Position numbers and translations under genes: made by a program. A DNA stretch of 64,000 nt from the NCBI RefSeq assembly GCF_000010325.1, contig NC_009662.1, positions 1,632,501 through 1,696,500 of the forward strand. Reading direction: 5' to 3'. Source of the DNA: Nitratiruptor sp. SB155-2. GTDB taxonomy: Bacteria > Campylobacterota > Campylobacteria > Campylobacterales > Nitratiruptoraceae. This document shows, in pieces, positions 1 to 64,000 of the stretch. The notes beneath the pieces are model-generated. The model worked only from the letters and a program-made list of their open reading frames with translations. It was not told the origin of the DNA and searched no databases. How positions within the stretch are numbered: the stretch's first letter is position 1; each line of letters starts with the position of its first letter.

Positions 1-57
1 AGAATGAAAACTGGCATTTTGATTATAAACAACAATTGTTAATTAATTGTAAATAAC

Positions 58-288
58 TCAATTTTTATTGCATTTAACAAGTTCGATATTTTTAATACTT
101 TCCAATCTTCCTATTATTTTATTGAGTTCTTCAATGTTTTCTTGACACTCTTGTTGCAGTTTTTCACGTTTTTCTTTGACTATTGCAATCTGTTTTTCAA
201 TATCTTCAATGGAAATTTTGCAGTTTTTTGCTGCCTCTTCCTCTTTTTGAAGTACCCACTCCGTCATCTTTTTTAAAAACTCCAACAT
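58..288 (-). CDS. Small coiled-coil protein, unknown function
   Basis: This 76-residue protein is rich in Glu, Lys and Gln and should form one long helix or coiled coil over about residues 10-65. It has no signal peptide or membrane segment. The ATG at 288 overlaps the carA stop codon (TGA 290-288), and an AAGGA element lies 7 nt upstream, so translation is probably coupled to carA. A GTG just before it (291) is too close to that ribosome site. It is the last gene of the minus-strand operon that begins at 5200. I do not recognise the family. Positions 1-57 to its left are AT-rich and hold nothing I can identify. Confidence 0.6.
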   Translation of the reverse strand: MLEFLKKMTEWVLQKEEEAAKNCKISIEDIEKQIAIVKEKREKLQQECQENIEELNKIIGRLESIKNIELVKCNKN

Positions 289-1427
289 CACTTTTTCCTT
301 TCTTGTAAAATAAGTCTTGTAAACTCTTCAAATATATATGCACTCTCATGTGGCCCGGGACTCGCTTCTGGATGGTGCTGTACACTGAAAATCGGCTCAT
401 CCTTATACTTAATCCCTTCGATGGTACCATCAAAGAGGTTTTTGTGCGTTACTTCTGCAACGGTCTCGATGCCGACTGGAACATTGTAGTTGTGGTTTTG
501 CGCGGTAATCTCTACACGTTTTGTCTTTTCGTTGCGTACTGGATGGTTCCCTCCATGATGACCGAACTTGAGTTTATAGGTAGGATAGCCATGGGCGATG
601 GAAAGGAGCTGATGCCCAAGGCAGATACCAAACATCGGAATTTTTGCATCAATCAATTTTTGGATTTTCTCATGCACTTCTTCCAGGATGAGTGGATCTC
701 CAGGCCCATTGGAAAGAAATACACCATCAATTTTCCCCTCGTTGTACTCCTCTATAATCTCTTGTGGATCAAAAGTATGGGGAAGCACATGGGTCTCTAA
801 GCCCGCCTCCACAAGATGATTCAAGATATTTCTTTTCACACCAAAGTCGAGCACATAGATTTTTGCTTTTGGTTCGGGAGCCGGTTTGTAGCAAAAAGCT
901 TTCGCATCATACGTAGCATGTGTATGCTGATACGGCTCTTTTGTTGAAACCGCTTTGATATAGTCAATCTCTTCAATTCTTGGAGCTGCGGCCAAAAGTT
1001 TTGCAAGTTCTGCTTGATCCTCAATCTCCGTTGAAGCGATCATCATACATGCACCATTGTCTCGAACATGTTTCGTTAACGTCCTCGTATCGATATCACA
1101 AATCCCCATGACATCATACTCTTTCAAAAGCTCATCCAACGCTTTTTGCGCTCTGAAATTGGAGTATCTTTTTTGATATGATCTGACTATTATCCCTTTC
1201 GCCCAGGCTCTTTTGCTCTCCATGTCCTCTTCATTGACGCCTACATTGCCGATTTCTGGCATGGTGAAGGTGACGAATTGCCCTGCATAACTTGGATCGG
1301 TTACGATCTCCTGGTATCCCGTCATGGAAGTGTTAAATACTATCTCTCCTGTTTTCGTCCCTTCACTTCCAAAACTTTTTCCTTCCAAAAAAAGACCATT
1401 TTCAAGATAGATCCAAACCTTTTTCAT
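288..1427 (-). CDS. carA: Carbamoyl-phosphate synthase small (glutaminase) subunit
   Basis: CarA hydrolyses glutamine and passes ammonia to the large subunit CarB, making carbamoyl phosphate for pyrimidine and arginine synthesis in the cytoplasm. The 379 residues have the usual layout: an N-terminal CPSase domain (about 1-150) and a class I glutamine amidotransferase domain (about 190-375). The nucleophile is C269 in GICLGH, and the triad is completed by H352 and E354 in the QHHPEA motif. Length is normal for the family. The ATG at 1427 overlaps the DUF507 stop by 4 nt (ATGA). carB is not in this window. Confidence 0.97.
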   Translation of the reverse strand: MKKVWIYLENGLFLEGKSFGSEGTKTGEIVFNTSMTGYQEIVTDPSYAGQFVTFTMPEIGNVGVNEEDMESKRAWAKGIIVRSYQKRYSNFRAQKALDELLKEYDVMGICDIDTRTLTKHVRDNGACMMIASTEIEDQAELAKLLAAAPRIEEIDYIKAVSTKEPYQHTHATYDAKAFCYKPAPEPKAKIYVLDFGVKRNILNHLVEAGLETHVLPHTFDPQEIIEEYNEGKIDGVFLSNGPGDPLILEEVHEKIQKLIDAKIPMFGICLGHQLLSIAHGYPTYKLKFGHHGGNHPVRNEKTKRVEITAQNHNYNVPVGIETVAEVTHKNLFDGTIEGIKYKDEPIFSVQHHPEASPGPHESAYIFEEFTRLILQERKK

Positions 1428-1984
1428 ACAAGCATCCCCCGACGTTTCAGTTCATCTTCGAACATCTTCTTAAATACGAGTTCAAACTCTTCGCTACCTG
1501 GAATCAGTTTTCTTTTATAGTTGGCAATCTTTTCCAAAACGATATCTTCGATCTCGTCATATGTTTTAATGTAACTGGTGATGGCATCGTAGATCACATT
1601 TTTCACTTTGTTGTCAGGAACGGAATAGTTGATCAGATCCTCTTCGTACAGTTTTTTCAAAATCTGGTGGGCGATATCGTTATATTTATCTTCATAATTC
1701 AAAATCACACCATATTCGGGTGCCAATTTCTTTTTAATCATCCAAAAGAGCTGTTTTCTGTCGGCAAGCATCAAATCGGGATCCTCTTCTTCCTCTTTTG
1801 CTTCAATGAGTTCACGGACCCGTTCATCCAATGCAGCCTCTTTTTTCAGCTCCTCTTCCAATATCTCTTGAGCCACCCGCACAACCGGCTCCACGCCACT
1901 TGTAAAAGTGACGAAGCCGCTTTTTACTAAATCGATCGCAATTTTATTGGCCACATAAGGGGCGTGCGCCACACGTAATCTCAT
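1424..1984 (-). CDS. DUF507 family protein
   Basis: This 186-residue, highly charged, mostly helical protein matches the DUF507 family as I remember it; the family is typical of Campylobacterota and Aquificota and has no known function. The N-terminus, beginning MRLRVAHAPYVANKIA, is characteristic. A Glu/Asp-rich linker lies around residues 60-70. There is no signal peptide. A strong AAGGAGAAGGA ribosome site precedes the ATG at 1984. The gene lies 9 nt after purA and overlaps carA by 4 nt, an association I also remember in Campylobacter. Confidence 0.85.
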   Translation of the reverse strand: MRLRVAHAPYVANKIAIDLVKSGFVTFTSGVEPVVRVAQEILEEELKKEAALDERVRELIEAKEEEEDPDLMLADRKQLFWMIKKKLAPEYGVILNYEDKYNDIAHQILKKLYEEDLINYSVPDNKVKNVIYDAITSYIKTYDEIEDIVLEKIANYKRKLIPGSEEFELVFKKMFEDELKRRGMLV

Positions 1985-1993
1985 TCCTTCTCC

Positions 1994-4092
<2,099 letters not shown>

Positions 4093-4093
4093 A

Positions 4094-5200
4094 TCATTCC
4101 TCGAAATAGATTGTATTGAAAATTCTATTTGCTTCGCCTCTGTATTCGATCCTTCCAAGATCACTGAGGGCTTTTTCTACTGCATTGACGACCCATGCAG
4201 CCTCATTGGGTTCTATAATCCCCATGTGGTTGATTCGGAAAAGTTTTCCTTTGAGATGATCTTGACCTCCGGCTACCTGAACGCCATAGCGATTTTTCAA
4301 AATTTTTCGGATATCTTCTGCCTGTTCGTCATATACAGCGGTCATCGCATTGGCAGGTGATTTTGGATAGAGCTGTAAGCCAAGGGCTTCCATGGCAATC
4401 CGAGTAGCAGTTGCTCGTCTATCGGTCTGGTCGTATATCTCATCCATTCCGATCTCTTTTAGCATGATGGTAAGCATCTCTTTCAAACCTATGACCAAAG
4501 TTGTGGCCGCAGTATAAGCTGTCGTTCCTTCTCGTTGCTTTTTCAATTCGCTTGCAAGATTGAAATAAAATCCTGAACCTTTTCCAAGACGATTGATGGC
4601 ATCTTGACTTAGTCCCACCATTGCAAGACCAGGAGGCAGCATCAATGCTTTTTGACTCCCTGTAATCAAAGCGTCGATATTTTCTGTATTGATCGGTTCA
4701 ACACCTACAGCAGTGATTCCGTCTGCGATCACCACAATGTCTGGGTTGACGGCTTTTACGGCAGCAGCTATCTCTTCGACAGGATGCCTCAGACCTCCTG
4801 CGCTCTCACAAATTTGTATACATAAAGCATCGATATCTGGATTCGTTTCGATAGCCTCTAGAATATCGCTTTTTTGCGCTGGTGTATCCCACTCATACTT
4901 GAGTTCTACCACATCTTTTCCGAAAGCCTGTCCTATTTTAGTAAATCGCTCACCAAATTTACCCGCATTGACAACGAGCATCTTTTCTCGGCACAGATTC
5001 GTTACACACGCTTCCATAGCCCCAGTACCCGTAGAGGCTAACATGACAGCATCTTCCATATCCAAAAGGCTTTTTAACAAAGAGCGGGCCTCTTTGAAAA
5101 TAGCACTAAATTCTGGGGTTCGATGGTGCATAGTAGGCATTGCCATAACCTGGCGCACTCTTTCCAAAACAGGGGTTGGTCCAGGAGTAAAAAGTAACAT
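4094..5200 (-). CDS. Class V PLP-dependent aminotransferase
   Basis: This 368-residue fold-type I enzyme belongs to the alanine-glyoxylate/serine-pyruvate aminotransferase family. The N-terminal LLFTPGPTPV block is typical. K184 in ITGSQKALMLPPG is the expected Schiff-base lysine for PLP, and D160 in VIADGITAVG should bind the pyridine nitrogen. Campylobacterota homologues are annotated variously as serine-glyoxylate or phosphoserine aminotransferase, and the sequence alone does not settle the substrate. It is the first gene of the operon that continues through hisZ, purA and carA. An AAAGGAAAGAGG ribosome site precedes the ATG. Confidence 0.85.
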   Translation of the reverse strand: MLLFTPGPTPVLERVRQVMAMPTMHHRTPEFSAIFKEARSLLKSLLDMEDAVMLASTGTGAMEACVTNLCREKMLVVNAGKFGERFTKIGQAFGKDVVELKYEWDTPAQKSDILEAIETNPDIDALCIQICESAGGLRHPVEEIAAAVKAVNPDIVVIADGITAVGVEPINTENIDALITGSQKALMLPPGLAMVGLSQDAINRLGKGSGFYFNLASELKKQREGTTAYTAATTLVIGLKEMLTIMLKEIGMDEIYDQTDRRATATRIAMEALGLQLYPKSPANAMTAVYDEQAEDIRKILKNRYGVQVAGGQDHLKGKLFRINHMGIIEPNEAAWVVNAVEKALSDLGRIEYRGEANRIFNTIYFEE

Positions 5201-5238
5201 CCTCTTTCCTTTTATTTATGTAGCCGATATTAATGAAG

Positions 5239-5247
5239 AGTATATCA
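5239..5247 (-). promoter_or_regulatory. Extended -10 promoter of the aminotransferase-hisZ-purA-carA operon
   Basis: On the minus strand TGaTATACT gives an extended -10 box (TATACT 5244-5239), about 38 nt before the ATG at 5200. The -35 region is poor, which is common in Campylobacterota. No other promoter is apparent between here and carA. Confidence 0.45.
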
Positions 5248-5285
5248 AAAGAGGGTTTAGGAAGAGATTAATCGTAAGAAGAGAG

Positions 5286-5308
5286 GAAGAGGGCTAAAAC
5301 CCGTCTTC
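5286..5308 (-). terminator. Possible weak terminator after hsp20
   Basis: An imperfect hairpin (GAAGA/TCTTC outer stem, GGG/CCC inner stem, one bulged base) lies 3 nt beyond the hsp20 stop. There is no run of T after it on the minus strand, so termination would be weak; it may only stabilise the hsp20 transcript. Confidence 0.3.
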
Positions 5309-5310
5309 AC

Positions 5311-5748
5311 TTATTTGATTTCGATCTTTTTCGTATTCTCTTTTTGCTCAACTTTTGGAATAACGATAGTCAAAACACCATCTTCCACTTTTGCTTCGAT
5401 CTTATCTGGATCGGCATCTGCGGGAAGGGTAAATCTTCTTTCAAATTTTCCGAAGAAGCTCTCTACCCTTTTATACCCTTTATCCTCTTCCTCTTTTTTA
5501 AATTTTCGCTCACCACTCAATACTAAAAGGTTGTCTTTGACTTCAACATTGATATCCTCTTTTTTCACGCCTGGAAGATCCACTTCTACATAGTAAGCTT
5601 TGTCATCTTCTTTTTCATTCACAGCCGGCATCCAGATCGTCTCAGATTGAGTTGATGGAACCATATTTTTTTCAAGATCGAGCATAGTGGAAATTCTTTT
5701 TTCAATCTCTCTTAACTCTTTGAACGGGTCGAACATTACTGGTACCAT
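5311..5748 (-). CDS. Small heat shock protein, Hsp20/alpha-crystallin family
   Basis: This cytoplasmic holdase chaperone binds unfolding proteins without ATP. The 145 residues have a short N-terminal arm (MFDPFKELREIEKRI), an alpha-crystallin domain (about 40-135) with the conserved LPGVKKEDI and GVLTIVIPK strands, and a short tail. ATG 5748 is chosen because a perfect AAGGAGGTGAGC ribosome site precedes it; a GTG two codons earlier falls inside that site. The gene stands alone between a near-ideal sigma-70 promoter and a weak hairpin, so it is probably transcribed strongly by itself. Confidence 0.95.
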   Translation of the reverse strand: MVPVMFDPFKELREIEKRISTMLDLEKNMVPSTQSETIWMPAVNEKEDDKAYYVEVDLPGVKKEDINVEVKDNLLVLSGERKFKKEEEDKGYKRVESFFGKFERRFTLPADADPDKIEAKVEDGVLTIVIPKVEQKENTKKIEIK

Positions 5749-5773
5749 GCTCACCTCCTTTGTGTTTTTCGAA

Positions 5774-5802
5774 ATTATATCATTTTAGTCTATCTTTGTC
5801 AA
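5774..5802 (-). promoter_or_regulatory. Consensus sigma-70 promoter of hsp20
   Basis: On the minus strand TTGACA (5802-5797), a 17-nt spacer and TATAAT (5779-5774) match the consensus at all 12 positions. Transcription should start near 5767, giving a leader of about 20 nt. No HrcA (CIRCE) or HspR (HAIR) operator is visible around it. Confidence 0.85.
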
Positions 5803-5803
5803 G

Positions 5804-7639
5804 TTATCTATCAATCATTCTACCTATTTTCTTGTAAAGATCATAATAATACTCTACGAAACTTTTTATTTCCGGGTTTTTCGGTAGATAGGACTGTCCA
5901 TTCTTACTAATGTAGCGATCAAGAAAAGAGGCACTGTCCAGTTTTTTGAGATAGTGTTTGGCAAGCTCTTTATAGACTTGTTCATACCAAGATTTCCACG
6001 CTTCATAATTTGATTTATTGATCTGTATATGAAGTTTTGAGTCAAACCGAAAAATCTCTGTTTCAAAGAGAGCTTGTAAGTGGAGTAGCCCCTCTACGTA
6101 ATACGGGAGTACTTCCAAAACCTCCATCCAACCGATCAGTGAAACAGAGCGACTGATATGATCCAAAAGCAGTTCGTACCATAGATCCTCCGTTTCACAA
6201 CAAAAATAGGCCATTAATCCTCCGGAAGTGGCTTTGAACTCTTCTGTCAGTTTGAACATGCCGCTTGTATTCATCACCACTTCTGTATCTTCATCCATCC
6301 AAAGGATGTGTCCATATTCATGACCAATCGTCGTGATATCGTAGATTTTATGCCATTGCTCCTCTTGGTATAGAAGACCTCGAATGGCTTCAGCAAGCTC
6401 TTCTCCAAATACAACTTTACTTAAACGCATTTTCGGTTTTGCCTTTTGACTGGACAAAATCATATCTGGATAGGCAAAGATTTTCTTGCCAAACTCTTTG
6501 CTCACTACCTCATCGTTTGGAACAACCTGAGCGCTGAAAAGTCCATTGAACTCACTACCGTAAAAGAGCATGGGTCTGCCCACATAGAGTTGTACTCGTT
6601 TAATATTTCGGATGCATCTTTGGAAAATGGAAGGTGCTTCGATGCCTATATCCTTATAGACTTTTGTGAACATCCGTTCGATTTTTTCTGCGCGCTCTCC
6701 TACTGGATAATCGGGATTGGCAATGCGCACATCCCACTCCAGTGCCACAGCTTTTCTGTAGATATCTTCATAATACTCCAAAGGATGTCCAATCTGCAAA
6801 GGAGTCGTTATCTTCATCCACGCCCTGTCCACATCAGCCCAGGCTGGAACGAGTTTGTCCGGATCTGTTTGTTCTAGAGCTTTGTAAAGTGTTCGAAAAT
6901 AGTCAAGCCAAGCCTCTTTTTGATCAAAAAGCGTATCCTCTTTTTCCTTTAAATCATCAATGGCATCTGTTAACTTTTTGAGTACTTCATCCACCTCTTC
7001 TTTGAAGGCTTCCCTGTAAGAAAGTCGTTCAAAACGCCCATCCTCTCTCATCCGCAAAACAGAATAGCACCGATCAGCACACTCTCCATCATGCCCCTTA
7101 TCCAAAAGATCTTTTTGCAGCAACATCTCAAATATTTTGGCTTCGTCTCCTTCAAAAAGTCTATATAACTCCTCATTGATTCCGTATATGATTTGAGCCA
7201 TCCAGCTACTTTGCCAACTACTAAATGTCGTGCCGATATTGTGTGCATGTTTCAAAAGAGATCTATAAAAAGGGTCAAACAGTTCCTCTTTTTCAATCCA
7301 TTCAAGTAGCTCTTCAAAACGCTTGATATAAAATCGGCTTACCCAAAGAAAAGCTCTCTCTTTCATCTGAATCTGCTGCTCTTTATCATAAGATGCAATC
7401 ACTTGCAAAAATGCGTCTTCTCGTACATTGACGATGCGGTTTATTACAGCAAGAAGTGTTTCATCATTTTTTGGAAGTCCTACGAAGGATAAGAAATCAT
7501 CAATTAGGTTTTCATATCTTTTAAGACTCTCATCCATAGGAGCCTTATACGCTTTTAAAAGATCAAAAAATTTTTGGAGCTCTTGTTGCTGAATTTCCAG
7601 CTTGTTGTACAGCTTTTTCAGATCACTTTTTGCTTTCAT
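5804..7639 (-). CDS. ciaB: CiaB-like protein with M3-type zinc metallopeptidase motif
   Basis: The 611-residue protein carries an HEYGH zinc-peptidase motif (H440, E441, H444) in a gluzincin-like context, with a mostly helical sequence on both sides as in M3 oligopeptidases. Length and overall character agree with the Campylobacter 'invasion antigen B' family (about 610 residues), which is widespread in non-pathogenic Campylobacterota too. There is no signal peptide, so a cytoplasmic peptidase role is more likely here than host invasion. ATG 7639 follows a GAGGTGGGA ribosome site and overlaps the rdgB stop by 4 nt. The family name is from memory; the peptidase motif is directly visible. Confidence 0.7.
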
Positions 7640-8223
7640 TCCCACCTCTTCAAAATAATTTTCGCTAATTCGAGAGCTTTCGCTCTGTGGCTGATACTCT
7701 TTTTGATCTCCTCATCCAGCTCCCCCAATGTTTTATCGAAACCTTTCGGGATAAACATCGGATCATAGCCAAACCCTTTTTTTCCTCTTGCTTCATCGAT
7801 CACCTCACCCCACATCCATCCATGAACCGTATCTATGCCATATTTGGAGGCGATGGCGATAGCGGCCGTATAGTATGCAGGGGTTCGTTTGATCCCTTTT
7901 TCTTTGAGCCTGTTAATCAATTTATATAGATTCTCTTTGTCGCTGGCTCCAACACCTGCATACCTTGCAGAATATATTCCAGGCTCATCTCCTAAAATTG
8001 GTACCGTAATCCCACTGTCATCAGAGATCACCACAGCCTCTTTGTCGCCTAAAGCATCATAGATCGTTTTCGCTTTGATAATGGCATTTTCTTTGAAACT
8101 TTTCCCATCTTCTACAATTTCAAGATCACCCAGCAACTCTTTATATGGAATAACATCCATATGCATCATCTGCTCTATTTCTTTGATCTTTCCTTTATTT
8201 GAAGAGGCTAATATAACTTTCAT
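7636..8223 (-). CDS. rdgB: XTP/dITP diphosphatase (non-canonical purine NTP pyrophosphatase)
   Basis: RdgB hydrolyses dITP, XTP and ITP to monophosphates, keeping deaminated purines out of DNA and RNA. The 195 residues begin with the [11 protein letters not shown] nucleotide-binding block and contain ISDDSGI with the catalytic Asp, GIYSARYAG, and [10 protein letters not shown], all typical of the family. The C-terminal SHRAKAL motif binds the base and phosphate. It is translationally coupled to the downstream ciaB-like gene. It is divergent from the MFS gene, a pairing I recall from Campylobacter jejuni. Confidence 0.95.
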
Positions 8224-8291
8224 CTTATTCCTTTTTCAAGTTTTTTAGGACTACAATAAGGGTTGAAAAATTTTATCATAAAGGATTGTAA

Positions 8292-9626
8292 TTGAAAGCG
8301 ATCGTCAAAAAAGTATTGCCACTCAGTCTCATTGTGGCTTTACGGTTTTTTGGTCTCTTCATCGTTTTGGCGGTGCTCAGCCAGTATGCGTTGCAGCTCA
8401 AAGGGGGAACCGCATTTTTAGCCGGTGTTGCCGTAGGTGGGTATGCTTTTACACAAGCTCTCCTACAGGTACCATTTGGCGTCTTGAGTGACAAAATAGG
8501 GCGCAAGAAAACGATTCTTATTGGCCTGCTCCTTTTTGCTGCGGGTTCAGTTATCTGTGCCGTGGCAGATAACATCTATGTGCTTTTACTAGGTCGGTTC
8601 TTACAAGGTTCTGGTGCTATCGGAAGCGTTGTTACCGCGATGATCGCAGATTATGTCCGAGAAGATGAGCGAGCCCACGCTATGGCCGTTATGGGTATGG
8701 TGATCGCTATGAGTTTCGCTGCAGCGATGATCATAGGACCGATTATTGGAGGTCTTTATAGTGTGAAAGCCCTCTTTTGGCTCACTGCAATCTTAGCGAT
8801 CTTAGCCCTTGGCATTTTATTTACAGCCGTACCAGAGCCTCCAAAAATCGTTCACCACTATAGCGAAGAGGAAGCGAAGATCAAAGAGGTTTTCAAAGAT
8901 AAAGACTTGGTGCGAATGTACATCACTTTTTTGTTTCACTCTTCAACCATGGCAATCGCTTTTTTCATCATCCCGATCCTCATGAAACAAAAATTTGGTT
9001 TAGGTCCGGAACACTACTGGAAAGTCTACTTGCCTGCAGTCATCTTTGGTATCCTCTCCATGGGACCTGCGGCCGTATTTGGAGAAAAATATCACAAAGG
9101 GAAAGAGGTTTTTATCGTCTCTATCCTTTTTATTGCAGTGTCTTTCGCTCTCATGGGTTTTAGTAGTTCTTTTCTCCTTTTCACTATCGGAGCCGTCTTT
9201 TTCTTTATCGGGTTCAATATGTTTGAACCACTTTTACAAAGCTTTGTGAGCAAGTTTGCGCGAGTGCATCAAAAAGGGGCTGCTCTTGGCGTAGCAAACA
9301 CTTTCGCCTATATCGGTATCTTTCTTGGCGGTGCCATCGGAGGGTTATTGTATCAATACGGCCATGAAAAGGCGGTAGCAATCTTTGTTCTCATCGTATC
9401 AATGGTTTGGATCTACTGGATTGTGGGTATGAGAAATCCGGGAGTTCGGGCAAATCTCTTTCTAAATTTCGAGGAGTATGACAAAGAGAAGTTACCAGGT
9501 CTTAAAGTGATGGATGGCATCACCGATTTTTACATCAATGAAACAGAAAAGATCATCGTTGTGAAATATGATAAAGAGAAGTTAGATGAAGAGACCATTA
9601 AAGAATTTTTGAAAAAGGATCGATGA
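8292..9626 (+). CDS. MFS transporter, YajR-like, with C-terminal ferredoxin-fold domain
   Basis: This 444-residue major facilitator superfamily protein has about 12 membrane helices over residues 5-385. Motif A (GVLSDKIGRKK) lies between TM2 and TM3. The last 55 residues form a soluble beta-alpha-beta-beta-alpha-beta-like tail resembling the YAM/HMA domain of E. coli YajR but without the CxxC metal site. It is likely a proton-driven drug or metabolite exporter; the substrate is unknown. The start is a TTG at 8292, with AAGGA 6 nt upstream. In Campylobacter the gene next to rdgB is an efflux pump (CmeG), which fits. A strong terminator follows. Confidence 0.85.
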   Translation: MKAIVKKVLPLSLIVALRFFGLFIVLAVLSQYALQLKGGTAFLAGVAVGGYAFTQALLQVPFGVLSDKIGRKKTILIGLLLFAAGSVICAVADNIYVLLLGRFLQGSGAIGSVVTAMIADYVREDERAHAMAVMGMVIAMSFAAAMIIGPIIGGLYSVKALFWLTAILAILALGILFTAVPEPPKIVHHYSEEEAKIKEVFKDKDLVRMYITFLFHSSTMAIAFFIIPILMKQKFGLGPEHYWKVYLPAVIFGILSMGPAAVFGEKYHKGKEVFIVSILFIAVSFALMGFSSSFLLFTIGAVFFFIGFNMFEPLLQSFVSKFARVHQKGAALGVANTFAYIGIFLGGAIGGLLYQYGHEKAVAIFVLIVSMVWIYWIVGMRNPGVRANLFLNFEEYDKEKLPGLKVMDGITDFYINETEKIIVVKYDKEKLDEETIKEFLKKDR

Positions 9627-9633
9627 TCGGTTC

Positions 9634-9664
9634 GTAATCGAAGGAAATCCTTCGATTACTTTTT
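9634..9664 (+). terminator. Rho-independent terminator after the MFS gene
   Basis: A perfect 11-bp stem (GTAATCGAAGG / CCTTCGATTAC) with an AAAT loop is followed by TTTTT. It overlaps the stop codon of the convergent thioredoxin gene (9656). Confidence 0.9.
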
Positions 9665-10210
9665 GGAGGAGCCTTTTTTTGAAGGATTATAGAGCTTGTC
9701 TATAAATTTTTTCAGACTCTCCTCATTCGCCATTCCTAAATGGTAACCGTTATACGTTCCATTTTTATCGAAAAAAAGCATGAAAGGAATAGAACCTTGC
9801 CAATGGGTAAGTTGGGCCATAAAGCTGACAAAATTTCGATTCTCTTCGTTGGCCATGTAATCAACGATTGGATAATTGATGCCCATTTTGCGAAGCTCTT
9901 TGATATCATCCACCGTTAAAAGCTCTTGTACATGCAATCCGATGATTTGCAATTTTTCCTTTTTACCACTTTGCAATGTTCCCAAAATCGGAATTTCGGC
10001 ACGACATGGCGGACAATGTTTTCCAAAAAAATCGAGAATAATGACTTTTCCCGGATACTCTTTGACTTCGATACCTTCCGGTTTTACCCTGATGTGAATC
10101 TTTTTATTATCCACTGTTGTAAGGGTAAAATCTTTAAATGCAGCCTGTGGTGTCTGGGAAGCTGCAAAAAGCCAACATACACTCAATATCATCAAAAACA
10201 GTTTTCTCAC
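9656..10210 (-). CDS. TlpA/ResA-like periplasmic thioredoxin
   Basis: The 184-residue protein has an N-terminal signal sequence (about residues 1-17, hydrophobic) and a thioredoxin fold with an active-site CPPC (C66, C69) in the FFGKHCPPCRAEIP context. It is probably a periplasmic disulphide reductase, for example in cytochrome c maturation or repair of oxidised thiols. The usual cis-Pro is present in the GSIPFMLFFDKNG segment. Translation appears to begin at GTG 10210, with AGGAGA 5-6 nt upstream. It lies 10 nt downstream of moeA and is probably co-transcribed with it. Confidence 0.85.
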   Translation of the reverse strand: MRKLFLMILSVCWLFAASQTPQAAFKDFTLTTVDNKKIHIRVKPEGIEVKEYPGKVIILDFFGKHCPPCRAEIPILGTLQSGKKEKLQIIGLHVQELLTVDDIKELRKMGINYPIVDYMANEENRNFVSFMAQLTHWQGSIPFMLFFDKNGTYNGYHLGMANEESLKKFIDKLYNPSKKGSSKK

Positions 10211-10220
10211 ATTCTCTCCT

Positions 10221-11429
10221 TTATTTGTTGATGAGCCAAACGCGAACGCGCTCTCCTATCTCTTTGTCACTTTCATTAGGTGAAGTGATGACAAGACCTT
10301 TGTCGTGACCAAGCATGTTAGTCAAAATGGCACTACTGCCTATTTTATTCCCGGCAAAATCGACAAAAAACTCCCCATCTTCAATCCGAACGTTGCATGG
10401 AGTAAACTCTGTCTTTTTACTTCTTTTGATAAAGGGCTCTTTGAGGGTCGCATAGACGATTTTGGGTTGATATTCGCTTCCTTGCATACGATACAGTATC
10501 GGAAGGACATAGATTAAAAATGTCACGGTACTTGAAAAAGCAAATCCCGGAAGTGCAACAATGATTTTTTTCCCATTTTGAGCCACCATGACATGCTGAC
10601 CAGGTTTAATCACTACTCCTTTAAAGACGACATCAGCTCCCAGTTCCTCTCGTACCACATCTTTGACAAAATCGTAATCTCCGACACTCACCCCTCCGGT
10701 CGTCACAACGATATCGGCACTTTGCATAGCTTCCTGCATCGCTTCAGTGATGGAGTATTTGTCATCTTTGACAGCACCCAGCTGTATCGGTTCGCCCCCA
10801 TGGAGTTTTGTAATCGCTTCCAGTGTATAGTTGTTGGAACTTCTAAGTTGAGCGGAAGATGTCTGTGCTTGACCGATCTCCAGCACTTCGCTCCCCGTTG
10901 CCAAGATAGCTACTTTTGGTTTTTGATACACTTTTGGCATGACGATGTTAAGGCTTGCCATGACACCGATTTCGGCGAAACCGATTTTTGATCCCTTGCC
11001 GATCAGCTTTTCACCCTTTTTGTAATTCTCTCCAACGGGCCTAACACTGAATCCTTCGGACACTGGTTTGAGAATTTCTATATATTCGCCATCCACCTGC
11101 ACATTTTCTATTGGGATGAGTGTATCTGCACCTTCTGGCATCAAAGCGCCAGTAAATGTTTTTATTGCTTCACCCTTTCGTAATTCTCTTTTTGTATCGG
11201 CTCCGGCTGGATTTTCATCAACAATCTGTAAACGTTTTTTTGCTTGATCGGCTGCTTTTATCGCATAGCCATCCATTGCTGCTGTAGGGTACTCTGGATT
11301 ATTTTCCCGGGCAATGATATCTTGTGCAAGGATTCTATGCAGTGCATCGGTGACAAATCGTTTCTCTACACCAACTGGCTCTATATCAAGCGCTTTCAAT
11401 CGCTGCATCGACTCTTCAAAGCTGATCAT
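10221..11429 (-). CDS. moeA: Molybdopterin molybdenumtransferase
   Basis: MoeA inserts molybdate (or tungstate) into adenylated molybdopterin, the last step of molybdenum cofactor assembly. The 402 residues show the MoeA order: an N-terminal AMDGYAI block, the MoCF-like domain with TTGGVSVGDYDFVKDV, the LPGFAFSS segment, and a C-terminal domain IV. ATG 11429 follows AAAGGAGA; a frame extension to 11456 would pass through the promoter. Molybdoenzymes such as nitrate reductase or formate dehydrogenase would be the clients. moaD and moaE lie 3.5 kb away. Confidence 0.95.
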   Translation of the reverse strand: MISFEESMQRLKALDIEPVGVEKRFVTDALHRILAQDIIARENNPEYPTAAMDGYAIKAADQAKKRLQIVDENPAGADTKRELRKGEAIKTFTGALMPEGADTLIPIENVQVDGEYIEILKPVSEGFSVRPVGENYKKGEKLIGKGSKIGFAEIGVMASLNIVMPKVYQKPKVAILATGSEVLEIGQAQTSSAQLRSSNNYTLEAITKLHGGEPIQLGAVKDDKYSITEAMQEAMQSADIVVTTGGVSVGDYDFVKDVVREELGADVVFKGVVIKPGQHVMVAQNGKKIIVALPGFAFSSTVTFLIYVLPILYRMQGSEYQPKIVYATLKEPFIKRSKKTEFTPCNVRIEDGEFFVDFAGNKIGSSAILTNMLGHDKGLVITSPNESDKEIGERVRVWLINK

Positions 11430-11447
11430 CAATCTCCTTTTTGTGCT

Positions 11448-11457
11448 ATTATACAAT
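11448..11457. promoter_or_regulatory. Overlapping divergent -10 boxes for moeA and gdh
   Basis: On the minus strand TATAAT (11453-11448) serves moeA, with CTTAGG 17 nt upstream as a weak -35. On the plus strand TACAAT (11452-11457) is placed to serve the glutamate dehydrogenase gene, about 30 nt before its ATG. The two boxes share two bases, so RNA polymerase can probably open only one at a time. Confidence 0.45.
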
Positions 11458-11486
11458 ATTCATCAATTTCCCTAAGAAAGGCAAAT

Positions 11487-14400
11487 ATGAGAACTCTTTG
11501 CCAGCAAGCGATCACGCAAGAAGATATACAAATAACGAAAAAACTCAAAGATCTAGAACTGAAATTTTTCTACAACGATACCACCTATCTCAAAATCTAT
11601 TCCAAAACGAGATACTCCATCTCAACATTTGTGAGGCTACTCAGTGATTTTGGAATAGAGACCTTAGAAGATATCTCCTATGAGATAGAGGATGTATATG
11701 TCAATCAACTCACTATCCAAACAGAAACACAACTACTACAAAATGCTGAAAACATTGTAACAACTATTATGAAAAAAGCACTGCTAGGAGAAACCTTCGG
11801 ACATTGCAAACTCTATAGACTTGCCGTTTCACAACGTTTCACTATGGACAAAATTCTCTTTCTTAGGGCAATGATCAAATATCTTGATCAACTTCTGATC
11901 GAAAAGAGAGAAGAGAGTATCATAAAAACATTCTTGCAGCATGGAGAGCCAATAGCTCTTATAACCAATAGATTTTTTGCAAAAAAGGGTATTAGACATA
12001 TCGATCGATCCATCGAGGAGAGTTTCAAATCAATCAAAAATTTTGAAGAAGACAAACTGTTAAGAATCTTCTATGCTGTTGTGCAAAATATAACTGCAAC
12101 AAATTTTTTCAAATCGAAAGAGGCAAAATCTTTCAAAATAGAAGTAGAAAATTTCAAACATCTTTTGCCGTCACTGCAACCAAATATAGAAATGTTTGTT
12201 TACCATCCTCGTTTCCTTGGAGTACATCTGAGAGTATCAAAAGTTTCCAGAGGTGGTATACGATGGAGTGAGAGGGAAGATTTCAGAGAAGAGATTAAAT
12301 CGCTTATGATCACGCAAGAGGCCAAAAATGCCATTATCGTACCATCCGGAGGCAAAGGAGGTCTTTTTATCGAAAAAAGAGTCAGTAAAGAAGAATTCAC
12401 CAATTACTATTCCATGTATATCGATGCACTTTTGGATTTGATCGATAAAAAACCGGTAGACGGTGGGGATTTTTACTTTGTCGTTGCCGCCGACAAAGGA
12501 ACATCGGATATGAGCGATGTGGCAAATGAAATTGCACTCAAACGGGGATTCTGGCTCAAAGATGCATTTGCCAGTGGTGGCAAATATGGCTACAACCATA
12601 AAAAGCTGGGTGTAACGGCAAATGGTGCCTGGATCAGTGCTGCAAGACACTTTATAGACAAAGGAATCGACATTTTCAACGACTCTATTTCGGTCGTAGG
12701 CACAGGATCCATGAGAGGAGATGTGTTTGGCAATGGTATGCTCATCAACCCCAATATTCGCCTCATCGGTGCCATAAGCTCACATGAAATCTTTATCGAC
12801 CCCGATCCCGACCCCAAAATAGCTTATGAGGAGCGAAAAAGGCTTTTCGAAGAATCCAAAAGCTGGAGTAGTTACGATCCCAAAAAGATTAGTGAGGGCG
12901 GAGACGTCTTTTCCAGGTACGATAAAGAGATCCAACTTTCTGCACAAATAAAAAAACTCCTTGGTATCAAGAAAAACAGGATTAGCGGGGAAGAGCTTGC
13001 AAAAAGACTCCTTTGTGCAAAGGTGGATCTTCTGTATATCGGCGGTATAGGAACATATGTCAAATCGAGTGAAGAGCTCAATATCTACATCGCAGACAAG
13101 ATAAACGAACCTGTCCGAGTAGATGCAAGCGACCTCAGGGCCTACGCGGTATGCGAAGGGGGCAATCTTGGTTTTACACAAAAAGCTCGTATAGAGTATG
13201 CCAAAAACGGCGGTAAAATCAACCTCGATAGCATAGACAACTCTGCCGGAGTCGATACCAGTGACCATGAAGTCAATCTCAAAATCGTTCTCAATCAGGC
13301 GATGGAATCTGGAAAGATCGATTTCGATAAAAGAAACGAGGTTTTAAAAAGTGTCACCAAAGAGGTCTTGCAAAAGGTATTCGAGACAAATCATCATCAG
13401 CCCCTTGCCATCACCTTGGATGCTATTCGATCAAAAACGATGCTTGAAGAGATCATGAAGGTCATTGAAATTCTTGAGCGGGAAGTAGAGTTTTTCAAAC
13501 GAAGAGATTTTGAAATTCCTAAAAACAAAGATTTTTCCGAAGTGATAGGCCAAGAGGGAAAAGTCGTACGGCCTGTTCTTGGCATACTGCTCTCCTTTAG
13601 CAAAATCTTTCTGAAAACCTTTATCCTAGAAAGCGGACTATGCTCAAATCCTTTTTTTGAGCATTATCTGTACAAATACTTTCCAAAATCACTCTATCCG
13701 CTCTTTGAACAAGAGGTCCTGAAACAGCCGCTTAGAGAACATATAATAGCGACGGTTGCAGCAAATATCATCATCGACAACGCGGGGGTGACTTTTTTGG
13801 CCGATTTTGACGAAATAGGCAAAGAACGGTTCGCCATCAAAGTGAAGTCCTATCTTTTGCTCTACTCTCTTCTTTCCATTGCGAAGGTCAAAAAGGAGTA
13901 TTACGACAAAGAGTTGCAGCTCAAACACAATCTCTATCCAATCCTACTCGAAATTGAACACTCAATTGAATTCAGTCTCAAATGGATTGTACGAAACTAC
14001 CATCAGATCAATCTAGAGCCCTTCCATATCTTAAGCTATAAAAACGAAATTGCTCAATTTCTCTCTTTGGAGAAAGGACGAAGTGAAAACTTTTTCAAAT
14101 ATATCGATCTTATCAAGTTCATCATGCTCGCTATCCATATCAAAGAATTGAAAGAGTATACCCTTTCAGAAATATTGCAACTTTTAATGCTCATCATCTC
14201 CACTTTTAAAATCGATGAACTGCTACAACTTTTGGGGAAATTTGTCCCAAAAGATGCCATCGGCAAAGAGATCCAGAGTCAACTGATCGAACTGCTCAAC
14301 TACTTCGTAACGGTGGTGGCAAAAGATGTGGTTTTGTACACGAGGGCTACAGAGACACTCGAAGATGGGCTCAAGCACTATATGGAAGAGAAGATGATCA

Positions 14401-14507
14401 ACCCTAATCACTTCTATATGATGATCGAAGAGATGAAAGCAAACGCATCTTCTGATTTGATGCGTCTTATATGTATTTTGCACAAACTCCTTTTAGAGGC
14501 TGTCTAG
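11487..14507 (+). CDS. NAD-dependent glutamate dehydrogenase, large (about 115 kDa) type
   Basis: The enzyme interconverts glutamate and 2-oxoglutarate plus ammonia with NAD. The 1006 residues contain the dehydrogenase core in the middle: RGGIRWSEREDFREEIKSL, then IIVPSGGKGGLF with the catalytic Lys region, then a GTGSMRGDVFGNG dinucleotide-binding segment. Long helical N- and C-terminal regions (about 1-260 and 690-1006) are typical of large NAD-GDHs, which are usually catabolic. ATG 11487 has AAAGG nearby; an upstream in-frame extension to 11244 lies antisense inside moeA and is rejected. The 3' end overlaps convergent moaE by 15 nt. Confidence 0.9.
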   Translation: MRTLCQQAITQEDIQITKKLKDLELKFFYNDTTYLKIYSKTRYSISTFVRLLSDFGIETLEDISYEIEDVYVNQLTIQTETQLLQNAENIVTTIMKKALLGETFGHCKLYRLAVSQRFTMDKILFLRAMIKYLDQLLIEKREESIIKTFLQHGEPIALITNRFFAKKGIRHIDRSIEESFKSIKNFEEDKLLRIFYAVVQNITATNFFKSKEAKSFKIEVENFKHLLPSLQPNIEMFVYHPRFLGVHLRVSKVSRGGIRWSEREDFREEIKSLMITQEAKNAIIVPSGGKGGLFIEKRVSKEEFTNYYSMYIDALLDLIDKKPVDGGDFYFVVAADKGTSDMSDVANEIALKRGFWLKDAFASGGKYGYNHKKLGVTANGAWISAARHFIDKGIDIFNDSISVVGTGSMRGDVFGNGMLINPNIRLIGAISSHEIFIDPDPDPKIAYEERKRLFEESKSWSSYDPKKISEGGDVFSRYDKEIQLSAQIKKLLGIKKNRISGEELAKRLLCAKVDLLYIGGIGTYVKSSEELNIYIADKINEPVRVDASDLRAYAVCEGGNLGFTQKARIEYAKNGGKINLDSIDNSAGVDTSDHEVNLKIVLNQAMESGKIDFDKRNEVLKSVTKEVLQKVFETNHHQPLAITLDAIRSKTMLEEIMKVIEILEREVEFFKRRDFEIPKNKDFSEVIGQEGKVVRPVLGILLSFSKIFLKTFILESGLCSNPFFEHYLYKYFPKSLYPLFEQEVLKQPLREHIIATVAANIIIDNAGVTFLADFDEIGKERFAIKVKSYLLLYSLLSIAKVKKEYYDKELQLKHNLYPILLEIEHSIEFSLKWIVRNYHQINLEPFHILSYKNEIAQFLSLEKGRSENFFKYIDLIKFIMLAIHIKELKEYTLSEILQLLMLIISTFKIDELLQLLGKFVPKDAIGKEIQSQLIELLNYFVTVVAKDVVLYTRATETLEDGLKHYMEEKMINPNHFYMMIEEMKANASSDLMRLICILHKLLLEAV

Positions 14508-14936
14508 AAGGCCGCTTCCCCTGATTTTTTGGGAACGGTCTCTTGCATAGATTCGCTCACCCTGTTTCACGTCATATTTCCAGATAGGAGCGTTTGCCTT
14601 GAAATCTTCTACAAACTCGTCGATGAGCTCCAAAGCAACCCTCCTTTTGGGGCTAAAGACAGCGGACATGTAGCTGGAGGTGTGGACTGGCACATTTCCT
14701 ATAGAGTGGGCCATACACACATACGCCCCTTTTTGCTTCGCTCGTTCTTGCCATGTATCGAACCACTTTTTCAAAATCGGCTCATAGATATCAAAACTGA
14801 GCGCTTCTATCCCGTTTTCTTCCCGGACGATGCCTACAAAAGTGATAAAGGCGCCATAGTTTTTCGTCTCTCCCCATTTCCTCCAACGAGAAAAGATTTT
14901 GTCCACATCCAACTGTCCAGGGTAGAGTTCAAGCAT
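14493..14936 (-). CDS. moaE: Molybdopterin synthase catalytic subunit
   Basis: MoaE, with two MoaD chains, transfers sulphur to precursor Z to make molybdopterin. The 147 residues contain the YGAFITFVGIVRE block, the HSIGNVPV segment and the KRRVALELIDEFVEDFKANAPIWK helix with the catalytic lysines. ATG 14936 lies 1 nt from the moaD stop and follows GGAGGGTGAT; the upstream extension overlaps moaD. The tail overlaps the convergent gdh stop by 15 nt, with no room for a terminator. Confidence 0.93.
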   Translation of the reverse strand: MLELYPGQLDVDKIFSRWRKWGETKNYGAFITFVGIVREENGIEALSFDIYEPILKKWFDTWQERAKQKGAYVCMAHSIGNVPVHTSSYMSAVFSPKRRVALELIDEFVEDFKANAPIWKYDVKQGERIYARDRSQKIRGSGLLDSL

Positions 14937-14937
14937 A

Positions 14938-15159
14938 TCACCCTCCACAGACTGGAGGAAGAAGAGTGATACGATCTCCCTCTTTGAGTTTGATATCACT
15001 TTTTTCGATCAATGTATCATTGACAGCGACAGCACATTCACTAAGCCACTTTTGCAGCTCGGGATCTTTTTTAAGCTCTTTTGCTACATCCGCAAGGGTT
15101 TTTGCCTCGATCTTCACAGGTTCTCGCTTAATCGGACCTAAAAATTCTACTGTTACCAT
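14938..15159 (-). CDS. moaD: Molybdopterin synthase sulphur carrier subunit
   Basis: This 73-residue ubiquitin-fold protein ends in the essential Gly-Gly (LLPPVCGG). The terminal glycine is adenylated and then carries the thiocarboxylate used by MoaE. It lies immediately upstream of moaE with a 1-nt gap, so the two subunits of molybdopterin synthase are made together. Confidence 0.93.
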   Translation of the reverse strand: MVTVEFLGPIKREPVKIEAKTLADVAKELKKDPELQKWLSECAVAVNDTLIEKSDIKLKEGDRITLLPPVCGG

Positions 15160-15195
15160 TGCTTTTCCTCGTTATGTTTTTCGTTAATTTTATCA

Positions 15196-15201
15196 TATAA
15201 T
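15196..15201 (+). promoter_or_regulatory. -10 box placed for a leaderless mqnA transcript
   Basis: TATAAT ends 7 nt before the mqnA ATG (15209), so transcription should start at or within one or two bases of the start codon. No Shine-Dalgarno-like sequence precedes that ATG. Confidence 0.5.
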
Positions 15202-15208
15202 TACCCTC

Positions 15209-15859
15209 ATGATAATAGGGAAAATCGAATACATCAATCTTTTACCCTTCCATGTTTTTCTCAAAAAAAGATTACGAGCACCTACAGACAAAAAAGCGTG
15301 GATGTATCACCAAGGGGTTCCCTCTGTAATCAATAGAAAATTTCAAAAAGGAAAAGTGGAAGCGGCTATGGTATCCAGTATCGTTTCACAAAGATATCGA
15401 TGCAGTGACTTTGGTATCGTGGCAGATAAAAAGGTTTTAAGCGTGCTTGTCTGCCCGGGTAAAACGCTTCCTGACCAAGCCTCCGATACATCCAACATCC
15501 TTGCAAAGATCCTAAAAATGCAAGGAGAAGTGGTCATAGGAGACAGAGCCCTGCAAAGGAGAAAAAAGCAAAAATGCCAAGACCTTGCAAAACTTTGGTA
15601 TGAAAACTTTGGTCTCCCTTTCGTTTTTGCCAGATTTTGCTACAGAAAAAAAAGCAAACAGTATGAAAAACTGACCAAAGCGTTTTTACAAAGCCATGTA
15701 AAAATTCCAACCTATATCATACGAGGACATATGAAGCGGTCTGGTCTCAGCTTTCAAGAGATTAACGACTATTTAACGTTGATACGTTATAATGTAGGAA
15801 TACGGGAAAAACGATCGCTCAAAAAATTTCTGAAACTGGCAAAAAAGATTCGAAAATGA
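15209..15859 (+). CDS. mqnA: Chorismate dehydratase, futalosine menaquinone pathway
   Basis: MqnA dehydrates chorismate to 3-enolpyruvylbenzoate, the first step of the futalosine route to menaquinone. The 216-residue protein opens with the characteristic GKIEYINLLPFHVF block and later has a VSSI-x-S-x-RY segment. It is short, as in other Campylobacterota. The ATG at 15209 has no ribosome site and may head a leaderless message. Its stop overlaps the cytochrome c peroxidase start by 4 nt (ATGA). mqnD is at 39,988. Confidence 0.88.
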   Translation: MIIGKIEYINLLPFHVFLKKRLRAPTDKKAWMYHQGVPSVINRKFQKGKVEAAMVSSIVSQRYRCSDFGIVADKKVLSVLVCPGKTLPDQASDTSNILAKILKMQGEVVIGDRALQRRKKQKCQDLAKLWYENFGLPFVFARFCYRKKSKQYEKLTKAFLQSHVKIPTYIIRGHMKRSGLSFQEINDYLTLIRYNVGIREKRSLKKFLKLAKKIRK

Positions 15860-16770
15860 AGAAATTGTTCTTTTTTTTTATACCTCTGCTCCTCTTGGCA
15901 TTCGAGCCCATTAAACCTATTCCAGAACATATTTCTTACAACAAACAAAAAGCACTTTTAGGAAAATATCTTTTCTTCGATCCCATTCTTTCCAAAAACA
16001 GAAAAATCAGCTGTTCTAGCTGTCATGACTTCAATCATGGAGGGGCTGACCCAAGACCGGTCTCTGTAGGGGTGGGTGGCAAAAAAGGAAAAGTCAATTC
16101 CCCGACCGTTTATAACGCCTACTTCAATTTTAGGCAATTTTGGAACGGAAGAGCGAGAGATCTCAAAGATCAGGCAAACGGGCCGGTCCATGCTCCCAAC
16201 GAGATGGCTATGGACGCAAAAGAGATCGAAAAAAGGCTTAACAACAACCCCTTTTACAAGAAACTTTTCAAAAAGGTTTATCATACCGATCATATCAAAT
16301 ACTGGATGGTGCTCGATGCGATAGCCGAATTTGAAAAAGCCCTGATCACGCCCGATTCAAAGTTTGATCTTTATCTCAAAGGCAAAGCAAAACTTTCACC
16401 CTTGGAAAAGAAAGGGTATATTCTTTTCAAGCAGCTTGGATGTATCACCTGCCACAACGGCATCAATATCGGAGGGAACTCCTTTCAAAAAATCGGTGCC
16501 GTAAAACCGTATGACAAGCCGGCAGTCGGTGACAGATACGAAGTAACAAAAAGAGCATTTGACCGCTACAGATACAAAGTCCCCAGCCTTCGCAATATCG
16601 CTCTCACTGCTCCCTATTTTCATGACGGTTCGGTTAAAACACTGGATGAAGCGGTAGAGAAAATGGCTTATCACAACCTGGGATTTAAACTCTCTCCCGA
16701 AGAAAAAAAAGCGATCGTCGCTTTTTTGAAAACATTAACTGGTAAAAAACCGAAGATTTTAGAGCAATGA
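15856..16770 (+). CDS. Di-haem cytochrome c peroxidase
   Basis: This periplasmic enzyme reduces hydrogen peroxide with electrons from c-type cytochromes. A signal peptide covers about residues 1-15. Two CxxCH haem sites are present, C53-S-S-C56-H57 and C196-I-T-C199-H200, in the usual CcpA/MauG arrangement. The 304 residues match the bacterial CCP family. It is translationally coupled at both ends: its ATG overlaps the mqnA stop and its TGA overlaps the next gene's ATG. Confidence 0.93.
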   Translation: MKKLFFFFIPLLLLAFEPIKPIPEHISYNKQKALLGKYLFFDPILSKNRKISCSSCHDFNHGGADPRPVSVGVGGKKGKVNSPTVYNAYFNFRQFWNGRARDLKDQANGPVHAPNEMAMDAKEIEKRLNNNPFYKKLFKKVYHTDHIKYWMVLDAIAEFEKALITPDSKFDLYLKGKAKLSPLEKKGYILFKQLGCITCHNGINIGGNSFQKIGAVKPYDKPAVGDRYEVTKRAFDRYRYKVPSLRNIALTAPYFHDGSVKTLDEAVEKMAYHNLGFKLSPEEKKAIVAFLKTLTGKKPKILEQ

Positions 16771-18818
16771 GTACCAAAAAAAGAGTTCTTTTTTCTATCC
16801 TTCTTGGAATCACCATCATAGGACTCTTTTTCTATTTTCAACATTTCTCCAAGCGCTATTTCGAAGAGCGCAACCATATTCTATATCATTTGGATCGTTT
16901 CCAGACACTCGAAACAAAGTTACAGTACGAAGTTTTGGAAACATCTTTTTTTCTTTATAAGAATTTTGACAAAATTGTTCATACGGTCAAAGAGCTAGAA
17001 GCGCAGCAAAGAAATTTCGAACATGACCACTTGCCGTATCTGCCTCAAACACTGAAAAAAGATTACCGAAACTATAAAAAAACAAGTAAAAAAGTGAAAA
17101 GTACGATTTTCGATTTTGAAACGGTCAATTCAACGATCAAAAATTCGTTGACCTATCTCACTACTTTGATGAAGAAAATACCAAACTTTGAAAATATGCA
17201 CCCACAATTCAATAGATATGAACAGACTGTTGTAAGCGCTATATCCAATGTGATTTTGGCAAAAAGCAGCTTTGATAAAGATTTTTTGCATGAGATAAAA
17301 AAAGATTATACAGAGCTTCAAAAGTATCACTTCAAAGATCAAAATCTTCAACGATTTCATGAAGTATTGCTGGCACATATCAATATTTTTCTACAAAATT
17401 TCCCGGCATATACAAAACATCTTGATACCATTCTTCAAAATCTGCCCCAAAAGTCCATAGAGATTTTTAGAAAAGATTTCGAAAAGATCTATCAAGAAAA
17501 GCTGCAAACGATTACGCTCCTCTATGCAATTTTTGTAGCCCTATTTCTATTTACAGTCGTTTACAATATCTATCTTATACTATTGCTAGATAAAGAGAAC
17601 CGAGAACTAGACAGATTGGCAAGAATTGATACGCTAACCGGTCTATACAATAGAAACAGCTTTTTTATCGAAAAAAGGAAATACAAAAATCCAGCTCTTA
17701 TTTTGATCAATATCGACCGCTTCAAACATTTCAACGATATCTACGGCACTGAGATAGGAGACTGCATTTTACAATCAGTAGCCAATACGATCAAAAATTA
17801 TGTGAAAAACATATCCAGTGCGAAAGTTTTTCGGGTAGGTGGGGACGATTTCGCAATCGTTTTGGAAAGAGATGGTATAGATTTGGAAAAGATAGCGTGT
17901 AAAATCAATCGACTCTTCCAAAGAAAGCCCATTATCTGCCGCAATCTTGAAATATTCGTAACGGCCAGTATAGGGATCTCCACTTCTAGGCCCCTGTTAG
18001 AAACCGCAGATATCGCTCTTAAAGAGGTTAAGAAAAACCCACAAAAAACATGCCTCTACTACACGCCATCCCACAATCTTTTAGAGAAAGTGAACAAGAA
18101 TTTACAGATGACAAATGTTTTGATCGATGGGGTGAAAAATGGAAAAATCCTCCCTTTTTACCAAGCCATCGTAGATATCCGTAACGATCAAATAGTCAAA
18201 TATGAGGCATTGGCTCGAATTAAAACGGAAAAAGGCACTGAATCGATCTATCCCTACCTGAAATTGGCAAAAGAGATCAAACTGTACAAATCGATCACGA
18301 AAATGATCTTTTTGCGAAGTTTCGCTACGATGAACGACAAAGATGCATCGTTTAGTCTCAATATCTCTATAGATGATATTATCGATCCAGATTTTACAAA
18401 TATGCTCGAAGAGCTTTTCCAGATGTACCCCAACATCAAAAACAGAGTCACCTTTGAAATTTTGGAGTCTGCTTCTATTTCCGATTACGAAATTGTCAAA
18501 GAGTTCATCAAAAAAGTGAAAAGTTTTGGGGCAAAAATTGCTATTGATGACTTCGGTAGCGGATACTCCAACTTTGAACATCTGCTCAATCTCCAAATCG
18601 ATTACATCAAAATTGATGGAAGTCTTATCAAGAATATCCATAAAGACAAAAATGCAAAACTGATTGTATGGATGATTGTCAACTTCGCTCAAGCGGCCGA
18701 TATCAAAACGGTTGCGGAGTTTGTCCACTCAAAAGAGGTATATGAAGTGATCAAAGAACTTGGAGTCGATTATGCGCAAGGATTCTACCTTCATGAACCC
18801 TCGCCCACTATCGATTGA
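16767..18818 (+). CDS. Membrane GGDEF/EAL cyclic di-GMP turnover protein
   Basis: The 683 residues comprise an N-terminal membrane helix (about 7-25), a roughly 225-residue extracytoplasmic helical sensor, a second membrane helix (about 252-275), a GGDEF domain and an EAL domain. The GGDEF signature is G358-G-D-D-F362, with Asp in place of the usual Glu, so cyclase activity is doubtful. The EAL motif (E480-A-L) and the other phosphodiesterase residues (SLNIS, EILE, IDDFGSGYS, KIDGS, AEF, QGFYL) are present, so it probably degrades c-di-GMP. It is ATGA-coupled to the cytochrome c peroxidase. The stop lies 5 nt from the convergent malic enzyme stop. Confidence 0.9.
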   Translation: MSTKKRVLFSILLGITIIGLFFYFQHFSKRYFEERNHILYHLDRFQTLETKLQYEVLETSFFLYKNFDKIVHTVKELEAQQRNFEHDHLPYLPQTLKKDYRNYKKTSKKVKSTIFDFETVNSTIKNSLTYLTTLMKKIPNFENMHPQFNRYEQTVVSAISNVILAKSSFDKDFLHEIKKDYTELQKYHFKDQNLQRFHEVLLAHINIFLQNFPAYTKHLDTILQNLPQKSIEIFRKDFEKIYQEKLQTITLLYAIFVALFLFTVVYNIYLILLLDKENRELDRLARIDTLTGLYNRNSFFIEKRKYKNPALILINIDRFKHFNDIYGTEIGDCILQSVANTIKNYVKNISSAKVFRVGGDDFAIVLERDGIDLEKIACKINRLFQRKPIICRNLEIFVTASIGISTSRPLLETADIALKEVKKNPQKTCLYYTPSHNLLEKVNKNLQMTNVLIDGVKNGKILPFYQAIVDIRNDQIVKYEALARIKTEKGTESIYPYLKLAKEIKLYKSITKMIFLRSFATMNDKDASFSLNISIDDIIDPDFTNMLEELFQMYPNIKNRVTFEILESASISDYEIVKEFIKKVKSFGAKIAIDDFGSGYSNFEHLLNLQIDYIKIDGSLIKNIHKDKNAKLIVWMIVNFAQAADIKTVAEFVHSKEVYEVIKELGVDYAQGFYLHEPSPTID

Positions 18819-18823
18819 TACTC

Positions 18824-20077
18824 CTAGCACCCTTTTCTTCGAAGTTCTTCAAGCCTGTGTCTGTAGTGATCCCAATCCAGCTTCTTTCTTGCTACGCCAC
18901 TTTCCACTGCAGCCTTTGCTACCGCCATGCTTACGTGAACGATCAGTCTTGGATCAAAAGGGGTGGGAATGATATACTCATTCGAAAATGTGAGTTTTTT
19001 ACAATAAATTTTTTGCACACTTTCAGGTACCTCTTCTCTCGCCAGGTCCGCCAAAGCATGAGCAGCTGCCAACATCATCTCATAGTTTATTGCGCTACTT
19101 CTTGTATCGAGTGCTCCCCGAAAGAGATAGGGAAAACCCAAAACATTATTCACCTGATTGGCAAAATCGCTTCTGCCAGTGGCGATAATGGCTCTTGGGC
19201 GTATCTCTTTAACCTCCTCCGGCATAATTTCAGGAACGGGATTGGAGCAGACAAACACAAAAGGGGCCTCTTTCATGAGAGCCAAATCCTCTTTTCTCAC
19301 GGCTCCCGGTCTGCTAAGACCCAGAACCATGTCCGCATCTTTAAACGCTTCCTCTCGTGAAATCGCTTTTGGATAAGCAAACTGGGCTTTATACTTGTTA
19401 AGATCTGTGCGTTTCGCATGAACGACGCCTTGAGAATCGATGAGAATGATCTCTTTGATTCCAAAATAGCGGTACATCTTTGCACTTGCAATCGCAGCAG
19501 CGCCACTTCCTACGATCACCACTTTCAAAGATTTGATATCGCGTCCTGTCAATTTGCACGCATTAATCAATCCGGCCGTCGTTACGATGGCAGTCCCATG
19601 TTGATCATCATGCATAACAGGAATGTCGGTACTCTTTTTGAGTTGCTCTTCAATCTCAAAGCATTCTGGTGCTTTGATATCTTCCAAGTTGATACCGCCA
19701 AAAGTGGGGGTTAATGCTCGTACAATTTCTACGAATTTTTGAGGGTCTTTCTCGTTCACCTCCAAATCTATACTGTCAATTCCGGCAAATTTTTTAAATA
19801 AAATCGCCTTACCCTCCATAACAGGCTTGCTAGCAAGTGCACCAATATCGCCAAGACCAAGAACGGCAGTTCCATTGGAAATGACTGCAACCAGATTTCC
19901 TTTTGTGGTATATTCATAAGCACTTTCAGGATGCTTGGCTATCTCTTTGCAAACCTCTCCCACTCCCGGTGTATAAGCAAGGCTTAAATCTTCTTGCGTT
20001 GCAAATGGTTTTGTAACACAGATCTCTAACTTTCCACATTTTCCATTCTTATGATATTGCAACGCTTTTGTTTTCAA
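18824..20077 (-). CDS. NAD(P)-dependent malic enzyme
   Basis: The enzyme decarboxylates malate to pyruvate, supplying reducing power or linking the TCA cycle to pyruvate. The 417 residues match the short bacterial form: [11 protein letters not shown] near the N-terminus, [21 protein letters not shown], metal-binding [10 protein letters not shown], and a Rossmann segment [12 protein letters not shown]. There is no phosphotransacetylase-like extension. Translation starts at TTG 20077 with AAGGA upstream, and overlaps the gltX stop by 4 nt. The order malic enzyme - gltX - SurA-like is one I remember from C. jejuni. Confidence 0.93.
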
Positions 20078-21462
20078 CTATTTCCTTTTTCTTTTATGAG
20101 CTTCTCAACTCTAGCAATTGTTTCTTCTTTTCCAATAATTGCCATCACATCTGATAAGTCTGGTCCTGCCATTTTTCCTAAAAGTGCCAGACGTAAAGGC
20201 TGTCCGATTTTACCAAAGCCAATCTCTTTTTCCTCGACTACTGCCTCGATAATGGCATGAAAATCTGATGGCAGGTGAGCATCGCTGGCTTTGAGTTTTT
20301 GCAAAAAGAGTTCCAAAATCGCTTTCCATTCACCTTTGAGCGCTTTTTTCACTCCCTTTTCATCGTAGTTTTTCGGCGCTTCTAAAATCTCTTTTGCCAT
20401 ATCGGCAAGCTCTTGAAGGGTTTTTGCCCGCTCTTTCAAAGCATCGAGCAAGATCTCTTTCTTATCGTGATCGGATAAAAAGAGACCAAACTCTTCAAGA
20501 AGCTTCACGAGCTTCTCATTTGGTGTATTTTTGATGTAGTGGGCATTGAGCCACTGCAGTTTGGATAGATTATACGCAGAAGCCGATTTGTTGATATCTT
20601 TGGGGTCAAACAGCTCCTTCATCTCTTGCAAACTAAAAATCTCTTGATCCCCATGGCTCCACCCGAGGCGTACTAAAAAGTTTAAAAGAGCTTCGGGCAG
20701 ATATCCCATTTTTTTATACTCCATCACATCCATGGCACCATCGCGCTTGCTCAGTTTTTTACCCTGTTCGTTTAAAATCATCGGCACATGGTAGAATCTC
20801 GGAATCGGCAGACCCAAAGCTTCATATACAATGATCTGTTTTGGCGTGTTATAGAGATGATCGTCTCCCCGTATCACATCGGTAACACCCATCAAGGCAT
20901 CATCAATCGCTACTACAAAGTTGTATGTCGGTGTTCCATCGCTTCGTGCTATGATAAAATCATCAAGCTCCTCGGCTTTTATAGTCACAATGCCTTTGAT
21001 ACCATCTTCAAAGACGATATCTCCTTCCAATGGGGCTTTGATGCGCACAACCGGCTGCACGCCCTGTGGCGGTGTTCCCGTGAAATCTCTATATCTTCGA
21101 TCATATCGGGGCCTCTCCCCTCTTTTCATCTGCTCTTCTCGAAGACGATCCAGCTCCTCTTTGCTCATATAGCAATAATAGGCCTTCCCTTCATCGAGCA
21201 GTTTTTGGATATAACGTTTATAGATATCAAAGCGTTTGGATTGATACGCCACATCACCATCGTAATCGAGCCCTACCCAATCGAAAGCCTCTAAAATCGC
21301 TTTCGTGGCCTCTTCACTATTTCGTGCAAGGTCAGTATCCTCAATACGCAAAATAAATTTTCCACCATTTTTTCTCGCCCACAGCCAATTAAAAAGAGCG
21401 GTTCGAAGTCCTCCGATATGCAGATACCCTGTAGGACTTGGAGCGAAACGTGTAACGATCAT
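20074..21462 (-). CDS. gltX: Glutamyl-tRNA synthetase
   Basis: GltX charges tRNA-Glu; in bacteria that use GatCAB it may also charge tRNA-Gln. The 462 residues have the class I signatures: the HIGH-like YLHIGGLRTALFNW near residue 15 and KLSKRDGA in place of KMSKS, followed by the helical anticodon-binding part. ATG 21462 is chosen because it follows AAAGGG and begins the family's MIVTRFAPSPTGYLH block; the frame upstream to 21588 crosses the divergent promoter region. Only one gltX copy is in the window. Confidence 0.95.
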   Translation of the reverse strand: MIVTRFAPSPTGYLHIGGLRTALFNWLWARKNGGKFILRIEDTDLARNSEEATKAILEAFDWVGLDYDGDVAYQSKRFDIYKRYIQKLLDEGKAYYCYMSKEELDRLREEQMKRGERPRYDRRYRDFTGTPPQGVQPVVRIKAPLEGDIVFEDGIKGIVTIKAEELDDFIIARSDGTPTYNFVVAIDDALMGVTDVIRGDDHLYNTPKQIIVYEALGLPIPRFYHVPMILNEQGKKLSKRDGAMDVMEYKKMGYLPEALLNFLVRLGWSHGDQEIFSLQEMKELFDPKDINKSASAYNLSKLQWLNAHYIKNTPNEKLVKLLEEFGLFLSDHDKKEILLDALKERAKTLQELADMAKEILEAPKNYDEKGVKKALKGEWKAILELFLQKLKASDAHLPSDFHAIIEAVVEEKEIGFGKIGQPLRLALLGKMAGPDLSDVMAIIGKEETIARVEKLIKEKGNS

Positions 21463-21485
21463 TTGTGCCCTTTGTTTTTTTCGAT

Positions 21486-21520
21486 ATTTTACCCAACTCT
21501 TAGTAAGAAAGTGGTAAAAT
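21486..21520. promoter_or_regulatory. Symmetric divergent promoters for gltX and the SurA-like gene
   Basis: ATTTTACC (21486-21493) and GGTAAAAT (21513-21520) form an inverted pair, so each strand has a TAAAAT -10 box pointing outward: minus for gltX, plus for the SurA-like gene (about 30 nt before its ATG). The -35 regions must fall between and across the two boxes. Confidence 0.45.
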
Positions 21521-21550
21521 CGAGTAAACTTATACAACAAAAGGAAATCT

Positions 21551-22390
21551 ATGAAAAAGATCGCCTTGGCAGCCACTTTGCTTCTCACTCTTTCTTATGG
21601 GAAAATAATCGATGGCATCGCAGTCATAGTCAACGATGAACCAATAACGCTCTATGAGATCAACAAAGTGATCAATACCACCGGGCTATCCAGAAGAGAG
21701 GCGATTCAACTTTTGATACGCGAAAAACTAGAAAATGAACAGATCAAAAAGCTTGGTGTCACAGTGGATGATATCGAGTTGGACCAGGCACTTGAAAAAA
21801 TTGCGAAACAAAAGGGAACCGATCTTTTTGGACTTCAAGAGGCAATCATCTCCCAAGGAGGCGACTGGGAAAAATTCAAAGAGGGCCTTCGGAAACAGCT
21901 ACTAAGAAAAAAACTCTATGCCGCTTTGACAAGACAGCAAACCCAGAAACTGAGTGAAAAAGATCTCAAAGAGTATTATGAAACTCACAAGAATGAGTTC
22001 GAGATAGCGAAAGAGGCGGATATCGTCAAATACATCTCTCCATCCAAAGAGGTTTTGGCGAAGATTGCACAAAATCCCCTTTACCAGCCAAGTAACAATG
22101 CCCTTTTACAAAAAGGTGAAGAGAAGATCGATCTTCAGAAAGTCAATCCACAATTTGCATATCTTCTCAATCAGACACCTGAGGGCTCATTCACCAAGAT
22201 CTTGCCTATGGGGGATAAATACCTTCTCATCTACATCAAACATAAATATGGGAAAGAGTATATCCCTTTTGAAGAGGCAAAAGGATATATATTAAACAGA
22301 CTCTCTAAAACAAGCGGTGTGAAAAATGTTAAAGAGTATTTTGATAAACTCAAAGCTTCCGCAAATATCAAAGTAATACGATTACCATAA
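21551..22390 (+). CDS. Periplasmic SurA-like chaperone / peptidyl-prolyl isomerase
   Basis: The 279 residues start with a signal peptide (about 1-17), followed by a SurA N-terminal chaperone domain (IIDGIAVIVNDEPITLYEINK) and a shortened parvulin-like domain (about 135-245). It probably escorts outer-membrane proteins across the periplasm. Size, domain order and position beside gltX agree with the C. jejuni protein Cj1289, as I recall it. The parvulin part is compact, so isomerase activity is uncertain. The ribosome site is AAAAGGAAATCT before ATG 21551. dapD follows after 9 nt. Confidence 0.85.
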   Translation: MKKIALAATLLLTLSYGKIIDGIAVIVNDEPITLYEINKVINTTGLSRREAIQLLIREKLENEQIKKLGVTVDDIELDQALEKIAKQKGTDLFGLQEAIISQGGDWEKFKEGLRKQLLRKKLYAALTRQQTQKLSEKDLKEYYETHKNEFEIAKEADIVKYISPSKEVLAKIAQNPLYQPSNNALLQKGEEKIDLQKVNPQFAYLLNQTPEGSFTKILPMGDKYLLIYIKHKYGKEYIPFEEAKGYILNRLSKTSGVKNVKEYFDKLKASANIKVIRLP

Positions 22391-22399
22391 GGAGTAACA

Positions 22400-23581
22400 A
22401 TGATTCAGACAAAAGACGATTTTTTCGCACTGGTTAATGAAATCCAATCAAGTGCATATTACAAAGAGCCTTTGGCTTTTGGTATTGCACGAGTCGATAG
22501 AGGGCAAAAAAACCCTGAAAAAATCTTACAAGCAACCTTCCCGTTTATCAACTGGAAAGAGAACTACGGCAGCGCTGCCATTTTTCAAAAAGCGCTGCAT
22601 GAGACAGGGAAACTACTCAATGATGAGAGTGAAGCGGTTTACGATGTAACGAAAAATTTTGTCGCAGAGGCTCTTAGTTACTGCAATCCTTGGATCGAAG
22701 AGGCAATAGGTGATGCACACAAAAACGTACAAGTTATCAAATATTTAAGCACGCTGGATGAAGAAGAGCTTGCAAACTTCAAAATCGTTTTTCTTTTTGA
22801 AGACGCGGCGCCCAAAAGCGTTGAAGCAGTCTATCTTAAACTCTACGCCCTCTCTACCGGTAAAGCGGCTCTTCGAAGCGTCAATCTGAATGGGGCATTC
22901 GGCATTTTGCACAATGTTGCATGGAGCGGCACCACTCCAATCGAACTTGATTGGTTACGGGAAAACGAGCTTGAACTCAAAATGAGCGGGCAATACCCCG
23001 TTATCGATTCAGTAGACAAATTCCCAAGATTTTTGCAGCACATCATCCCTGCGGACAACACAAGAATACTTGATGCTGCCAAAGTGCGCATGGGAGCACA
23101 ACTTGCTGCAGGAACAACCGTCATGCCAGGAGCGAGCTATATCAACTTCAACGCCGGAACACTAGGTCCGGTCATGGTTGAAGGAAGAATCAGCTCCAGT
23201 GCAGTAGTCGGTAAAGGAAGTGATGTAGGTGGCGGAGCGAGCATTCTTGGAGTTCTCAGCGGTACAAGCGGCAATCCTATCAGTATCGGTGAAAACTGTT
23301 TGCTTGGTGCGAACTCCGTTACAGGCATTCCATTGGGAAATGGTTGTATCGTAGATGCCGGAATAGCCGTACTGGAAGGAACAAAATTTTTCATGAGTGA
23401 AGCGGACTATGAAAAAATCAAAGAGGCAAATCCAGAATGGAACGCAGAATATAAAGAGTTTTTCAAAGGCAGAGAACTCGCAGGACTAAGTGGCTTACAT
23501 TTCAGACAAGACTCCACCAGTGGTCAGATGAAAGTGTTTCGAAGCAACAAAGAGGTAAAACTCAACGAAGAGCTCCATTAA
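22400..23581 (+). CDS. dapD: Tetrahydrodipicolinate N-succinyltransferase
   Basis: DapD succinylates tetrahydrodipicolinate in the lysine/diaminopimelate pathway, feeding peptidoglycan synthesis. The 393 residues are the longer type of DapD found in Campylobacterota and Actinobacteria. The C-terminal half has a left-handed beta-helix with hexapeptide repeats (for example GTLGPVMVEGRISSSAVVGKGSDVGGGASI is spread over about residues 253-282). The AAGGAGTAACA ribosome site before ATG 22400 is strong. A terminator follows the stop. Confidence 0.93.
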   Translation: MIQTKDDFFALVNEIQSSAYYKEPLAFGIARVDRGQKNPEKILQATFPFINWKENYGSAAIFQKALHETGKLLNDESEAVYDVTKNFVAEALSYCNPWIEEAIGDAHKNVQVIKYLSTLDEEELANFKIVFLFEDAAPKSVEAVYLKLYALSTGKAALRSVNLNGAFGILHNVAWSGTTPIELDWLRENELELKMSGQYPVIDSVDKFPRFLQHIIPADNTRILDAAKVRMGAQLAAGTTVMPGASYINFNAGTLGPVMVEGRISSSAVVGKGSDVGGGASILGVLSGTSGNPISIGENCLLGANSVTGIPLGNGCIVDAGIAVLEGTKFFMSEADYEKIKEANPEWNAEYKEFFKGRELAGLSGLHFRQDSTSGQMKVFRSNKEVKLNEELH

Positions 23582-23598
23582 GCAGTTTCGAAAATGCA

Positions 23599-23625
23599 GG
23601 CAGGGGTTTTCCTGCCCACTTTTTA
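23599..23625 (+). terminator. Rho-independent terminator after dapD
   Basis: The stem GGCAGG/CCTGCC with loop GGTTTT is followed by CACTTTTTAT. It lies between convergent dapD and accC and best fits the plus strand. Confidence 0.75.
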
Positions 23626-23638
23626 TAAAATCAACAAT

Positions 23639-24982
23639 CTATTTTAGATATTTCTCGTCAATATATTTCGTATCGTAGTCGTTGGAGACAAAATCGGGAT
23701 TGTCCATCATATTTTTATGAAAATCGATGGTTGTTTTAATACCGCCTACCTCAAACTCTTCCAAACTTCTTTTCATTTTTGCGATCGCTTTCGTCCGATC
23801 CTCTCCCCATACAATCAACTTTGCTATCATCGAATCGTAATAGGGAGGAACGATATAGTTGCAGTAGACATGGGTATCCATGCGAACATCTTTGCCCCCC
23901 GGAGCTATCCATGTTTTAATCTTTCCAGGACTTGGGATGAACTTCACAGGATCTTCTGCATTGATTCGACACTCTATCGCATGCCCTTTGAGTTGTACTT
24001 CGCTTTGATCAAAAAGTCTCTCACCCTCAGCGATGCGTATCATCCACTCGACAATGTCTATGCCACTAACCATTTCGCTCACCGGATGCTCAACTTGGAG
24101 TCTTGTGTTCATCTCCATAAAGTAAAAATTTTGATCGTTATCGACCAAAAACTCTATCGTTCCGGCATTTTCATACCGAATCGCTTTCGCCGCTTTCACG
24201 GCTACATCCAAAAGCTTTTGTCGCGTCTTCTCGTCCAAAAATATTGCCGGAGACTCTTCCAGCATCTTCTGGTGCCTTCTTTGCAAAGAGCAGTCTCTTT
24301 CACCAAGATGTACTACGTTCCCATGGCTGTCGCCAAGTAGCTGCACCTCTATATGGCGGGGTTTTTTGATAAATTTCTCCATGTAGATGGTTCCATCTCC
24401 AAAAGCGCTGATCGCTTCACTTTCGGCCGCCAAAAATGCGTTTTCTATATAGCTTTCATCCTCTACAACCCGCATCCCTTTACCACCACCGCCGCTTGCC
24501 GCTTTTAAAATAACGGGATAGCCGATCTCTTTGGCAATCTTTTTTGCCTCTTCCACGTTTTTGATGGCTCCTTCACTTCCGGGAACAACCGGCACTCCAG
24601 CGCTTTTCATCACCTCTTTAGCCTTGCTTTTATCACTCATGAGCTGCATCACTTCGATGCTCGGACCGATAAACTTGATACCATGCAGGTTACATATCTC
24701 AACAAACTGCTGATTTTCACTCAAAAAGCCGTATCCCGGAAAGATGGCGTCAGCTTCGGCAATCTCCGCAGCACTTATTATGGCAGGGATATTGAGATAG
24801 CTTTCGCTACTCTTTTCACCCCCTATGCAGATAGCTGCATCGGCAAGCTTGAGATAGTGTGCATCTTTATCGGCGGTAGAATATACGGCTATCGCCTGTT
24901 TACCCATCTCTTTGATGGTTCGAATGGCTCTGAGGGCAATCTCTCCTCTATTCGCAATCAATATCTTTTCAAGTTTTGCCAT
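23639..24982 (-). CDS. accC: Acetyl-CoA carboxylase biotin carboxylase subunit
   Basis: AccC carboxylates the biotin on AccB using ATP and bicarbonate, the first half-reaction of malonyl-CoA synthesis. The 447 residues show the family layout: N-terminal ILIANRGEIALR, the ATP-grasp Gly-rich KAASGGGGKGMR loop, the HQKMLEESPA block, and the C-terminal EMNTRLQVEHPVSE motif. It begins directly after the accB stop. Confidence 0.96.
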   Translation of the reverse strand: MAKLEKILIANRGEIALRAIRTIKEMGKQAIAVYSTADKDAHYLKLADAAICIGGEKSSESYLNIPAIISAAEIAEADAIFPGYGFLSENQQFVEICNLHGIKFIGPSIEVMQLMSDKSKAKEVMKSAGVPVVPGSEGAIKNVEEAKKIAKEIGYPVILKAASGGGGKGMRVVEDESYIENAFLAAESEAISAFGDGTIYMEKFIKKPRHIEVQLLGDSHGNVVHLGERDCSLQRRHQKMLEESPAIFLDEKTRQKLLDVAVKAAKAIRYENAGTIEFLVDNDQNFYFMEMNTRLQVEHPVSEMVSGIDIVEWMIRIAEGERLFDQSEVQLKGHAIECRINAEDPVKFIPSPGKIKTWIAPGGKDVRMDTHVYCNYIVPPYYDSMIAKLIVWGEDRTKAIAKMKRSLEEFEVGGIKTTIDFHKNMMDNPDFVSNDYDTKYIDEKYLK

Positions 24983-25438
24983 TTAGACCCTTTCAACGAG
25001 AAAAAGAGGCATATCGTACTCCACCGGTTGACCATCTTCAACCAAAATATCAAGGATTTTGCAATCGAATTCCGCCTCAATTTCATTGAATATCTTCATC
25101 GCTTCGATGATACCTATGGTCTGACCTTTGCTCACAACATCTCCGACTTTCACAAAAGGAGGACTGTCTGGACTTGGCGCTCGGTAAAAAGTCCCAACCA
25201 TCGGAGAAGTGATATATTCGCCTTTTGCACTGTGGGCGTGCTGTTCGCCTGCATTCTCAGAAGTTATAGCAGGTGCAGGAGCCGCTTGCGGCTGAGAAGA
25301 GACTGCCTCTGTTTGTACAGGAACTGCCTCTCCTCCTTTTTGCATTGCTATTTCAAAGTTTTCCTCTTTTATTTTTAGTCTGCTTAGTCCGCTTTTATCG
25401 AAAATTTTTATAAGTTCTTTTATCTGTTTAAAATCCAT
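24983..25438 (-). CDS. accB: Biotin carboxyl carrier protein of acetyl-CoA carboxylase
   Basis: AccB carries the biotin that shuttles CO2 between AccC and the carboxyltransferase. The 151 residues have an N-terminal helical region, an Ala/Pro/Gln-rich linker (about 40-70) and a C-terminal biotinyl domain. The lysine to be biotinylated is K115 in EAMKI, with Ile where Met is usual after the lysine. GGAGAGATA precedes ATG 25438. It forms a two-gene operon with accC. bioB is elsewhere in the window (34,877). Confidence 0.94.
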
Positions 25439-25469
25439 TATCTCTCCTAAAATATGGGTATAGTTAGTA

Positions 25470-25478
25470 TGCTATAAT
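25470..25478 (+). promoter_or_regulatory. Extended -10 promoter of dcd
   Basis: TGcTATAAT is a perfect extended -10 (TATAAT 25473-25478), 38 nt before the dcd ATG. There is no good -35, as expected for this promoter type. Confidence 0.6.
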
Positions 25479-25515
25479 ATCATAAAATTATTTAAGATTA
25501 CACTCAAGGAAACCG

Positions 25516-26073
25516 ATGGGACTGAAAGCGGATTGCTGGATACGACAAAAAGCAGTTGAAGATGGAATGATAGAGCCCTTTTGCGAAGATCAGATAGGAA
25601 AAGGGGTCGTTAGCTACGGCCTCAGCAGTTACGGGTACGACATCAGAGTCAGTGACGAATTTAAGATCTTTACCAATGTCAATGCCGAAGTAGTCGATCC
25701 GAAACATTTTGATGAAAGAAACGTGGTGGACTTTAAAGGCGATGTGTGTATCGTTCCTCCAAACTCTTTTGCTCTGGCTAGAACTGTGGAGTATTTTCGA
25801 ATTCCAAGAAACGTTTTGGCAATCTGTGTAGGAAAAAGTACCTATGCAAGATGCGGTATCATCGTCAATGTCACTCCTTTTGAACCAGAATTTGAAGGAC
25901 ATATCACTATCGAAATATCAAATACCACACCTCTTCCGGCAAAAATCTATGCCAACGAGGGAATCGCTCAGGTACTCTTTTTTGAAGGGGATGAAGATTG
26001 TGAAGTAAGCTATAAAGACAAACGCGGCAAATATCAACATCAAAGAGGTATTACACTACCCAAGATATTGTAA
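25516..26073 (+). CDS. dcd: dCTP deaminase
   Basis: Dcd converts dCTP to dUTP, the precursor of dTMP. The 185 residues include the [11 protein letters not shown] block and the active-site segment [25 protein letters not shown] with its catalytic Glu, and end with the flexible C-terminal [12 protein letters not shown] tail that closes over the nucleotide. The AAGGA ribosome site is 6 nt before ATG 25516. The stop lies 17 nt from the convergent GGDEF/EAL gene. Confidence 0.95.
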
Positions 26074-26090
26074 CGATATTGTAACAAAAT

Positions 26091-28391
26091 TTATGAAATT
26101 ATTTCTTTGGGCTTGTCAATGTAATATCCTTGATATCCATCTATTCCTAATTTGACAACAATTTTATATATTGTCTCATTATATACATATTCAGCAATCG
26201 TTGGAATACCTAGGTCTTTAGCAAATGCATTGATATGCTTAACTATAATGTAAGCATCTTTATTTTTATCCAAATTTTTAATCAAACTGCCATCAATTTT
26301 TAGATAATGTGGTTTTATTTCTATCAAATTGCTAAAATTGTTATACCCTGAACCAAAATCATCAATTGCTATTTTCGCTCCATACTGTTTAACATTATTG
26401 ACGAATTGAATGACATCTTTGAAATCTTCTATTACATCTGTTTCTAACAATTCTATTATAATTCTATTCTGTACTTTATATCTTTCAATACAGTCAATGA
26501 GATATTTTTTAATCTCCTCCCTTACGACATCTCGATAAGAAAAGTTTATTGAAAATTCCTCTTCTCTATTATAAAAAGTTTCACAACTTTTTCGTATCAT
26601 CACCTTTGTAAGTTCATAATAAAGAGCCGTATTTTTGATGTTATCTATAAATGAGCCAGGAGTCAAAAGTCGGCCCTTCTCTTTTATGCGTATAAGGCAT
26701 TCATAACTAACTCTATCAGGTTTTACAATTTTTTGAAAAACTGGAACCACATTATCTTCTTGTAAAGCTTTTTTAACAAAATGTATGGCTTCAAATTTTT
26801 TTGCCACATCTTTTTCGACATCCATACCATCACTATATTCAACATAATTTAAATCTTTTTGATTTGCATACATCAAAGCAAGATAAAGTTTTCTTATCAG
26901 ATCTTTTGCTTGGGTTTCTTTAACACAAACAACTTTTAATTCTAAATTGATAGGCAAAACATCATTATTAAATTTGATTCTTAAGATTTTTTCTTGAAAA
27001 ACTTTATAAATATGTTCTCCAACATCTCTACTTAGACTTCTTTTAAAATCCACAACTATAAACTCATCGGCACTATATCGATACAAACTACAACCTTTTG
27101 GTATCAATGCTCGTAATTGCTTTGCGAACTCCTGTAAAACTCTATCACCAATTTCTGTAGAGTAGTATTCATTGATTAAAGAGAAATTTTTTATATCAAA
27201 TAGATAGGCATTTACTAAAAATCTTTCATGGATATTATTTAAATCTTCTTCTAACTTAAGCTTGTTGGGTAAATTAGTTAACAAATCATAATATGTTTTG
27301 TATTCTAATTGTCTCAAAAGCTGTAATTCTTCTTTTAGAATAGATACAATTTTGGCTGCCAATTTTTTGAATTCTCGAAAATGAAATTTTTTTACTGTTA
27401 TTTTTTTCGCTGACTCATTAATTTTATTAAGATCTTCAATTATCAATTTACTAACAAATAGTATGATTACACTCAATAATGCACCTATTGATAAAACTAA
27501 ATAGATATATCTTTTTGTTAATATATCGATTAATCTATTTCTTTCAAGTTTTTGATCCTCTCGTAACCTAATAACAGATTGGATAACTTCTGATGCTTCT
27601 TTTTGCATGCTATGAAAAACATTGAACGCCCTATTTTGTAGATCTAAATAGCGATAAAATACTATTTCAAATTCTTGTAGTTTTTGTAATAAATTATCAA
27701 CCATTTTTTTATTTTGTACTTTTTCTACTGAGTCTCGTAATTTTGTAGCATATCTTTTAAGAGATTGGATGTGGTTTTCTATAAGTTGCACCTGATTTTT
27801 GTCATAATTTGTCCTGAGTTTTAACTCATTGATGATAAGAAATAAGAGCTCAGTTAATATTCTTTCTGACAAAGTCGCTTCCTGGACTTCATCCGTTAGA
27901 TAATTAAGATTCCCTGAGAATTGATGTAAAACGGTACTCTTTTGCTTTTCTTGAATAATATATATCTGCAATACAATATGCTGGAGAATATTTACATGTT
28001 TTTCTAAGTCTTTTTGTATATCTAATAAATCTTTATAAATCGAAGTATATTTTTCAAAAATTGCAAAATATTGTTTGATATTTGTTATGACATTTGAAAC
28101 AAGCTGGATGTTCTGAGGATTAGTAAAATTTTTTTGAAGTTTGTTCGCGATGGATATTGCATTTTTTACAATATTTTGTACCTCGTTTGCATCATTTATA
28201 TTTCCCATCAGAATAAAATCTTTTTCTTTGATTCTCGCTTCGAGCATCAGTTTAATAATTTGATTAGACAACGAGGCTTTTATATTCTTATCTTCAAGTT
28301 TTTGCAAGTCTAAAGAAAAAAAATAAAAAAAAATCATAAAAGTAACAATTACTAGAAATGGAATAAAAATAAGCACTCGTTTGATTGACAT
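26091..28391 (-). CDS. Membrane GGDEF/EAL protein with degenerate GGDEF site
   Basis: The protein (766 residues from ATG 28391) has an N-terminal membrane helix (about 5-27), a long coiled-coil-like extracytoplasmic sensor, a second membrane helix (about 300-322), a GGDEF domain and an EAL domain. The GGDEF signature is S440-A-D-E-F444, so diguanylate cyclase activity is very unlikely. The EAL motif is E564-C-L, with the other catalytic residues (NFSYRD, ELLE, IDDFGSGYN, KIDGS, AEY, QGYY) kept; it is probably a phosphodiesterase or c-di-GMP receptor. The gene is much more AT-rich than its neighbours. An upstream start at 28439 would overlap the -10 box. It is a distant paralogue of the protein at 16,767. 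Confidence 0.85.
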   Translation of the reverse strand: MSIKRVLIFIPFLVIVTFMIFFYFFSLDLQKLEDKNIKASLSNQIIKLMLEARIKEKDFILMGNINDANEVQNIVKNAISIANKLQKNFTNPQNIQLVSNVITNIKQYFAIFEKYTSIYKDLLDIQKDLEKHVNILQHIVLQIYIIQEKQKSTVLHQFSGNLNYLTDEVQEATLSERILTELLFLIINELKLRTNYDKNQVQLIENHIQSLKRYATKLRDSVEKVQNKKMVDNLLQKLQEFEIVFYRYLDLQNRAFNVFHSMQKEASEVIQSVIRLREDQKLERNRLIDILTKRYIYLVLSIGALLSVIILFVSKLIIEDLNKINESAKKITVKKFHFREFKKLAAKIVSILKEELQLLRQLEYKTYYDLLTNLPNKLKLEEDLNNIHERFLVNAYLFDIKNFSLINEYYSTEIGDRVLQEFAKQLRALIPKGCSLYRYSADEFIVVDFKRSLSRDVGEHIYKVFQEKILRIKFNNDVLPINLELKVVCVKETQAKDLIRKLYLALMYANQKDLNYVEYSDGMDVEKDVAKKFEAIHFVKKALQEDNVVPVFQKIVKPDRVSYECLIRIKEKGRLLTPGSFIDNIKNTALYYELTKVMIRKSCETFYNREEEFSINFSYRDVVREEIKKYLIDCIERYKVQNRIIIELLETDVIEDFKDVIQFVNNVKQYGAKIAIDDFGSGYNNFSNLIEIKPHYLKIDGSLIKNLDKNKDAYIIVKHINAFAKDLGIPTIAEYVYNETIYKIVVKLGIDGYQGYYIDKPKEIIS

Positions 28392-28429
28392 CATCTTCCA
28401 ATTAGTTGGATTTCTCACTCCCCATAAAT

Positions 28430-28438
28430 ATTGTATCA
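28430..28438 (-). promoter_or_regulatory. Extended -10 promoter of the AT-rich GGDEF/EAL gene
   Basis: On the minus strand TGaTACAAT (TACAAT 28435-28430) lies about 39 nt before ATG 28391, in the 74-nt gap after asnB. It gives this gene its own promoter and supports the downstream start codon. Confidence 0.4.
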
Positions 28439-28465
28439 TAACCAATTTATTTATTAAAAATATAA

Positions 28466-30181
28466 TTAAAAATTTTTATCAATCCAAAGCAGGTAGGCAA
28501 GCACGAGCCAAAAGTGTCTTGAGAATCTGTTCCTTTTGGCATGCTCCAACAAAAACCCTATCTGATCATCTCGAAACACCCCATACTGCTCGTTCAGTTT
28601 TGGAATCTTTTCAAAAAGCTCGCTCTGTTTTATCCACTCCATGTACGGGTAGCTAAATCCCTTCTTTTTTCTTTGAAGAATCTCTTGGGGGATGTAGAGT
28701 TTAGCGACCTCTTTTAAAAAATATTTGGCCTCTTTGTTTCTCTTTGTATCTGCAAATGCCGCCTGTAAAACTTCTTTGTCTAAAAGAGGCGTTCTGGCTT
28801 CAATGGTATGCGCCATACTCACCATATCCAGTTTATGCAGATAGAGGCTCTCCAGACGGATTTTCAGATCAACAAAAGTAAAAAATTCATATGGATCTTC
28901 CCAACCGCTTTGCTGCCACTGCTGCAAAATTACATCCATGCACTCCAACGATTCACCATCTTTGACATTGCGCTTCAAAAATAGATTTTTTTGCAGATCG
29001 GTAAAGACCTCGCAACTGGACCTGAAAATCACCTCATCTTCAAATACTCTTTTGTACCATTCCCACTCTTTGTTCGGACTAAAATGGGACCTGAAATAGT
29101 TTTTGAGCCAGTTTTTATACTTCAGATCTTTTGCCCGATAAAGATCAAACATCTCAAAATATTGCCGATAGCCCAAAAAGATCTCATCGCCCCCTTCTCC
29201 ACTCAAAACGATTCGAAAGCCATCTTTTTTTATCCGCTTCATCAAAAAATAGAGAGGAACAGAAGCGCTGTCTCCGACAGGCTCGTCAAAATGTTCAACG
29301 ACTTTATAGAGCGTTTCAAAAAAATCCTCTTTTGTCATCACCACTTCGGTATGTTCACTCCCGATATGGCTCGCTACCATTCTTGCATACCGCAGTTCAC
29401 TGTACCGTTTCTCTTCATACCCGATGGAATAAGTTGCAAGATACCCTTGCATCTCTTTCGCTGCCGCACTTACAAAAGAGCTATCGACCCCTCCACTGAG
29501 TAAAGAAGCCACCTCGAAATCGCCTTGCAATCTTTTTTTCACACTTTGCAGCAGCACCTCTTTTAAAGGAACTTTTCCTCTTTGCAACGGGGTTGCAAAA
29601 GGTCGTACTTGAAACTTTCGACTCTGACAATCCAGTATAAGCTCCTGGCCACCAAGGAGTTTGTATATGCCTTTATAAAAGGTGTGTTCATTTGGGATAG
29701 AGCCAAAAGAGAGGTAACAACTCAGCGCTTTTTGATTGTATTTGACACTTCCTAGATACGCCTTTATAGCTTTAATTTCACTCGAAAAGATAAAAAGATT
29801 GTGATCAAAATAGTAATAGAGCGGTTTTTTGCCAAAGATATCTTTGGCTAGATAGAGTCTGTCTCTATCGAGAACTGCCAACGCAAACATCCCTTGAAGC
29901 TGCGAAAAGTCATGAAGCGACTCGGCGATGGCTTGCGCTTCACTCTGTGCACCAAGATCATGAAAATTATAGATCTCTCCATTGAAAAGTATCACTTTGC
30001 CATCATGGATACAGGGCTGTTTTGCATTTTCATCCAGGATATAAAGTCTCCTGTGGGCTAAAAAGAGATTCGTTTTTTCATAGTAGCCGATATCGTCATC
30101 GCCTCTGTGGGAAAGCGTCGAAAAGGCTTTTTTTGCTCTTGAAGGATCATAGGATCCAACGATTCCAAAAATGGCGCACAT
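28466..30181 (-). CDS. asnB: Asparagine synthetase (glutamine-hydrolysing)
   Basis: AsnB makes asparagine, or amidates a related substrate, using glutamine and ATP. The 571 residues have the class II amidotransferase N-terminus with catalytic C2 (MCAIFGIVG), AHRRL and LFNGEIYN motifs, and a synthetase domain with the PP-loop SLLSGGVDSSF and LSGEGGDEIFLGY. Length is normal. Its ATG at 30181 overlaps the preceding stop by one base (TAATG), within an operon with a 73-residue protein, corA and a DegT-like gene. It may act in free asparagine synthesis or in modifying a surface polymer. Confidence 0.92.
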   Translation of the reverse strand: MCAIFGIVGSYDPSRAKKAFSTLSHRGDDDIGYYEKTNLFLAHRRLYILDENAKQPCIHDGKVILFNGEIYNFHDLGAQSEAQAIAESLHDFSQLQGMFALAVLDRDRLYLAKDIFGKKPLYYYFDHNLFIFSSEIKAIKAYLGSVKYNQKALSCYLSFGSIPNEHTFYKGIYKLLGGQELILDCQSRKFQVRPFATPLQRGKVPLKEVLLQSVKKRLQGDFEVASLLSGGVDSSFVSAAAKEMQGYLATYSIGYEEKRYSELRYARMVASHIGSEHTEVVMTKEDFFETLYKVVEHFDEPVGDSASVPLYFLMKRIKKDGFRIVLSGEGGDEIFLGYRQYFEMFDLYRAKDLKYKNWLKNYFRSHFSPNKEWEWYKRVFEDEVIFRSSCEVFTDLQKNLFLKRNVKDGESLECMDVILQQWQQSGWEDPYEFFTFVDLKIRLESLYLHKLDMVSMAHTIEARTPLLDKEVLQAAFADTKRNKEAKYFLKEVAKLYIPQEILQRKKKGFSYPYMEWIKQSELFEKIPKLNEQYGVFRDDQIGFLLEHAKRNRFSRHFWLVLAYLLWIDKNF

Positions 30182-30402
30182 TACTTTTTGGGAAAAAACT
30201 TGGTGATGGAGTAGGATTCGCGTTTGAGTTTATCCTCTACATCATACTCATACTCATCCAAAAAGTCGTTGAGTATTTCAGCCATCACTTGAAGCCTCTC
30301 TTCAATGGAAAGTTCTGGCAAAGCCTCTTCCAAAAAGCTATACAGATCACACTCTCCCTCTTGGCATTTTTCGTGAAGCTTTTCGAGCTCTTTTAAATCC
30401 AT
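30181..30402 (-). CDS. Small acidic helical protein, unknown function
   Basis: This 73-residue protein is acidic and helical, beginning MDLKELEKLHEKC, with two Cys near residues 12 and 17 and no membrane segment. ATG 30402 follows AAGGA and overlaps the corA end by 10 nt; its stop overlaps the asnB start. I do not recognise the family. A longer frame to 30459 runs further into corA and is less likely. Confidence 0.65.
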   Translation of the reverse strand: MDLKELEKLHEKCQEGECDLYSFLEEALPELSIEERLQVMAEILNDFLDEYEYDVEDKLKRESYSITKFFPKK

Positions 30403-31328
30403 TTTTTCTTCCTTAACCACCAGTATATTCCTGCTGCTATGAGAATATTGACAACCCATACGACAAAGTAACCATATTTCCAGCTCAATTCTGGCATATA
30501 ACGAAAGTTCATCCCGTAATTGCCCACAATAAAGGTAAGAGGCAAGAAAATAAGGGTGATTCCTGTAAGGCGTTGCATCGTTTTATTCATCTGGTTGCTC
30601 ATGAATCCCATCAAAAGGTTTTGCAGATACCCCGTTCTATCCAGGTAGGCTTTGGATTCATTGATCAAAAAGGAGAGGTGTTCTTTGAGGTCAATAAACT
30701 CATATTTGAGTTTTTTTCGGATGGTTGGGGGAAAGTGATTGTAGATCTTGTTGATCACATCGTTTTCAAGCACGCTTATTTTCGAGATTTTATTGAGACT
30801 TCGGCGCGCGAAATAGAGACTTTTTTGGATCTCCTTTTCATCCACATCTTCACTAAATATCTTATCTTCAATGAGTTCTAATCTATCATCGATGAGATCG
30901 ATGATATTCATCTTAAAATCGATCAAAATATCCAAAAGTATATAGGTTGCATACTCCAACCGATCCCCTATGCGATACCGTTTTCGAAATCTTGCCACCA
31001 CACGCTGGATGATCTCTCTGTCTTCACACAAAAAAATCAGTTTTTGACCCGTTAAAATGATCATTATGTTGGCATCCTCGTACATCAAGGGGTGTTCATC
31101 GCTTCGCTTGAAATATTTCAAGACGATAAAACGAAAAAGATCCCCCTCCTCAAAAGCGACACTTTGATCTTCGTTTTGGATATCTTCTATGAAGCTCTCA
31201 TGAAAACCGTGATTGAGCAGCCAATCGATTATCTTTTGATTATGTGAAGAGGTAAAGACTATCTGCTTTTTGTTCTCTTCTAACTCTATCTGCTCTTTTT
31301 TTTCCAATTCATCTGATATAACATACAT
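30393..31328 (-). CDS. corA: CorA-type magnesium/cobalt transporter
   Basis: CorA is a pentameric inner-membrane channel for Mg2+ (and Co2+ or Ni2+). The 311 residues have a long N-terminal cytoplasmic alpha/beta and helical funnel region, and two C-terminal membrane helices. The GMN signature ends the first helix in the segment VGNYGMNFRYMPELS. The second helix is followed by a short Lys-rich tail. ATG 31328 overlaps the upstream stop (TAATG); the GTG at 31340 is too close to the ribosome site. Confidence 0.92.
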   Translation of the reverse strand: MYVISDELEKKEQIELEENKKQIVFTSSHNQKIIDWLLNHGFHESFIEDIQNEDQSVAFEEGDLFRFIVLKYFKRSDEHPLMYEDANIMIILTGQKLIFLCEDREIIQRVVARFRKRYRIGDRLEYATYILLDILIDFKMNIIDLIDDRLELIEDKIFSEDVDEKEIQKSLYFARRSLNKISKISVLENDVINKIYNHFPPTIRKKLKYEFIDLKEHLSFLINESKAYLDRTGYLQNLLMGFMSNQMNKTMQRLTGITLIFLPLTFIVGNYGMNFRYMPELSWKYGYFVVWVVNILIAAGIYWWLRKKKWI

Positions 31329-32122
31329 TAAAAACGACACCCTCTATATCTATATTTGTCCAACACCTCAAAAAGCGTTCCTACGACACTTTTTTCCATC
31401 GGCAAAAGCAACAAAGCCTTATACAGCTCCTCTGCTCCCGGTAAAAAATCACCCGAAAAAAGAGACATGCGATACAAAGGCTTGAAACGCACTTCCACAT
31501 GCACACCTTTTTCTCGTAGTTCAACAAATATATCCTCTTTCGGGCAATACAGTGATGGCTTCAAAAGGATGGGATACTGGGTTTTGAGCGTTTCTCCTCC
31601 GATTTTCAAGATATCGAAATATGGGTTGTCCCTAAATTTTTCTTCAAAATAGTCCACTAATTCGTTACTCTCTTCAATCGCTTGTCTTACATCTTCTTCG
31701 CAAGGTCCGCGAAGGTTTTTGATACCGATATCGACAACATCATAATTCCATAGCCTTCCTTTTTGCACACCACCATGTAAAAATAGCTCCACTTTTCGTA
31801 CGATTTCCTCATTCTTGATGACCAGCTTCACACAATCTGCCCTTTTCATCACAAAAACTTCCGCATCTCCAATACACTCGCCCCAGTTTTGAAAAACGAT
31901 TTTTGCTTTTGGTGTGAAACTCTCAAAAAAGTTGTGTACCACATCCGCATCACCTGAAAAATCAAGCTTCACATCCACAAACTCCATTTGCACGCCCATC
32001 ATCTTGGCAACATTTGCAAAAAAAGTGGGAGCGATCGCTGGAATTTTGAGCGCATCAAATCCATACGCATGCAAAAGCGCACAGTAAACGATGGAGCTGT
32101 TTTTGGCATACAAGACGTGCAT
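31328..32122 (-). CDS. Degenerate DegT/DnrJ-like protein, probably without PLP lysine
   Basis: The 264 residues resemble a shortened sugar aminotransferase of the DegT/DnrJ/EryC1 family. An early segment KMMGVQMEFVDVKLDF mimics the family's 'G-x-x-P-x-F-V-D-V' strand. A middle segment with IKNEEIVRKVELFLHGG matches 'TNDEELAEKLRLLRNHG'. The C-terminus has the RFKPLYRM and LLLPME features. The expected PLP-lysine block (FSFHxxKxxTTGEGG) is replaced by a shorter segment without that pattern, and the protein is about 100 residues shorter than active enzymes. It is probably non-catalytic or changed in function. It is the first gene of the operon with corA and asnB. Confidence 0.5.
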   Translation of the reverse strand: MHVLYAKNSSIVYCALLHAYGFDALKIPAIAPTFFANVAKMMGVQMEFVDVKLDFSGDADVVHNFFESFTPKAKIVFQNWGECIGDAEVFVMKRADCVKLVIKNEEIVRKVELFLHGGVQKGRLWNYDVVDIGIKNLRGPCEEDVRQAIEESNELVDYFEEKFRDNPYFDILKIGGETLKTQYPILLKPSLYCPKEDIFVELREKGVHVEVRFKPLYRMSLFSGDFLPGAEELYKALLLLPMEKSVVGTLFEVLDKYRYRGCRF

Positions 32123-32151
32123 GGGGCTCCTCTATTTTTTTCCTAATTATA

Positions 32152-32160
32152 TGTTAGAAT
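32152..32160 (+). promoter_or_regulatory. Probable extended -10 promoter of topA
   Basis: TGtTAGAAT (TAGAAT 32155-32160) lies 28 nt before the topA ATG (32188) in the divergent gap from the DegT-like gene. No convincing -35 is present. Confidence 0.4.
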
Positions 32161-32187
32161 AGCGAAAAAAACAATTCAGGTTACTCT

Positions 32188-34386
32188 ATGGGAAAGAATC
32201 TAATTATCGTCGAATCACCGGCAAAAGCGAGAACAATCAAGAATTTTTTAGGCAAAGAGTATGAAGTTATCGCCTCCAAAGGTCATATCCGAGATCTGCC
32301 AAAAAGCAGTTTCGGCATCAAGATAGAAGAGGACAAGTTCATCCCGCAATATCGCGTGGACAAAGAGCACTCCCAAATCACAAAACAGCTCAAGGAGCTT
32401 GCTAAAAAAGCGGACACGGTCTATATCGCAACGGATGAAGACAGAGAAGGAGAGGCGATTGGATACCATATCGCCGAAGCGATCGGGAAAAAACCGCAAG
32501 AGCTTCCGAGAATCGTCTTTCACGAGATCACAAAATCGGCTATCCAAAAAGCTTTGCAAAATCCACGTACCATCGATATGAACAGGGTCAATGCCCAGCA
32601 GACAAGACGACTACTGGATCGAATCGTGGGATACAAGCTCAGCCCGCTTCTTTCATCCAAAATCCAAAGAGGTCTGAGTGCTGGGCGGGTTCAAAGTGCG
32701 GCACTCAAACTTGTAGTTGACAAAGAGCGAGAGATCCAAGCTTTCAAGCCTCAAGAATACTGGAGTATCGACGCTATTTTCAACGATACCATCGAAGCTG
32801 CTTTGTATGAGTATATGAACAAAAAAATCGGCAAAATGGATATCAAAAATGAAAAAGAGGCTCAAGCAATAGTCGATCAAGTCAAAAATGAATCCTTTGT
32901 CGTTGCCAAAATAGAGAAGAAAAAACGCATCACCAAATCCCCTGCTCCTTTTATGACTTCAACGCTGCAGCAGACCGCTTCCTCAAAGCTCGGGTTCAGT
33001 CCTAAAAAGACGATGATGATAGCCCAAAAGCTCTATGAAGGTGTTCAGACGCCAAAAGGAATCACTGGCGTTATCACCTATATGCGAACGGATAGTCTCA
33101 ATATCGCAAAAGAGGCGCAAGAAGCAGCTAGAGACCTCATTAAAAAGCAGTTTGGAGAAAAGTATCTTCCCAAAAAACCAAAAGAATATGCAACAAAAAG
33201 CAAAGGTGCTCAAGAGGCACACGAGGCGATCCGTCCAACGATGCTCGACTTTACCCCAGAGGTGGCCAAAAACTATTTGAGTGCGGATGAACTCAAGCTC
33301 TACACTCTCATCTACAACCGGTTTCTTGCTTCACAGATGGAAGATGCTGTCTTTGAAACACAAACCATCTACTTTAAAAGTCCAAGCGCCACTTTCAAAG
33401 CAAGTGGAAGAAAACTCATTTTCGATGGATTCTACAAAGTTTTGGGCAACGAAGACAAAGACAAGCTCCTTCCGGATCTCAAAGAGGGTGAAGAGGCGAA
33501 ACTCACCAAAATAGAAGCCAACCAGCACTTCACAGAACCCCCTGCCAGATACACAGAAGCCAGTCTTATCAAAATGCTCGAATCTCTTGGTATCGGCCGT
33601 CCATCTACCTATGCACCGACAATTGCCCTGTTGCAAGCACGTAACTATATCGAGCTTGAAAAACGGGCCATCAAGCCGACTGAAATCGCTTTCAAAGTAA
33701 TCGAGGTACTAGAAAAGCATTTCCCCGAGATTGTAGACAGCTCGTTTACTGCTAAAATGGAAGAGGAACTGGATGAAATAGCCGAAGCCAAAAAAGATTG
33801 GCAAAAAGTATTAAAAGCCTTCTATGATCCGTTTATAGAGCTCATCGAAAAAGGGAAAAAAGAGATCAAAAGCCAAAAAGTGGCTATTCCAGTTGGAAGA
33901 AACTGTCCTGAATGTGGAGCGGAGCTCGTCAAAAGAAAGGGGCGTTTTGGAGAATTCATCGCTTGTAGCGCTTTTCCAAAATGTAAATACACCGAACAGA
34001 TAGAATCTGAAGAAAAAGGGCCTCAAGAGAGTAACGAAGTTTGTGAAAAATGTGGCTCGCCGATGGTCGTCAAACAAGGACCTCGAGGATCTTTTCTGGC
34101 TTGCAGTGCCTATCCGAAATGTAAAAACACCAAGCCCTTGGCAAAAAACGAGCCCAAAAAGCTGGATGTGAAATGTCCCGAGTGCGGAGGAGAAATTGTT
34201 GAGCGATTCAGCAGACGGGGAAAATTTTATGGTTGCTCCAACTATCCAAAATGTACATTTGTCTCAAAATTTGAACCGGTGGATAAACAGTGCAGCGAAT
34301 GCGGATACATGATGGCGAAACGGACATATCGCAACAAAGAGGTGTATGAGTGTATCAAATGTAAACACCGAGAGGAAGTGCAGTGA
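32188..34386 (+). CDS. topA: DNA topoisomerase I
   Basis: TopA relaxes negative supercoils through a transient 5'-phosphotyrosyl bond. The 732 residues have an N-terminal Toprim domain (ESPAKARTIKNFLG; ATDEDREGEAIG), the catalytic Y298 in the TYMRTDS motif, and four C-terminal four-cysteine zinc ribbons (from about residue 575 to the end), the last lacking the usual FxxCSxYPxC form. Length is usual for bacteria. Its stop overlaps the next gene's GTG start. Confidence 0.97.
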   Translation: MGKNLIIVESPAKARTIKNFLGKEYEVIASKGHIRDLPKSSFGIKIEEDKFIPQYRVDKEHSQITKQLKELAKKADTVYIATDEDREGEAIGYHIAEAIGKKPQELPRIVFHEITKSAIQKALQNPRTIDMNRVNAQQTRRLLDRIVGYKLSPLLSSKIQRGLSAGRVQSAALKLVVDKEREIQAFKPQEYWSIDAIFNDTIEAALYEYMNKKIGKMDIKNEKEAQAIVDQVKNESFVVAKIEKKKRITKSPAPFMTSTLQQTASSKLGFSPKKTMMIAQKLYEGVQTPKGITGVITYMRTDSLNIAKEAQEAARDLIKKQFGEKYLPKKPKEYATKSKGAQEAHEAIRPTMLDFTPEVAKNYLSADELKLYTLIYNRFLASQMEDAVFETQTIYFKSPSATFKASGRKLIFDGFYKVLGNEDKDKLLPDLKEGEEAKLTKIEANQHFTEPPARYTEASLIKMLESLGIGRPSTYAPTIALLQARNYIELEKRAIKPTEIAFKVIEVLEKHFPEIVDSSFTAKMEEELDEIAEAKKDWQKVLKAFYDPFIELIEKGKKEIKSQKVAIPVGRNCPECGAELVKRKGRFGEFIACSAFPKCKYTEQIESEEKGPQESNEVCEKCGSPMVVKQGPRGSFLACSAYPKCKNTKPLAKNEPKKLDVKCPECGGEIVERFSRRGKFYGCSNYPKCTFVSKFEPVDKQCSECGYMMAKRTYRNKEVYECIKCKHREEVQ

Positions 34387-34880
34387 ACATAGGTGTCATT
34401 TCCGATACACACGATAGAGTGGATTTTACAAGAGAAGCTGTAGAGAAACTCAAAAGTTTTGATATTGAGATTTTGATCCATGCAGGCGATATTGGCGAAA
34501 AGGTGTGTCGATACCTCGATGGCTTAGACATCCCTGTCATCGCTGTTTTTGGCAATACCGACTCCGCTCATCTGCTCGAATGTTGTTCCCGTGTCAATCT
34601 GCAAAAACAGCCCTACTATTTCACAATCAAAAATACCACATTCAAACTGATGCACCAGCCCTACTACCTCACTCCAGATACCGATATCGTTATCTATGGT
34701 CATCTGCACAAGTTCGAATGCCAAAAGGCAAAGGCACTCTTTCTCAATCCGGGAGAAGTGTGCGCTAGGGAAAAGCCCCGTATAGAATCGGCTCTTTTGG
34801 AGCTTGAATCAAAAAATGTCACTTATATATACAAAGATTTGGAAAATGACACCTGGATGGAAGAGAGGGTTTGTGCATGA
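34383..34880 (+). CDS. YfcE/MJ0936-type metallophosphoesterase
   Basis: The 165-residue protein has the full dinuclear phosphoesterase set: DTH in ISDTHDR, D in IHAGDIG, GNTD, the H of LMHQP and the GHLH motif, then LNPGE near the end. Enzymes of this family cleave phosphodiesters such as cyclic nucleotides or model substrates; the true substrate is unknown. The GTG start at 34383 overlaps the topA stop, and its own stop overlaps the bioB start. Confidence 0.88.
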   Translation: MNIGVISDTHDRVDFTREAVEKLKSFDIEILIHAGDIGEKVCRYLDGLDIPVIAVFGNTDSAHLLECCSRVNLQKQPYYFTIKNTTFKLMHQPYYLTPDTDIVIYGHLHKFECQKAKALFLNPGEVCAREKPRIESALLELESKNVTYIYKDLENDTWMEERVCA

Positions 34881-35716
34881 AAGTCTATTTGTGTGCCATC
34901 AGTAATATCAGTAGTGGCGTATGTGCTGAAGATTGCAAGTTTTGCACCCAAAGCACCAAATATCGAGCCGATATCCCAAGATACAAATATAAATCTATCG
35001 AAACAATCGTCGAAGAGGCCAAAAAAGCCAAAGCTGCAAAAGCGATAGGATTTTGTTTAGTGACTGCTGGAAAAGGTATCGATGACAAGATTCTCGATTT
35101 CGTTACACAAGCGGCCAGGGCCGTTAAAAAAGAGGTACCCGATATCAGTCTTATAGGCTGCAACGGTACGGCTGAGGTATGGCAGCTCAAAGAGCTCAAA
35201 CATGCCGGCATCGACAACTACAACCACAATCTCGAAACGGCAAAAAGCTTTTATGAGCAAATATGCTCGACACATAGCTGGGAGGAGCGCTATCAGACAT
35301 GTCTCAATGCGAAAGAAGCGGGCCTCAATCTTTGCACCGGAGGCATTTTTGGCCTTGGGGAGAGCAAAGAGCAAAGAGAGGAGATGATGGATCAGATTGC
35401 AAGCCTGGAGCCTATGAGCGTCCCCATCAATTTTTATCATCCCAACGAAGCGCTTCCTCTACCACAAACAACTATCGACCCATCCGACGCACTCTCTATC
35501 ATTCAGGACATGAGAAAAAGAGTTCCCAACGCTATGATTATGGTAGCAGGCGGCAGAGAGTTGGTTTTTGGCGAGCAGTGGCCAAAAATATTGGATGCCG
35601 GAGCAAACGCCATCGTCATTGGTGACTATCTCACAACGAAGGGTGAACGTCCGGACAAAGATATTCAAACGTTGCAAAAACTCGGAGTAGAAATAGCCAC
35701 CAGCTGTCATGAATGA
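34877..35716 (+). CDS. bioB: Biotin synthase
   Basis: BioB is a radical-SAM enzyme that inserts sulphur into dethiobiotin. The 279 residues carry the SAM cluster cysteines C16, C20 and C23 in CAEDCKFC, followed by the family's QSTKY motif. Downstream blocks (GCNGTAEVWQLKELKHAGIDNYNHNLE across about residues 95-121, and PINFYHPNEALPL) match BioB but are slightly shortened, as in Campylobacter. ATG 34877 forms an ATGA junction with the phosphoesterase; a TTG six bases earlier is less likely. Confidence 0.93.
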   Translation: MKVYLCAISNISSGVCAEDCKFCTQSTKYRADIPRYKYKSIETIVEEAKKAKAAKAIGFCLVTAGKGIDDKILDFVTQAARAVKKEVPDISLIGCNGTAEVWQLKELKHAGIDNYNHNLETAKSFYEQICSTHSWEERYQTCLNAKEAGLNLCTGGIFGLGESKEQREEMMDQIASLEPMSVPINFYHPNEALPLPQTTIDPSDALSIIQDMRKRVPNAMIMVAGGRELVFGEQWPKILDAGANAIVIGDYLTTKGERPDKDIQTLQKLGVEIATSCHE

Positions 35717-36872
35717 AATACATATTATCCTTGTTGTCTCTCTCATCATTTTCACCTCCCCATTTCTGTCGAAAATCACAAGACTTCCTACATCGGTAGT
35801 GGAAATCGTCCTTGGCACCGTTTTTGGCGCTTTGGGGCTGCTGTCGCATGTCGCCCTGTTTGAACTGGTCGCGGAATTTGGCTTTTTGTATCTTATGTTT
35901 CTGGCCGGTCTGGAAGTGGATCTCAAGGAGCTCTTTTCCCTTGAAAAGGCCGTTATCAAACGCGGTATTGTCTATATCGCCCTACTCTATCTTTTCTCCT
36001 TCTTGCTCGTTCGATACAGCGCTCTTGCAGATATCTATATCGCCATATTCCCGTTAATCTCCGTCGGCTTGATTGCCGCTTTGAAAAAGGAGTATGGCAA
36101 AGGAGTTTCGTGGCTCAATCTCTCCATGGCCATCGGAAGCCTTGGAGAAGTGGTCTCCATTACCGTTTTAACCATTATGAGTGCGGTCATGGAGTTTGGA
36201 CTGGGGAAACAGTTTTATGAGAGCATCTTGATCTTGGCTCTCTTTTTACTGCTTACGATGCTCATTTTTAAACTGCTTCAAGTTCTTTTTTGGTGGTACC
36301 CTGAACTCAAAACCACACTCATGCCCCGAATCGATACGGAGGAGCAGGATATTCGACTCTCTATGGCGCTTCTTTTCACTTTCATCGCAATTATGATTTA
36401 TCTGCATCTGGAAGTCGCTTTTGGTGCGTTTATCGCCGGTATCATCATCGCCACCTTTTTTGAGCACAAAAAGACACTGCCCCATAAACTCTCTTCCTTT
36501 GGATTTGGATTTTTGGTGCCGATATTTTTTATCTTTACTGGAAGCAGCTTCAAAATCGAAGCTCTTTTTATGCAGGGGATGATCGTCAACGCACTCTTCA
36601 TCACTCTTGCCATGATAGGGATACGGCTTCTTAGCTCCATGGCTTTTTATCGACTTTTCTCACTGAAAGAAGGCGTACTCTATGCACTTTCACACTCCAT
36701 GCCTCTCACACTTCTTGTTGCGATCGCGACGATAGCCTTGCATACCAAAGTGCTAGGCAAGGAAGCCTATTTGACGCTCATCTTGGCAAGTATTATCGAA
36801 GTTTTGATTGTCATGATTGCAATCCGATGGATCGTCAAACTTACTTACAAAAAACCAGATACCCCTCACTAG
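35709..36872 (+). CDS. Kef/NhaS-type cation:proton antiporter (CPA2 family)
   Basis: The 387-residue membrane protein has about 11-12 hydrophobic helices and the conserved FLAGLEVDL motif near residue 65 found in monovalent cation:proton antiporters. It lacks the C-terminal TrkA-N regulatory domain of Kef channels. The transported ion (Na+ or K+) is unknown. The start overlaps bioB by 8 nt, and the end overlaps the convergent AMIN gene by 32 nt. Confidence 0.87.
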   Translation: MNEIHIILVVSLIIFTSPFLSKITRLPTSVVEIVLGTVFGALGLLSHVALFELVAEFGFLYLMFLAGLEVDLKELFSLEKAVIKRGIVYIALLYLFSFLLVRYSALADIYIAIFPLISVGLIAALKKEYGKGVSWLNLSMAIGSLGEVVSITVLTIMSAVMEFGLGKQFYESILILALFLLLTMLIFKLLQVLFWWYPELKTTLMPRIDTEEQDIRLSMALLFTFIAIMIYLHLEVAFGAFIAGIIIATFFEHKKTLPHKLSSFGFGFLVPIFFIFTGSSFKIEALFMQGMIVNALFITLAMIGIRLLSSMAFYRLFSLKEGVLYALSHSMPLTLLVAIATIALHTKVLGKEAYLTLILASIIEVLIVMIAIRWIVKLTYKKPDTPH

Positions 36873-37329
36873 TCTTTTTGACTTTTTTGCTGCACTCTTT
36901 TTTGAGCCGTAACGCGATACGAAAATAGTCTTTGTGGGATCCTGCAGCTATATCTATAAAGTAATCGGATTGTTTCACTTTCCGTTTAACACTCCGGAAA
37001 CTTGTTCCACTGGAAAAATCGAGGACCAGTTTTTTCGGTTTTGTTGTAAAAAAAGATCGAAGCAGCTTCGAGTGGGTTTTGATCAACAAATGATCTGTAT
37101 ACACATAGATAATTGCAGGTTTGATGGAGAGTTTTAGCAGCTCTTTTTGAATCGATCCATTTTTGGAGGGCTGAATCACCTTCTTTGGCAGCTTTGTTTG
37201 TTTGGCGACAGGGGCTTGGGTCACTGGATGCATGATTTGAGACTCTTTTTGAGGCAACTCATTGGGAAGAAAAAAGGGATTTTCCCGAGCCAACAGCATC
37301 ACAGGAATCAAAAGAAGTAGACGTTTCAT
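36841..37329 (-). CDS. AMIN-domain periplasmic protein
   Basis: This 162-residue exported protein has a signal peptide (about 1-14), a Pro/Lys/Gln-rich linker, and a C-terminal beta-rich domain (about 65-160) resembling AMIN, which often anchors proteins to cell-wall or septal structures. The C-terminal KLVLDFSSGTSFRS segment is typical. It overlaps the FtsB-like gene by 4 nt. In C. jejuni a protein of the same type lies in the same place after eno, as I remember it. Confidence 0.75.
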   Translation of the reverse strand: MKRLLLLIPVMLLARENPFFLPNELPQKESQIMHPVTQAPVAKQTKLPKKVIQPSKNGSIQKELLKLSIKPAIIYVYTDHLLIKTHSKLLRSFFTTKPKKLVLDFSSGTSFRSVKRKVKQSDYFIDIAAGSHKDYFRIALRLKKECSKKVKKTSEGYLVFCK

Positions 37330-37595
37330 TCGGTAGGCTCCAACTCTTTTAGTTCGAAATACTCTTTTTGCAGTCTTGCATTTTCAGCTTTTAGGTACTT
37401 GATGCTTCTTTCAAGATTTTTTTGGGTGACATTGAGCTGAAACAGAACTTCCAAAGAGTTCGTTCCAAACAACAAAAATCCGATATAGACTGCAACTGCA
37501 CTGACAATGCCGAGTATCAACAGATATCGGCCGATAGCGGCCAGAAGGCCTTTGCCGCTTAAGGAGTCGATGAGCTCCTCATGTCGTTTGGCCAT
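37326..37595 (-). CDS. FtsB/DivIC-like septum formation protein
   Basis: This 89-residue bitopic protein has a cytoplasmic N-terminus, one membrane helix (about 22-45) and a coiled coil ending in ENARLQKEYFELKE, as in the FtsB/DivIC divisome proteins that pair with FtsL. It sits between eno and the AMIN gene, the usual place for FtsB in many bacteria. No strong ribosome site is seen; the ATG lies 3 nt after the eno stop, so coupling is likely. Confidence 0.85.
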   Translation of the reverse strand: MAKRHEELIDSLSGKGLLAAIGRYLLILGIVSAVAVYIGFLLFGTNSLEVLFQLNVTQKNLERSIKYLKAENARLQKEYFELKELEPTE

Positions 37596-37598
37596 CTG

Positions 37599-38864
37599 TT
37601 AGAAAAGCTCTTTTCCTATGTATTCAGGATACAGAAGATCTCGCTCAATCTCTAGGAGTCTGTTGTATTTCGCTGTTCGTTCCCCTCTAGCCGGTGCACC
37701 CGTTTTGATCTGGGCCGTATTGAGAGCTACTGCAAAATCAGCGATAAAGGCATCTTCACTCTCACCACTTCTGTGGCTCATGACGCAGTTATATCCGTTT
37801 CTTTGCGCAAGCCGTACCGTTTGCATCGTTTCACTCACACTTCCGATCTGGTTCGGTTTGATCAAAATGGCGTTCGCGATTCCCTTTTCGATGCCCTCAG
37901 CTAAAATAGTTTTGTTGGTAACAAAAAGATCATCCCCAACAAGTTGGATTTTATCGCCAAGTTTTTCTGTAAGGATCTTCCATCCTTCCCAGTCATCTTC
38001 CGCCATACCATCTTCAAGTGAAACGATCGGGTATTTCGCTACCAGATCAGCATAGAATTCAGCCAGCTCCTCGGCGCTGAGCACCTTGTTATCGCCTTTG
38101 AGTTCATACTTACCATCTTTGTAGAATTCACTGCTTGCTGCATCGAGCGCAATATTCACCTCATCTGCAGGTTTATATCCCGCTTTCTCGATCGCTTTTA
38201 AAATATACTCGATCGGCTCTTCGTTGTTTTTAAAGTTTGGCGCAAATCCACCTTCGTCACCTAGAGCCGTCGGATGACCATCTTCAGCCAAAAGTTTTTT
38301 GAGCGTATGGTAGATTTCAGCACTTGCTCGAAGAGCCTCTTTGAAACTGTCAAATCCCGTCGGCATGATCATATACTCCTGCAAATCCACATCGTTATCC
38401 GCATGCGCTCCACCATTGATGATATTGAGCATAGGCGTTGGTACGATAACACCGTTGGCACCGCCAAGATAGCGATACAGTGGCATATGCAGGCTTTTCG
38501 CTGCCGCTCTAGCTACCGCCATGGAGACACCAAGCACGGCATTTGCGCCAAGTTTTGAATAGTTGTTTGTGCCATCAAGCTCTTTCATGATAGCATCGAT
38601 CTCGGCTTGATTGTATGGACTGAGTCCTACAAGCTCATCCGCAATGGCCACTTCCACATTTTCACACGCTTTCAAAACACCCTTGCCACCAAATCGATCA
38701 TCACCGTCTCGAAGCTCCAACGCTTCCCTTTTCCCCGTACTCGCACCACTCGGTACAATAGCGCTTGCCACCGTTCCATCACTCAAAATTACCGTCGCTT
38801 TTACCGTTGGGTTTCCTCTACTGTCCAAAACTTCTTGCGCAGCAATATTGTCAATATAAACCAT
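37599..38864 (-). CDS. eno: Enolase
   Basis: Enolase interconverts 2-phosphoglycerate and phosphoenolpyruvate. The 421 residues hold the family features: DSRGNPT near the N-terminus, [15 protein letters not shown], the metal ligand in [24 protein letters not shown], and the C-terminal signature [14 protein letters not shown] followed by [10 protein letters not shown]. It lies 10 nt downstream of recA and is probably co-transcribed with it. Confidence 0.97.
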
Positions 38865-38874
38865 CGATTCTCCT

Positions 38875-39909
38875 TTATTCTTCGCTCATTTCATTTTCTG
38901 GTACCATCATCACGCTATCATCCATTCCCATGGCTCGCCTGATCTCATTTTCGATCTCTTGTGCAACTTCGGGATGCTCTTTGAGATAGGCTTTGGCGTT
39001 TTCTCTACCTTGTCCCAATTTTATATCTTTGTAACTGAACCAGCTTCCGCTTTTATCGATGATGTCCATCTTCACACCATAATCGATAAGTTCCCCTTCT
39101 TTACTGATGCCTTCGCCAAACATGATGTCGAATTCAGCCTGTCTAAACGGCGGGGCCACTTTGTTTTTCACCACTTTTGCGCGTACTCTGTTTCCTATTT
39201 GACTCTCACCCTGCTTGAGCGTAGCGATTCTTCGCACATCTACTCGCACGGATGCATAAAACTTGAGGGCGTTCCCTCCTGTAGTGGTCTCAGGGGTACC
39301 GTATCCCATAGCCCCTATTTTCATACGGATCTGGTTGATGAAAATGACTGTTGTGTCCATTTTGTGGACAACACCGGTGAGCTTTCTCAGAGCCTGGCTC
39401 ATGAGTCTTGCCTGAAGACCCATATGGGAATCCCCCATCTCCCCTTCGATCTCCGCTTTCGGTGTCAAAGCCGCTACGGAGTCGATAACGATCACATCCA
39501 CCGCTCCGCTTCGCGCAATGGTTTCGACAATATCGAGAGCTTGCTCTCCAAAATCTGGCTGAGAAACCAGCAGATTGTCGATATCGACACCGAGATTTTT
39601 CGCATACAGTACATCAAGAGCGTGTTCTGCATCGATAAAAGCAGCTACACCTCCCTTTTTTTGCGCTTCAGCGATAATTTGAAGAGCCAATGTGGTCTTA
39701 CCCGAACTCTCAGGCCCATATATCTCAACGATTCTTCCTTTTGGAACACCTCCGATTCCAAGAGCAAGATCGAGCCCCAGCGAACCGGTCGAGATCGATT
39801 CGATCGGCTCAATCTGCTTGTCACCAAGCTTGACAAGTGCTCCTTTCCCAAAAGCCTTGTCGATCTGTTTAATAGCAAGATCCAATGCTTTTTGCTTATT
39901 CGTATCCAT
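38875..39909 (-). CDS. recA: Recombinase RecA
   Basis: RecA forms filaments on single-stranded DNA for homologous recombination and SOS signalling. The 344 residues have Walker A GPESSGKT (65-72), the [12 protein letters not shown] Walker B, and the L2 DNA-binding loop with [11 protein letters not shown]. No LexA-like box was seen upstream, as is usual in Campylobacterota. The promoter is shared divergently with mqnD. Confidence 0.97.
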
Positions 39910-39936
39910 TTGTCCCTCTTGAAAATATTTTTGAAT

Positions 39937-39960
39937 ATTTTAGCTTTTTTTAAGTAAAAT
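39937..39960. promoter_or_regulatory. Symmetric divergent -10 boxes for recA and mqnD
   Basis: ATTTTA (39937-39942) reads TAAAAT on the minus strand for recA, about 28 nt before its ATG. TAAAAT (39955-39960) on the plus strand serves mqnD, 28 nt before its ATG. Only 12 nt separate them, so each promoter's -35 region overlaps the other's -10. Confidence 0.4.
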
Positions 39961-39987
39961 ATCCATAAAAATCTTAGAAAGGCTCTA

Positions 39988-40851
39988 ATGTCCACCTATA
40001 CCGTCGCCCACTCACCCGATGCAGATGATATCTTTATGTTTTACGCCATCAAATTTGGCTGGATCAGCTCCAAAGAGATCAGATTTGAAAATATAGCCCT
40101 CGATATCGAAACCCTCAATGAGAAAGCCTTGGAAAATTTTTACGACATCACCGCTATTAGCTTCGCGCTCTATCCGAAAATAAGAAACGAATATGCTCTT
40201 TTGAAAACAGCGGTCAGCTTCGGACAAGGGTATGGACCGAAACTAATCAAAAAAAAGGGAAAGAGACTCAAAAAAAATTTCAAGGTGGCCTTGAGCGGCC
40301 GATACACCACAAACGCCATGCTCTTTCGTATCGCCTATCCTGAAGCGAGACCGGTTTACATGAATTTTTTAGAGATTGAAAAAGCTGTTTTGGATGGAAA
40401 TGTGGATGCAGGGGTCTTAATCCATGAATCGATTTTGAATTTCGATGAGAGCCTGGAGGTAGAGCGCGAGATTTGGGATATCTGGGTGGAACTAGCAAAA
40501 AAGGAGCTGCCGCTGCCTCTTGGCGGTATGGCTTTGAGACGCTCCATCCCCCTCAATAAAGCGATTGAAAGTGAAAGGATGCTTATCAAAGCCGTGGAAG
40601 TCGCCCACAATCACGGCAAACTCCTTTCCCGTATGCTTCTAGAGAGAAATCTTGTTCGCGTGGATGACAAGCAGCTCGAAAAATATCTGAGCCTTTATGC
40701 CAATGAACACTCCATCGAAATGAATGAAAGGCAATATGAAGCGCTTGATACCCTTTTTGCCATAGGATATGAACATGGGTTGTATGACTGCCCCATTCGC
40801 ACAAAAGATTTTCTCATTCCCACCGAGTATAAAAAGCTTAGATTCAGTTGA
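39988..40851 (+). CDS. mqnD: 1,4-dihydroxy-6-naphthoate synthase, futalosine menaquinone pathway
   Basis: MqnD cleaves cyclic dehypoxanthine futalosine to dihydroxynaphthoate. The 287 residues begin with the characteristic HSPDADDIFMFYA motif, followed by the DITAISFALYP segment and a VLIHESIL strand, the fold being like a periplasmic binding protein. With mqnA (15,209) it shows the futalosine pathway is used. AAAGG precedes the ATG. Confidence 0.93.
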   Translation: MSTYTVAHSPDADDIFMFYAIKFGWISSKEIRFENIALDIETLNEKALENFYDITAISFALYPKIRNEYALLKTAVSFGQGYGPKLIKKKGKRLKKNFKVALSGRYTTNAMLFRIAYPEARPVYMNFLEIEKAVLDGNVDAGVLIHESILNFDESLEVEREIWDIWVELAKKELPLPLGGMALRRSIPLNKAIESERMLIKAVEVAHNHGKLLSRMLLERNLVRVDDKQLEKYLSLYANEHSIEMNERQYEALDTLFAIGYEHGLYDCPIRTKDFLIPTEYKKLRFS

Positions 40852-40862
40852 GACACTTTACA

Positions 40863-41897
40863 ATGCATAATATGAAACAAAATGATTTACTAAAAAATTT
40901 TCGTATCAAAATAATTAAATTTTCTATCATTCTTACCATCGTCGTTATCATAACCGGTATTTTCATCCACGTACTATCACACTCTAAACATCTTAGTTCC
41001 TTTCTGGTATTCGATTTTTTCGCTCTTATAACTCTCGCTATAACACTCTTTCTTTTCGAAAAGAAATTGGAGTTTTTGCCACTTTTCTTGATCGGCAACT
41101 ATATAATTTTAATCTTGCTTGTCTATTTTGTCACCAAGTACGAATTTAATCCTTATGCTATTGTCTGGTATCCTCCCATCGCCATGTCAGCCATGATTCT
41201 TGCCAGGTTGAAAATTGGTACACTCATCACCTTCATCACTTTGGCTGCTGCAATATTGCTTTTTCACACCACTATTCCGTACATACAAGCTTCCATATAT
41301 CTTTCTATCATTGCTGCAGCTCTCTTTGGATGGATTATAGAACAGAAACTGTTCGAATTTGCCCAAAAATATCAACAAATTACTGAAAATCTCTACAAAC
41401 TCTCTACAACGGATCCTTTGACTCAGCTCTATAATCGCCGTTTTTTTTTCGAAGAGTGCACGAAAAAGATCAATCTGGCAAAACGCAAATCTCTTCCAAT
41501 CGCTCTGCTTTCCATAGACTTGGACCATTTTAAGCAGATCAATGACCAATATGGTCATGCCCAAGGTGATGAGATTCTTACCAGTTTCGCCAAAATTTTA
41601 CAAAAGAGTTTGCGGGGGTACGACATCGTCGCACGTATGGGTGGCGAAGAGTTTGCCGTATGTATCATCGATGAAAATTTGAACAACGTACGATTCATAG
41701 CCAATAAAATTTTAGAAAACGTTCGAAAAATTGAGGTCGCTCCATCAAACAACCTCAGTGTCAGCATTGGCATAGCTTTTTCAAAACCCCATGAAAACAT
41801 CAATTTGCAACAGCTGCTGATACAAGCGGATAAAGCTCTGTATCGCGCTAAAGAGCGCGGACGAGATCGGATCGAGGTTTATGAAGAAAAAAATTGA
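40863..41897 (+). CDS. Membrane-bound diguanylate cyclase
   Basis: The protein (344 residues from ATG 40863) has six hydrophobic helices in the first 165 residues and a C-terminal GGDEF domain with an intact active site (G260-G-E-E-F264, in RMGGEEFAV) and the LSIDLDHFKQINDQYGHAQGD region. It should make c-di-GMP, opposing the two EAL proteins in the window. No clear inhibitory-site RxxD is seen before GGEEF. The start is uncertain: TTG 40848 and ATG 40872 are alternatives, and none has a strong ribosome site. It overlaps murB by 17 nt. Confidence 0.88.
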   Translation: MHNMKQNDLLKNFRIKIIKFSIILTIVVIITGIFIHVLSHSKHLSSFLVFDFFALITLAITLFLFEKKLEFLPLFLIGNYIILILLVYFVTKYEFNPYAIVWYPPIAMSAMILARLKIGTLITFITLAAAILLFHTTIPYIQASIYLSIIAAALFGWIIEQKLFEFAQKYQQITENLYKLSTTDPLTQLYNRRFFFEECTKKINLAKRKSLPIALLSIDLDHFKQINDQYGHAQGDEILTSFAKILQKSLRGYDIVARMGGEEFAVCIIDENLNNVRFIANKILENVRKIEVAPSNNLSVSIGIAFSKPHENINLQQLLIQADKALYRAKERGRDRIEVYEEKN

Positions 41898-42654
41898 TTT
41901 TGCCAAGTATAGTTCCATTAAAATAGGTCCCATAGCAGATGTCGAGCTGATCGAACAGATCGATCCACAATTTGAAGAGTACTTTTTGATCGGCGGAGCC
42001 AACAATCTTTTGGTCTCACCAAACCCTCCAAGACTCGCTAGTCTCTCAAAAGCTTTCGACTATATCCGAATCGATGGGGACAAACTCAAAATTGGTGCTG
42101 CAACACCAACTGGAAAAGTAGTCTCATTTTGCAAAAAACATGATATTGGTGGATTTGAGTTTTTGAGCAAGCTTCCCGGAACCATCGGGGGTGCCGTGAA
42201 GATGAATGCTGGTGTCAAGGAGTATGAAATAAAAAACCTTTTGCTTGGTATCGAAACAGCCAAAGGCTTTCTTCCGGCAAAGGCTCTTGGTTTAAGCTAC
42301 CGAAAAAGTAGTATCAACGCCATTATCTATGAAGCGGTGTTTCGTATCGAAAAAGGCTATAATGAAGCTCTTCGCCAAAAACTGCTGTCACTTCGATCCA
42401 ATCAGCCAAAGGAGCCAAGTGCCGGAAGTGTTTTTAAAAATCCACCTGGTGAATATGCTGGGAGGCTTATTGAAGCTGTAGGTCTTAAAGGCAAGCGGAT
42501 CGGTGATATGGCTTTTAGTCCTGTACATGCCAATTTTTTGATCAATTACGGCAAAGGTACCTTTACAGAAGCGGTGGAACTCATCACGATAGCAAAAGAG
42601 AAAGTTTTACAAAAATATGGAATTGTTTTAGAAGAAGAAGTGATTATCGTTTAG
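41881..42654 (+). CDS. murB: UDP-N-acetylenolpyruvoylglucosamine reductase
   Basis: MurB is an FAD enzyme that reduces the enolpyruvyl group to form UDP-MurNAc for peptidoglycan. The 257 residues are a short form typical of Campylobacterota. FAD-binding FLIGGANNLLVS, LPGTIGGAVKMNAG and the active-site segment PSAGSVFKNPPGEYAG (with the catalytic Ser) are visible. A terminator overlaps its stop. Confidence 0.93.
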   Translation: MKKKIDFAKYSSIKIGPIADVELIEQIDPQFEEYFLIGGANNLLVSPNPPRLASLSKAFDYIRIDGDKLKIGAATPTGKVVSFCKKHDIGGFEFLSKLPGTIGGAVKMNAGVKEYEIKNLLLGIETAKGFLPAKALGLSYRKSSINAIIYEAVFRIEKGYNEALRQKLLSLRSNQPKEPSAGSVFKNPPGEYAGRLIEAVGLKGKRIGDMAFSPVHANFLINYGKGTFTEAVELITIAKEKVLQKYGIVLEEEVIIV

Positions 42655-42677
42655 GGGAAAAAACCCCCTAAAGTTTT
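42650..42677. terminator. Bidirectional terminator between murB and tpx
   Basis: A perfect 8-bp stem TTTAGGGG/CCCCTAAA with a 7-nt loop is followed by GTTTT on the plus strand. It overlaps the murB stop and ends by the tpx stop, and can serve both convergent genes. Confidence 0.7.
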
Positions 42678-43191
42678 ATGCAGCTGCCGCTTTTTTTGCA
42701 GCTTCCAAAGCCTCTTCGTAATTAGGCTCTTCAGTGATCTCTGGAACGAGTTGCTTGTATACAACGTTTCCGTCTTTATCGATAATGAAAATAGCTCTTG
42801 CAAGGATTCCTTTGAGTGGTCCTTCAGCGATTACAACACCATATTTTTCACCGAAATCTCTGTTTCTATAGTCACTTGCAACAGTTAGGTTTTCAACACC
42901 TTCAGTCGAACAGAATCTTTTGCTTGCGAACGGAAGGTCCATGGATACTACAGTAACATCAACGCCTTCAATGTTTGAAGCTTCTTCGTTGAATTTTCTT
43001 GTTTCAGTAGCACACACTGGAGTGTCAAGAGATGGAACTACAACGATCATCTGAACGTTTCCTTGTGCACCACCCACTTTTTTCTCTTCAAGACCTGTTG
43101 TAACAACAGTAGCCTCAGGAGCTTTATCTCCTACGTTTACTTCATTTCCTTCCAAATTTACTGGATTTCCTTTTAGTGTAACAGTTGCCAT
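42676..43191 (-). CDS. tpx: Thiol peroxidase
   Basis: Tpx is a peroxiredoxin that reduces hydroperoxides with thioredoxin. The 171 residues have the peroxidatic C60 in SLDTPVCATETRKF and the resolving C94 in RFCSTEG, as in atypical two-cysteine Tpx. ATG 43191 follows an ideal AAGGAGGT; a TTG two codons earlier is too close to it. A run of Ala ends the protein. Confidence 0.96.
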   Translation of the reverse strand: MATVTLKGNPVNLEGNEVNVGDKAPEATVVTTGLEEKKVGGAQGNVQMIVVVPSLDTPVCATETRKFNEEASNIEGVDVTVVSMDLPFASKRFCSTEGVENLTVASDYRNRDFGEKYGVVIAEGPLKGILARAIFIIDKDGNVVYKQLVPEITEEPNYEEALEAAKKAAAA

Positions 43192-43241
43192 ATGCAACCT
43201 CCTTTTTCATTTTTTGTTTTGGAGCAGATGCTCATAAAGAA

Positions 43242-43247
43242 ATTATA
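43242..43247 (-). promoter_or_regulatory. -10 box of tpx
   Basis: TATAAT on the minus strand lies about 50 nt before the tpx ATG; the -35 is weak. The leader contains an inverted repeat GAGCA-GA-TGCTC (43222-43233). Nothing else is seen in the 124-nt gap between tpx and tsaD. Confidence 0.45.
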
Positions 43248-43315
43248 GCTCAAATAAGACAAATTTTCTCTCATTTTTTCTTTGAAGAGAAAATGGGGGC
43301 CAATATGTTACCTTT

Positions 43316-44305
43316 TTACACAAAACAGCTTCTTGGAATGGCAACAAGAGCATCCATATCGGTAAAATCGTTCATCAAAAATGCTTCCACTGCCGCCCTT
43401 CCTATCATAGCTGCATTGTCACTGCAATATTCAAGTTTTGCAAAAGCGATAGGAATGGCTCTTTTTGCACACTCTTGTTCAAAGGCTTTGCGAAGGGCCA
43501 TATTTGCACTGGCTCCTCCTACGATGGCAAAATCGGAAGGTTTGTAAATTTCGCACGCTTTTTTCGTTTTTTGCAAAAGATGGGCAATTGCCGCTTTTTG
43601 AAAAGAGGCAGCGATATCTGCCATATCCTGCTCACTGAGATTTTCCATCTCACTCAGTGCCAGGCGCACGGCATTTTTCAAACCTGAATAGCTAAAGGCC
43701 AACTCTTTTGCATTTTTGAGTGGAATTGGGAAATCAAATCTATTTGCATCACCCTTTTGAGCCAGTTTTTCGATGACAGGCCCTCCAGGGTATCCAAGCC
43801 CCATCATCTTCGCCACCTTATCGAAACTCTCTCCAAAACTGTCATCCAGTGTCGTTGCCAAAACCTTGATATCTTTATACCCTTTGACATCAAGTATCAT
43901 CGTATGGCCTCCGCTGACAAGGAGTACCATTTTTGGCAAAACAGCCTCTTTTTCGATAAAGAGCGAATAGACGTGACCGATGAGGTGATTGACGCCAATA
44001 AGCGGCACATTCAGGGCCAAATGAAGCGCCTTTGCCATCATGATGCCCTCAAGAAGGGTAACAGAGAGACCAGGCTCATTGGTAACAGCAATCGCTTTGA
44101 TTTGTGGTAAAAACTCTTTTGCCTCTTCCAAAATTTTCGGCAATGCCTCGGCATGGAGCCTGCTTGCAAGCTCTGGGACTACTCCTCCATACTCGCTGTG
44201 TGCAAGCTCTTGGGATATTTTTTTGTGAAATAGAAGTTTATAATCTTTAATCCTTGTTATGGCGATAGAGCTATCGTCACAACTGCTTTCGATACTCAAA
44301 ATCAT
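43316..44305 (-). CDS. tsaD: tRNA N6-adenosine threonylcarbamoyltransferase
   Basis: TsaD, with TsaB and TsaE, adds threonylcarbamoyl to A37 of ANN-reading tRNAs. The 329 residues start with [13 protein letters not shown] and contain the metal-binding HLIGH motif ([11 protein letters not shown]), the VSGGHT phosphate loop and [13 protein letters not shown] 44305 has GGAG 6 nt upstream and an ATGA overlap with the hydrolase gene; the 19-residue longer frame would begin inside that gene. It is the last gene of a six-gene minus-strand operon. Confidence 0.95.
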
Positions 44306-44859
44306 ATCGGCTCCGATACAACACTGGGATCTCTTTTGGCCCACTCCAGCACCCATGGCCACTTGCCATAGCCGCTTTTTTCATTGATATGCCCTGCATC
44401 TTGCAAAATGAGCATCTCGCAACCAAAATGGTTTTGCAAATAGTGGGCCTCTTCAAGGCGTAGGTATGGGTCGTTCGTCGAAACCACCAACTGCACCTCT
44501 TGTGCAAAAAGGTTTTTAGGTAAAACGTGTGGGAAAAACTGCTCCAGAAGTTTTATATCGGTATGCTTGCTTGGAGGTGCCACAAGGAGTAACCGCTCAA
44601 CCTCATCAATCTCACCCTCTTCACACAACGCCATCCATACGGTACACGCAAGTGAATGACATATTACGGTTGTTGGCTTAAAATTTTTCAAATGCTTTTT
44701 AAACTGACTCATCCATTTACTTTTATTAGGATGGTGAGGATGATGGATAAGGGGAAAACTAACCGTTCCATACTCTTTGGCCAGTTCACCAGCCAGCCAG
44801 CTTTGCCAGTGGGGATAGTCGCTTCCTCCCCATCCGTGTAAAATCAAAAACCTATCCAT
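44302..44859 (-). CDS. RBBP9/YdeN-type alpha/beta hydrolase
   Basis: The 185-residue protein has an alpha/beta hydrolase fold with [15 protein letters not shown] at the N-terminus, a nucleophile Ser in [10 protein letters not shown] (a CHSLA variant of GHSLG), an Asp in the STNDPY strand and the His in [13 protein letters not shown], as in the RBBP9/YdeN family of serine hydrolases. The substrate is unknown. ATG 44859 overlaps the lipoprotein gene by 8 nt. Confidence 0.85.
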
Positions 44860-45568
44860 CCTTTTTCTCCTCAACTTCTGCCTCTATCGGCTCCTCTTTT
44901 TTGTTCTCTATCTCTTTTGGAAGCTCTTTCGTCTCTCCTTTGAGTACGCCAAGCAGGCGTTGCTCTTGCTCAGGAGTGAGTTTTCCTTCTGCGATCGTAT
45001 CGATGATCTTATTGGCGATTGCCACTTTCGCCTCGTTCTCTTTGAGACGAAAATATTTTTCCAAATTGTCGTGATAGGCGATAAGTTTGTCTTTTCTCTT
45101 TTTGTAAAAGTACAGCACGATCAAAACTACAACTAATATGATCACCAGTGCGATCAAAGAAAAAAGCAAAAACTGCTTTTTGAGTTCAAGCTCTTTTTGT
45201 GCGATAATCTTTTGATTTTGCAGTTCCAAAAGCTCTTTTTGCTTTTTGAGTTCCAGCTCTTTGAGTTTATATGTTTGCTCAATTTTTTGGAGTTCCAAAG
45301 CCTGCTTTGCTTTGATTTTGGCAATCTCCACCTCTTTTTGGGCTTCATTTTTGCTTCTTTGCAGTGCCAGCTTTTCTATCTCTTGCTGCATTTTTGTGAG
45401 TGCCAGCTCTTTTTGCTTATCCGCCTCTTCTCTAGCCTTTTGCAGTCTAGCTTCAATTCTCGCTTTTCTTTCCAAAAGCTCATCTTTTTTTTGTTCAAGT
45501 TTTTGCGTACGCTCCATACAGCCACTAAAAAGCAAAACGATCAATAAAAGATTAAAGAGTTTGAACAT
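44852..45568 (-). CDS. Predicted lipoprotein with long coiled coil and internal membrane helix
   Basis: The 238 residues begin with a lipoprotein signal (LLFSGC, lipidated Cys at 17). An uninterrupted Lys/Glu/Gln-rich coiled coil follows (about 20-128), then a strong membrane helix (about 132-154), a Lys/Arg-rich stop-transfer segment (KKRKDK) and an acidic C-terminal tail. If lipidated, the coiled coil would lie in the periplasm and the tail in the cytoplasm. I do not recognise the family. The start overlaps dxr by 17 nt. Confidence 0.7.
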   Translation of the reverse strand: MFKLFNLLLIVLLFSGCMERTQKLEQKKDELLERKARIEARLQKAREEADKQKELALTKMQQEIEKLALQRSKNEAQKEVEIAKIKAKQALELQKIEQTYKLKELELKKQKELLELQNQKIIAQKELELKKQFLLFSLIALVIILVVVLIVLYFYKKRKDKLIAYHDNLEKYFRLKENEAKVAIANKIIDTIAEGKLTPEQEQRLLGVLKGETKELPKEIENKKEEPIEAEVEEKKDG

Positions 45569-46616
45569 AGCCGCGCACCTTTTTGTCTATTGCAAATATA
45601 GCTTCCACGCTCTGCACTTCTGTATCGAAAAATTTCTCTATACTTCGCAAAACAGCCTCTGCAATAAACCCAAAAGCTTTCTGACCTTCGATAAATTGTT
45701 CGATTGCCGCTTCATTGGCCGCATTGACTACAACACCAAGTTCAGGGCGCTTGAGAAGCCGCTCTTTTATCTGCCATACAGGATAACGTTTTTGGTCAAT
45801 TGGCTCAAAGGCTGTCTTTATCTTAAAAATATCTACAGATTCCAGGATTGGCTGATTACTGATACCAAGAGCATAGGCAATGGGAAGTTTCATATCGGGT
45901 ATGCTCGCATGAAATGTGGTGCTGCCGTCTATAAATTCCACAATTCCATGAACAATCGAGCTTGGCTCAATCACTCCATCAATATTGTCACATCCAAAAA
46001 GCCAGTAGGCTTCCAAAACTTCAAAAAGCTTATTGACCATGGTTGCACTGTCGATGGTGATTTTCGTTCCCATACTCCAGTTGGGATGTTTCAGGGCGTC
46101 CTGCAGTGTAGCGCTCGCAATCTTTTCTATCTTCCAGTCGCGAAAAGCCCCGCCACTGGCCGTCAAAATGAGTCGTTTTGGTTTGAAACTGTTTTGCAAA
46201 AGGTACCAAAGTCCAAAATGTTCACTATCGATCGGCGTAATTTTGGAGGTATCTATAAATTTTCCCGCCACTACAAGCGACTCTTTGTTGGCCAAGGCCA
46301 CTCGTTTGCCAAGTTCGATAGCTTTGAGTGTGGGCCGAAGTCCCAAAAATCCCACAAGAGCGTTGACAACCAGTTCACTCTCACACATTGCAAGCGCTGC
46401 CAAAATCCCATCTTCACCATGCAAAACGACAGGAGCATCAATCTTACATGGATTAGCGGTAACGACAATTCTTGGGTGGAAAATCTCTATCTGCTTTTTC
46501 AAAAACTCGATGTTGTTTCCAGCTACCAGTACCTCAACTTCGATTCCAAACTGCTTACAAATTTTCAGCGTATTTGTTCCGATCGAACCAGTGGAGCCAA
46601 GAAGCGCTATTTTCAT
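45552..46616 (-). CDS. dxr: 1-deoxy-D-xylulose 5-phosphate reductoisomerase
   Basis: Dxr makes 2-C-methylerythritol 4-phosphate with NADPH, the first committed step of the MEP isoprenoid route. The 354 residues have the NADPH loop LLGSTGSIGTNTL, the metal and substrate segment PIDSEHFGLW, LTASGGAF, and MGTKITIDSATMVNK. It overlaps cdsA by 4 nt, an order (cdsA-dxr) seen in many bacteria. Confidence 0.96.
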   Translation of the reverse strand: MKIALLGSTGSIGTNTLKICKQFGIEVEVLVAGNNIEFLKKQIEIFHPRIVVTANPCKIDAPVVLHGEDGILAALAMCESELVVNALVGFLGLRPTLKAIELGKRVALANKESLVVAGKFIDTSKITPIDSEHFGLWYLLQNSFKPKRLILTASGGAFRDWKIEKIASATLQDALKHPNWSMGTKITIDSATMVNKLFEVLEAYWLFGCDNIDGVIEPSSIVHGIVEFIDGSTTFHASIPDMKLPIAYALGISNQPILESVDIFKIKTAFEPIDQKRYPVWQIKERLLKRPELGVVVNAANEAAIEQFIEGQKAFGFIAEAVLRSIEKFFDTEVQSVEAIFAIDKKVRGYVQTL

Positions 46617-47362
46617 AGCAGTCCTCTTAGCAGTATCACCATTGTTGGCGCTGCAAATAGATATCCATCCACTCGGTCAAGAATCCCTCCGTGGCCCGGC
46701 AAGATATTGCCACTATCTTTGACTCCGGCTCTTCTTTTGAGATAGCTCTCAAAAAGATCCCCAAAAACGCCAGCAAATGAAGCCAAGAGCGATATCACGA
46801 TAGATTGCCACAACTCCACCAGTTGTACTCCATACCAGCTTCCAAAAATTGTGGCGACAATCACTCCACCAAAGACACCCTCCCATGTCTTTTTGGGAGA
46901 GGTCTTACAAAAAGGGTGTTTGCCTATGGCCCGTCCTGTAAAATAGGCTCCTACATCAGTCAAAGCCACAACGATGACAAGCCATACAAGCGCTTCCATA
47001 CCAAAATCGTGGTACAAAGAGAGCAAAAATAGAAAGGAGGCCATTGGATAGAGAAAAGGTAAAAACTTCTTTGAATCCTTGTCTTGCGTAAAGGCTTCGT
47101 AGCCGGCAAAGACAAGTGCAACCAAAAAGAAGAGATCATCAGGGTTGGGATAGAATGATGCGACAATCCAGGTAAAAAATGCCCAAAAATAGAGAGAATT
47201 GTAGTTTTGCATTCCATACAATCGCATCGCTTCATAAAATGCAAGCAAAAAGATTATGCCAAAAAAGAGCCATGTGAGAAAAAAACTATCGATCCAGGCA
47301 ACAAGGGCGACAACTGCAATTAAAACCACTCCTGTTACCATTCGTTTGGCAAATTCACTCAT
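46613..47362 (-). CDS. cdsA: Phosphatidate cytidylyltransferase
   Basis: CdsA makes CDP-diacylglycerol, the precursor of membrane phospholipids. The 249-residue membrane protein has about 7-8 helices. The C-terminal family signature reads SYLKRRAGVKDSGNILPGHGG followed by DRVDG, over about residues 204-232. An upstream KKTWEGVFGG motif is present. Confidence 0.95.
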   Translation of the reverse strand: MSEFAKRMVTGVVLIAVVALVAWIDSFFLTWLFFGIIFLLAFYEAMRLYGMQNYNSLYFWAFFTWIVASFYPNPDDLFFLVALVFAGYEAFTQDKDSKKFLPFLYPMASFLFLLSLYHDFGMEALVWLVIVVALTDVGAYFTGRAIGKHPFCKTSPKKTWEGVFGGVIVATIFGSWYGVQLVELWQSIVISLLASFAGVFGDLFESYLKRRAGVKDSGNILPGHGGILDRVDGYLFAAPTMVILLRGLL

Positions 47363-47374
47363 TCAATCCCTTTT

Positions 47375-48685
47375 TTATTCAATTGTAACACGGATCGTCT
47401 TATATTTTACATACTCCACGTTCGCTCCCTCTTTTGGCTTGACGTTTCGCCTTTGTGTATAGTCTACATTGTAACTGCCGGGATGTTTGGCACTGAAACT
47501 CGCACACAGTTTCGCCGCTTGCTCCAGCACTTCCATAGGTATGTTTTGTTTGTTTGTCGAAATAATCACATGGGCGGATGGCATATCTTTGAGATGCAAC
47601 CAAACATCACTCGCTTTTGCTTTTTTCAAAAGCTCTATATTGCCTTTTCTGTTTTTGCCTATATAGACATCATAGCCAGCAATATTGAACCTTTCGTAGT
47701 TTTTATCCTTTTTGGACTCTTTTTTGGCACTTTTGCTAAAAAGCAGTTCTATATCTTCCACTTTTTTGGCATTTCTCACAAGATTGGCTTTCTTTTCCAA
47801 AAAGTCCAGTTTTTCTTGGATATTTTCTCTTTGGATGTGGATATTTTGCGCTTTTTGACGAAGCTTCTTTGCACGCTTGAAAAAGAGATCGCTCATCATC
47901 GCAGCACTTTTTGCCTCTTGGGGCAGTTCAAAGCGTATGGCATTGCCTTCAAAATCGGCTCCTTCATATACCCTTTGGTATGGTTTGATTGTATGGAGAT
48001 TTGCCAGCACGATCTGCCCTTTTTTCTCCTCCTCGTTTGCTTCATGCAAAAGTGTACTTTCTTGATCAAGATTTTGTAGAAGCTGTTGGAGTTTCTCTTT
48101 TTGCTTTTGAAGCTGCAAGAGTTTTGATGTTTTTGCAATCTGCAGACGCTTTGCGAGATCTTCTTTATACATACCCAATAAATAGTTTTTTATATTTTCA
48201 ATATGCAGTTCACTTCTATCAAGTTTATTGGGTGGAGTCAAAGGAAAAAGAGGACGACCAGGTTTGATATCTCTATGGAAATCGTGATGGAGTGCTTCAA
48301 GGACATTCCCCTTTTCATCCAACATGATGGCATTTGCATGGCGCCCGGTGAATTCAAGCTGCAAAATAGCTGACTCTTCTTTGTAGGAGCCCTTTTTCCT
48401 GCAGTGAATACGAACGATTTTATCATTCTCGTCAAGTTCTATTCTTTCAATGAGACTTTTTTTGCACTTTTTCGCAAGCATCTTGTCAAAAGGGGCGTTG
48501 TAAAACCTGGTTTTAACAAAATCGTCTCGCATATAGATGAGATTTTTACTGCGATTCAGATCAAAAAAGATCTCCTCTTTGTCAAAAACAGCCCGCAAAA
48601 CATTATCATCCACTCTGGCAATATCATTGAGATGTCGAAACTGTTCAAGATACTTTACGATCTCCCGTAACTCTTTATACTTCAT
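47375..48685 (-). CDS. NFACT (RqcH/Rqc2-like) family protein
   Basis: The 436 residues have an NFACT-N-like beginning, a central coiled-coil pair (about 195-330) and a C-terminal NFACT-R domain (DUF814) with the DVWLHLKDMPSAHVII motif. The family binds obstructed 50S-peptidyl-tRNA and, in RqcH, adds alanine tails that mark stalled products for decay. In Campylobacter the homologue was called a fibronectin-binding protein. ATG 48685 follows GAGGTAGGG; the upstream frame to 48751 runs into leuC. It is the first gene of the cdsA-dxr-tsaD operon. Confidence 0.85.
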   Translation of the reverse strand: MKYKELREIVKYLEQFRHLNDIARVDDNVLRAVFDKEEIFFDLNRSKNLIYMRDDFVKTRFYNAPFDKMLAKKCKKSLIERIELDENDKIVRIHCRKKGSYKEESAILQLEFTGRHANAIMLDEKGNVLEALHHDFHRDIKPGRPLFPLTPPNKLDRSELHIENIKNYLLGMYKEDLAKRLQIAKTSKLLQLQKQKEKLQQLLQNLDQESTLLHEANEEEKKGQIVLANLHTIKPYQRVYEGADFEGNAIRFELPQEAKSAAMMSDLFFKRAKKLRQKAQNIHIQRENIQEKLDFLEKKANLVRNAKKVEDIELLFSKSAKKESKKDKNYERFNIAGYDVYIGKNRKGNIELLKKAKASDVWLHLKDMPSAHVIISTNKQNIPMEVLEQAAKLCASFSAKHPGSYNVDYTQRRNVKPKEGANVEYVKYKTIRVTIE

Positions 48686-48703
48686 CCCTACCTCAATCTT
48701 TTT

Positions 48704-48712
48704 TGATAAAAT
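48704..48712 (+). promoter_or_regulatory. Extended -10 promoter of leuC
   Basis: TGaTAAAAT (TAAAAT 48707-48712) lies 27 nt before the leuC ATG. The -35 would fall at the start of the divergent rqcH-like gene. Confidence 0.45.
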
Positions 48713-48738
48713 AGCAAAAACTCTTTTAAAGGCGCATA

Positions 48739-50004
48739 ATGGGTCAGACAATTACGGAAAAGATATTTAGCGAACATGTGGGTCGCGAAGTCAAGGCAGG
48801 AGAGATAGTTGAATGTGAACTTGATATGATCATCGGCAACGACATCACCACACCGATCTCCATCAAAGCGTTTCGAGACAGTGGTGCTAAAAAACTGGCA
48901 AAACCGGACAATTTTGCCATCGTTTTGGACCATTTTATTCCGGCAAAAGATATCGCCAGTGCCAATCAGGCAAAAATCAGCCGAGAGTTTGCCTATGAGC
49001 ACAATCTCAAACACTTTTTCGATGAAAAGGATATGGGAATCGAACACGCCCTTTTGCCCGAAAAAGGGCTCGTGGTTCCAGGTGATGTGATTATCGGCGC
49101 GGATTCACACACTTGTACCCATGGAGCTCTTGGAGCCTTTGCTACCGGGATGGGGAGTACGGACCTGGCATACGGGATGATCACCGGCAAAAACTGGTTT
49201 AAGGTGCCGCCTTCTATCAAAGTCATCTACACTGGCAAACTTGGCGAACATGTATATGGAAAAGATCTTATCTTGGAGCTTATCAGAAGAATCGGCGTTG
49301 ATGGAGCGCTCTACAAAGCCCTTGAGTTTACCGGTGACACCATAGAAAACCTCGATATGGACGGACGGTTCAGTCTTTGCAACATGGCTATCGAAGCGGG
49401 AGCAAAAAACGGAATCATCGCCGTTGATGAAGTAACAAAAGCCTTCTTGGCCGATAAGCCACTCGCACGTGAACCAAAAATCCATTATAGCGACGAGGAT
49501 GCTGAGTATGAGCAAGTAATCGAAATCGATGTGAACAATCTTGAGCCGGTCATTGCATTTCCGCACCTTCCAAGCAACGGCCGTCCTATCAGTGAAGCGG
49601 CAAAGATGGATCTCAAAGTGGATCAAGTCTTTATCGGAAGCTGTACCAATGGACGCCTCAGTGATATTGCAATAGCGGCTGAGATTCTAAAGGGGCGAAA
49701 AGTTGCACGCCATACACGAATGATCGTCACTCCTGCAACGCAAAAGATCCTCAAAGAGGCAGAAAAGCGAGGCTATATCGATATTCTCATCGATGCAGGT
49801 GCAGTCGTATCCAATCCTACATGCGGAGCATGTCTAGGCGGATATATGGGAATTTTGGCTGACAATGAGCGATGCGTAAGTACGACAAACAGAAACTTTG
49901 TGGGCCGAATGGGAGCTAGAACGAGTGAAATTTACTTAGCGAACTCGGCAGTTGCAGCTGCAAGTGCCGTGGCTGGCAAGATCGCAGATCCTAGAGAACT
50001 GTGA
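48739..50004 (+). CDS. leuC: 3-isopropylmalate dehydratase large subunit
   Basis: LeuC, with LeuD, isomerises isopropylmalate in leucine synthesis using a [4Fe-4S] cluster. Cluster ligands are C302 (GSCTNGR), C362 and C365 (TCGACLGG). At 421 residues it is the shorter LeuC/HacA-like type. leuD is not adjacent: sfsA follows with a 4-nt overlap, which is unusual. A homoaconitase-type substrate cannot be excluded. Confidence 0.9.
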   Translation: MGQTITEKIFSEHVGREVKAGEIVECELDMIIGNDITTPISIKAFRDSGAKKLAKPDNFAIVLDHFIPAKDIASANQAKISREFAYEHNLKHFFDEKDMGIEHALLPEKGLVVPGDVIIGADSHTCTHGALGAFATGMGSTDLAYGMITGKNWFKVPPSIKVIYTGKLGEHVYGKDLILELIRRIGVDGALYKALEFTGDTIENLDMDGRFSLCNMAIEAGAKNGIIAVDEVTKAFLADKPLAREPKIHYSDEDAEYEQVIEIDVNNLEPVIAFPHLPSNGRPISEAAKMDLKVDQVFIGSCTNGRLSDIAIAAEILKGRKVARHTRMIVTPATQKILKEAEKRGYIDILIDAGAVVSNPTCGACLGGYMGILADNERCVSTTNRNFVGRMGARTSEIYLANSAVAAASAVAGKIADPREL

Positions 50005-50693
50005 TCCTCTTTGATCTCACAACCTTGGGCGAGCTGACAACCGGCTCGCTGATAAAACGCCAAAACCGCTTTTTAGCGACTGCTTTTGTTGATAATCAAG
50101 TCAAAAAAGTCCATATCGCCGATACTGGAAGGCTTGAAGAGATCCTCACACCAAACAGGGCACTCCTTCTTTTAAAAAATCGCCCGGGTCTCAAAACCGA
50201 CTACACCTTGATAGCTGCCAAAATGGAAGAGGGATGGGTTTTGATCAATACAAAACTTCACCGACCAATCGCACAAAAAGCGATTAAGCAGGGTGTTTTG
50301 GGATTTATTCCAAAAACACTCCAAGCAGAAGTACTTTTTGAAAACAGCAGGCTCGATTTCAAAGCAGACGATGCGTTTATCGAACTCAAAGGATGCAGCC
50401 TCGTCCAAGACAACCTTTGTCTCTTCCCCAATGCTCCAACGTCAAGAGGCGTCAAGCATATACGCGATCTCATCAAAGCAAAAGAAAAAGGTTTCAACGC
50501 CTATATCCTCATCATGGCCGTGAGAAAATGTGCATGCTTTAAACCGCATCCGACACGGGATCTAGAATTTCAAACAATATTTTTTAAAGCGCTCCAAAAA
50601 GGTGTTCGTTTCAAAGGCTTTTTTATACGAATCGATTCATCTTTACATGTTGTTTTTGATGGACCTTTGACACTGTGTCATGATAAGATATAA
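50001..50693 (+). CDS. sfsA: SfsA family DNA/RNA nuclease
   Basis: The 230 residues match SfsA, first known as a sugar-fermentation stimulator and later reported as a nuclease. The HIADTGRLEEIL segment and the block FPNAPTSRGVKHIRDL are conserved, as is the C-terminal RKCACFKPHPTRD region. GTG 50001 overlaps the leuC stop. The last codons hold a promoter and palindrome for the next operon. Confidence 0.88.
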   Translation: MILFDLTTLGELTTGSLIKRQNRFLATAFVDNQVKKVHIADTGRLEEILTPNRALLLLKNRPGLKTDYTLIAAKMEEGWVLINTKLHRPIAQKAIKQGVLGFIPKTLQAEVLFENSRLDFKADDAFIELKGCSLVQDNLCLFPNAPTSRGVKHIRDLIKAKEKGFNAYILIMAVRKCACFKPHPTRDLEFQTIFFKALQKGVRFKGFFIRIDSSLHVVFDGPLTLCHDKI

Positions 50694-50694
50694 T
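50667..50694 (+). promoter_or_regulatory. Sigma-70 promoter with overlapping palindrome, efflux operon
   Basis: TTGACA (50667-50672), a 16-nt spacer and TATAAT (50689-50694) lie at the end of sfsA. The perfect inverted repeat TGACAC-T-GTGTCA (50668-50680) covers the -35 and half the spacer, a typical repressor position. Transcription should start near 50701. Confidence 0.65.
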
Positions 50695-50716
50695 TGAGAC
50701 AAAATGGATGGGTACA

Positions 50717-51967
50717 ATGAAAAAAATCCTTTTTGCACTCTTTATCACTGCTTCATTGTTTGTAGGAGTTTTTTTTCTTTGGCAACATAATAAAGATCGA
50801 AACAAGCTCTTTCATACCGTCAAAGTAACGGTTGCAAAAGGGGATGTAGTCCAAAGCGTCGAAGCCACAGGGGTCATCAAACCTTCAGTGGGAGCGGAAG
50901 TTAAAATTGGAGCACGAGTGACTGGAATGGTCACAGATGAACCGATCAAAGTGGGTGATTTTGTCAAAAAAGGAACTACAATAGCCAAGATCGATGATCA
51001 AGAGCTCCAAAAAGCTCTTACGATTGCCAAAGAGGAGCTTCAAAAAATACTCGATACCTATCCAAAAGAGATAGAACGTCTCCAAAAAGAGGTCAAAAAA
51101 GCAAAACTCTCTGTCAAAAATGCAAAGCTTGTACTTGAAGCTGCCAAAGCAGATGCCAAAACGGCCAACTGGCTATGCGAAAACAAAAAACAACTTCGAA
51201 AAAGAAAAAGTATAAGCGAAAAAGAGTACAAGACCGTATGTACTGAAGCATACAGAAAACAAAAAAACTATGAAGAGGCTCTCAATGCCCTGCAACAAGC
51301 CAAACTCAACGCCCAAGCAGCACAACTGGCCCTGGAAAAGATGCAAAAAAGCTTCATCCACGATTCGGCAATTGCCAAAGCAAAAATGGAGCAAGCGAAA
51401 ATCCGCCTCAGCTACGCTACAATCAAAGCCCCTTTTGACGGAATCATCACCTATATTTCTACACAAAAAGGCGAAACGGTAGTCGCAGGACTCAATGCTC
51501 CGCAGTTTGCGAAGATTCTTGATCCAAATCGATTGGAAAATCGTATCTATATCGACGAAACTGTCATAGCAAAAATAAAAAAAGGTATGCATGTCCTCTT
51601 TCACGTGGATAGTTTTGGGAAAAAAGATTTTCAAGGAAAGATCGATCAAATCTATCCTCAACCAGAGATTCAAAACGGGGTTGTCTACTATGTAGGCGTT
51701 GTCAAATCATTTAACGATGCTGCGTTGCTGCGGCCAGAAATGACAACACACAACAAAATCATCGTACAAATCATCAAAAATGTTCTTCGCCTCCCAAATC
51801 AAGCAGTCAAATTCAAAAATGGACACTTTTTCGTCTATCTCAAAAGGGGTAGCAAAGTGGTAGAACAGAGAGTACAACCCGGGATTTCCGATGAACACTA
51901 TACACAAATCCTTTCCGGTCTCAAAGAAGGCGATATCGTTTTGATGGAGTCAAAGAGTGCTCATTGA
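50717..51967 (+). CDS. MacA-like periplasmic adaptor of an ABC efflux system
   Basis: The 416-residue membrane-fusion protein has an N-terminal membrane anchor (about 4-22), a lipoyl half-motif (VKIGARVTGMV), a long coiled-coil hairpin (about 90-225), the second lipoyl half (IKAPFDGIITYI), and beta-barrel and membrane-proximal domains. It should bridge the inner-membrane ABC transporter to an outer-membrane channel, which is not encoded here. ATG 50717 (MKKILFALF) is preferred; ATG 50708 is possible. It overlaps the ATPase gene by 11 nt. Confidence 0.88.
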   Translation: MKKILFALFITASLFVGVFFLWQHNKDRNKLFHTVKVTVAKGDVVQSVEATGVIKPSVGAEVKIGARVTGMVTDEPIKVGDFVKKGTTIAKIDDQELQKALTIAKEELQKILDTYPKEIERLQKEVKKAKLSVKNAKLVLEAAKADAKTANWLCENKKQLRKRKSISEKEYKTVCTEAYRKQKNYEEALNALQQAKLNAQAAQLALEKMQKSFIHDSAIAKAKMEQAKIRLSYATIKAPFDGIITYISTQKGETVVAGLNAPQFAKILDPNRLENRIYIDETVIAKIKKGMHVLFHVDSFGKKDFQGKIDQIYPQPEIQNGVVYYVGVVKSFNDAALLRPEMTTHNKIIVQIIKNVLRLPNQAVKFKNGHFFVYLKRGSKVVEQRVQPGISDEHYTQILSGLKEGDIVLMESKSAH

Positions 51968-52619
51968 GTGTAAACATATCACAAAAAAGTATCGTACTGG
52001 TGATATCGAAACGACTGTTTTAAAGGATGTAAGTTTCTGTGTCGAACAAGGCGAGTTCGTAGCCATCATGGGAAGCAGCGGAAGTGGAAAATCAACACTG
52101 CTCTATATCTTGGGATGCCTGGATAAGCCTTCTATGGGAGAGTATCGTATCAATGGAAACAATGTAGCCAACTTGAGCGACGATGAGCTTTCACATCTTC
52201 GAAACAGCATGTTTGGATTTATTTTTCAAGCTTTTTATCTCATTCCGTATCTCACTATCCTCGATAACGTTCTTGTACCAACGCTCTATGCCAAAACCTC
52301 TAAGTCGAAAGAGGATGCAAAAGCGCTCCTTGAAAAACTGCAACTCTTTGATAGGATAGATTTCTATCCAGATCAACTCTCAGGAGGCCAAAAGCAGCGG
52401 GTCGCCATCGCAAGAGCACTCATCAATGAACCCCAAATCATCCTCGCTGATGAGCCAACGGGGCAACTCGACACCAAAAATGCCAAAATAGTCATGGAGA
52501 TTCTTAAAAACCTCAATGAAGAGGGACGCACAGTTATAGTAGTCACCCATGATGAAAACATGGCCAAATACGCTCAACGAGTGATTCGGATACAAGATGG
52601 TCAGATTCTATCTACGTGA
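51957..52619 (+). CDS. MacB/LolD-type ABC transporter ATPase
   Basis: The 220-residue ATPase has Walker A GSSGSGKS (39-46), the LSGGQKQRVAIARAL signature, Walker B IILADEPTGQLD and the switch His in VVTHD. It belongs to the MacB/LolD/FtsE group that works with FtsX-like permeases. It starts at GTG 51957 with GGAG 8 nt upstream and overlaps the first permease gene by 23 nt. Confidence 0.93.
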   Translation: MLIECKHITKKYRTGDIETTVLKDVSFCVEQGEFVAIMGSSGSGKSTLLYILGCLDKPSMGEYRINGNNVANLSDDELSHLRNSMFGFIFQAFYLIPYLTILDNVLVPTLYAKTSKSKEDAKALLEKLQLFDRIDFYPDQLSGGQKQRVAIARALINEPQIILADEPTGQLDTKNAKIVMEILKNLNEEGRTVIVVTHDENMAKYAQRVIRIQDGQILST

Positions 52620-53790
52620 TCTTTTCGCATTTCTTTTTTTCTATAAAGGGCGCACGCTTTTTGCACTGCTTGGAATTGTTCTTGGCATTGCTTCTCTCGT
52701 TTTCATAGTAGCAGCCATCGAAGGCAGCCAACTCAAAGCAAAAAAGATTATCGACATGCTTGGAAGCGACACCATTTTGATACGCTCAAGCTTTGGAAGT
52801 CGCGTCTCTTTTCGACACATTCCCATGAAACTGGACATTCATCAATACAATCTCATCAAAAAAATAGATGGAATCAAAAGTCTTGACTACTTCTACGTCA
52901 AGAAAGTGAACGTAAAACGAAAGAACTTCGGAAAAAAACTGCTTGTCGAAGGTTTTACACTGGGTACGCTTGAACATTTTGGATATAGGCCCAAATGGGG
53001 ACGGTTTTTCTTGCCAAAAGATTTTCAAAATTTTTCCAAAGTGGTGGTTGTCGGACAAGATATAGTCCAGGAGTTTTTTCAAGGAAAAAATCCTTTGGGA
53101 AAAACACTCTTCATCGGCAAAGAACCCTTTCGGGTTATCGGCGTCTATCAAAAAAGAGGGAAAAGTCCCAGAGGCAACAGCATGGATGAACGTATTATGA
53201 TGCCTGTCTCTACATATAGAAAATTTATCCAGCATGAATATCAAAAAATATTTGCGATGGTGGCAAAAGTCTCCCGTGATGCCGACTATAAAAGAGTTTT
53301 GAACGATATTGAGACAATTTTAAACAAAACGCTCAAACCCGATGACTATTTTCTCATCACACCCCAAAAAATCATGAAGTTTCTCTCGATGCTCAGTACA
53401 TCTTTGACGCTCTTTTTGGGTATAGCATCTTTTACGGCACTTTTCGTAAGCGGTTTTGTCCTTTCCAATATCTTTCTTATCAACAACAAAACACGAGCGT
53501 GGGAGCTCGGCTTGCGACGAGCAATCGGCGCAACCAAAAAAGATATTTTCTTTCGTATCATTTTTGAAGCTTCTGTAATTGCGCTGATGGGAGCGCTCCT
53601 AGGAACGCTCTTTGGATTTTTGAGTGTGCATTATATCTTGCCCCTACTAAAAATTCCTGTCCTCTATCCCATAAAAGCATTCTTCATAGCTACTATTTTT
53701 TCTATTGTCACCGCGTTTTTAGCCGCTTCATCTCCAGCTAAAGAGGCTGCATCGCTTAACCCGATAGAAGCATTGAGGCAACGCATATGA
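52597..53790 (+). CDS. MacB-like FtsX-type ABC permease, first copy
   Basis: The 397-residue permease has one N-terminal membrane helix (about 20-42), a periplasmic MacB core domain (about 45-265) and three C-terminal helices within the FtsX domain, which contains LGLRRAIGATKKDIFFRI. It lacks a fused ATPase, unlike E. coli MacB. It probably pairs with the next gene as a heterodimer. It overlaps the second permease by 4 nt. Confidence 0.9.
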   Translation: MVRFYLRDLFAFLFFYKGRTLFALLGIVLGIASLVFIVAAIEGSQLKAKKIIDMLGSDTILIRSSFGSRVSFRHIPMKLDIHQYNLIKKIDGIKSLDYFYVKKVNVKRKNFGKKLLVEGFTLGTLEHFGYRPKWGRFFLPKDFQNFSKVVVVGQDIVQEFFQGKNPLGKTLFIGKEPFRVIGVYQKRGKSPRGNSMDERIMMPVSTYRKFIQHEYQKIFAMVAKVSRDADYKRVLNDIETILNKTLKPDDYFLITPQKIMKFLSMLSTSLTLFLGIASFTALFVSGFVLSNIFLINNKTRAWELGLRRAIGATKKDIFFRIIFEASVIALMGALLGTLFGFLSVHYILPLLKIPVLYPIKAFFIATIFSIVTAFLAASSPAKEAASLNPIEALRQRI

Positions 53791-54980
53791 AGTGGCTTTA
53801 CATAGAAGAACTGTACGCCTATCTTGCAAGGAATAAAAAAAGAACCGCTATTGCCATTGCAGGCATTGCACTTGGAGTACTGACATTGGTTCTCATGAGC
53901 GGTATCAGCGGAGCGATGCGACAAAAAACACTGCAAGAACTTGGGACATTTGGAAGCCGAATCATTGTCATTACGCCAGGTAATTTGATCGTTTTTGGCC
54001 ATAAAAGTGCTATGCTGGGCAATGTACAAACACTCACAACAAGTGATGCTGTTGCGATCCGAGACAAGATTGACGGTGTAGAAGGCATTGCTTTGATGAA
54101 GAATGCGACATTGCCCGTCAGTACCAAAAAGCGCGTGGAACCAAGAGAGATCATGGGCGTCGATAGTGCTTTTTTTTCTCTTTTGGATTTTACATTTTTA
54201 TGCGGAAGAACTTTTACAGATTTTCAAAAAGTAGCGGTAATAGGATCACAAACAACGAAAGATTTTTTCGACATCTCCTGCCCTCTTGGCCAACATATTT
54301 TTATAGCGAATATCCCTTTTTCTATTCGAGGGGTCTTGGCAGCTCGTGGCAATATCGGAATGGAAGATTATGATAGTACTATCTTTGTTCCAATAACCGT
54401 GATGCAAAGACTCCTTACAAAAAGCAACTGGCTCGATGCTATTTTTGTGCTCTCGAAAAGCAGTGATCAAAACAGATTTCTCATCAAGCAGATCAGCGAT
54501 CTTTTACAAAAAAGACACGGCAAAAAAGATTTTAGCGTTATGGAATACGAAGTAGCCAGTGCAACTTCTTCAAAAATGGAACATCTTTTTTCCGTTCTCA
54601 GCATCATTGTTGCAACGATCGCCTATAGTGTAGGTATCCTTGGTATCATTGCCATAATGGCTCTTTCAGTCTATGAAAGGGTAATAGAGATAGCCATTAA
54701 GCGGGTTGTTGGTGCCAGGAAAACAGATATTTTTGGACAATTTCTACTAGAGTCAACGATACTCAGTATGGCAGGAGCGGTACTGGGCGCAGGAGTTGCT
54801 CTGATTCTTCTTTTTCTTATCGAATATATCGCCCATTGGCCATGGTTTATTCCTATTCAAACGTTGATTATAGCAACGATGCTCTCTATGATCATTGGTA
54901 TCATTGCCAGCCTCTATCCGGCCTTCAAAGCCATCTCACTGGAGCCTCTAAAAATACTCAAGCTCTATGAAGAGGGCTAA
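53787..54980 (+). CDS. MacB-like FtsX-type ABC permease, second copy
   Basis: This protein is also 397 residues, with the same layout: N-terminal helix (about 18-40), periplasmic core and three C-terminal helices with IAIKRVVGARKTDIFGQF. It is clearly related to the preceding permease but divergent. A single adaptor and ATPase with two permeases suggests a heteromeric exporter of a peptide, lipid or drug. This is the last gene before the tRNA and the island. Confidence 0.9.
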   Translation: MKWLYIEELYAYLARNKKRTAIAIAGIALGVLTLVLMSGISGAMRQKTLQELGTFGSRIIVITPGNLIVFGHKSAMLGNVQTLTTSDAVAIRDKIDGVEGIALMKNATLPVSTKKRVEPREIMGVDSAFFSLLDFTFLCGRTFTDFQKVAVIGSQTTKDFFDISCPLGQHIFIANIPFSIRGVLAARGNIGMEDYDSTIFVPITVMQRLLTKSNWLDAIFVLSKSSDQNRFLIKQISDLLQKRHGKKDFSVMEYEVASATSSKMEHLFSVLSIIVATIAYSVGILGIIAIMALSVYERVIEIAIKRVVGARKTDIFGQFLLESTILSMAGAVLGAGVALILLFLIEYIAHWPWFIPIQTLIIATMLSMIIGIIASLYPAFKAISLEPLKILKLYEEG

Positions 54981-55052
54981 GGCATAAAGCTCTGCATCTC
55001 TCATTAAAAAGATAGAATGTTTGGTATGAAACCAACTAATCTCGTCCAAATA

Positions 55053-55081
55053 TTGACTTCGCAGAAGAATCGCTTTATAAT
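55053..55081 (+). promoter_or_regulatory. Strong sigma-70 promoter of the tRNA-Pro gene
   Basis: TTGACT (55053-55058), a 17-nt spacer and TATAAT (55076-55081) lie just upstream, placing the start about 7 nt before the mature tRNA 5' end. Confidence 0.8.
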
Positions 55082-55095
55082 TTCCATAAAAATTT

Positions 55096-55173
55096 CGGGG
55101 TGTGGCGCAGCCTGGTTAGCGTGCTACCTTGGGGTGGTAGAGGTCGCGGGTTCAAATCCCGCCACTCCGACCA
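55096..55173 (+). tRNA. tRNA-Pro (anticodon GGG)
   Basis: The 78-nt gene folds as a complete cloverleaf: acceptor CGGGGTG/CACTCCG, D stem GCGC/GCGT, anticodon stem CTACC/GGTAG with loop TTGGGGT (anticodon GGG at 55131-55133, G37), T arm GCGGG-TTCAAAT-CCCGC, and an encoded CCA end. The GC-rich acceptor is typical of tRNA-Pro. The base composition drops sharply after its 3' end, and tRNA 3' ends are common integration sites. Confidence 0.97.
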
Positions 55174-55244
55174 TTGATGACTTTCCAATAATCCCTATAA
55201 ATTCGAATTTTATAAACCTTTTTAAGGAAATGAACAAATCACAT

Positions 55245-55264
55245 TTGCTACCCTATTGCTACCC
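55245..55264. repeat. Direct repeat pair, possible integrase arm sites
   Basis: TTGCTACCC occurs at 55245-55253 and 55256-55264, one helical turn (11 bp) apart, about 70 bp past the tRNA 3' end. Tandem short repeats at this distance resemble the arm-type binding sites of tyrosine integrases. Confidence 0.35.
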
Positions 55265-55457
55265 ATTATTGCAATTTCATGGTTATGCTCACATATAAAA
55301 GCAGTGTTATAATACTTATATAGCATCTGTATTAACAGTTTCACCACTTTGTTGTATTCACATATCCATTCCAAATTATTCTTTTCGTTTTGTCCAATTA
55401 TAGCACCATCAAGACAGAGTGATTTGATTGCATATAAGTTTTTTTTTAATTTCTAAA

Positions 55458-55465
55458 TGTATAAT
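55458..55465 (+). promoter_or_regulatory. Promoter of the restriction operon
   Basis: TG followed directly by TATAAT (55460-55465), downstream of a T-rich tract, gives a predicted start near 55472 and a leader of about 33 nt before ATG 55505. An alternative ATG at 55457 overlaps this box and is therefore unlikely. Confidence 0.5.
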
Positions 55466-55504
55466 AAAAAAATATCAATATTTTTAACTTTCATAAGTGG
55501 AATA

Positions 55505-57568
55505 ATGTCATTAAAAGAACTTAATTTTAGATCCTCCTATAATACCTCTGAATCAGATATCATAAAAGATTTTTTCACTCCTGCATTTGAAAATTCCACT
55601 AGATACAAAAGGGGTGTTGGATATTTTACTTCTGGATGGCTATCTCAAAACGCAAAAGGTTTGGCAAAATTTATTGAAAATGGCGGAAAAGCACAATATA
55701 TAACAAGTCCAATATTAGACAAAAATGATTTAGAAGCCCTACAAGGAAAATTTGACCCATCTCTATTGGATAAAAAAATATTAAAAAATATAAGTGTTTT
55801 AGAAAAAGAATTAGAAGAAAATACGAAGAATCTCCTTGGATGGTTAGTTTATGATGGCCTATTAGAGTTTAGATTTGCTATACCTAGGTATAATTTAGAA
55901 GGCGGTGATTTTCATGATAAATTTGGCGTATTTATCGATGAAGAAAATAATATGGTCGCATTTATAGGCTCCATAAATGAAACTATGAAAGGGTTTTTAA
56001 ATTATGAATCCATAACAGTTTTTTGTTTATGGAAAGATGATACTAGTAAAAATTTTTGTATAGAAACTTACAAGAGATTTCAAAATCTTTGGGAAAATAA
56101 AGACCCTAATATTATGGTTTATGAAATAAATGATATTATAAAAAACAAACTATTTGAATTGAAGTCTTATTCTAGACCATACAAAAAACCTTCCCAAAAC
56201 TTAATGATAGCTAATTACTTGCCTTCTATACCACCTGATTTCGAAATAAGAACATATCAAAAAGAAGCTATTAAAGCTTGGCTGAAAAATAATGGTAGAG
56301 GCATTCTATCAATGGCCACAGGGTCAGGGAAAACCAAAACAGCTTTATATACAATTGTGAAATTATTAGAAGAAATAAAAAGTTTACCAGTACTAATTGT
56401 TGTACCATATAAACATTTATTGGAACAATGGTATATTGAAGCAAAAGAATTCAATATTGAATTGATTAGATGTAATTCTGATTATCCAAATTGGCAAAAA
56501 GAGTTATCCACAAAAATTACTAATAACTTATTAAATAAAAAACCAGTTTTTGCAATCACAACTAATAATACATATAAAAGCAAGAAATTTCAAAGCCTCA
56601 TTAATAGATTAAATAATCTATTTCTTATTGTTGATGAAGTCCATAATTTTGGAAGTAAAGAAATAAAAGAAAACTATCTCGATAATGCAAAATTTAGATT
56701 AGGATTATCAGCAACGCCCCAGCGACACTTTGATGAAGAAGGTACAAAAGCATTATTAAATTATTTTGGCAAAATAGTTTATGAATTTACATTAAAAGAA
56801 GCAATAGATAATGGTTATTTAACTGAATATTATTATCATCCTATTTTTGTTTATTTAACTGAAGAAGAAGAAAAAGAATATATAGCCCTTTCTGAAAAAA
56901 TATCTCAATTTCGTCCCATCAATGAAGACAATGAAGAAAATATTCCTGGTTTTTTAAAAATGTTACTTATCAAACGAGCAAAAATCATTGAATCTGCACA
57001 AAATAAAATACACAAATTAAAAGAAATATTAACAAAAAATAATTTAATTAATTCCAAAAAAAATCTTTTTTATGTATCATCAGAAATTGAATACAAAAAT
57101 GATAAAAAAATTCGTAATATTGATAAATATACAAACCTTTTAAGAAGTCTAGGCATGAATGTTGAACCATTTACCGCATTAGAAGATAAATGGCAAAGAA
57201 ATAATCTAATAATGAAACTAGAAAATGATTTAATTGATGGCCTAGTGGCTATAAAATGTCTTGATGAGGGTGTTGATATACCTAGTGTGAGGAGAGCTTT
57301 TATTTTATCAAGTAGCTCTAATCCAAAAGAGTTTATACAACGAAGAGGCCGTATTTTAAGAAAAAGTCCTGGCAAAAAATATGCACATATTTATGATTTT
57401 TTGGTTATACCTCGAGGAGCAGATATTGAAAATTTTGAATATGAGAGAAAATATTTAGAAAGAGAGTTGAGAAGATTTCAAGAATTTGCCAAATTAGCCA
57501 AAAATTCTTTAGAAGCAGAATCTCAAATATTTGAAATTAAAAAGCAATACAATTTATTACATATATAA
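55505..57568 (+). CDS. PLD-nuclease/superfamily 2 helicase fusion, dnd-linked restriction protein
   Basis: The 687 residues join two parts. About 1-220 is a phospholipase D-like nuclease domain with a single HxK site (H137, K139) followed by the G155-S-x-N158-E159 motif. About 240-640 is a superfamily 2 helicase: Walker A ATGSGKT (271-277), DEVH (377-380), SAT (402-404) and motif VI QRRGRILR (612-619). One HxK per chain suggests a dimeric nuclease. Helicases of this kind have been described as DNA phosphorothioation-linked restriction enzymes, which fits the facing dndD/dndE genes; that family match is from memory. ATG 55505 is chosen over 55457, which lies in the promoter. It is the first gene of the five-gene operon. 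Confidence 0.8.
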   Translation: MSLKELNFRSSYNTSESDIIKDFFTPAFENSTRYKRGVGYFTSGWLSQNAKGLAKFIENGGKAQYITSPILDKNDLEALQGKFDPSLLDKKILKNISVLEKELEENTKNLLGWLVYDGLLEFRFAIPRYNLEGGDFHDKFGVFIDEENNMVAFIGSINETMKGFLNYESITVFCLWKDDTSKNFCIETYKRFQNLWENKDPNIMVYEINDIIKNKLFELKSYSRPYKKPSQNLMIANYLPSIPPDFEIRTYQKEAIKAWLKNNGRGILSMATGSGKTKTALYTIVKLLEEIKSLPVLIVVPYKHLLEQWYIEAKEFNIELIRCNSDYPNWQKELSTKITNNLLNKKPVFAITTNNTYKSKKFQSLINRLNNLFLIVDEVHNFGSKEIKENYLDNAKFRLGLSATPQRHFDEEGTKALLNYFGKIVYEFTLKEAIDNGYLTEYYYHPIFVYLTEEEEKEYIALSEKISQFRPINEDNEENIPGFLKMLLIKRAKIIESAQNKIHKLKEILTKNNLINSKKNLFYVSSEIEYKNDKKIRNIDKYTNLLRSLGMNVEPFTALEDKWQRNNLIMKLENDLIDGLVAIKCLDEGVDIPSVRRAFILSSSSNPKEFIQRRGRILRKSPGKKYAHIYDFLVIPRGADIENFEYERKYLERELRRFQEFAKLAKNSLEAESQIFEIKKQYNLLHI

Positions 57569-57578
57569 AGGATATCAA

Positions 57579-57722
57579 ATGAATGAAAATAAAGAAAAAA
57601 ATAAAGAATTACTAAAAGAAATTAAACGAGAAATTTTAAAAATGGAAAAAGAAAATTTATATATTCATAAATCTGGATTAAAAGAAAAAATTATTAGACT
57701 TATTAAGGCAAGGACAAAATAA
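57579..57722 (+). CDS. 47-residue basic helical protein, unknown function
   Basis: This tiny gene lies between the helicase and the ATPase. It has a good ribosome site (AAAGGA, 6 nt before ATG 57579) and its TAA overlaps the next ATG (TAATG), so it is almost certainly translated. The product is almost entirely charged helix, rich in Lys and Glu, with a basic C-terminus (IIRLIKARTK). No membrane segment or Cys is present. It could be a small partner or DNA-contacting subunit of the ATPase. I do not recognise it. A longer frame beginning at 57531 lies inside the helicase gene. Confidence 0.65.
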   Translation: MNENKEKNKELLKEIKREILKMEKENLYIHKSGLKEKIIRLIKARTK

Positions 57723-59776
57723 TGTTTTTGAAAACATTGGTTTTAGAAGATTTTAGACAATTTAAAGATAGACAAATTTTAAATTTAACAACAACAAATG
57801 AAAAGAATATAGTTTTAATTCATGGTGAAAATGGAGCGGGAAAAACTACGTTGCTCGAAGCTTTTTCCTGGTGTTTATATGGAGACTTGGCTCTTACGAA
57901 TCCAAATAATATTTTAAATGAATATGTCTTTTTTAATATGGGTGAAAAAGAATCAAAAATTGCTAGAGTCTCACTATTATTTTCTGATAAAAAAAGAGAA
58001 TATATTGTTTCAAGAAGCGTAAAAGTAACAAATATAGATAATAAACAATATTGGACAAAAAATGATATAACACTAGAAATGACTGTAAATGGACAAAAAA
58101 TTAGTAATCCTCAAGATACAATAAAAAAAATCTTAAGTAAGGAACTACGAAAATATTTCTTTTTTGATGGAGAAAGAATTGATAGACTTGCAAGACCAGA
58201 AAGCAAAAAAGATATCCAGCAAGGTATCAAATATATTATGGGTCTAGAAGTTTATTCTAATGCTATTAGACATCTAAAAGAAGTAAAAAAAGAGTTAAAT
58301 AAAGAATTAACAACTATTATGGAAAAAGAATCTCCTGCCGAAATTTCACCAGTCCAAAAAAAAGAAGAAATTTTAGAACAAATAGATCAACTAAAAACTG
58401 CTATAAAAAATCATCAGGAATTTGAAGTTCAAAAAGAAGAAGAAAAAAAATTAATAAGCCAAGAGCTTGAAAAACATAAAGAAATAGAAAATATAGAAAG
58501 AGAAAGACAGAGAATTGAAACTGATCTTGAACAAGCAAATGAACAAATTCAAAAAATCGAAAAAAAAGAAAAATCTTTTATCAGCAAAAATGCATATCTA
58601 GCTATATCCAATAATTTATTAGAGAAAATAAAAAAATATCTAGATAAAAAAAGAGAGAAAGGAGAGCTTCCTTCTGGAATTAGAGAACAATTCATCCATG
58701 ACTTGCTTGAAAAAGGTGAATGTATATGCGGTACAAAGTTAGAAGTTGGCGATTTTCATTATGAGCATTTAAAAAAACTTCTCGAAAATACTATCAAAAA
58801 AAACATAGAAGATAATTTTATAAATATAAGCGGTATCTTGGAAAATGTTATTGGTTATACAGATGAATTTAAAAAATTATTGGAAGAGTTGCATCAAGAA
58901 AAAAATGAATTAATAAAACAAAGAGATTCTTTGGAACAACAATATTTAGAAATCAAAGACAAACTCAAAAATAGTGATAATATAAATATAAAAGAATTAG
59001 GTAAAAGATTAGAATATGTAGAAAATAAAATAAAAGAGATAATGGAAACTCTTGGTGAAAAGAAAGAAAAACTGAATAGGTTATATAAAGAGTTGCAAGA
59101 AGTAGAAAATGAAATACAAAAACATCAAACATTAAATGAAAAAATTGCATTAGCAGAAGAAAGAGTGGAAATTGCTCAAAATATTTTAGATGAATTGGAA
59201 TATGAATATGAGTTTTTAACTAGAGAAGTAAAAAATAAACTTTCTGAAAAAGTTGGTGAAGTATTTAATTCAATAATCCGGGGCGATTATAGTGCAGAAA
59301 TCAATCATAATTTTGAACTAAAGGTATATAAAAATATTGATGGAAACAAAATACCTGTAGGAACATCAACAGGAGAAAATCAAATCGCAAGCCTTTCATT
59401 TATTGGTTCTTTAGTCTATATAGCAAAAAAATGGGATGAAGAAAATCAAGGTGATATTTTTACTGGTGCTGGTGTTTACCCTATAGTTATGGACTCTCCT
59501 TTTGGTTCTCTTGATCCAGAATATAGAGATAGTATTACAAAAAATCTACAAAAGCTATCTCCGCAAATTATAGTCATGCTATCAAAATCACAATGGAGCA
59601 AAGAGGTTGAACAAAATCTAGCGCCATACATAAATCATGAATACATACTGGTATATCATAATCCAAAATATAAAGAATTATCCAATGATTATAAAACTAT
59701 TAACATAGATGGGCAGGAACATCCTTTGGAAGTTGATTCTGAATATGAATATACTGAAATTAGAAGGATCAAATAA
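57722..59776 (+). CDS. SMC/Rad50-like ATPase, DndD-related
   Basis: The 684 residues have an N-terminal ABC half with Walker A GENGAGKTT (35-43), then the FFFDGERID block (146-154) typical of DndD. Two coiled-coil arms (about 195-330 and 375-500) flank a hook with C334-x-C336 (ECICGTKL). The C-terminal half has the signature STGENQ (549-554) and Walker B YPIVMD (586-591). It clamps DNA by analogy with Rad50 and DndD. It is distinct from the dndD on the opposite strand. Its place between a nuclease-helicase and a DUF262 protein suggests it belongs to the restriction arm. The AAGGA site is 7 nt before the ATG. Confidence 0.85.
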   Translation: MFLKTLVLEDFRQFKDRQILNLTTTNEKNIVLIHGENGAGKTTLLEAFSWCLYGDLALTNPNNILNEYVFFNMGEKESKIARVSLLFSDKKREYIVSRSVKVTNIDNKQYWTKNDITLEMTVNGQKISNPQDTIKKILSKELRKYFFFDGERIDRLARPESKKDIQQGIKYIMGLEVYSNAIRHLKEVKKELNKELTTIMEKESPAEISPVQKKEEILEQIDQLKTAIKNHQEFEVQKEEEKKLISQELEKHKEIENIERERQRIETDLEQANEQIQKIEKKEKSFISKNAYLAISNNLLEKIKKYLDKKREKGELPSGIREQFIHDLLEKGECICGTKLEVGDFHYEHLKKLLENTIKKNIEDNFINISGILENVIGYTDEFKKLLEELHQEKNELIKQRDSLEQQYLEIKDKLKNSDNINIKELGKRLEYVENKIKEIMETLGEKKEKLNRLYKELQEVENEIQKHQTLNEKIALAEERVEIAQNILDELEYEYEFLTREVKNKLSEKVGEVFNSIIRGDYSAEINHNFELKVYKNIDGNKIPVGTSTGENQIASLSFIGSLVYIAKKWDEENQGDIFTGAGVYPIVMDSPFGSLDPEYRDSITKNLQKLSPQIIVMLSKSQWSKEVEQNLAPYINHEYILVYHNPKYKELSNDYKTINIDGQEHPLEVDSEYEYTEIRRIK

Positions 59777-60237
59777 TGAGAGATAGAATATTCGCAGACC
59801 AAGATAAAAGATATCTATTTGAAAAACTATGTTTAGATAAAAAAGAGAACATTTTTAACTCTAATAAAGATTTAATATTATTCGCTGCAGCTTTAGGCTA
59901 CAAACATAATCAAAAATTTCCATTGAAAAAAAGAGACACCGAAATACCTCTTGCTGTTTTTCAAAGAGACAAAAAAGATTTTTATTTCATAGATATAATA
60001 GCTTTAGGAGATTTGGAAGATATCTCAATTTTGGATTGGGATAATGGTGATATTGTTGATAAAAAACTCGGGATTTTTGAAGAATACGCAAATGCAGGTC
60101 TTGTTATAATTGAACATAAACTTTTTCGAGAAAGTGGAGATGTGTATGACAATTTACTACAATTAATTTATAAAGAGATAAATGAAAAAGAAGAAGATGA
60201 AGAATTTAACTTATCAGATTTGATAGAGAAAATTTAA
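59776..60237 (+). CDS. Small dnd-associated protein (protein 4-like)
   Basis: This 153-residue acidic protein begins MRDRIFADQDKRYLFEK and contains NKDLILFAAALGYKHNQKFPL, which resembles the short family described as 'dnd system-associated protein 4' as I remember it. No catalytic motif is apparent and there is no signal peptide. Its ATG overlaps the ATPase stop (TAATG), so the two are probably made in step. The C-terminus is very acidic (EKEEDEEFN). An HMM search would confirm or reject the family. Confidence 0.65.
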   Translation: MRDRIFADQDKRYLFEKLCLDKKENIFNSNKDLILFAAALGYKHNQKFPLKKRDTEIPLAVFQRDKKDFYFIDIIALGDLEDISILDWDNGDIVDKKLGIFEEYANAGLVIIEHKLFRESGDVYDNLLQLIYKEINEKEEDEEFNLSDLIEKI

Positions 60238-60249
60238 GAGGGAGAAAAG

Positions 60250-62013
60250 ATGAAAGGCGGATTAAATTATAACGAAACGAAATTTGTTGATACCAATGTT
60301 AAAAAATTAGTCGATTTGATTACAAATTTAAATTTAACTGTTCCTCCACATCAAAGAGATTATTCTTGGGAAAGAGAAGAAATAGAAGAATTTTTAGATG
60401 ATGTAGATTATTTAATGTCTCAAGATTTTAACAGTATTGAGGCTTTACCTCATTTTTTAGGAGCATTCGTTTTCATAGAAAACAATGAAGACAAAAGTTA
60501 TGAAATAATTGATGGTCAACAGAGAATTACGACTACAATGCTATATTTTAATGCTATAAGACTTTTAGCAAAAAAATATATAAAAGGTGAAGATATTTCA
60601 ACAATTCTTGCAAGGTGTCATGAATATATATATAAAAGCCGTCCAGGCCAAGAAGTTAAGTTAAGATTGAAACTTGGCAGGGCAGATGATTTTTTTAATA
60701 AGCTTTTAAAAGCTGATAAAATTGAAGATATTAGTAAAATTTTTAATTCTTTATCTAAAAAAAGAGATGTAGACATAAAACTTTATAATGCATTTGAAAT
60801 TATTTATTCTCATATAGAATCTAATATTAAAGATGATTTAGTATCTAAAAAATTATTAAAATATATTGAAGCAGTCCAAACTATGATGGTAGCTATTGAG
60901 ATAGTAGTCCAACAACCAGGCATTGCATATATTATATTCGAGACATTAAACGCAAGAGGAAAAGAATTAAGTGCAGCTAATTTGATTAAAAATGAACTTC
61001 TAAAATATGCAGAGAAACAAAATAGTTTTGATAATGTGTTAAATATTTGGTCAATGATGGTAGAGGAAATTACTCAATATGAAAAAGCTGATATTACAGA
61101 TTTTTTGATAAATTCTTATTGGTCTAATTTTAAATATATTCCTCAAACAAGTCTTTTTAGTGGAGTTAAAGAACTTTTAGAAGAAATTACAGCAAAAGAG
61201 TATGCCGAAACTATAGAAAATGATTATTTAAATTACACAAAAATAGCTGGATTTAATAAAAGTGTAGATTCTAAATTTTCTAAAAAAGTTATTTCGACAT
61301 TAGAAGATCTAAACGATTTTTTGAATATAAGAAGGATTTATCCATTATTATTAGCTGGTGCATATAAATTAGATAATAATGATTTTGAAAAGTTAGTAAT
61401 AAAAAGTGTAAATTTTGCTTTTAGATATAAAACAGTGCTTAATAAATCTGCAGATACATTGGTAAAACTTTCTTCAAATTTGGCAATTAAACTTAGAAAA
61501 AATGAAATTACTTTAAATGAGATTTATGAAATTTTTAGAAAAGAAGCAAGTGATAGTGATTTTAAAACAGCTTTTACTGATTTTAGGCCAGGAACTAATA
61601 AGCTTGGATTTTATGTTATTAGAAAGATTGAAGATTATTTATCTCAAGGTCAAGGTGTTAAAGTTTTAGACCAATCTCCAAATCAACATCTAGAACATAT
61701 TCTTCCCAAAAGACCTACACAAATAGATTGGCCTAATATTTTTAATGGTGATGAAATTGACGATAGATTTAATATTTATGTCAATAAAATCGGTAACTTA
61801 ACAGTCTTAGAAAAAGATATAAATCAATATATAAAAAACAAATCATTTAGTTTTAAAAATTCTAATGATGAAAAAAAAGATTATCAACATTCGGTTTTAA
61901 AATTACCTAAAAAAATTCAAAATTATTTAGTAGATAATAAATGGAATTTCGAATCTATTGATAAAAGAGGAGAGGATCTAGCTAAATTAGCTGTTGACGT
62001 TTGGGCTCTTTAA
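60250..62013 (+). CDS. DUF262-DUF1524 nuclease, SspE/GmrSD-like
   Basis: The 587 residues have an N-terminal DUF262 ParB-like NTPase domain with PPHQRDYSW (32-40) and DGQQR (88-92), a helical middle, and a C-terminal DUF1524 HNH-like nuclease with E482-H483-I-L-P486 and the IGNL...N region (514-525). This is the layout of SspE, which senses phosphorothioate DNA and nicks phage DNA, and of GmrSD, which cuts modified DNA. It is likely the effector or modification sensor of the island. The ribosome site is AGAGGGAG. The 3' end overlaps dndE by 27 nt on the opposite strand. Confidence 0.85.
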   Translation: MKGGLNYNETKFVDTNVKKLVDLITNLNLTVPPHQRDYSWEREEIEEFLDDVDYLMSQDFNSIEALPHFLGAFVFIENNEDKSYEIIDGQQRITTTMLYFNAIRLLAKKYIKGEDISTILARCHEYIYKSRPGQEVKLRLKLGRADDFFNKLLKADKIEDISKIFNSLSKKRDVDIKLYNAFEIIYSHIESNIKDDLVSKKLLKYIEAVQTMMVAIEIVVQQPGIAYIIFETLNARGKELSAANLIKNELLKYAEKQNSFDNVLNIWSMMVEEITQYEKADITDFLINSYWSNFKYIPQTSLFSGVKELLEEITAKEYAETIENDYLNYTKIAGFNKSVDSKFSKKVISTLEDLNDFLNIRRIYPLLLAGAYKLDNNDFEKLVIKSVNFAFRYKTVLNKSADTLVKLSSNLAIKLRKNEITLNEIYEIFRKEASDSDFKTAFTDFRPGTNKLGFYVIRKIEDYLSQGQGVKVLDQSPNQHLEHILPKRPTQIDWPNIFNGDEIDDRFNIYVNKIGNLTVLEKDINQYIKNKSFSFKNSNDEKKDYQHSVLKLPKKIQNYLVDNKWNFESIDKRGEDLAKLAVDVWAL

Positions 62014-62409
62014 AAACTCTTCTTTAATCCACTCAAAGATATCACTATTTTCATTTAGTGAAGAGGCTAAAATTTGAAAGCCTCTTTCACAGTGATATTC
62101 AAGTCTTTTTTCAAATTCTTTTTCATTTTTAAGTTGAACATTATCTGCATTTGCTGCTATTACTGCTATTATATCATTATAGTCACCTTGCTCGCCTGAT
62201 AACTCAAGTTTACCTTTACCAGTAATGACCTCAAGATTATAAACTTTTCCACCAGAAAAATCTATTTTTTTTGTCACATCTAGTGGTTTGTTAAGTGATA
62301 GAGAAACAAAAATTGCAAAACGAATAGTTATCCACTTTGGTTCATTTTCAAATCCTAAAAGTTTTGCTATTTTAGGTATCTGTTTTTCAACAAAAGAAGT
62401 AGTTCTCAA
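61987..62409 (-). CDS. dndE: DndE-like DNA phosphorothioation protein
   Basis: The 140-residue protein follows dndD, as dndE does in known clusters. The IRFAIFVSLSLNKP segment, the VYNLEVITGKG strand and the EYHCERGFQIL segment match the DndE pattern I remember (R-I-A-x-x-L-S-L; H-x-x-R-G). DndE forms tetramers that bind nicked DNA during sulphur insertion. This version is divergent and somewhat longer than the usual 110-130 residues. ATG 62409 overlaps the dndD stop by 4 nt. No DndA or IscS-like desulphurase is in the window. Confidence 0.75.
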   Translation of the reverse strand: MRTTSFVEKQIPKIAKLLGFENEPKWITIRFAIFVSLSLNKPLDVTKKIDFSGGKVYNLEVITGKGKLELSGEQGDYNDIIAVIAANADNVQLKNEKEFEKRLEYHCERGFQILASSLNENSDIFEWIKEEFLKSPNVNS

Positions 62410-64000
62410 GACATTATCTCCAATTTTGGCTGATATTTAAATTTTTGAAAAATATATTTATTTCCAATTTTTTCTACAGAAGTTGCGGAACCATTGTTAT
62501 GTAATATAAAAGTCTCTGAAATTAAAGGCTCAAGATTTTTAAAAGCTGGATTTCTTAATTCGCTTGGTGTAGGCAAAATAATAACTTGACTAGCTGCATT
62601 GGGATAAAATTTATTTAGTATCAAGGATTGATTTTTATCATCAAGTCTTCCTAGGGGGGTATCTATAATCATTGGTATATCTTGAGATATAAATTGAGAT
62701 ATTCCCCAAATTAAAGCTGTCGCAATAATCTGTTTTTGTCCAGAGGAACTTGACAAAATATCTAATGGGTTATTATTTTTATCCACAAGATTGATATGAA
62801 AATCATCATCTAAAATAATCCTATCTGCTTCGTAATTTTCTTTTTTTAGCATTTTAAATTTTTCATTTATTGTTTTTTCTAATTGTGCTCTTTTTTCTTT
62901 TTTTATTTCTTGTTTTATGAATTTTACTACTTCTATGATTCCATTTAATGTTTCTATCTTTTTCATTACTATAGAGTTATTAAATTCTCTAACACTATAT
63001 TGCCCAATCTCTCTTTTTAAACTTTTTATTTCAGTATTTAATTTCTCTATTTTTTGATTTAAGTTTTCAATTTTTTCTTTTTGTTTGCCTATCATCTGAG
63101 ATAAATTATTCAAATTCTGAAGATGAGAATCAAATAGTTCTTTATTATTTTCTTCTACCTTTTTTTCCAAATCAAATATTTCCATCTCTAATAATTTTAT
63201 TTGGTCTTTTGTTTGTGATATTTCATATAATAGTTGAGATATATTGATATGAGGTAAACTATAGAATTGCATTTCTACTTTTAAAGGATCAGCGAATAAA
63301 ACTGATAAATCATCTGATTTAGCTTTAAAAACTTCATCAAAAATCTTTGATATTTTCTCTTTTTCTTCCGATTTGTCTATTTTTGATAGTAACTGCTCTT
63401 TCTTTTTTATTAGAGTTTTTTCATTAATAGATATTCTATCTTGGTAATTTTCTTCTATATCATTTTTAACTCTATTTAACAATTCAGAATTTAATAATAG
63501 TGGCAATTGCAGAAAAGAAATATTTTTGAACTTTATCAATAAATCTTTTAATTTTTCATTTTCTTTTGTTAGCTTTTCTTTTTTTTCATCCAATTGTTTG
63601 GTCAATCTGTTTTTAATATGTTTAATTTTATTATTTAGAAGATTCCTCTCCTTCTCCAAATCCTTAAGAATTTCATTCTCACTGGATAAATCTTTTTCTA
63701 TTTTTTCTAATTCTACTTGCTTCTTTTTGTATTCTTCTTCTAAAAAGTCCAATTTATTTACAATTTCACTATCTAATTCTTCTTTATTTATTTTTCGTGC
63801 TAAAGTTAATGAATCCAAAACAATTTGATCATATATGTTTAAATCTAAAACATCTTCTAACATTTGTTTGAACTCATCATGGCTAAAATCTGCAATAGTT
63901 TGAATTTTTTCTCCATCAAAGAAGAAAAATTTTTGCATATATGGAGAAATTTTTGAATTTATAATATCCTGTGCCTCATCATCTTCAGCAATCAAAATAT
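62406..64000 (-). CDS. dndD: DndD DNA phosphorothioation ATPase, 5' end beyond window
   Basis: This is the C-terminal part (at least 530 residues) of an SMC-like ATPase. Visible are the KFFFFDGEKIQ block, long coiled-coil arms and the ABC signature SSSSGQKQ, followed by Walker B IPMIIDTPLGRLDD. The N-terminal Walker A must lie beyond 64,000. DndD provides ATPase or nicking activity during phosphorothioate insertion with DndC and DndE. Expected upstream neighbours are dndC and perhaps dndB. The reading frame is open through the last base; the Met near 63,995 is internal, not the start. Confidence 0.85.
   Translation of the reverse strand, partial: ILIAEDDEAQDIINSKISPYMQKFFFFDGEKIQTIADFSHDEFKQMLEDVLDLNIYDQIVLDSLTLARKINKEELDSEIVNKLDFLEEEYKKKQVELEKIEKDLSSENEILKDLEKERNLLNNKIKHIKNRLTKQLDEKKEKLTKENEKLKDLLIKFKNISFLQLPLLLNSELLNRVKNDIEENYQDRISINEKTLIKKKEQLLSKIDKSEEKEKISKIFDEVFKAKSDDLSVLFADPLKVEMQFYSLPHINISQLLYEISQTKDQIKLLEMEIFDLEKKVEENNKELFDSHLQNLNNLSQMIGKQKEKIENLNQKIEKLNTEIKSLKREIGQYSVREFNNSIVMKKIETLNGIIEVVKFIKQEIKKEKRAQLEKTINEKFKMLKKENYEADRIILDDDFHINLVDKNNNPLDILSSSSGQKQIIATALIWGISQFISQDIPMIIDTPLGRLDDKNQSLILNKFYPNAASQVIILPTPSELRNPAFKNLEPLISETFILHNNGSATSVEKIGNKYIFQKFKYQPKLEIMS

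Follow-up and report, generated by a model that had tools for sequence, protein, structure and literature searches.

A pbeC gene in a DndCDE-PbeABCD island of Nitratiruptor sp. SB155-2, encoding a CxC-clade ABC-ATPase and old paralogue of DndD

Results

Two facing operons on an integrative element

The stretch of DNA that was analysed (the window, 64,000 nucleotides from Nitratiruptor sp. SB155-2) holds a pbe operon that faces the genes dndC-dndD-dndE, part of which lies beyond the window and is given by its position in the genome (G000:C1). The features are listed below, with the evidence for each in brackets.

55096..55173, plus strand: tRNA-Pro (GGG), into which the island is integrated (ARAGORN)
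55151..55178, plus strand: left copy of the 28-bp attachment repeat, at the 3' end of tRNA-Pro (exact repeat)
55505..57568, plus strand: pbeA, HKD/PLD nuclease and SF2 helicase, 687 aa (PADLOC PbeA, 789 bits; TIGR04095, 643 bits)
57579..57722, plus strand: pbeB, small protein, 47 aa (best match of a PbeB profile from other genomes)
57722..59776, plus strand: pbeC, CxC ABC-ATPase, 684 aa (PADLOC PbeC, 1420 bits; motifs, tree, model)
59776..60237, plus strand: pbeD, putative DndE-like partner, 153 aa (TIGR04062, 173 bits; fold model; fold matches to DndE)
60250..62013, plus strand: DndI-like protein, DUF262 and DUF1524 HNH, 587 aa (Pfam GmrSD_N, GmrSD_C)
61987..62409, minus strand: dndE, 140 aa (PF08870, 69 bits)
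62406..64000 and on to G000:C1:1696894, minus strand: dndD, 662 aa (TIGR03185; clusters with DndD in the tree)
G000:C1:1696884-1698203, minus strand: dndC (TIGR03183, over cut-off)

Downstream of tRNA-Pro the GC content drops from about 0.42 to 0.26, and the right copy of the 28-bp repeat is found 20,407 bases on (G000:C1:1708058-1708085), just past a tyrosine integrase. Both operons ride a 20.4-kb integrative element that sits in tRNA-Pro, has exact 28-bp ends and also holds a MobF relaxase, a TraD/TrwB-type coupling protein and a ParA-like ATPase. The island was absent from the other members of the genus that were searched, and a strong PbeA match (>500 bits) was found in 3 of 298 sampled genomes of the phylum.

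The genes of the pbe operon are tightly packed: the ATG of pbeC overlaps the stop of pbeB by one base, the ATG of pbeD overlaps the stop of pbeC in the same way, and the DndI-like gene follows as the fifth gene. The 3' end of the facing dndE overlaps the operon by 27 bases; dndD exits the window and is whole in the genome (G000:C1:1694906-1696894, 662 aa), where dndB was not found. A sequence-only reading of the window had placed two ATPases on opposite strands about 2.6 kb apart, one of them complete and within a nuclease operon, the other within the dndE operon. This description holds: the ends of pbeC (59776) and dndD (62406) lie 2.63 kb apart, the plus-strand ORF of 684 aa comes after pbeA and pbeB, and the minus-strand order is dndC-dndD-dndE. 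The order pbeA, small gene, pbeC, pbeD also occurs in annotated plasmid records of Ruegeria and Natrinema. The same convergent layout of dndCDE and pbe is seen in another genome of the same taxonomic order (locus L121, G093:C30, 801-13459), with DGQHR/DndB-like and sigma-region-4 genes where the window has the DndI-like gene.

Motifs and predicted structure of PbeC

The ORF at 57722-59776 (plus strand) encodes a Rad50-type ABC ATPase with Walker A GENGAGKT at 35, FFFDGE at 146, the signature TSTGE at 548 and Walker B IVMDSP at 588. The corresponding motifs of the local DndD are GENGFGKT at 34, FFFDGE at 157, SSSGQ at 549 and MIIDTP at 575, i.e. the FFFDGE block, signature and Walker B layout that the two had been said to share were located in both proteins. 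The C-x-C noticed earlier at 334/336 of the plus-strand ATPase is present as well, C51 being the sole other cysteine of the protein; C334 and C336 are invariant in an alignment of 30 relatives, and the local DndD is devoid of a C-x-C.

The PADLOC PbeC model PDLC02715 gives a full-length match of 1420 bits (E=0), a score at which the resemblance is not a matter of chance; a match this close probably means that the model derives from this PbeC or a near copy. The DndD model TIGR03185 scores 186 bits on PbeC, below its cut-off of 245.85.

The predicted structure of PbeC (mean pLDDT 86.6, about 85 at the hook) consists of an ABC head and two long helical arms, with the C-x-C in the turn that links helix 322-331 to helix 345-355, i.e. 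between the arms. Its closest folds are DNA-clamping proteins (Rad50, SMC, Lamassu and Jet proteins), and a search for a solved structure of DndD or PbeC itself turned up only Rad50/SMC-type relatives. In other ABC ATPases hydrolysis is driven by a glutamate directly after the Walker B aspartate. In our alignments this position is Glu in nine SbcC/Rad50 proteins, Ala, Ser, Asn or Thr in PbeC, and Thr or Ser in DndD. Both local ATPases lack the glutamate, so that the two proteins, and the PbeC and DndD families with them, may hydrolyse ATP slowly or use another base. Those Walker-motif passages of PMC10853773 that were available concern other proteins.

Placement of PbeC relative to DndD and Rad50/SbcC

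Relatives on the CxC side were gathered by similarity to PbeC alone (51 loci, plus G093 and G035), the DndD set was defined by TIGR03185, and SbcC/Rad50 proteins from related genomes served as outgroup for a tree of the head domain. Proteins were assigned to the CxC or DndD side by score and not by the C-x-C motif, which occurs in 48 of 48 full-length CxC-side proteins vs 0 of 30 DndDs. In the tree the DndD proteins group together (98/96), as do those of SbcC/Rad50 (100/100); the smallest starred sets that contain the window's PbeC (2, 22 and 28 rows) consist of CxC proteins throughout. Placement of PbeC inside the DndD group was rejected by the AU test (p-AU 8e-10). Strict monophyly of all CxC proteins was neither rejected nor demonstrated (p-AU 0.28), with L046 and L052, two divergent proteins from Bacillota, falling outside the main CxC group.

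The shared motifs, the adjacency of the genes and a similarity that spans the full length (BLASTP E=6e-17 with most of the length aligned; profile-profile comparison with 100% probability and E=1e-62) could speak for a recent duplication of the neighbouring dndD that added a second modification ATPase. The two proteins are, however, only 24% identical, the local DndD instead shares 63% identity with a DndD from a different genome, and a sister relationship between PbeC and the local DndD was rejected at p-AU 8e-6 (224 log-likelihood units). The tree rules a recent duplication out, and we give it next to no probability. The same holds for the view that PbeC is a housekeeping repair ATPase of the Rad50/SbcC type which ended up in the island. 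Rad50 is indeed the nearest solved family in sequence and in fold, and Rad50/SbcC proteins share with PbeC the ABC head, the coiled coil and a cysteine hook at its apex. Nevertheless, they have a CxxC hook rather than C-x-C, longer arms (850-1200 aa in all vs 684 aa for PbeC) and DE after Walker B, where PbeC has no glutamate, and a grouping of PbeC with them was rejected (p-AU 0.005). Mre11/SbcD is the partner of Rad50/SbcC, but no mre11/sbcD adjoins pbeC. Tree and neighbourhood together rule this membership out, and its probability is negligible. The tree test that had been proposed for distinguishing these origins was in this way carried out and went against both.

What PbeC and DndD have in common is the FFFDGE block, the missing glutamate after Walker B and the full-length profile match; DndD differs in having no C-x-C and in pairing with a clade-1 DndE and with DndC, and PbeC falls outside the DndD group. 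A pbeA homologue is found nearby in 54 of 54 loci recovered by PbeC similarity alone, a few of which are cut by contig ends. The tree, the AU rejections and this association support the view that PbeC is an old paralogue, neither a recent duplicate nor a general Rad50, in line with the earlier suggestion of a DndD paralogue in a PLD-helicase operon. Judged from sequence, 57722-59776 is almost certainly the pbeC gene of a DndCDE-PbeABCD island, i.e. a CxC-clade ABC-ATPase and old paralogue of DndD within a pbeA-B-C-D operon extended by a dndI-like gene.

PADLOC also assigns a PbeC label to the local dndD (PDLC02716, 960 bits, 62406-63995). We reject this label as a mix-up because the protein clusters with DndD in the tree and is without C-x-C; DndD proteins are probably included in the PADLOC PbeC set.

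Partners encoded in the pbe operon

For pbeA the start at 55505 was favoured over that of the longest ORF (55457), in which the match to the PADLOC PbeA model begins at residue 19. The TIGR04095 match exceeds its cut-off, and the HxK and GSxN motifs are kept (H153, K155, G171, S172, N174), with H, K, G and N present in 44 of 44 proteins. Helicase-only versions of PbeA occur at seven cyanobacterial loci and one in Natrinema, where the alignment starts at about residue 213-259; no nuclease domain was found in the PbeA stretch of these loci (L006, L007, L009, L010, L031, L032, L038 and L135; cyanobacteria and a Natrinema plasmid). Since some PbeA proteins are without the nuclease domain, a helicase/translocase activity is favoured as the core function, with cutting as an option.

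A PbeB profile made from ORFs of other genomes, the window's own excluded, ranked the window's PbeB first among short ORFs (E 0.0015-0.005), and that of G093 second, weakly (E about 1). The core of the protein in loci L006-L056, across phyla, consists of two helices, the first of them bearing an E-K-x-N-like motif. This detection by profile and the common two-helix core suggest that PbeB is more conserved than would be expected of a protein described as fast-evolving and largely disordered.

PbeD matches the dnd_assoc_4 family (TIGR04062). A sequence search against the PDB gave nothing useful; the model (pLDDT 87.8) shows the order strand, helix, helix, strand, then helices, and in a fold search DndE chains of 5wtu and 4lrv made up 9 of the 11 best PDB matches (TM by target length up to 0.63), at weak E-values of 0.28 or more. 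The modelled fold supports, but does not prove, that PbeD is a DndE.

The DndI-like protein carries DGQQR at 88, and its best PDB match is 9jfl (1.7e-16). It shares with DndI (PMC11662687) the DUF262 domain with DGQQR and the DUF1524 HNH domain, 9jfl being the best PDB relative, but differs in that the PT-sensing Tyr25 of DndI aligns with His34, and in lying in the pbe operon rather than with dndFGH. A search for a DndF-type family gave no match, and neither did its control. Relatives of this gene were seen near pbe genes at loci L052 (Tumebacillus) and L015.

Discussion

Relation to known systems

The closest described counterpart is the DndCDEA-PbeABCD system of Haloterrigena jeotgali, in which defence depends on phosphorothioate (PT), all four pbe genes are needed for full defence and virus replication is blocked with no visible cleavage (PMC6459918). 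Its PbeC is a CxC ABC-ATPase described in PMC10853773 as sister to DndD, with PbeD named as its DndE; it agrees with the protein described here in the ABC head, the coiled coil with C-x-C, the order pbeA-B-C-D and the nearby dnd genes. The window's operon differs in its extra DndI-like gene, in the convergent position of the dnd genes on the other strand and in that no dndA was found. The PT-modification genes dndC, dndD and dndE lie near pbeABCD, a proximity that is common, if not universal, in PbeABCD systems. LmuB of Lamassu and JetC of Wadjet, which are among the nearest folds, are likewise defence ATPases of the SMC/Rad50 kind, each clamping DNA and controlling a partner; their partners are other ones, they have no PT link, and the likeness is one of working principle only.

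A possible clamp on unmarked DNA

Taken as a whole, the explanation that we consider best, and probable, is that of a pbeC gene of a PT defence island whose product forms a zinc-hook clamp that licenses PbeA on unmarked DNA. Two PbeC chains would join via a zinc hook made by their C-x-C loops, and the dimer would form with the DndE-like PbeD an ATP-driven clamp, which would scan DNA for PT sites that lack the mark. DndCDE would mark the host's own DNA, and the clamp would therefore pass over it; on unmarked invading DNA it would load or release PbeA, the helicase/translocase of which, together with the HKD nuclease where present, would block or cut that DNA. PbeB, as a small partner, would couple or restrain the complex. 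That an ATPase-DndE pair scans DNA, in the sense of the "DNA scanner" for restriction suggested earlier, is itself a published hypothesis (PMC10853773).

For the mechanistic part, i.e. a PbeC-PbeD clamp and licensing of PbeA where PT marks are missing, we see roughly an even chance. It may be favoured by the position of the C-x-C in the inter-arm turn of the model, the DndE-like fold of PbeD, the one-base overlaps and the Rad50/SMC/Lamassu/Jet folds. Against it may count that no cleavage was seen in PMC6459918, that some PbeA proteins are without a nuclease domain, that the missing glutamate after Walker B may make hydrolysis slow, that the fold E-values of PbeD are weak and that no cysteine desulfurase was found in the genome to feed DndC. 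Cleavage by Pbe is a disputed matter, PMC10853773 arguing in favour of it.

Instead of sensing or restricting, PbeC-PbeD could also help to make a DNA mark and so form a further modification complex akin to DndD-DndE. The pair does mirror DndD-DndE, and other modifications are raised for some CxC systems in PMC10853773; the operon, however, encodes PbeA and a DndI-like nuclease but lacks any modification enzyme, and pbe genes are needed for exclusion (PMC6459918), which makes a role in mark-making very unlikely.

The sulfur donor

Neither the genome nor 15 further members of the genus (G001-G015) yielded a cysteine desulfurase of the NifS/IscS/DndA type; the best Aminotran_5 matches in the genome resemble other PLP enzymes, and 42 of 44 other relatives have a cysteine desulfurase match (a few of them weak). 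A literature search returned no paper linking Nitratiruptor with PT or cysteine desulfurase. The island might accordingly be read as a silent passenger, intact and idle in a host that offers DndC no sulfur donor, and the lack of dndB as well as the absence of the island from the other genus members searched would fit such a reading. We hold it to be unlikely: all frames and key motifs are intact, including dndC and both attachment repeats, and, in the absence of PT, an unrestrained Pbe or DndI could prove toxic, which PMC11662687 reports for DndI. A further reading, to which we assign a still lower probability, is that the island makes PT DNA in a host whose whole genus is without a recognisable cysteine desulfurase, so that DndC would draw its sulfur elsewhere (e.g. 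from free sulfide), and that one PT mark serves both PbeABCD and a DndI-like nuclease that lost the PT-sensing Tyr.

Significance

By 2024 the literature already covered the CxC clade, its association with PLD-helicases and the idea of a scanner, and the finding as such is already known because family and idea are both in print. The locus is a useful case in that it is small, complete and mobile, and combines Pbe with a DndI-like gene behind a single dndCDE operon. The helicase-only PbeA proteins bear on the dispute whether Pbe cuts DNA or merely blocks replication, and, as the host is seemingly without the usual sulfur donor, the source of the sulfur for DndC becomes a testable question.
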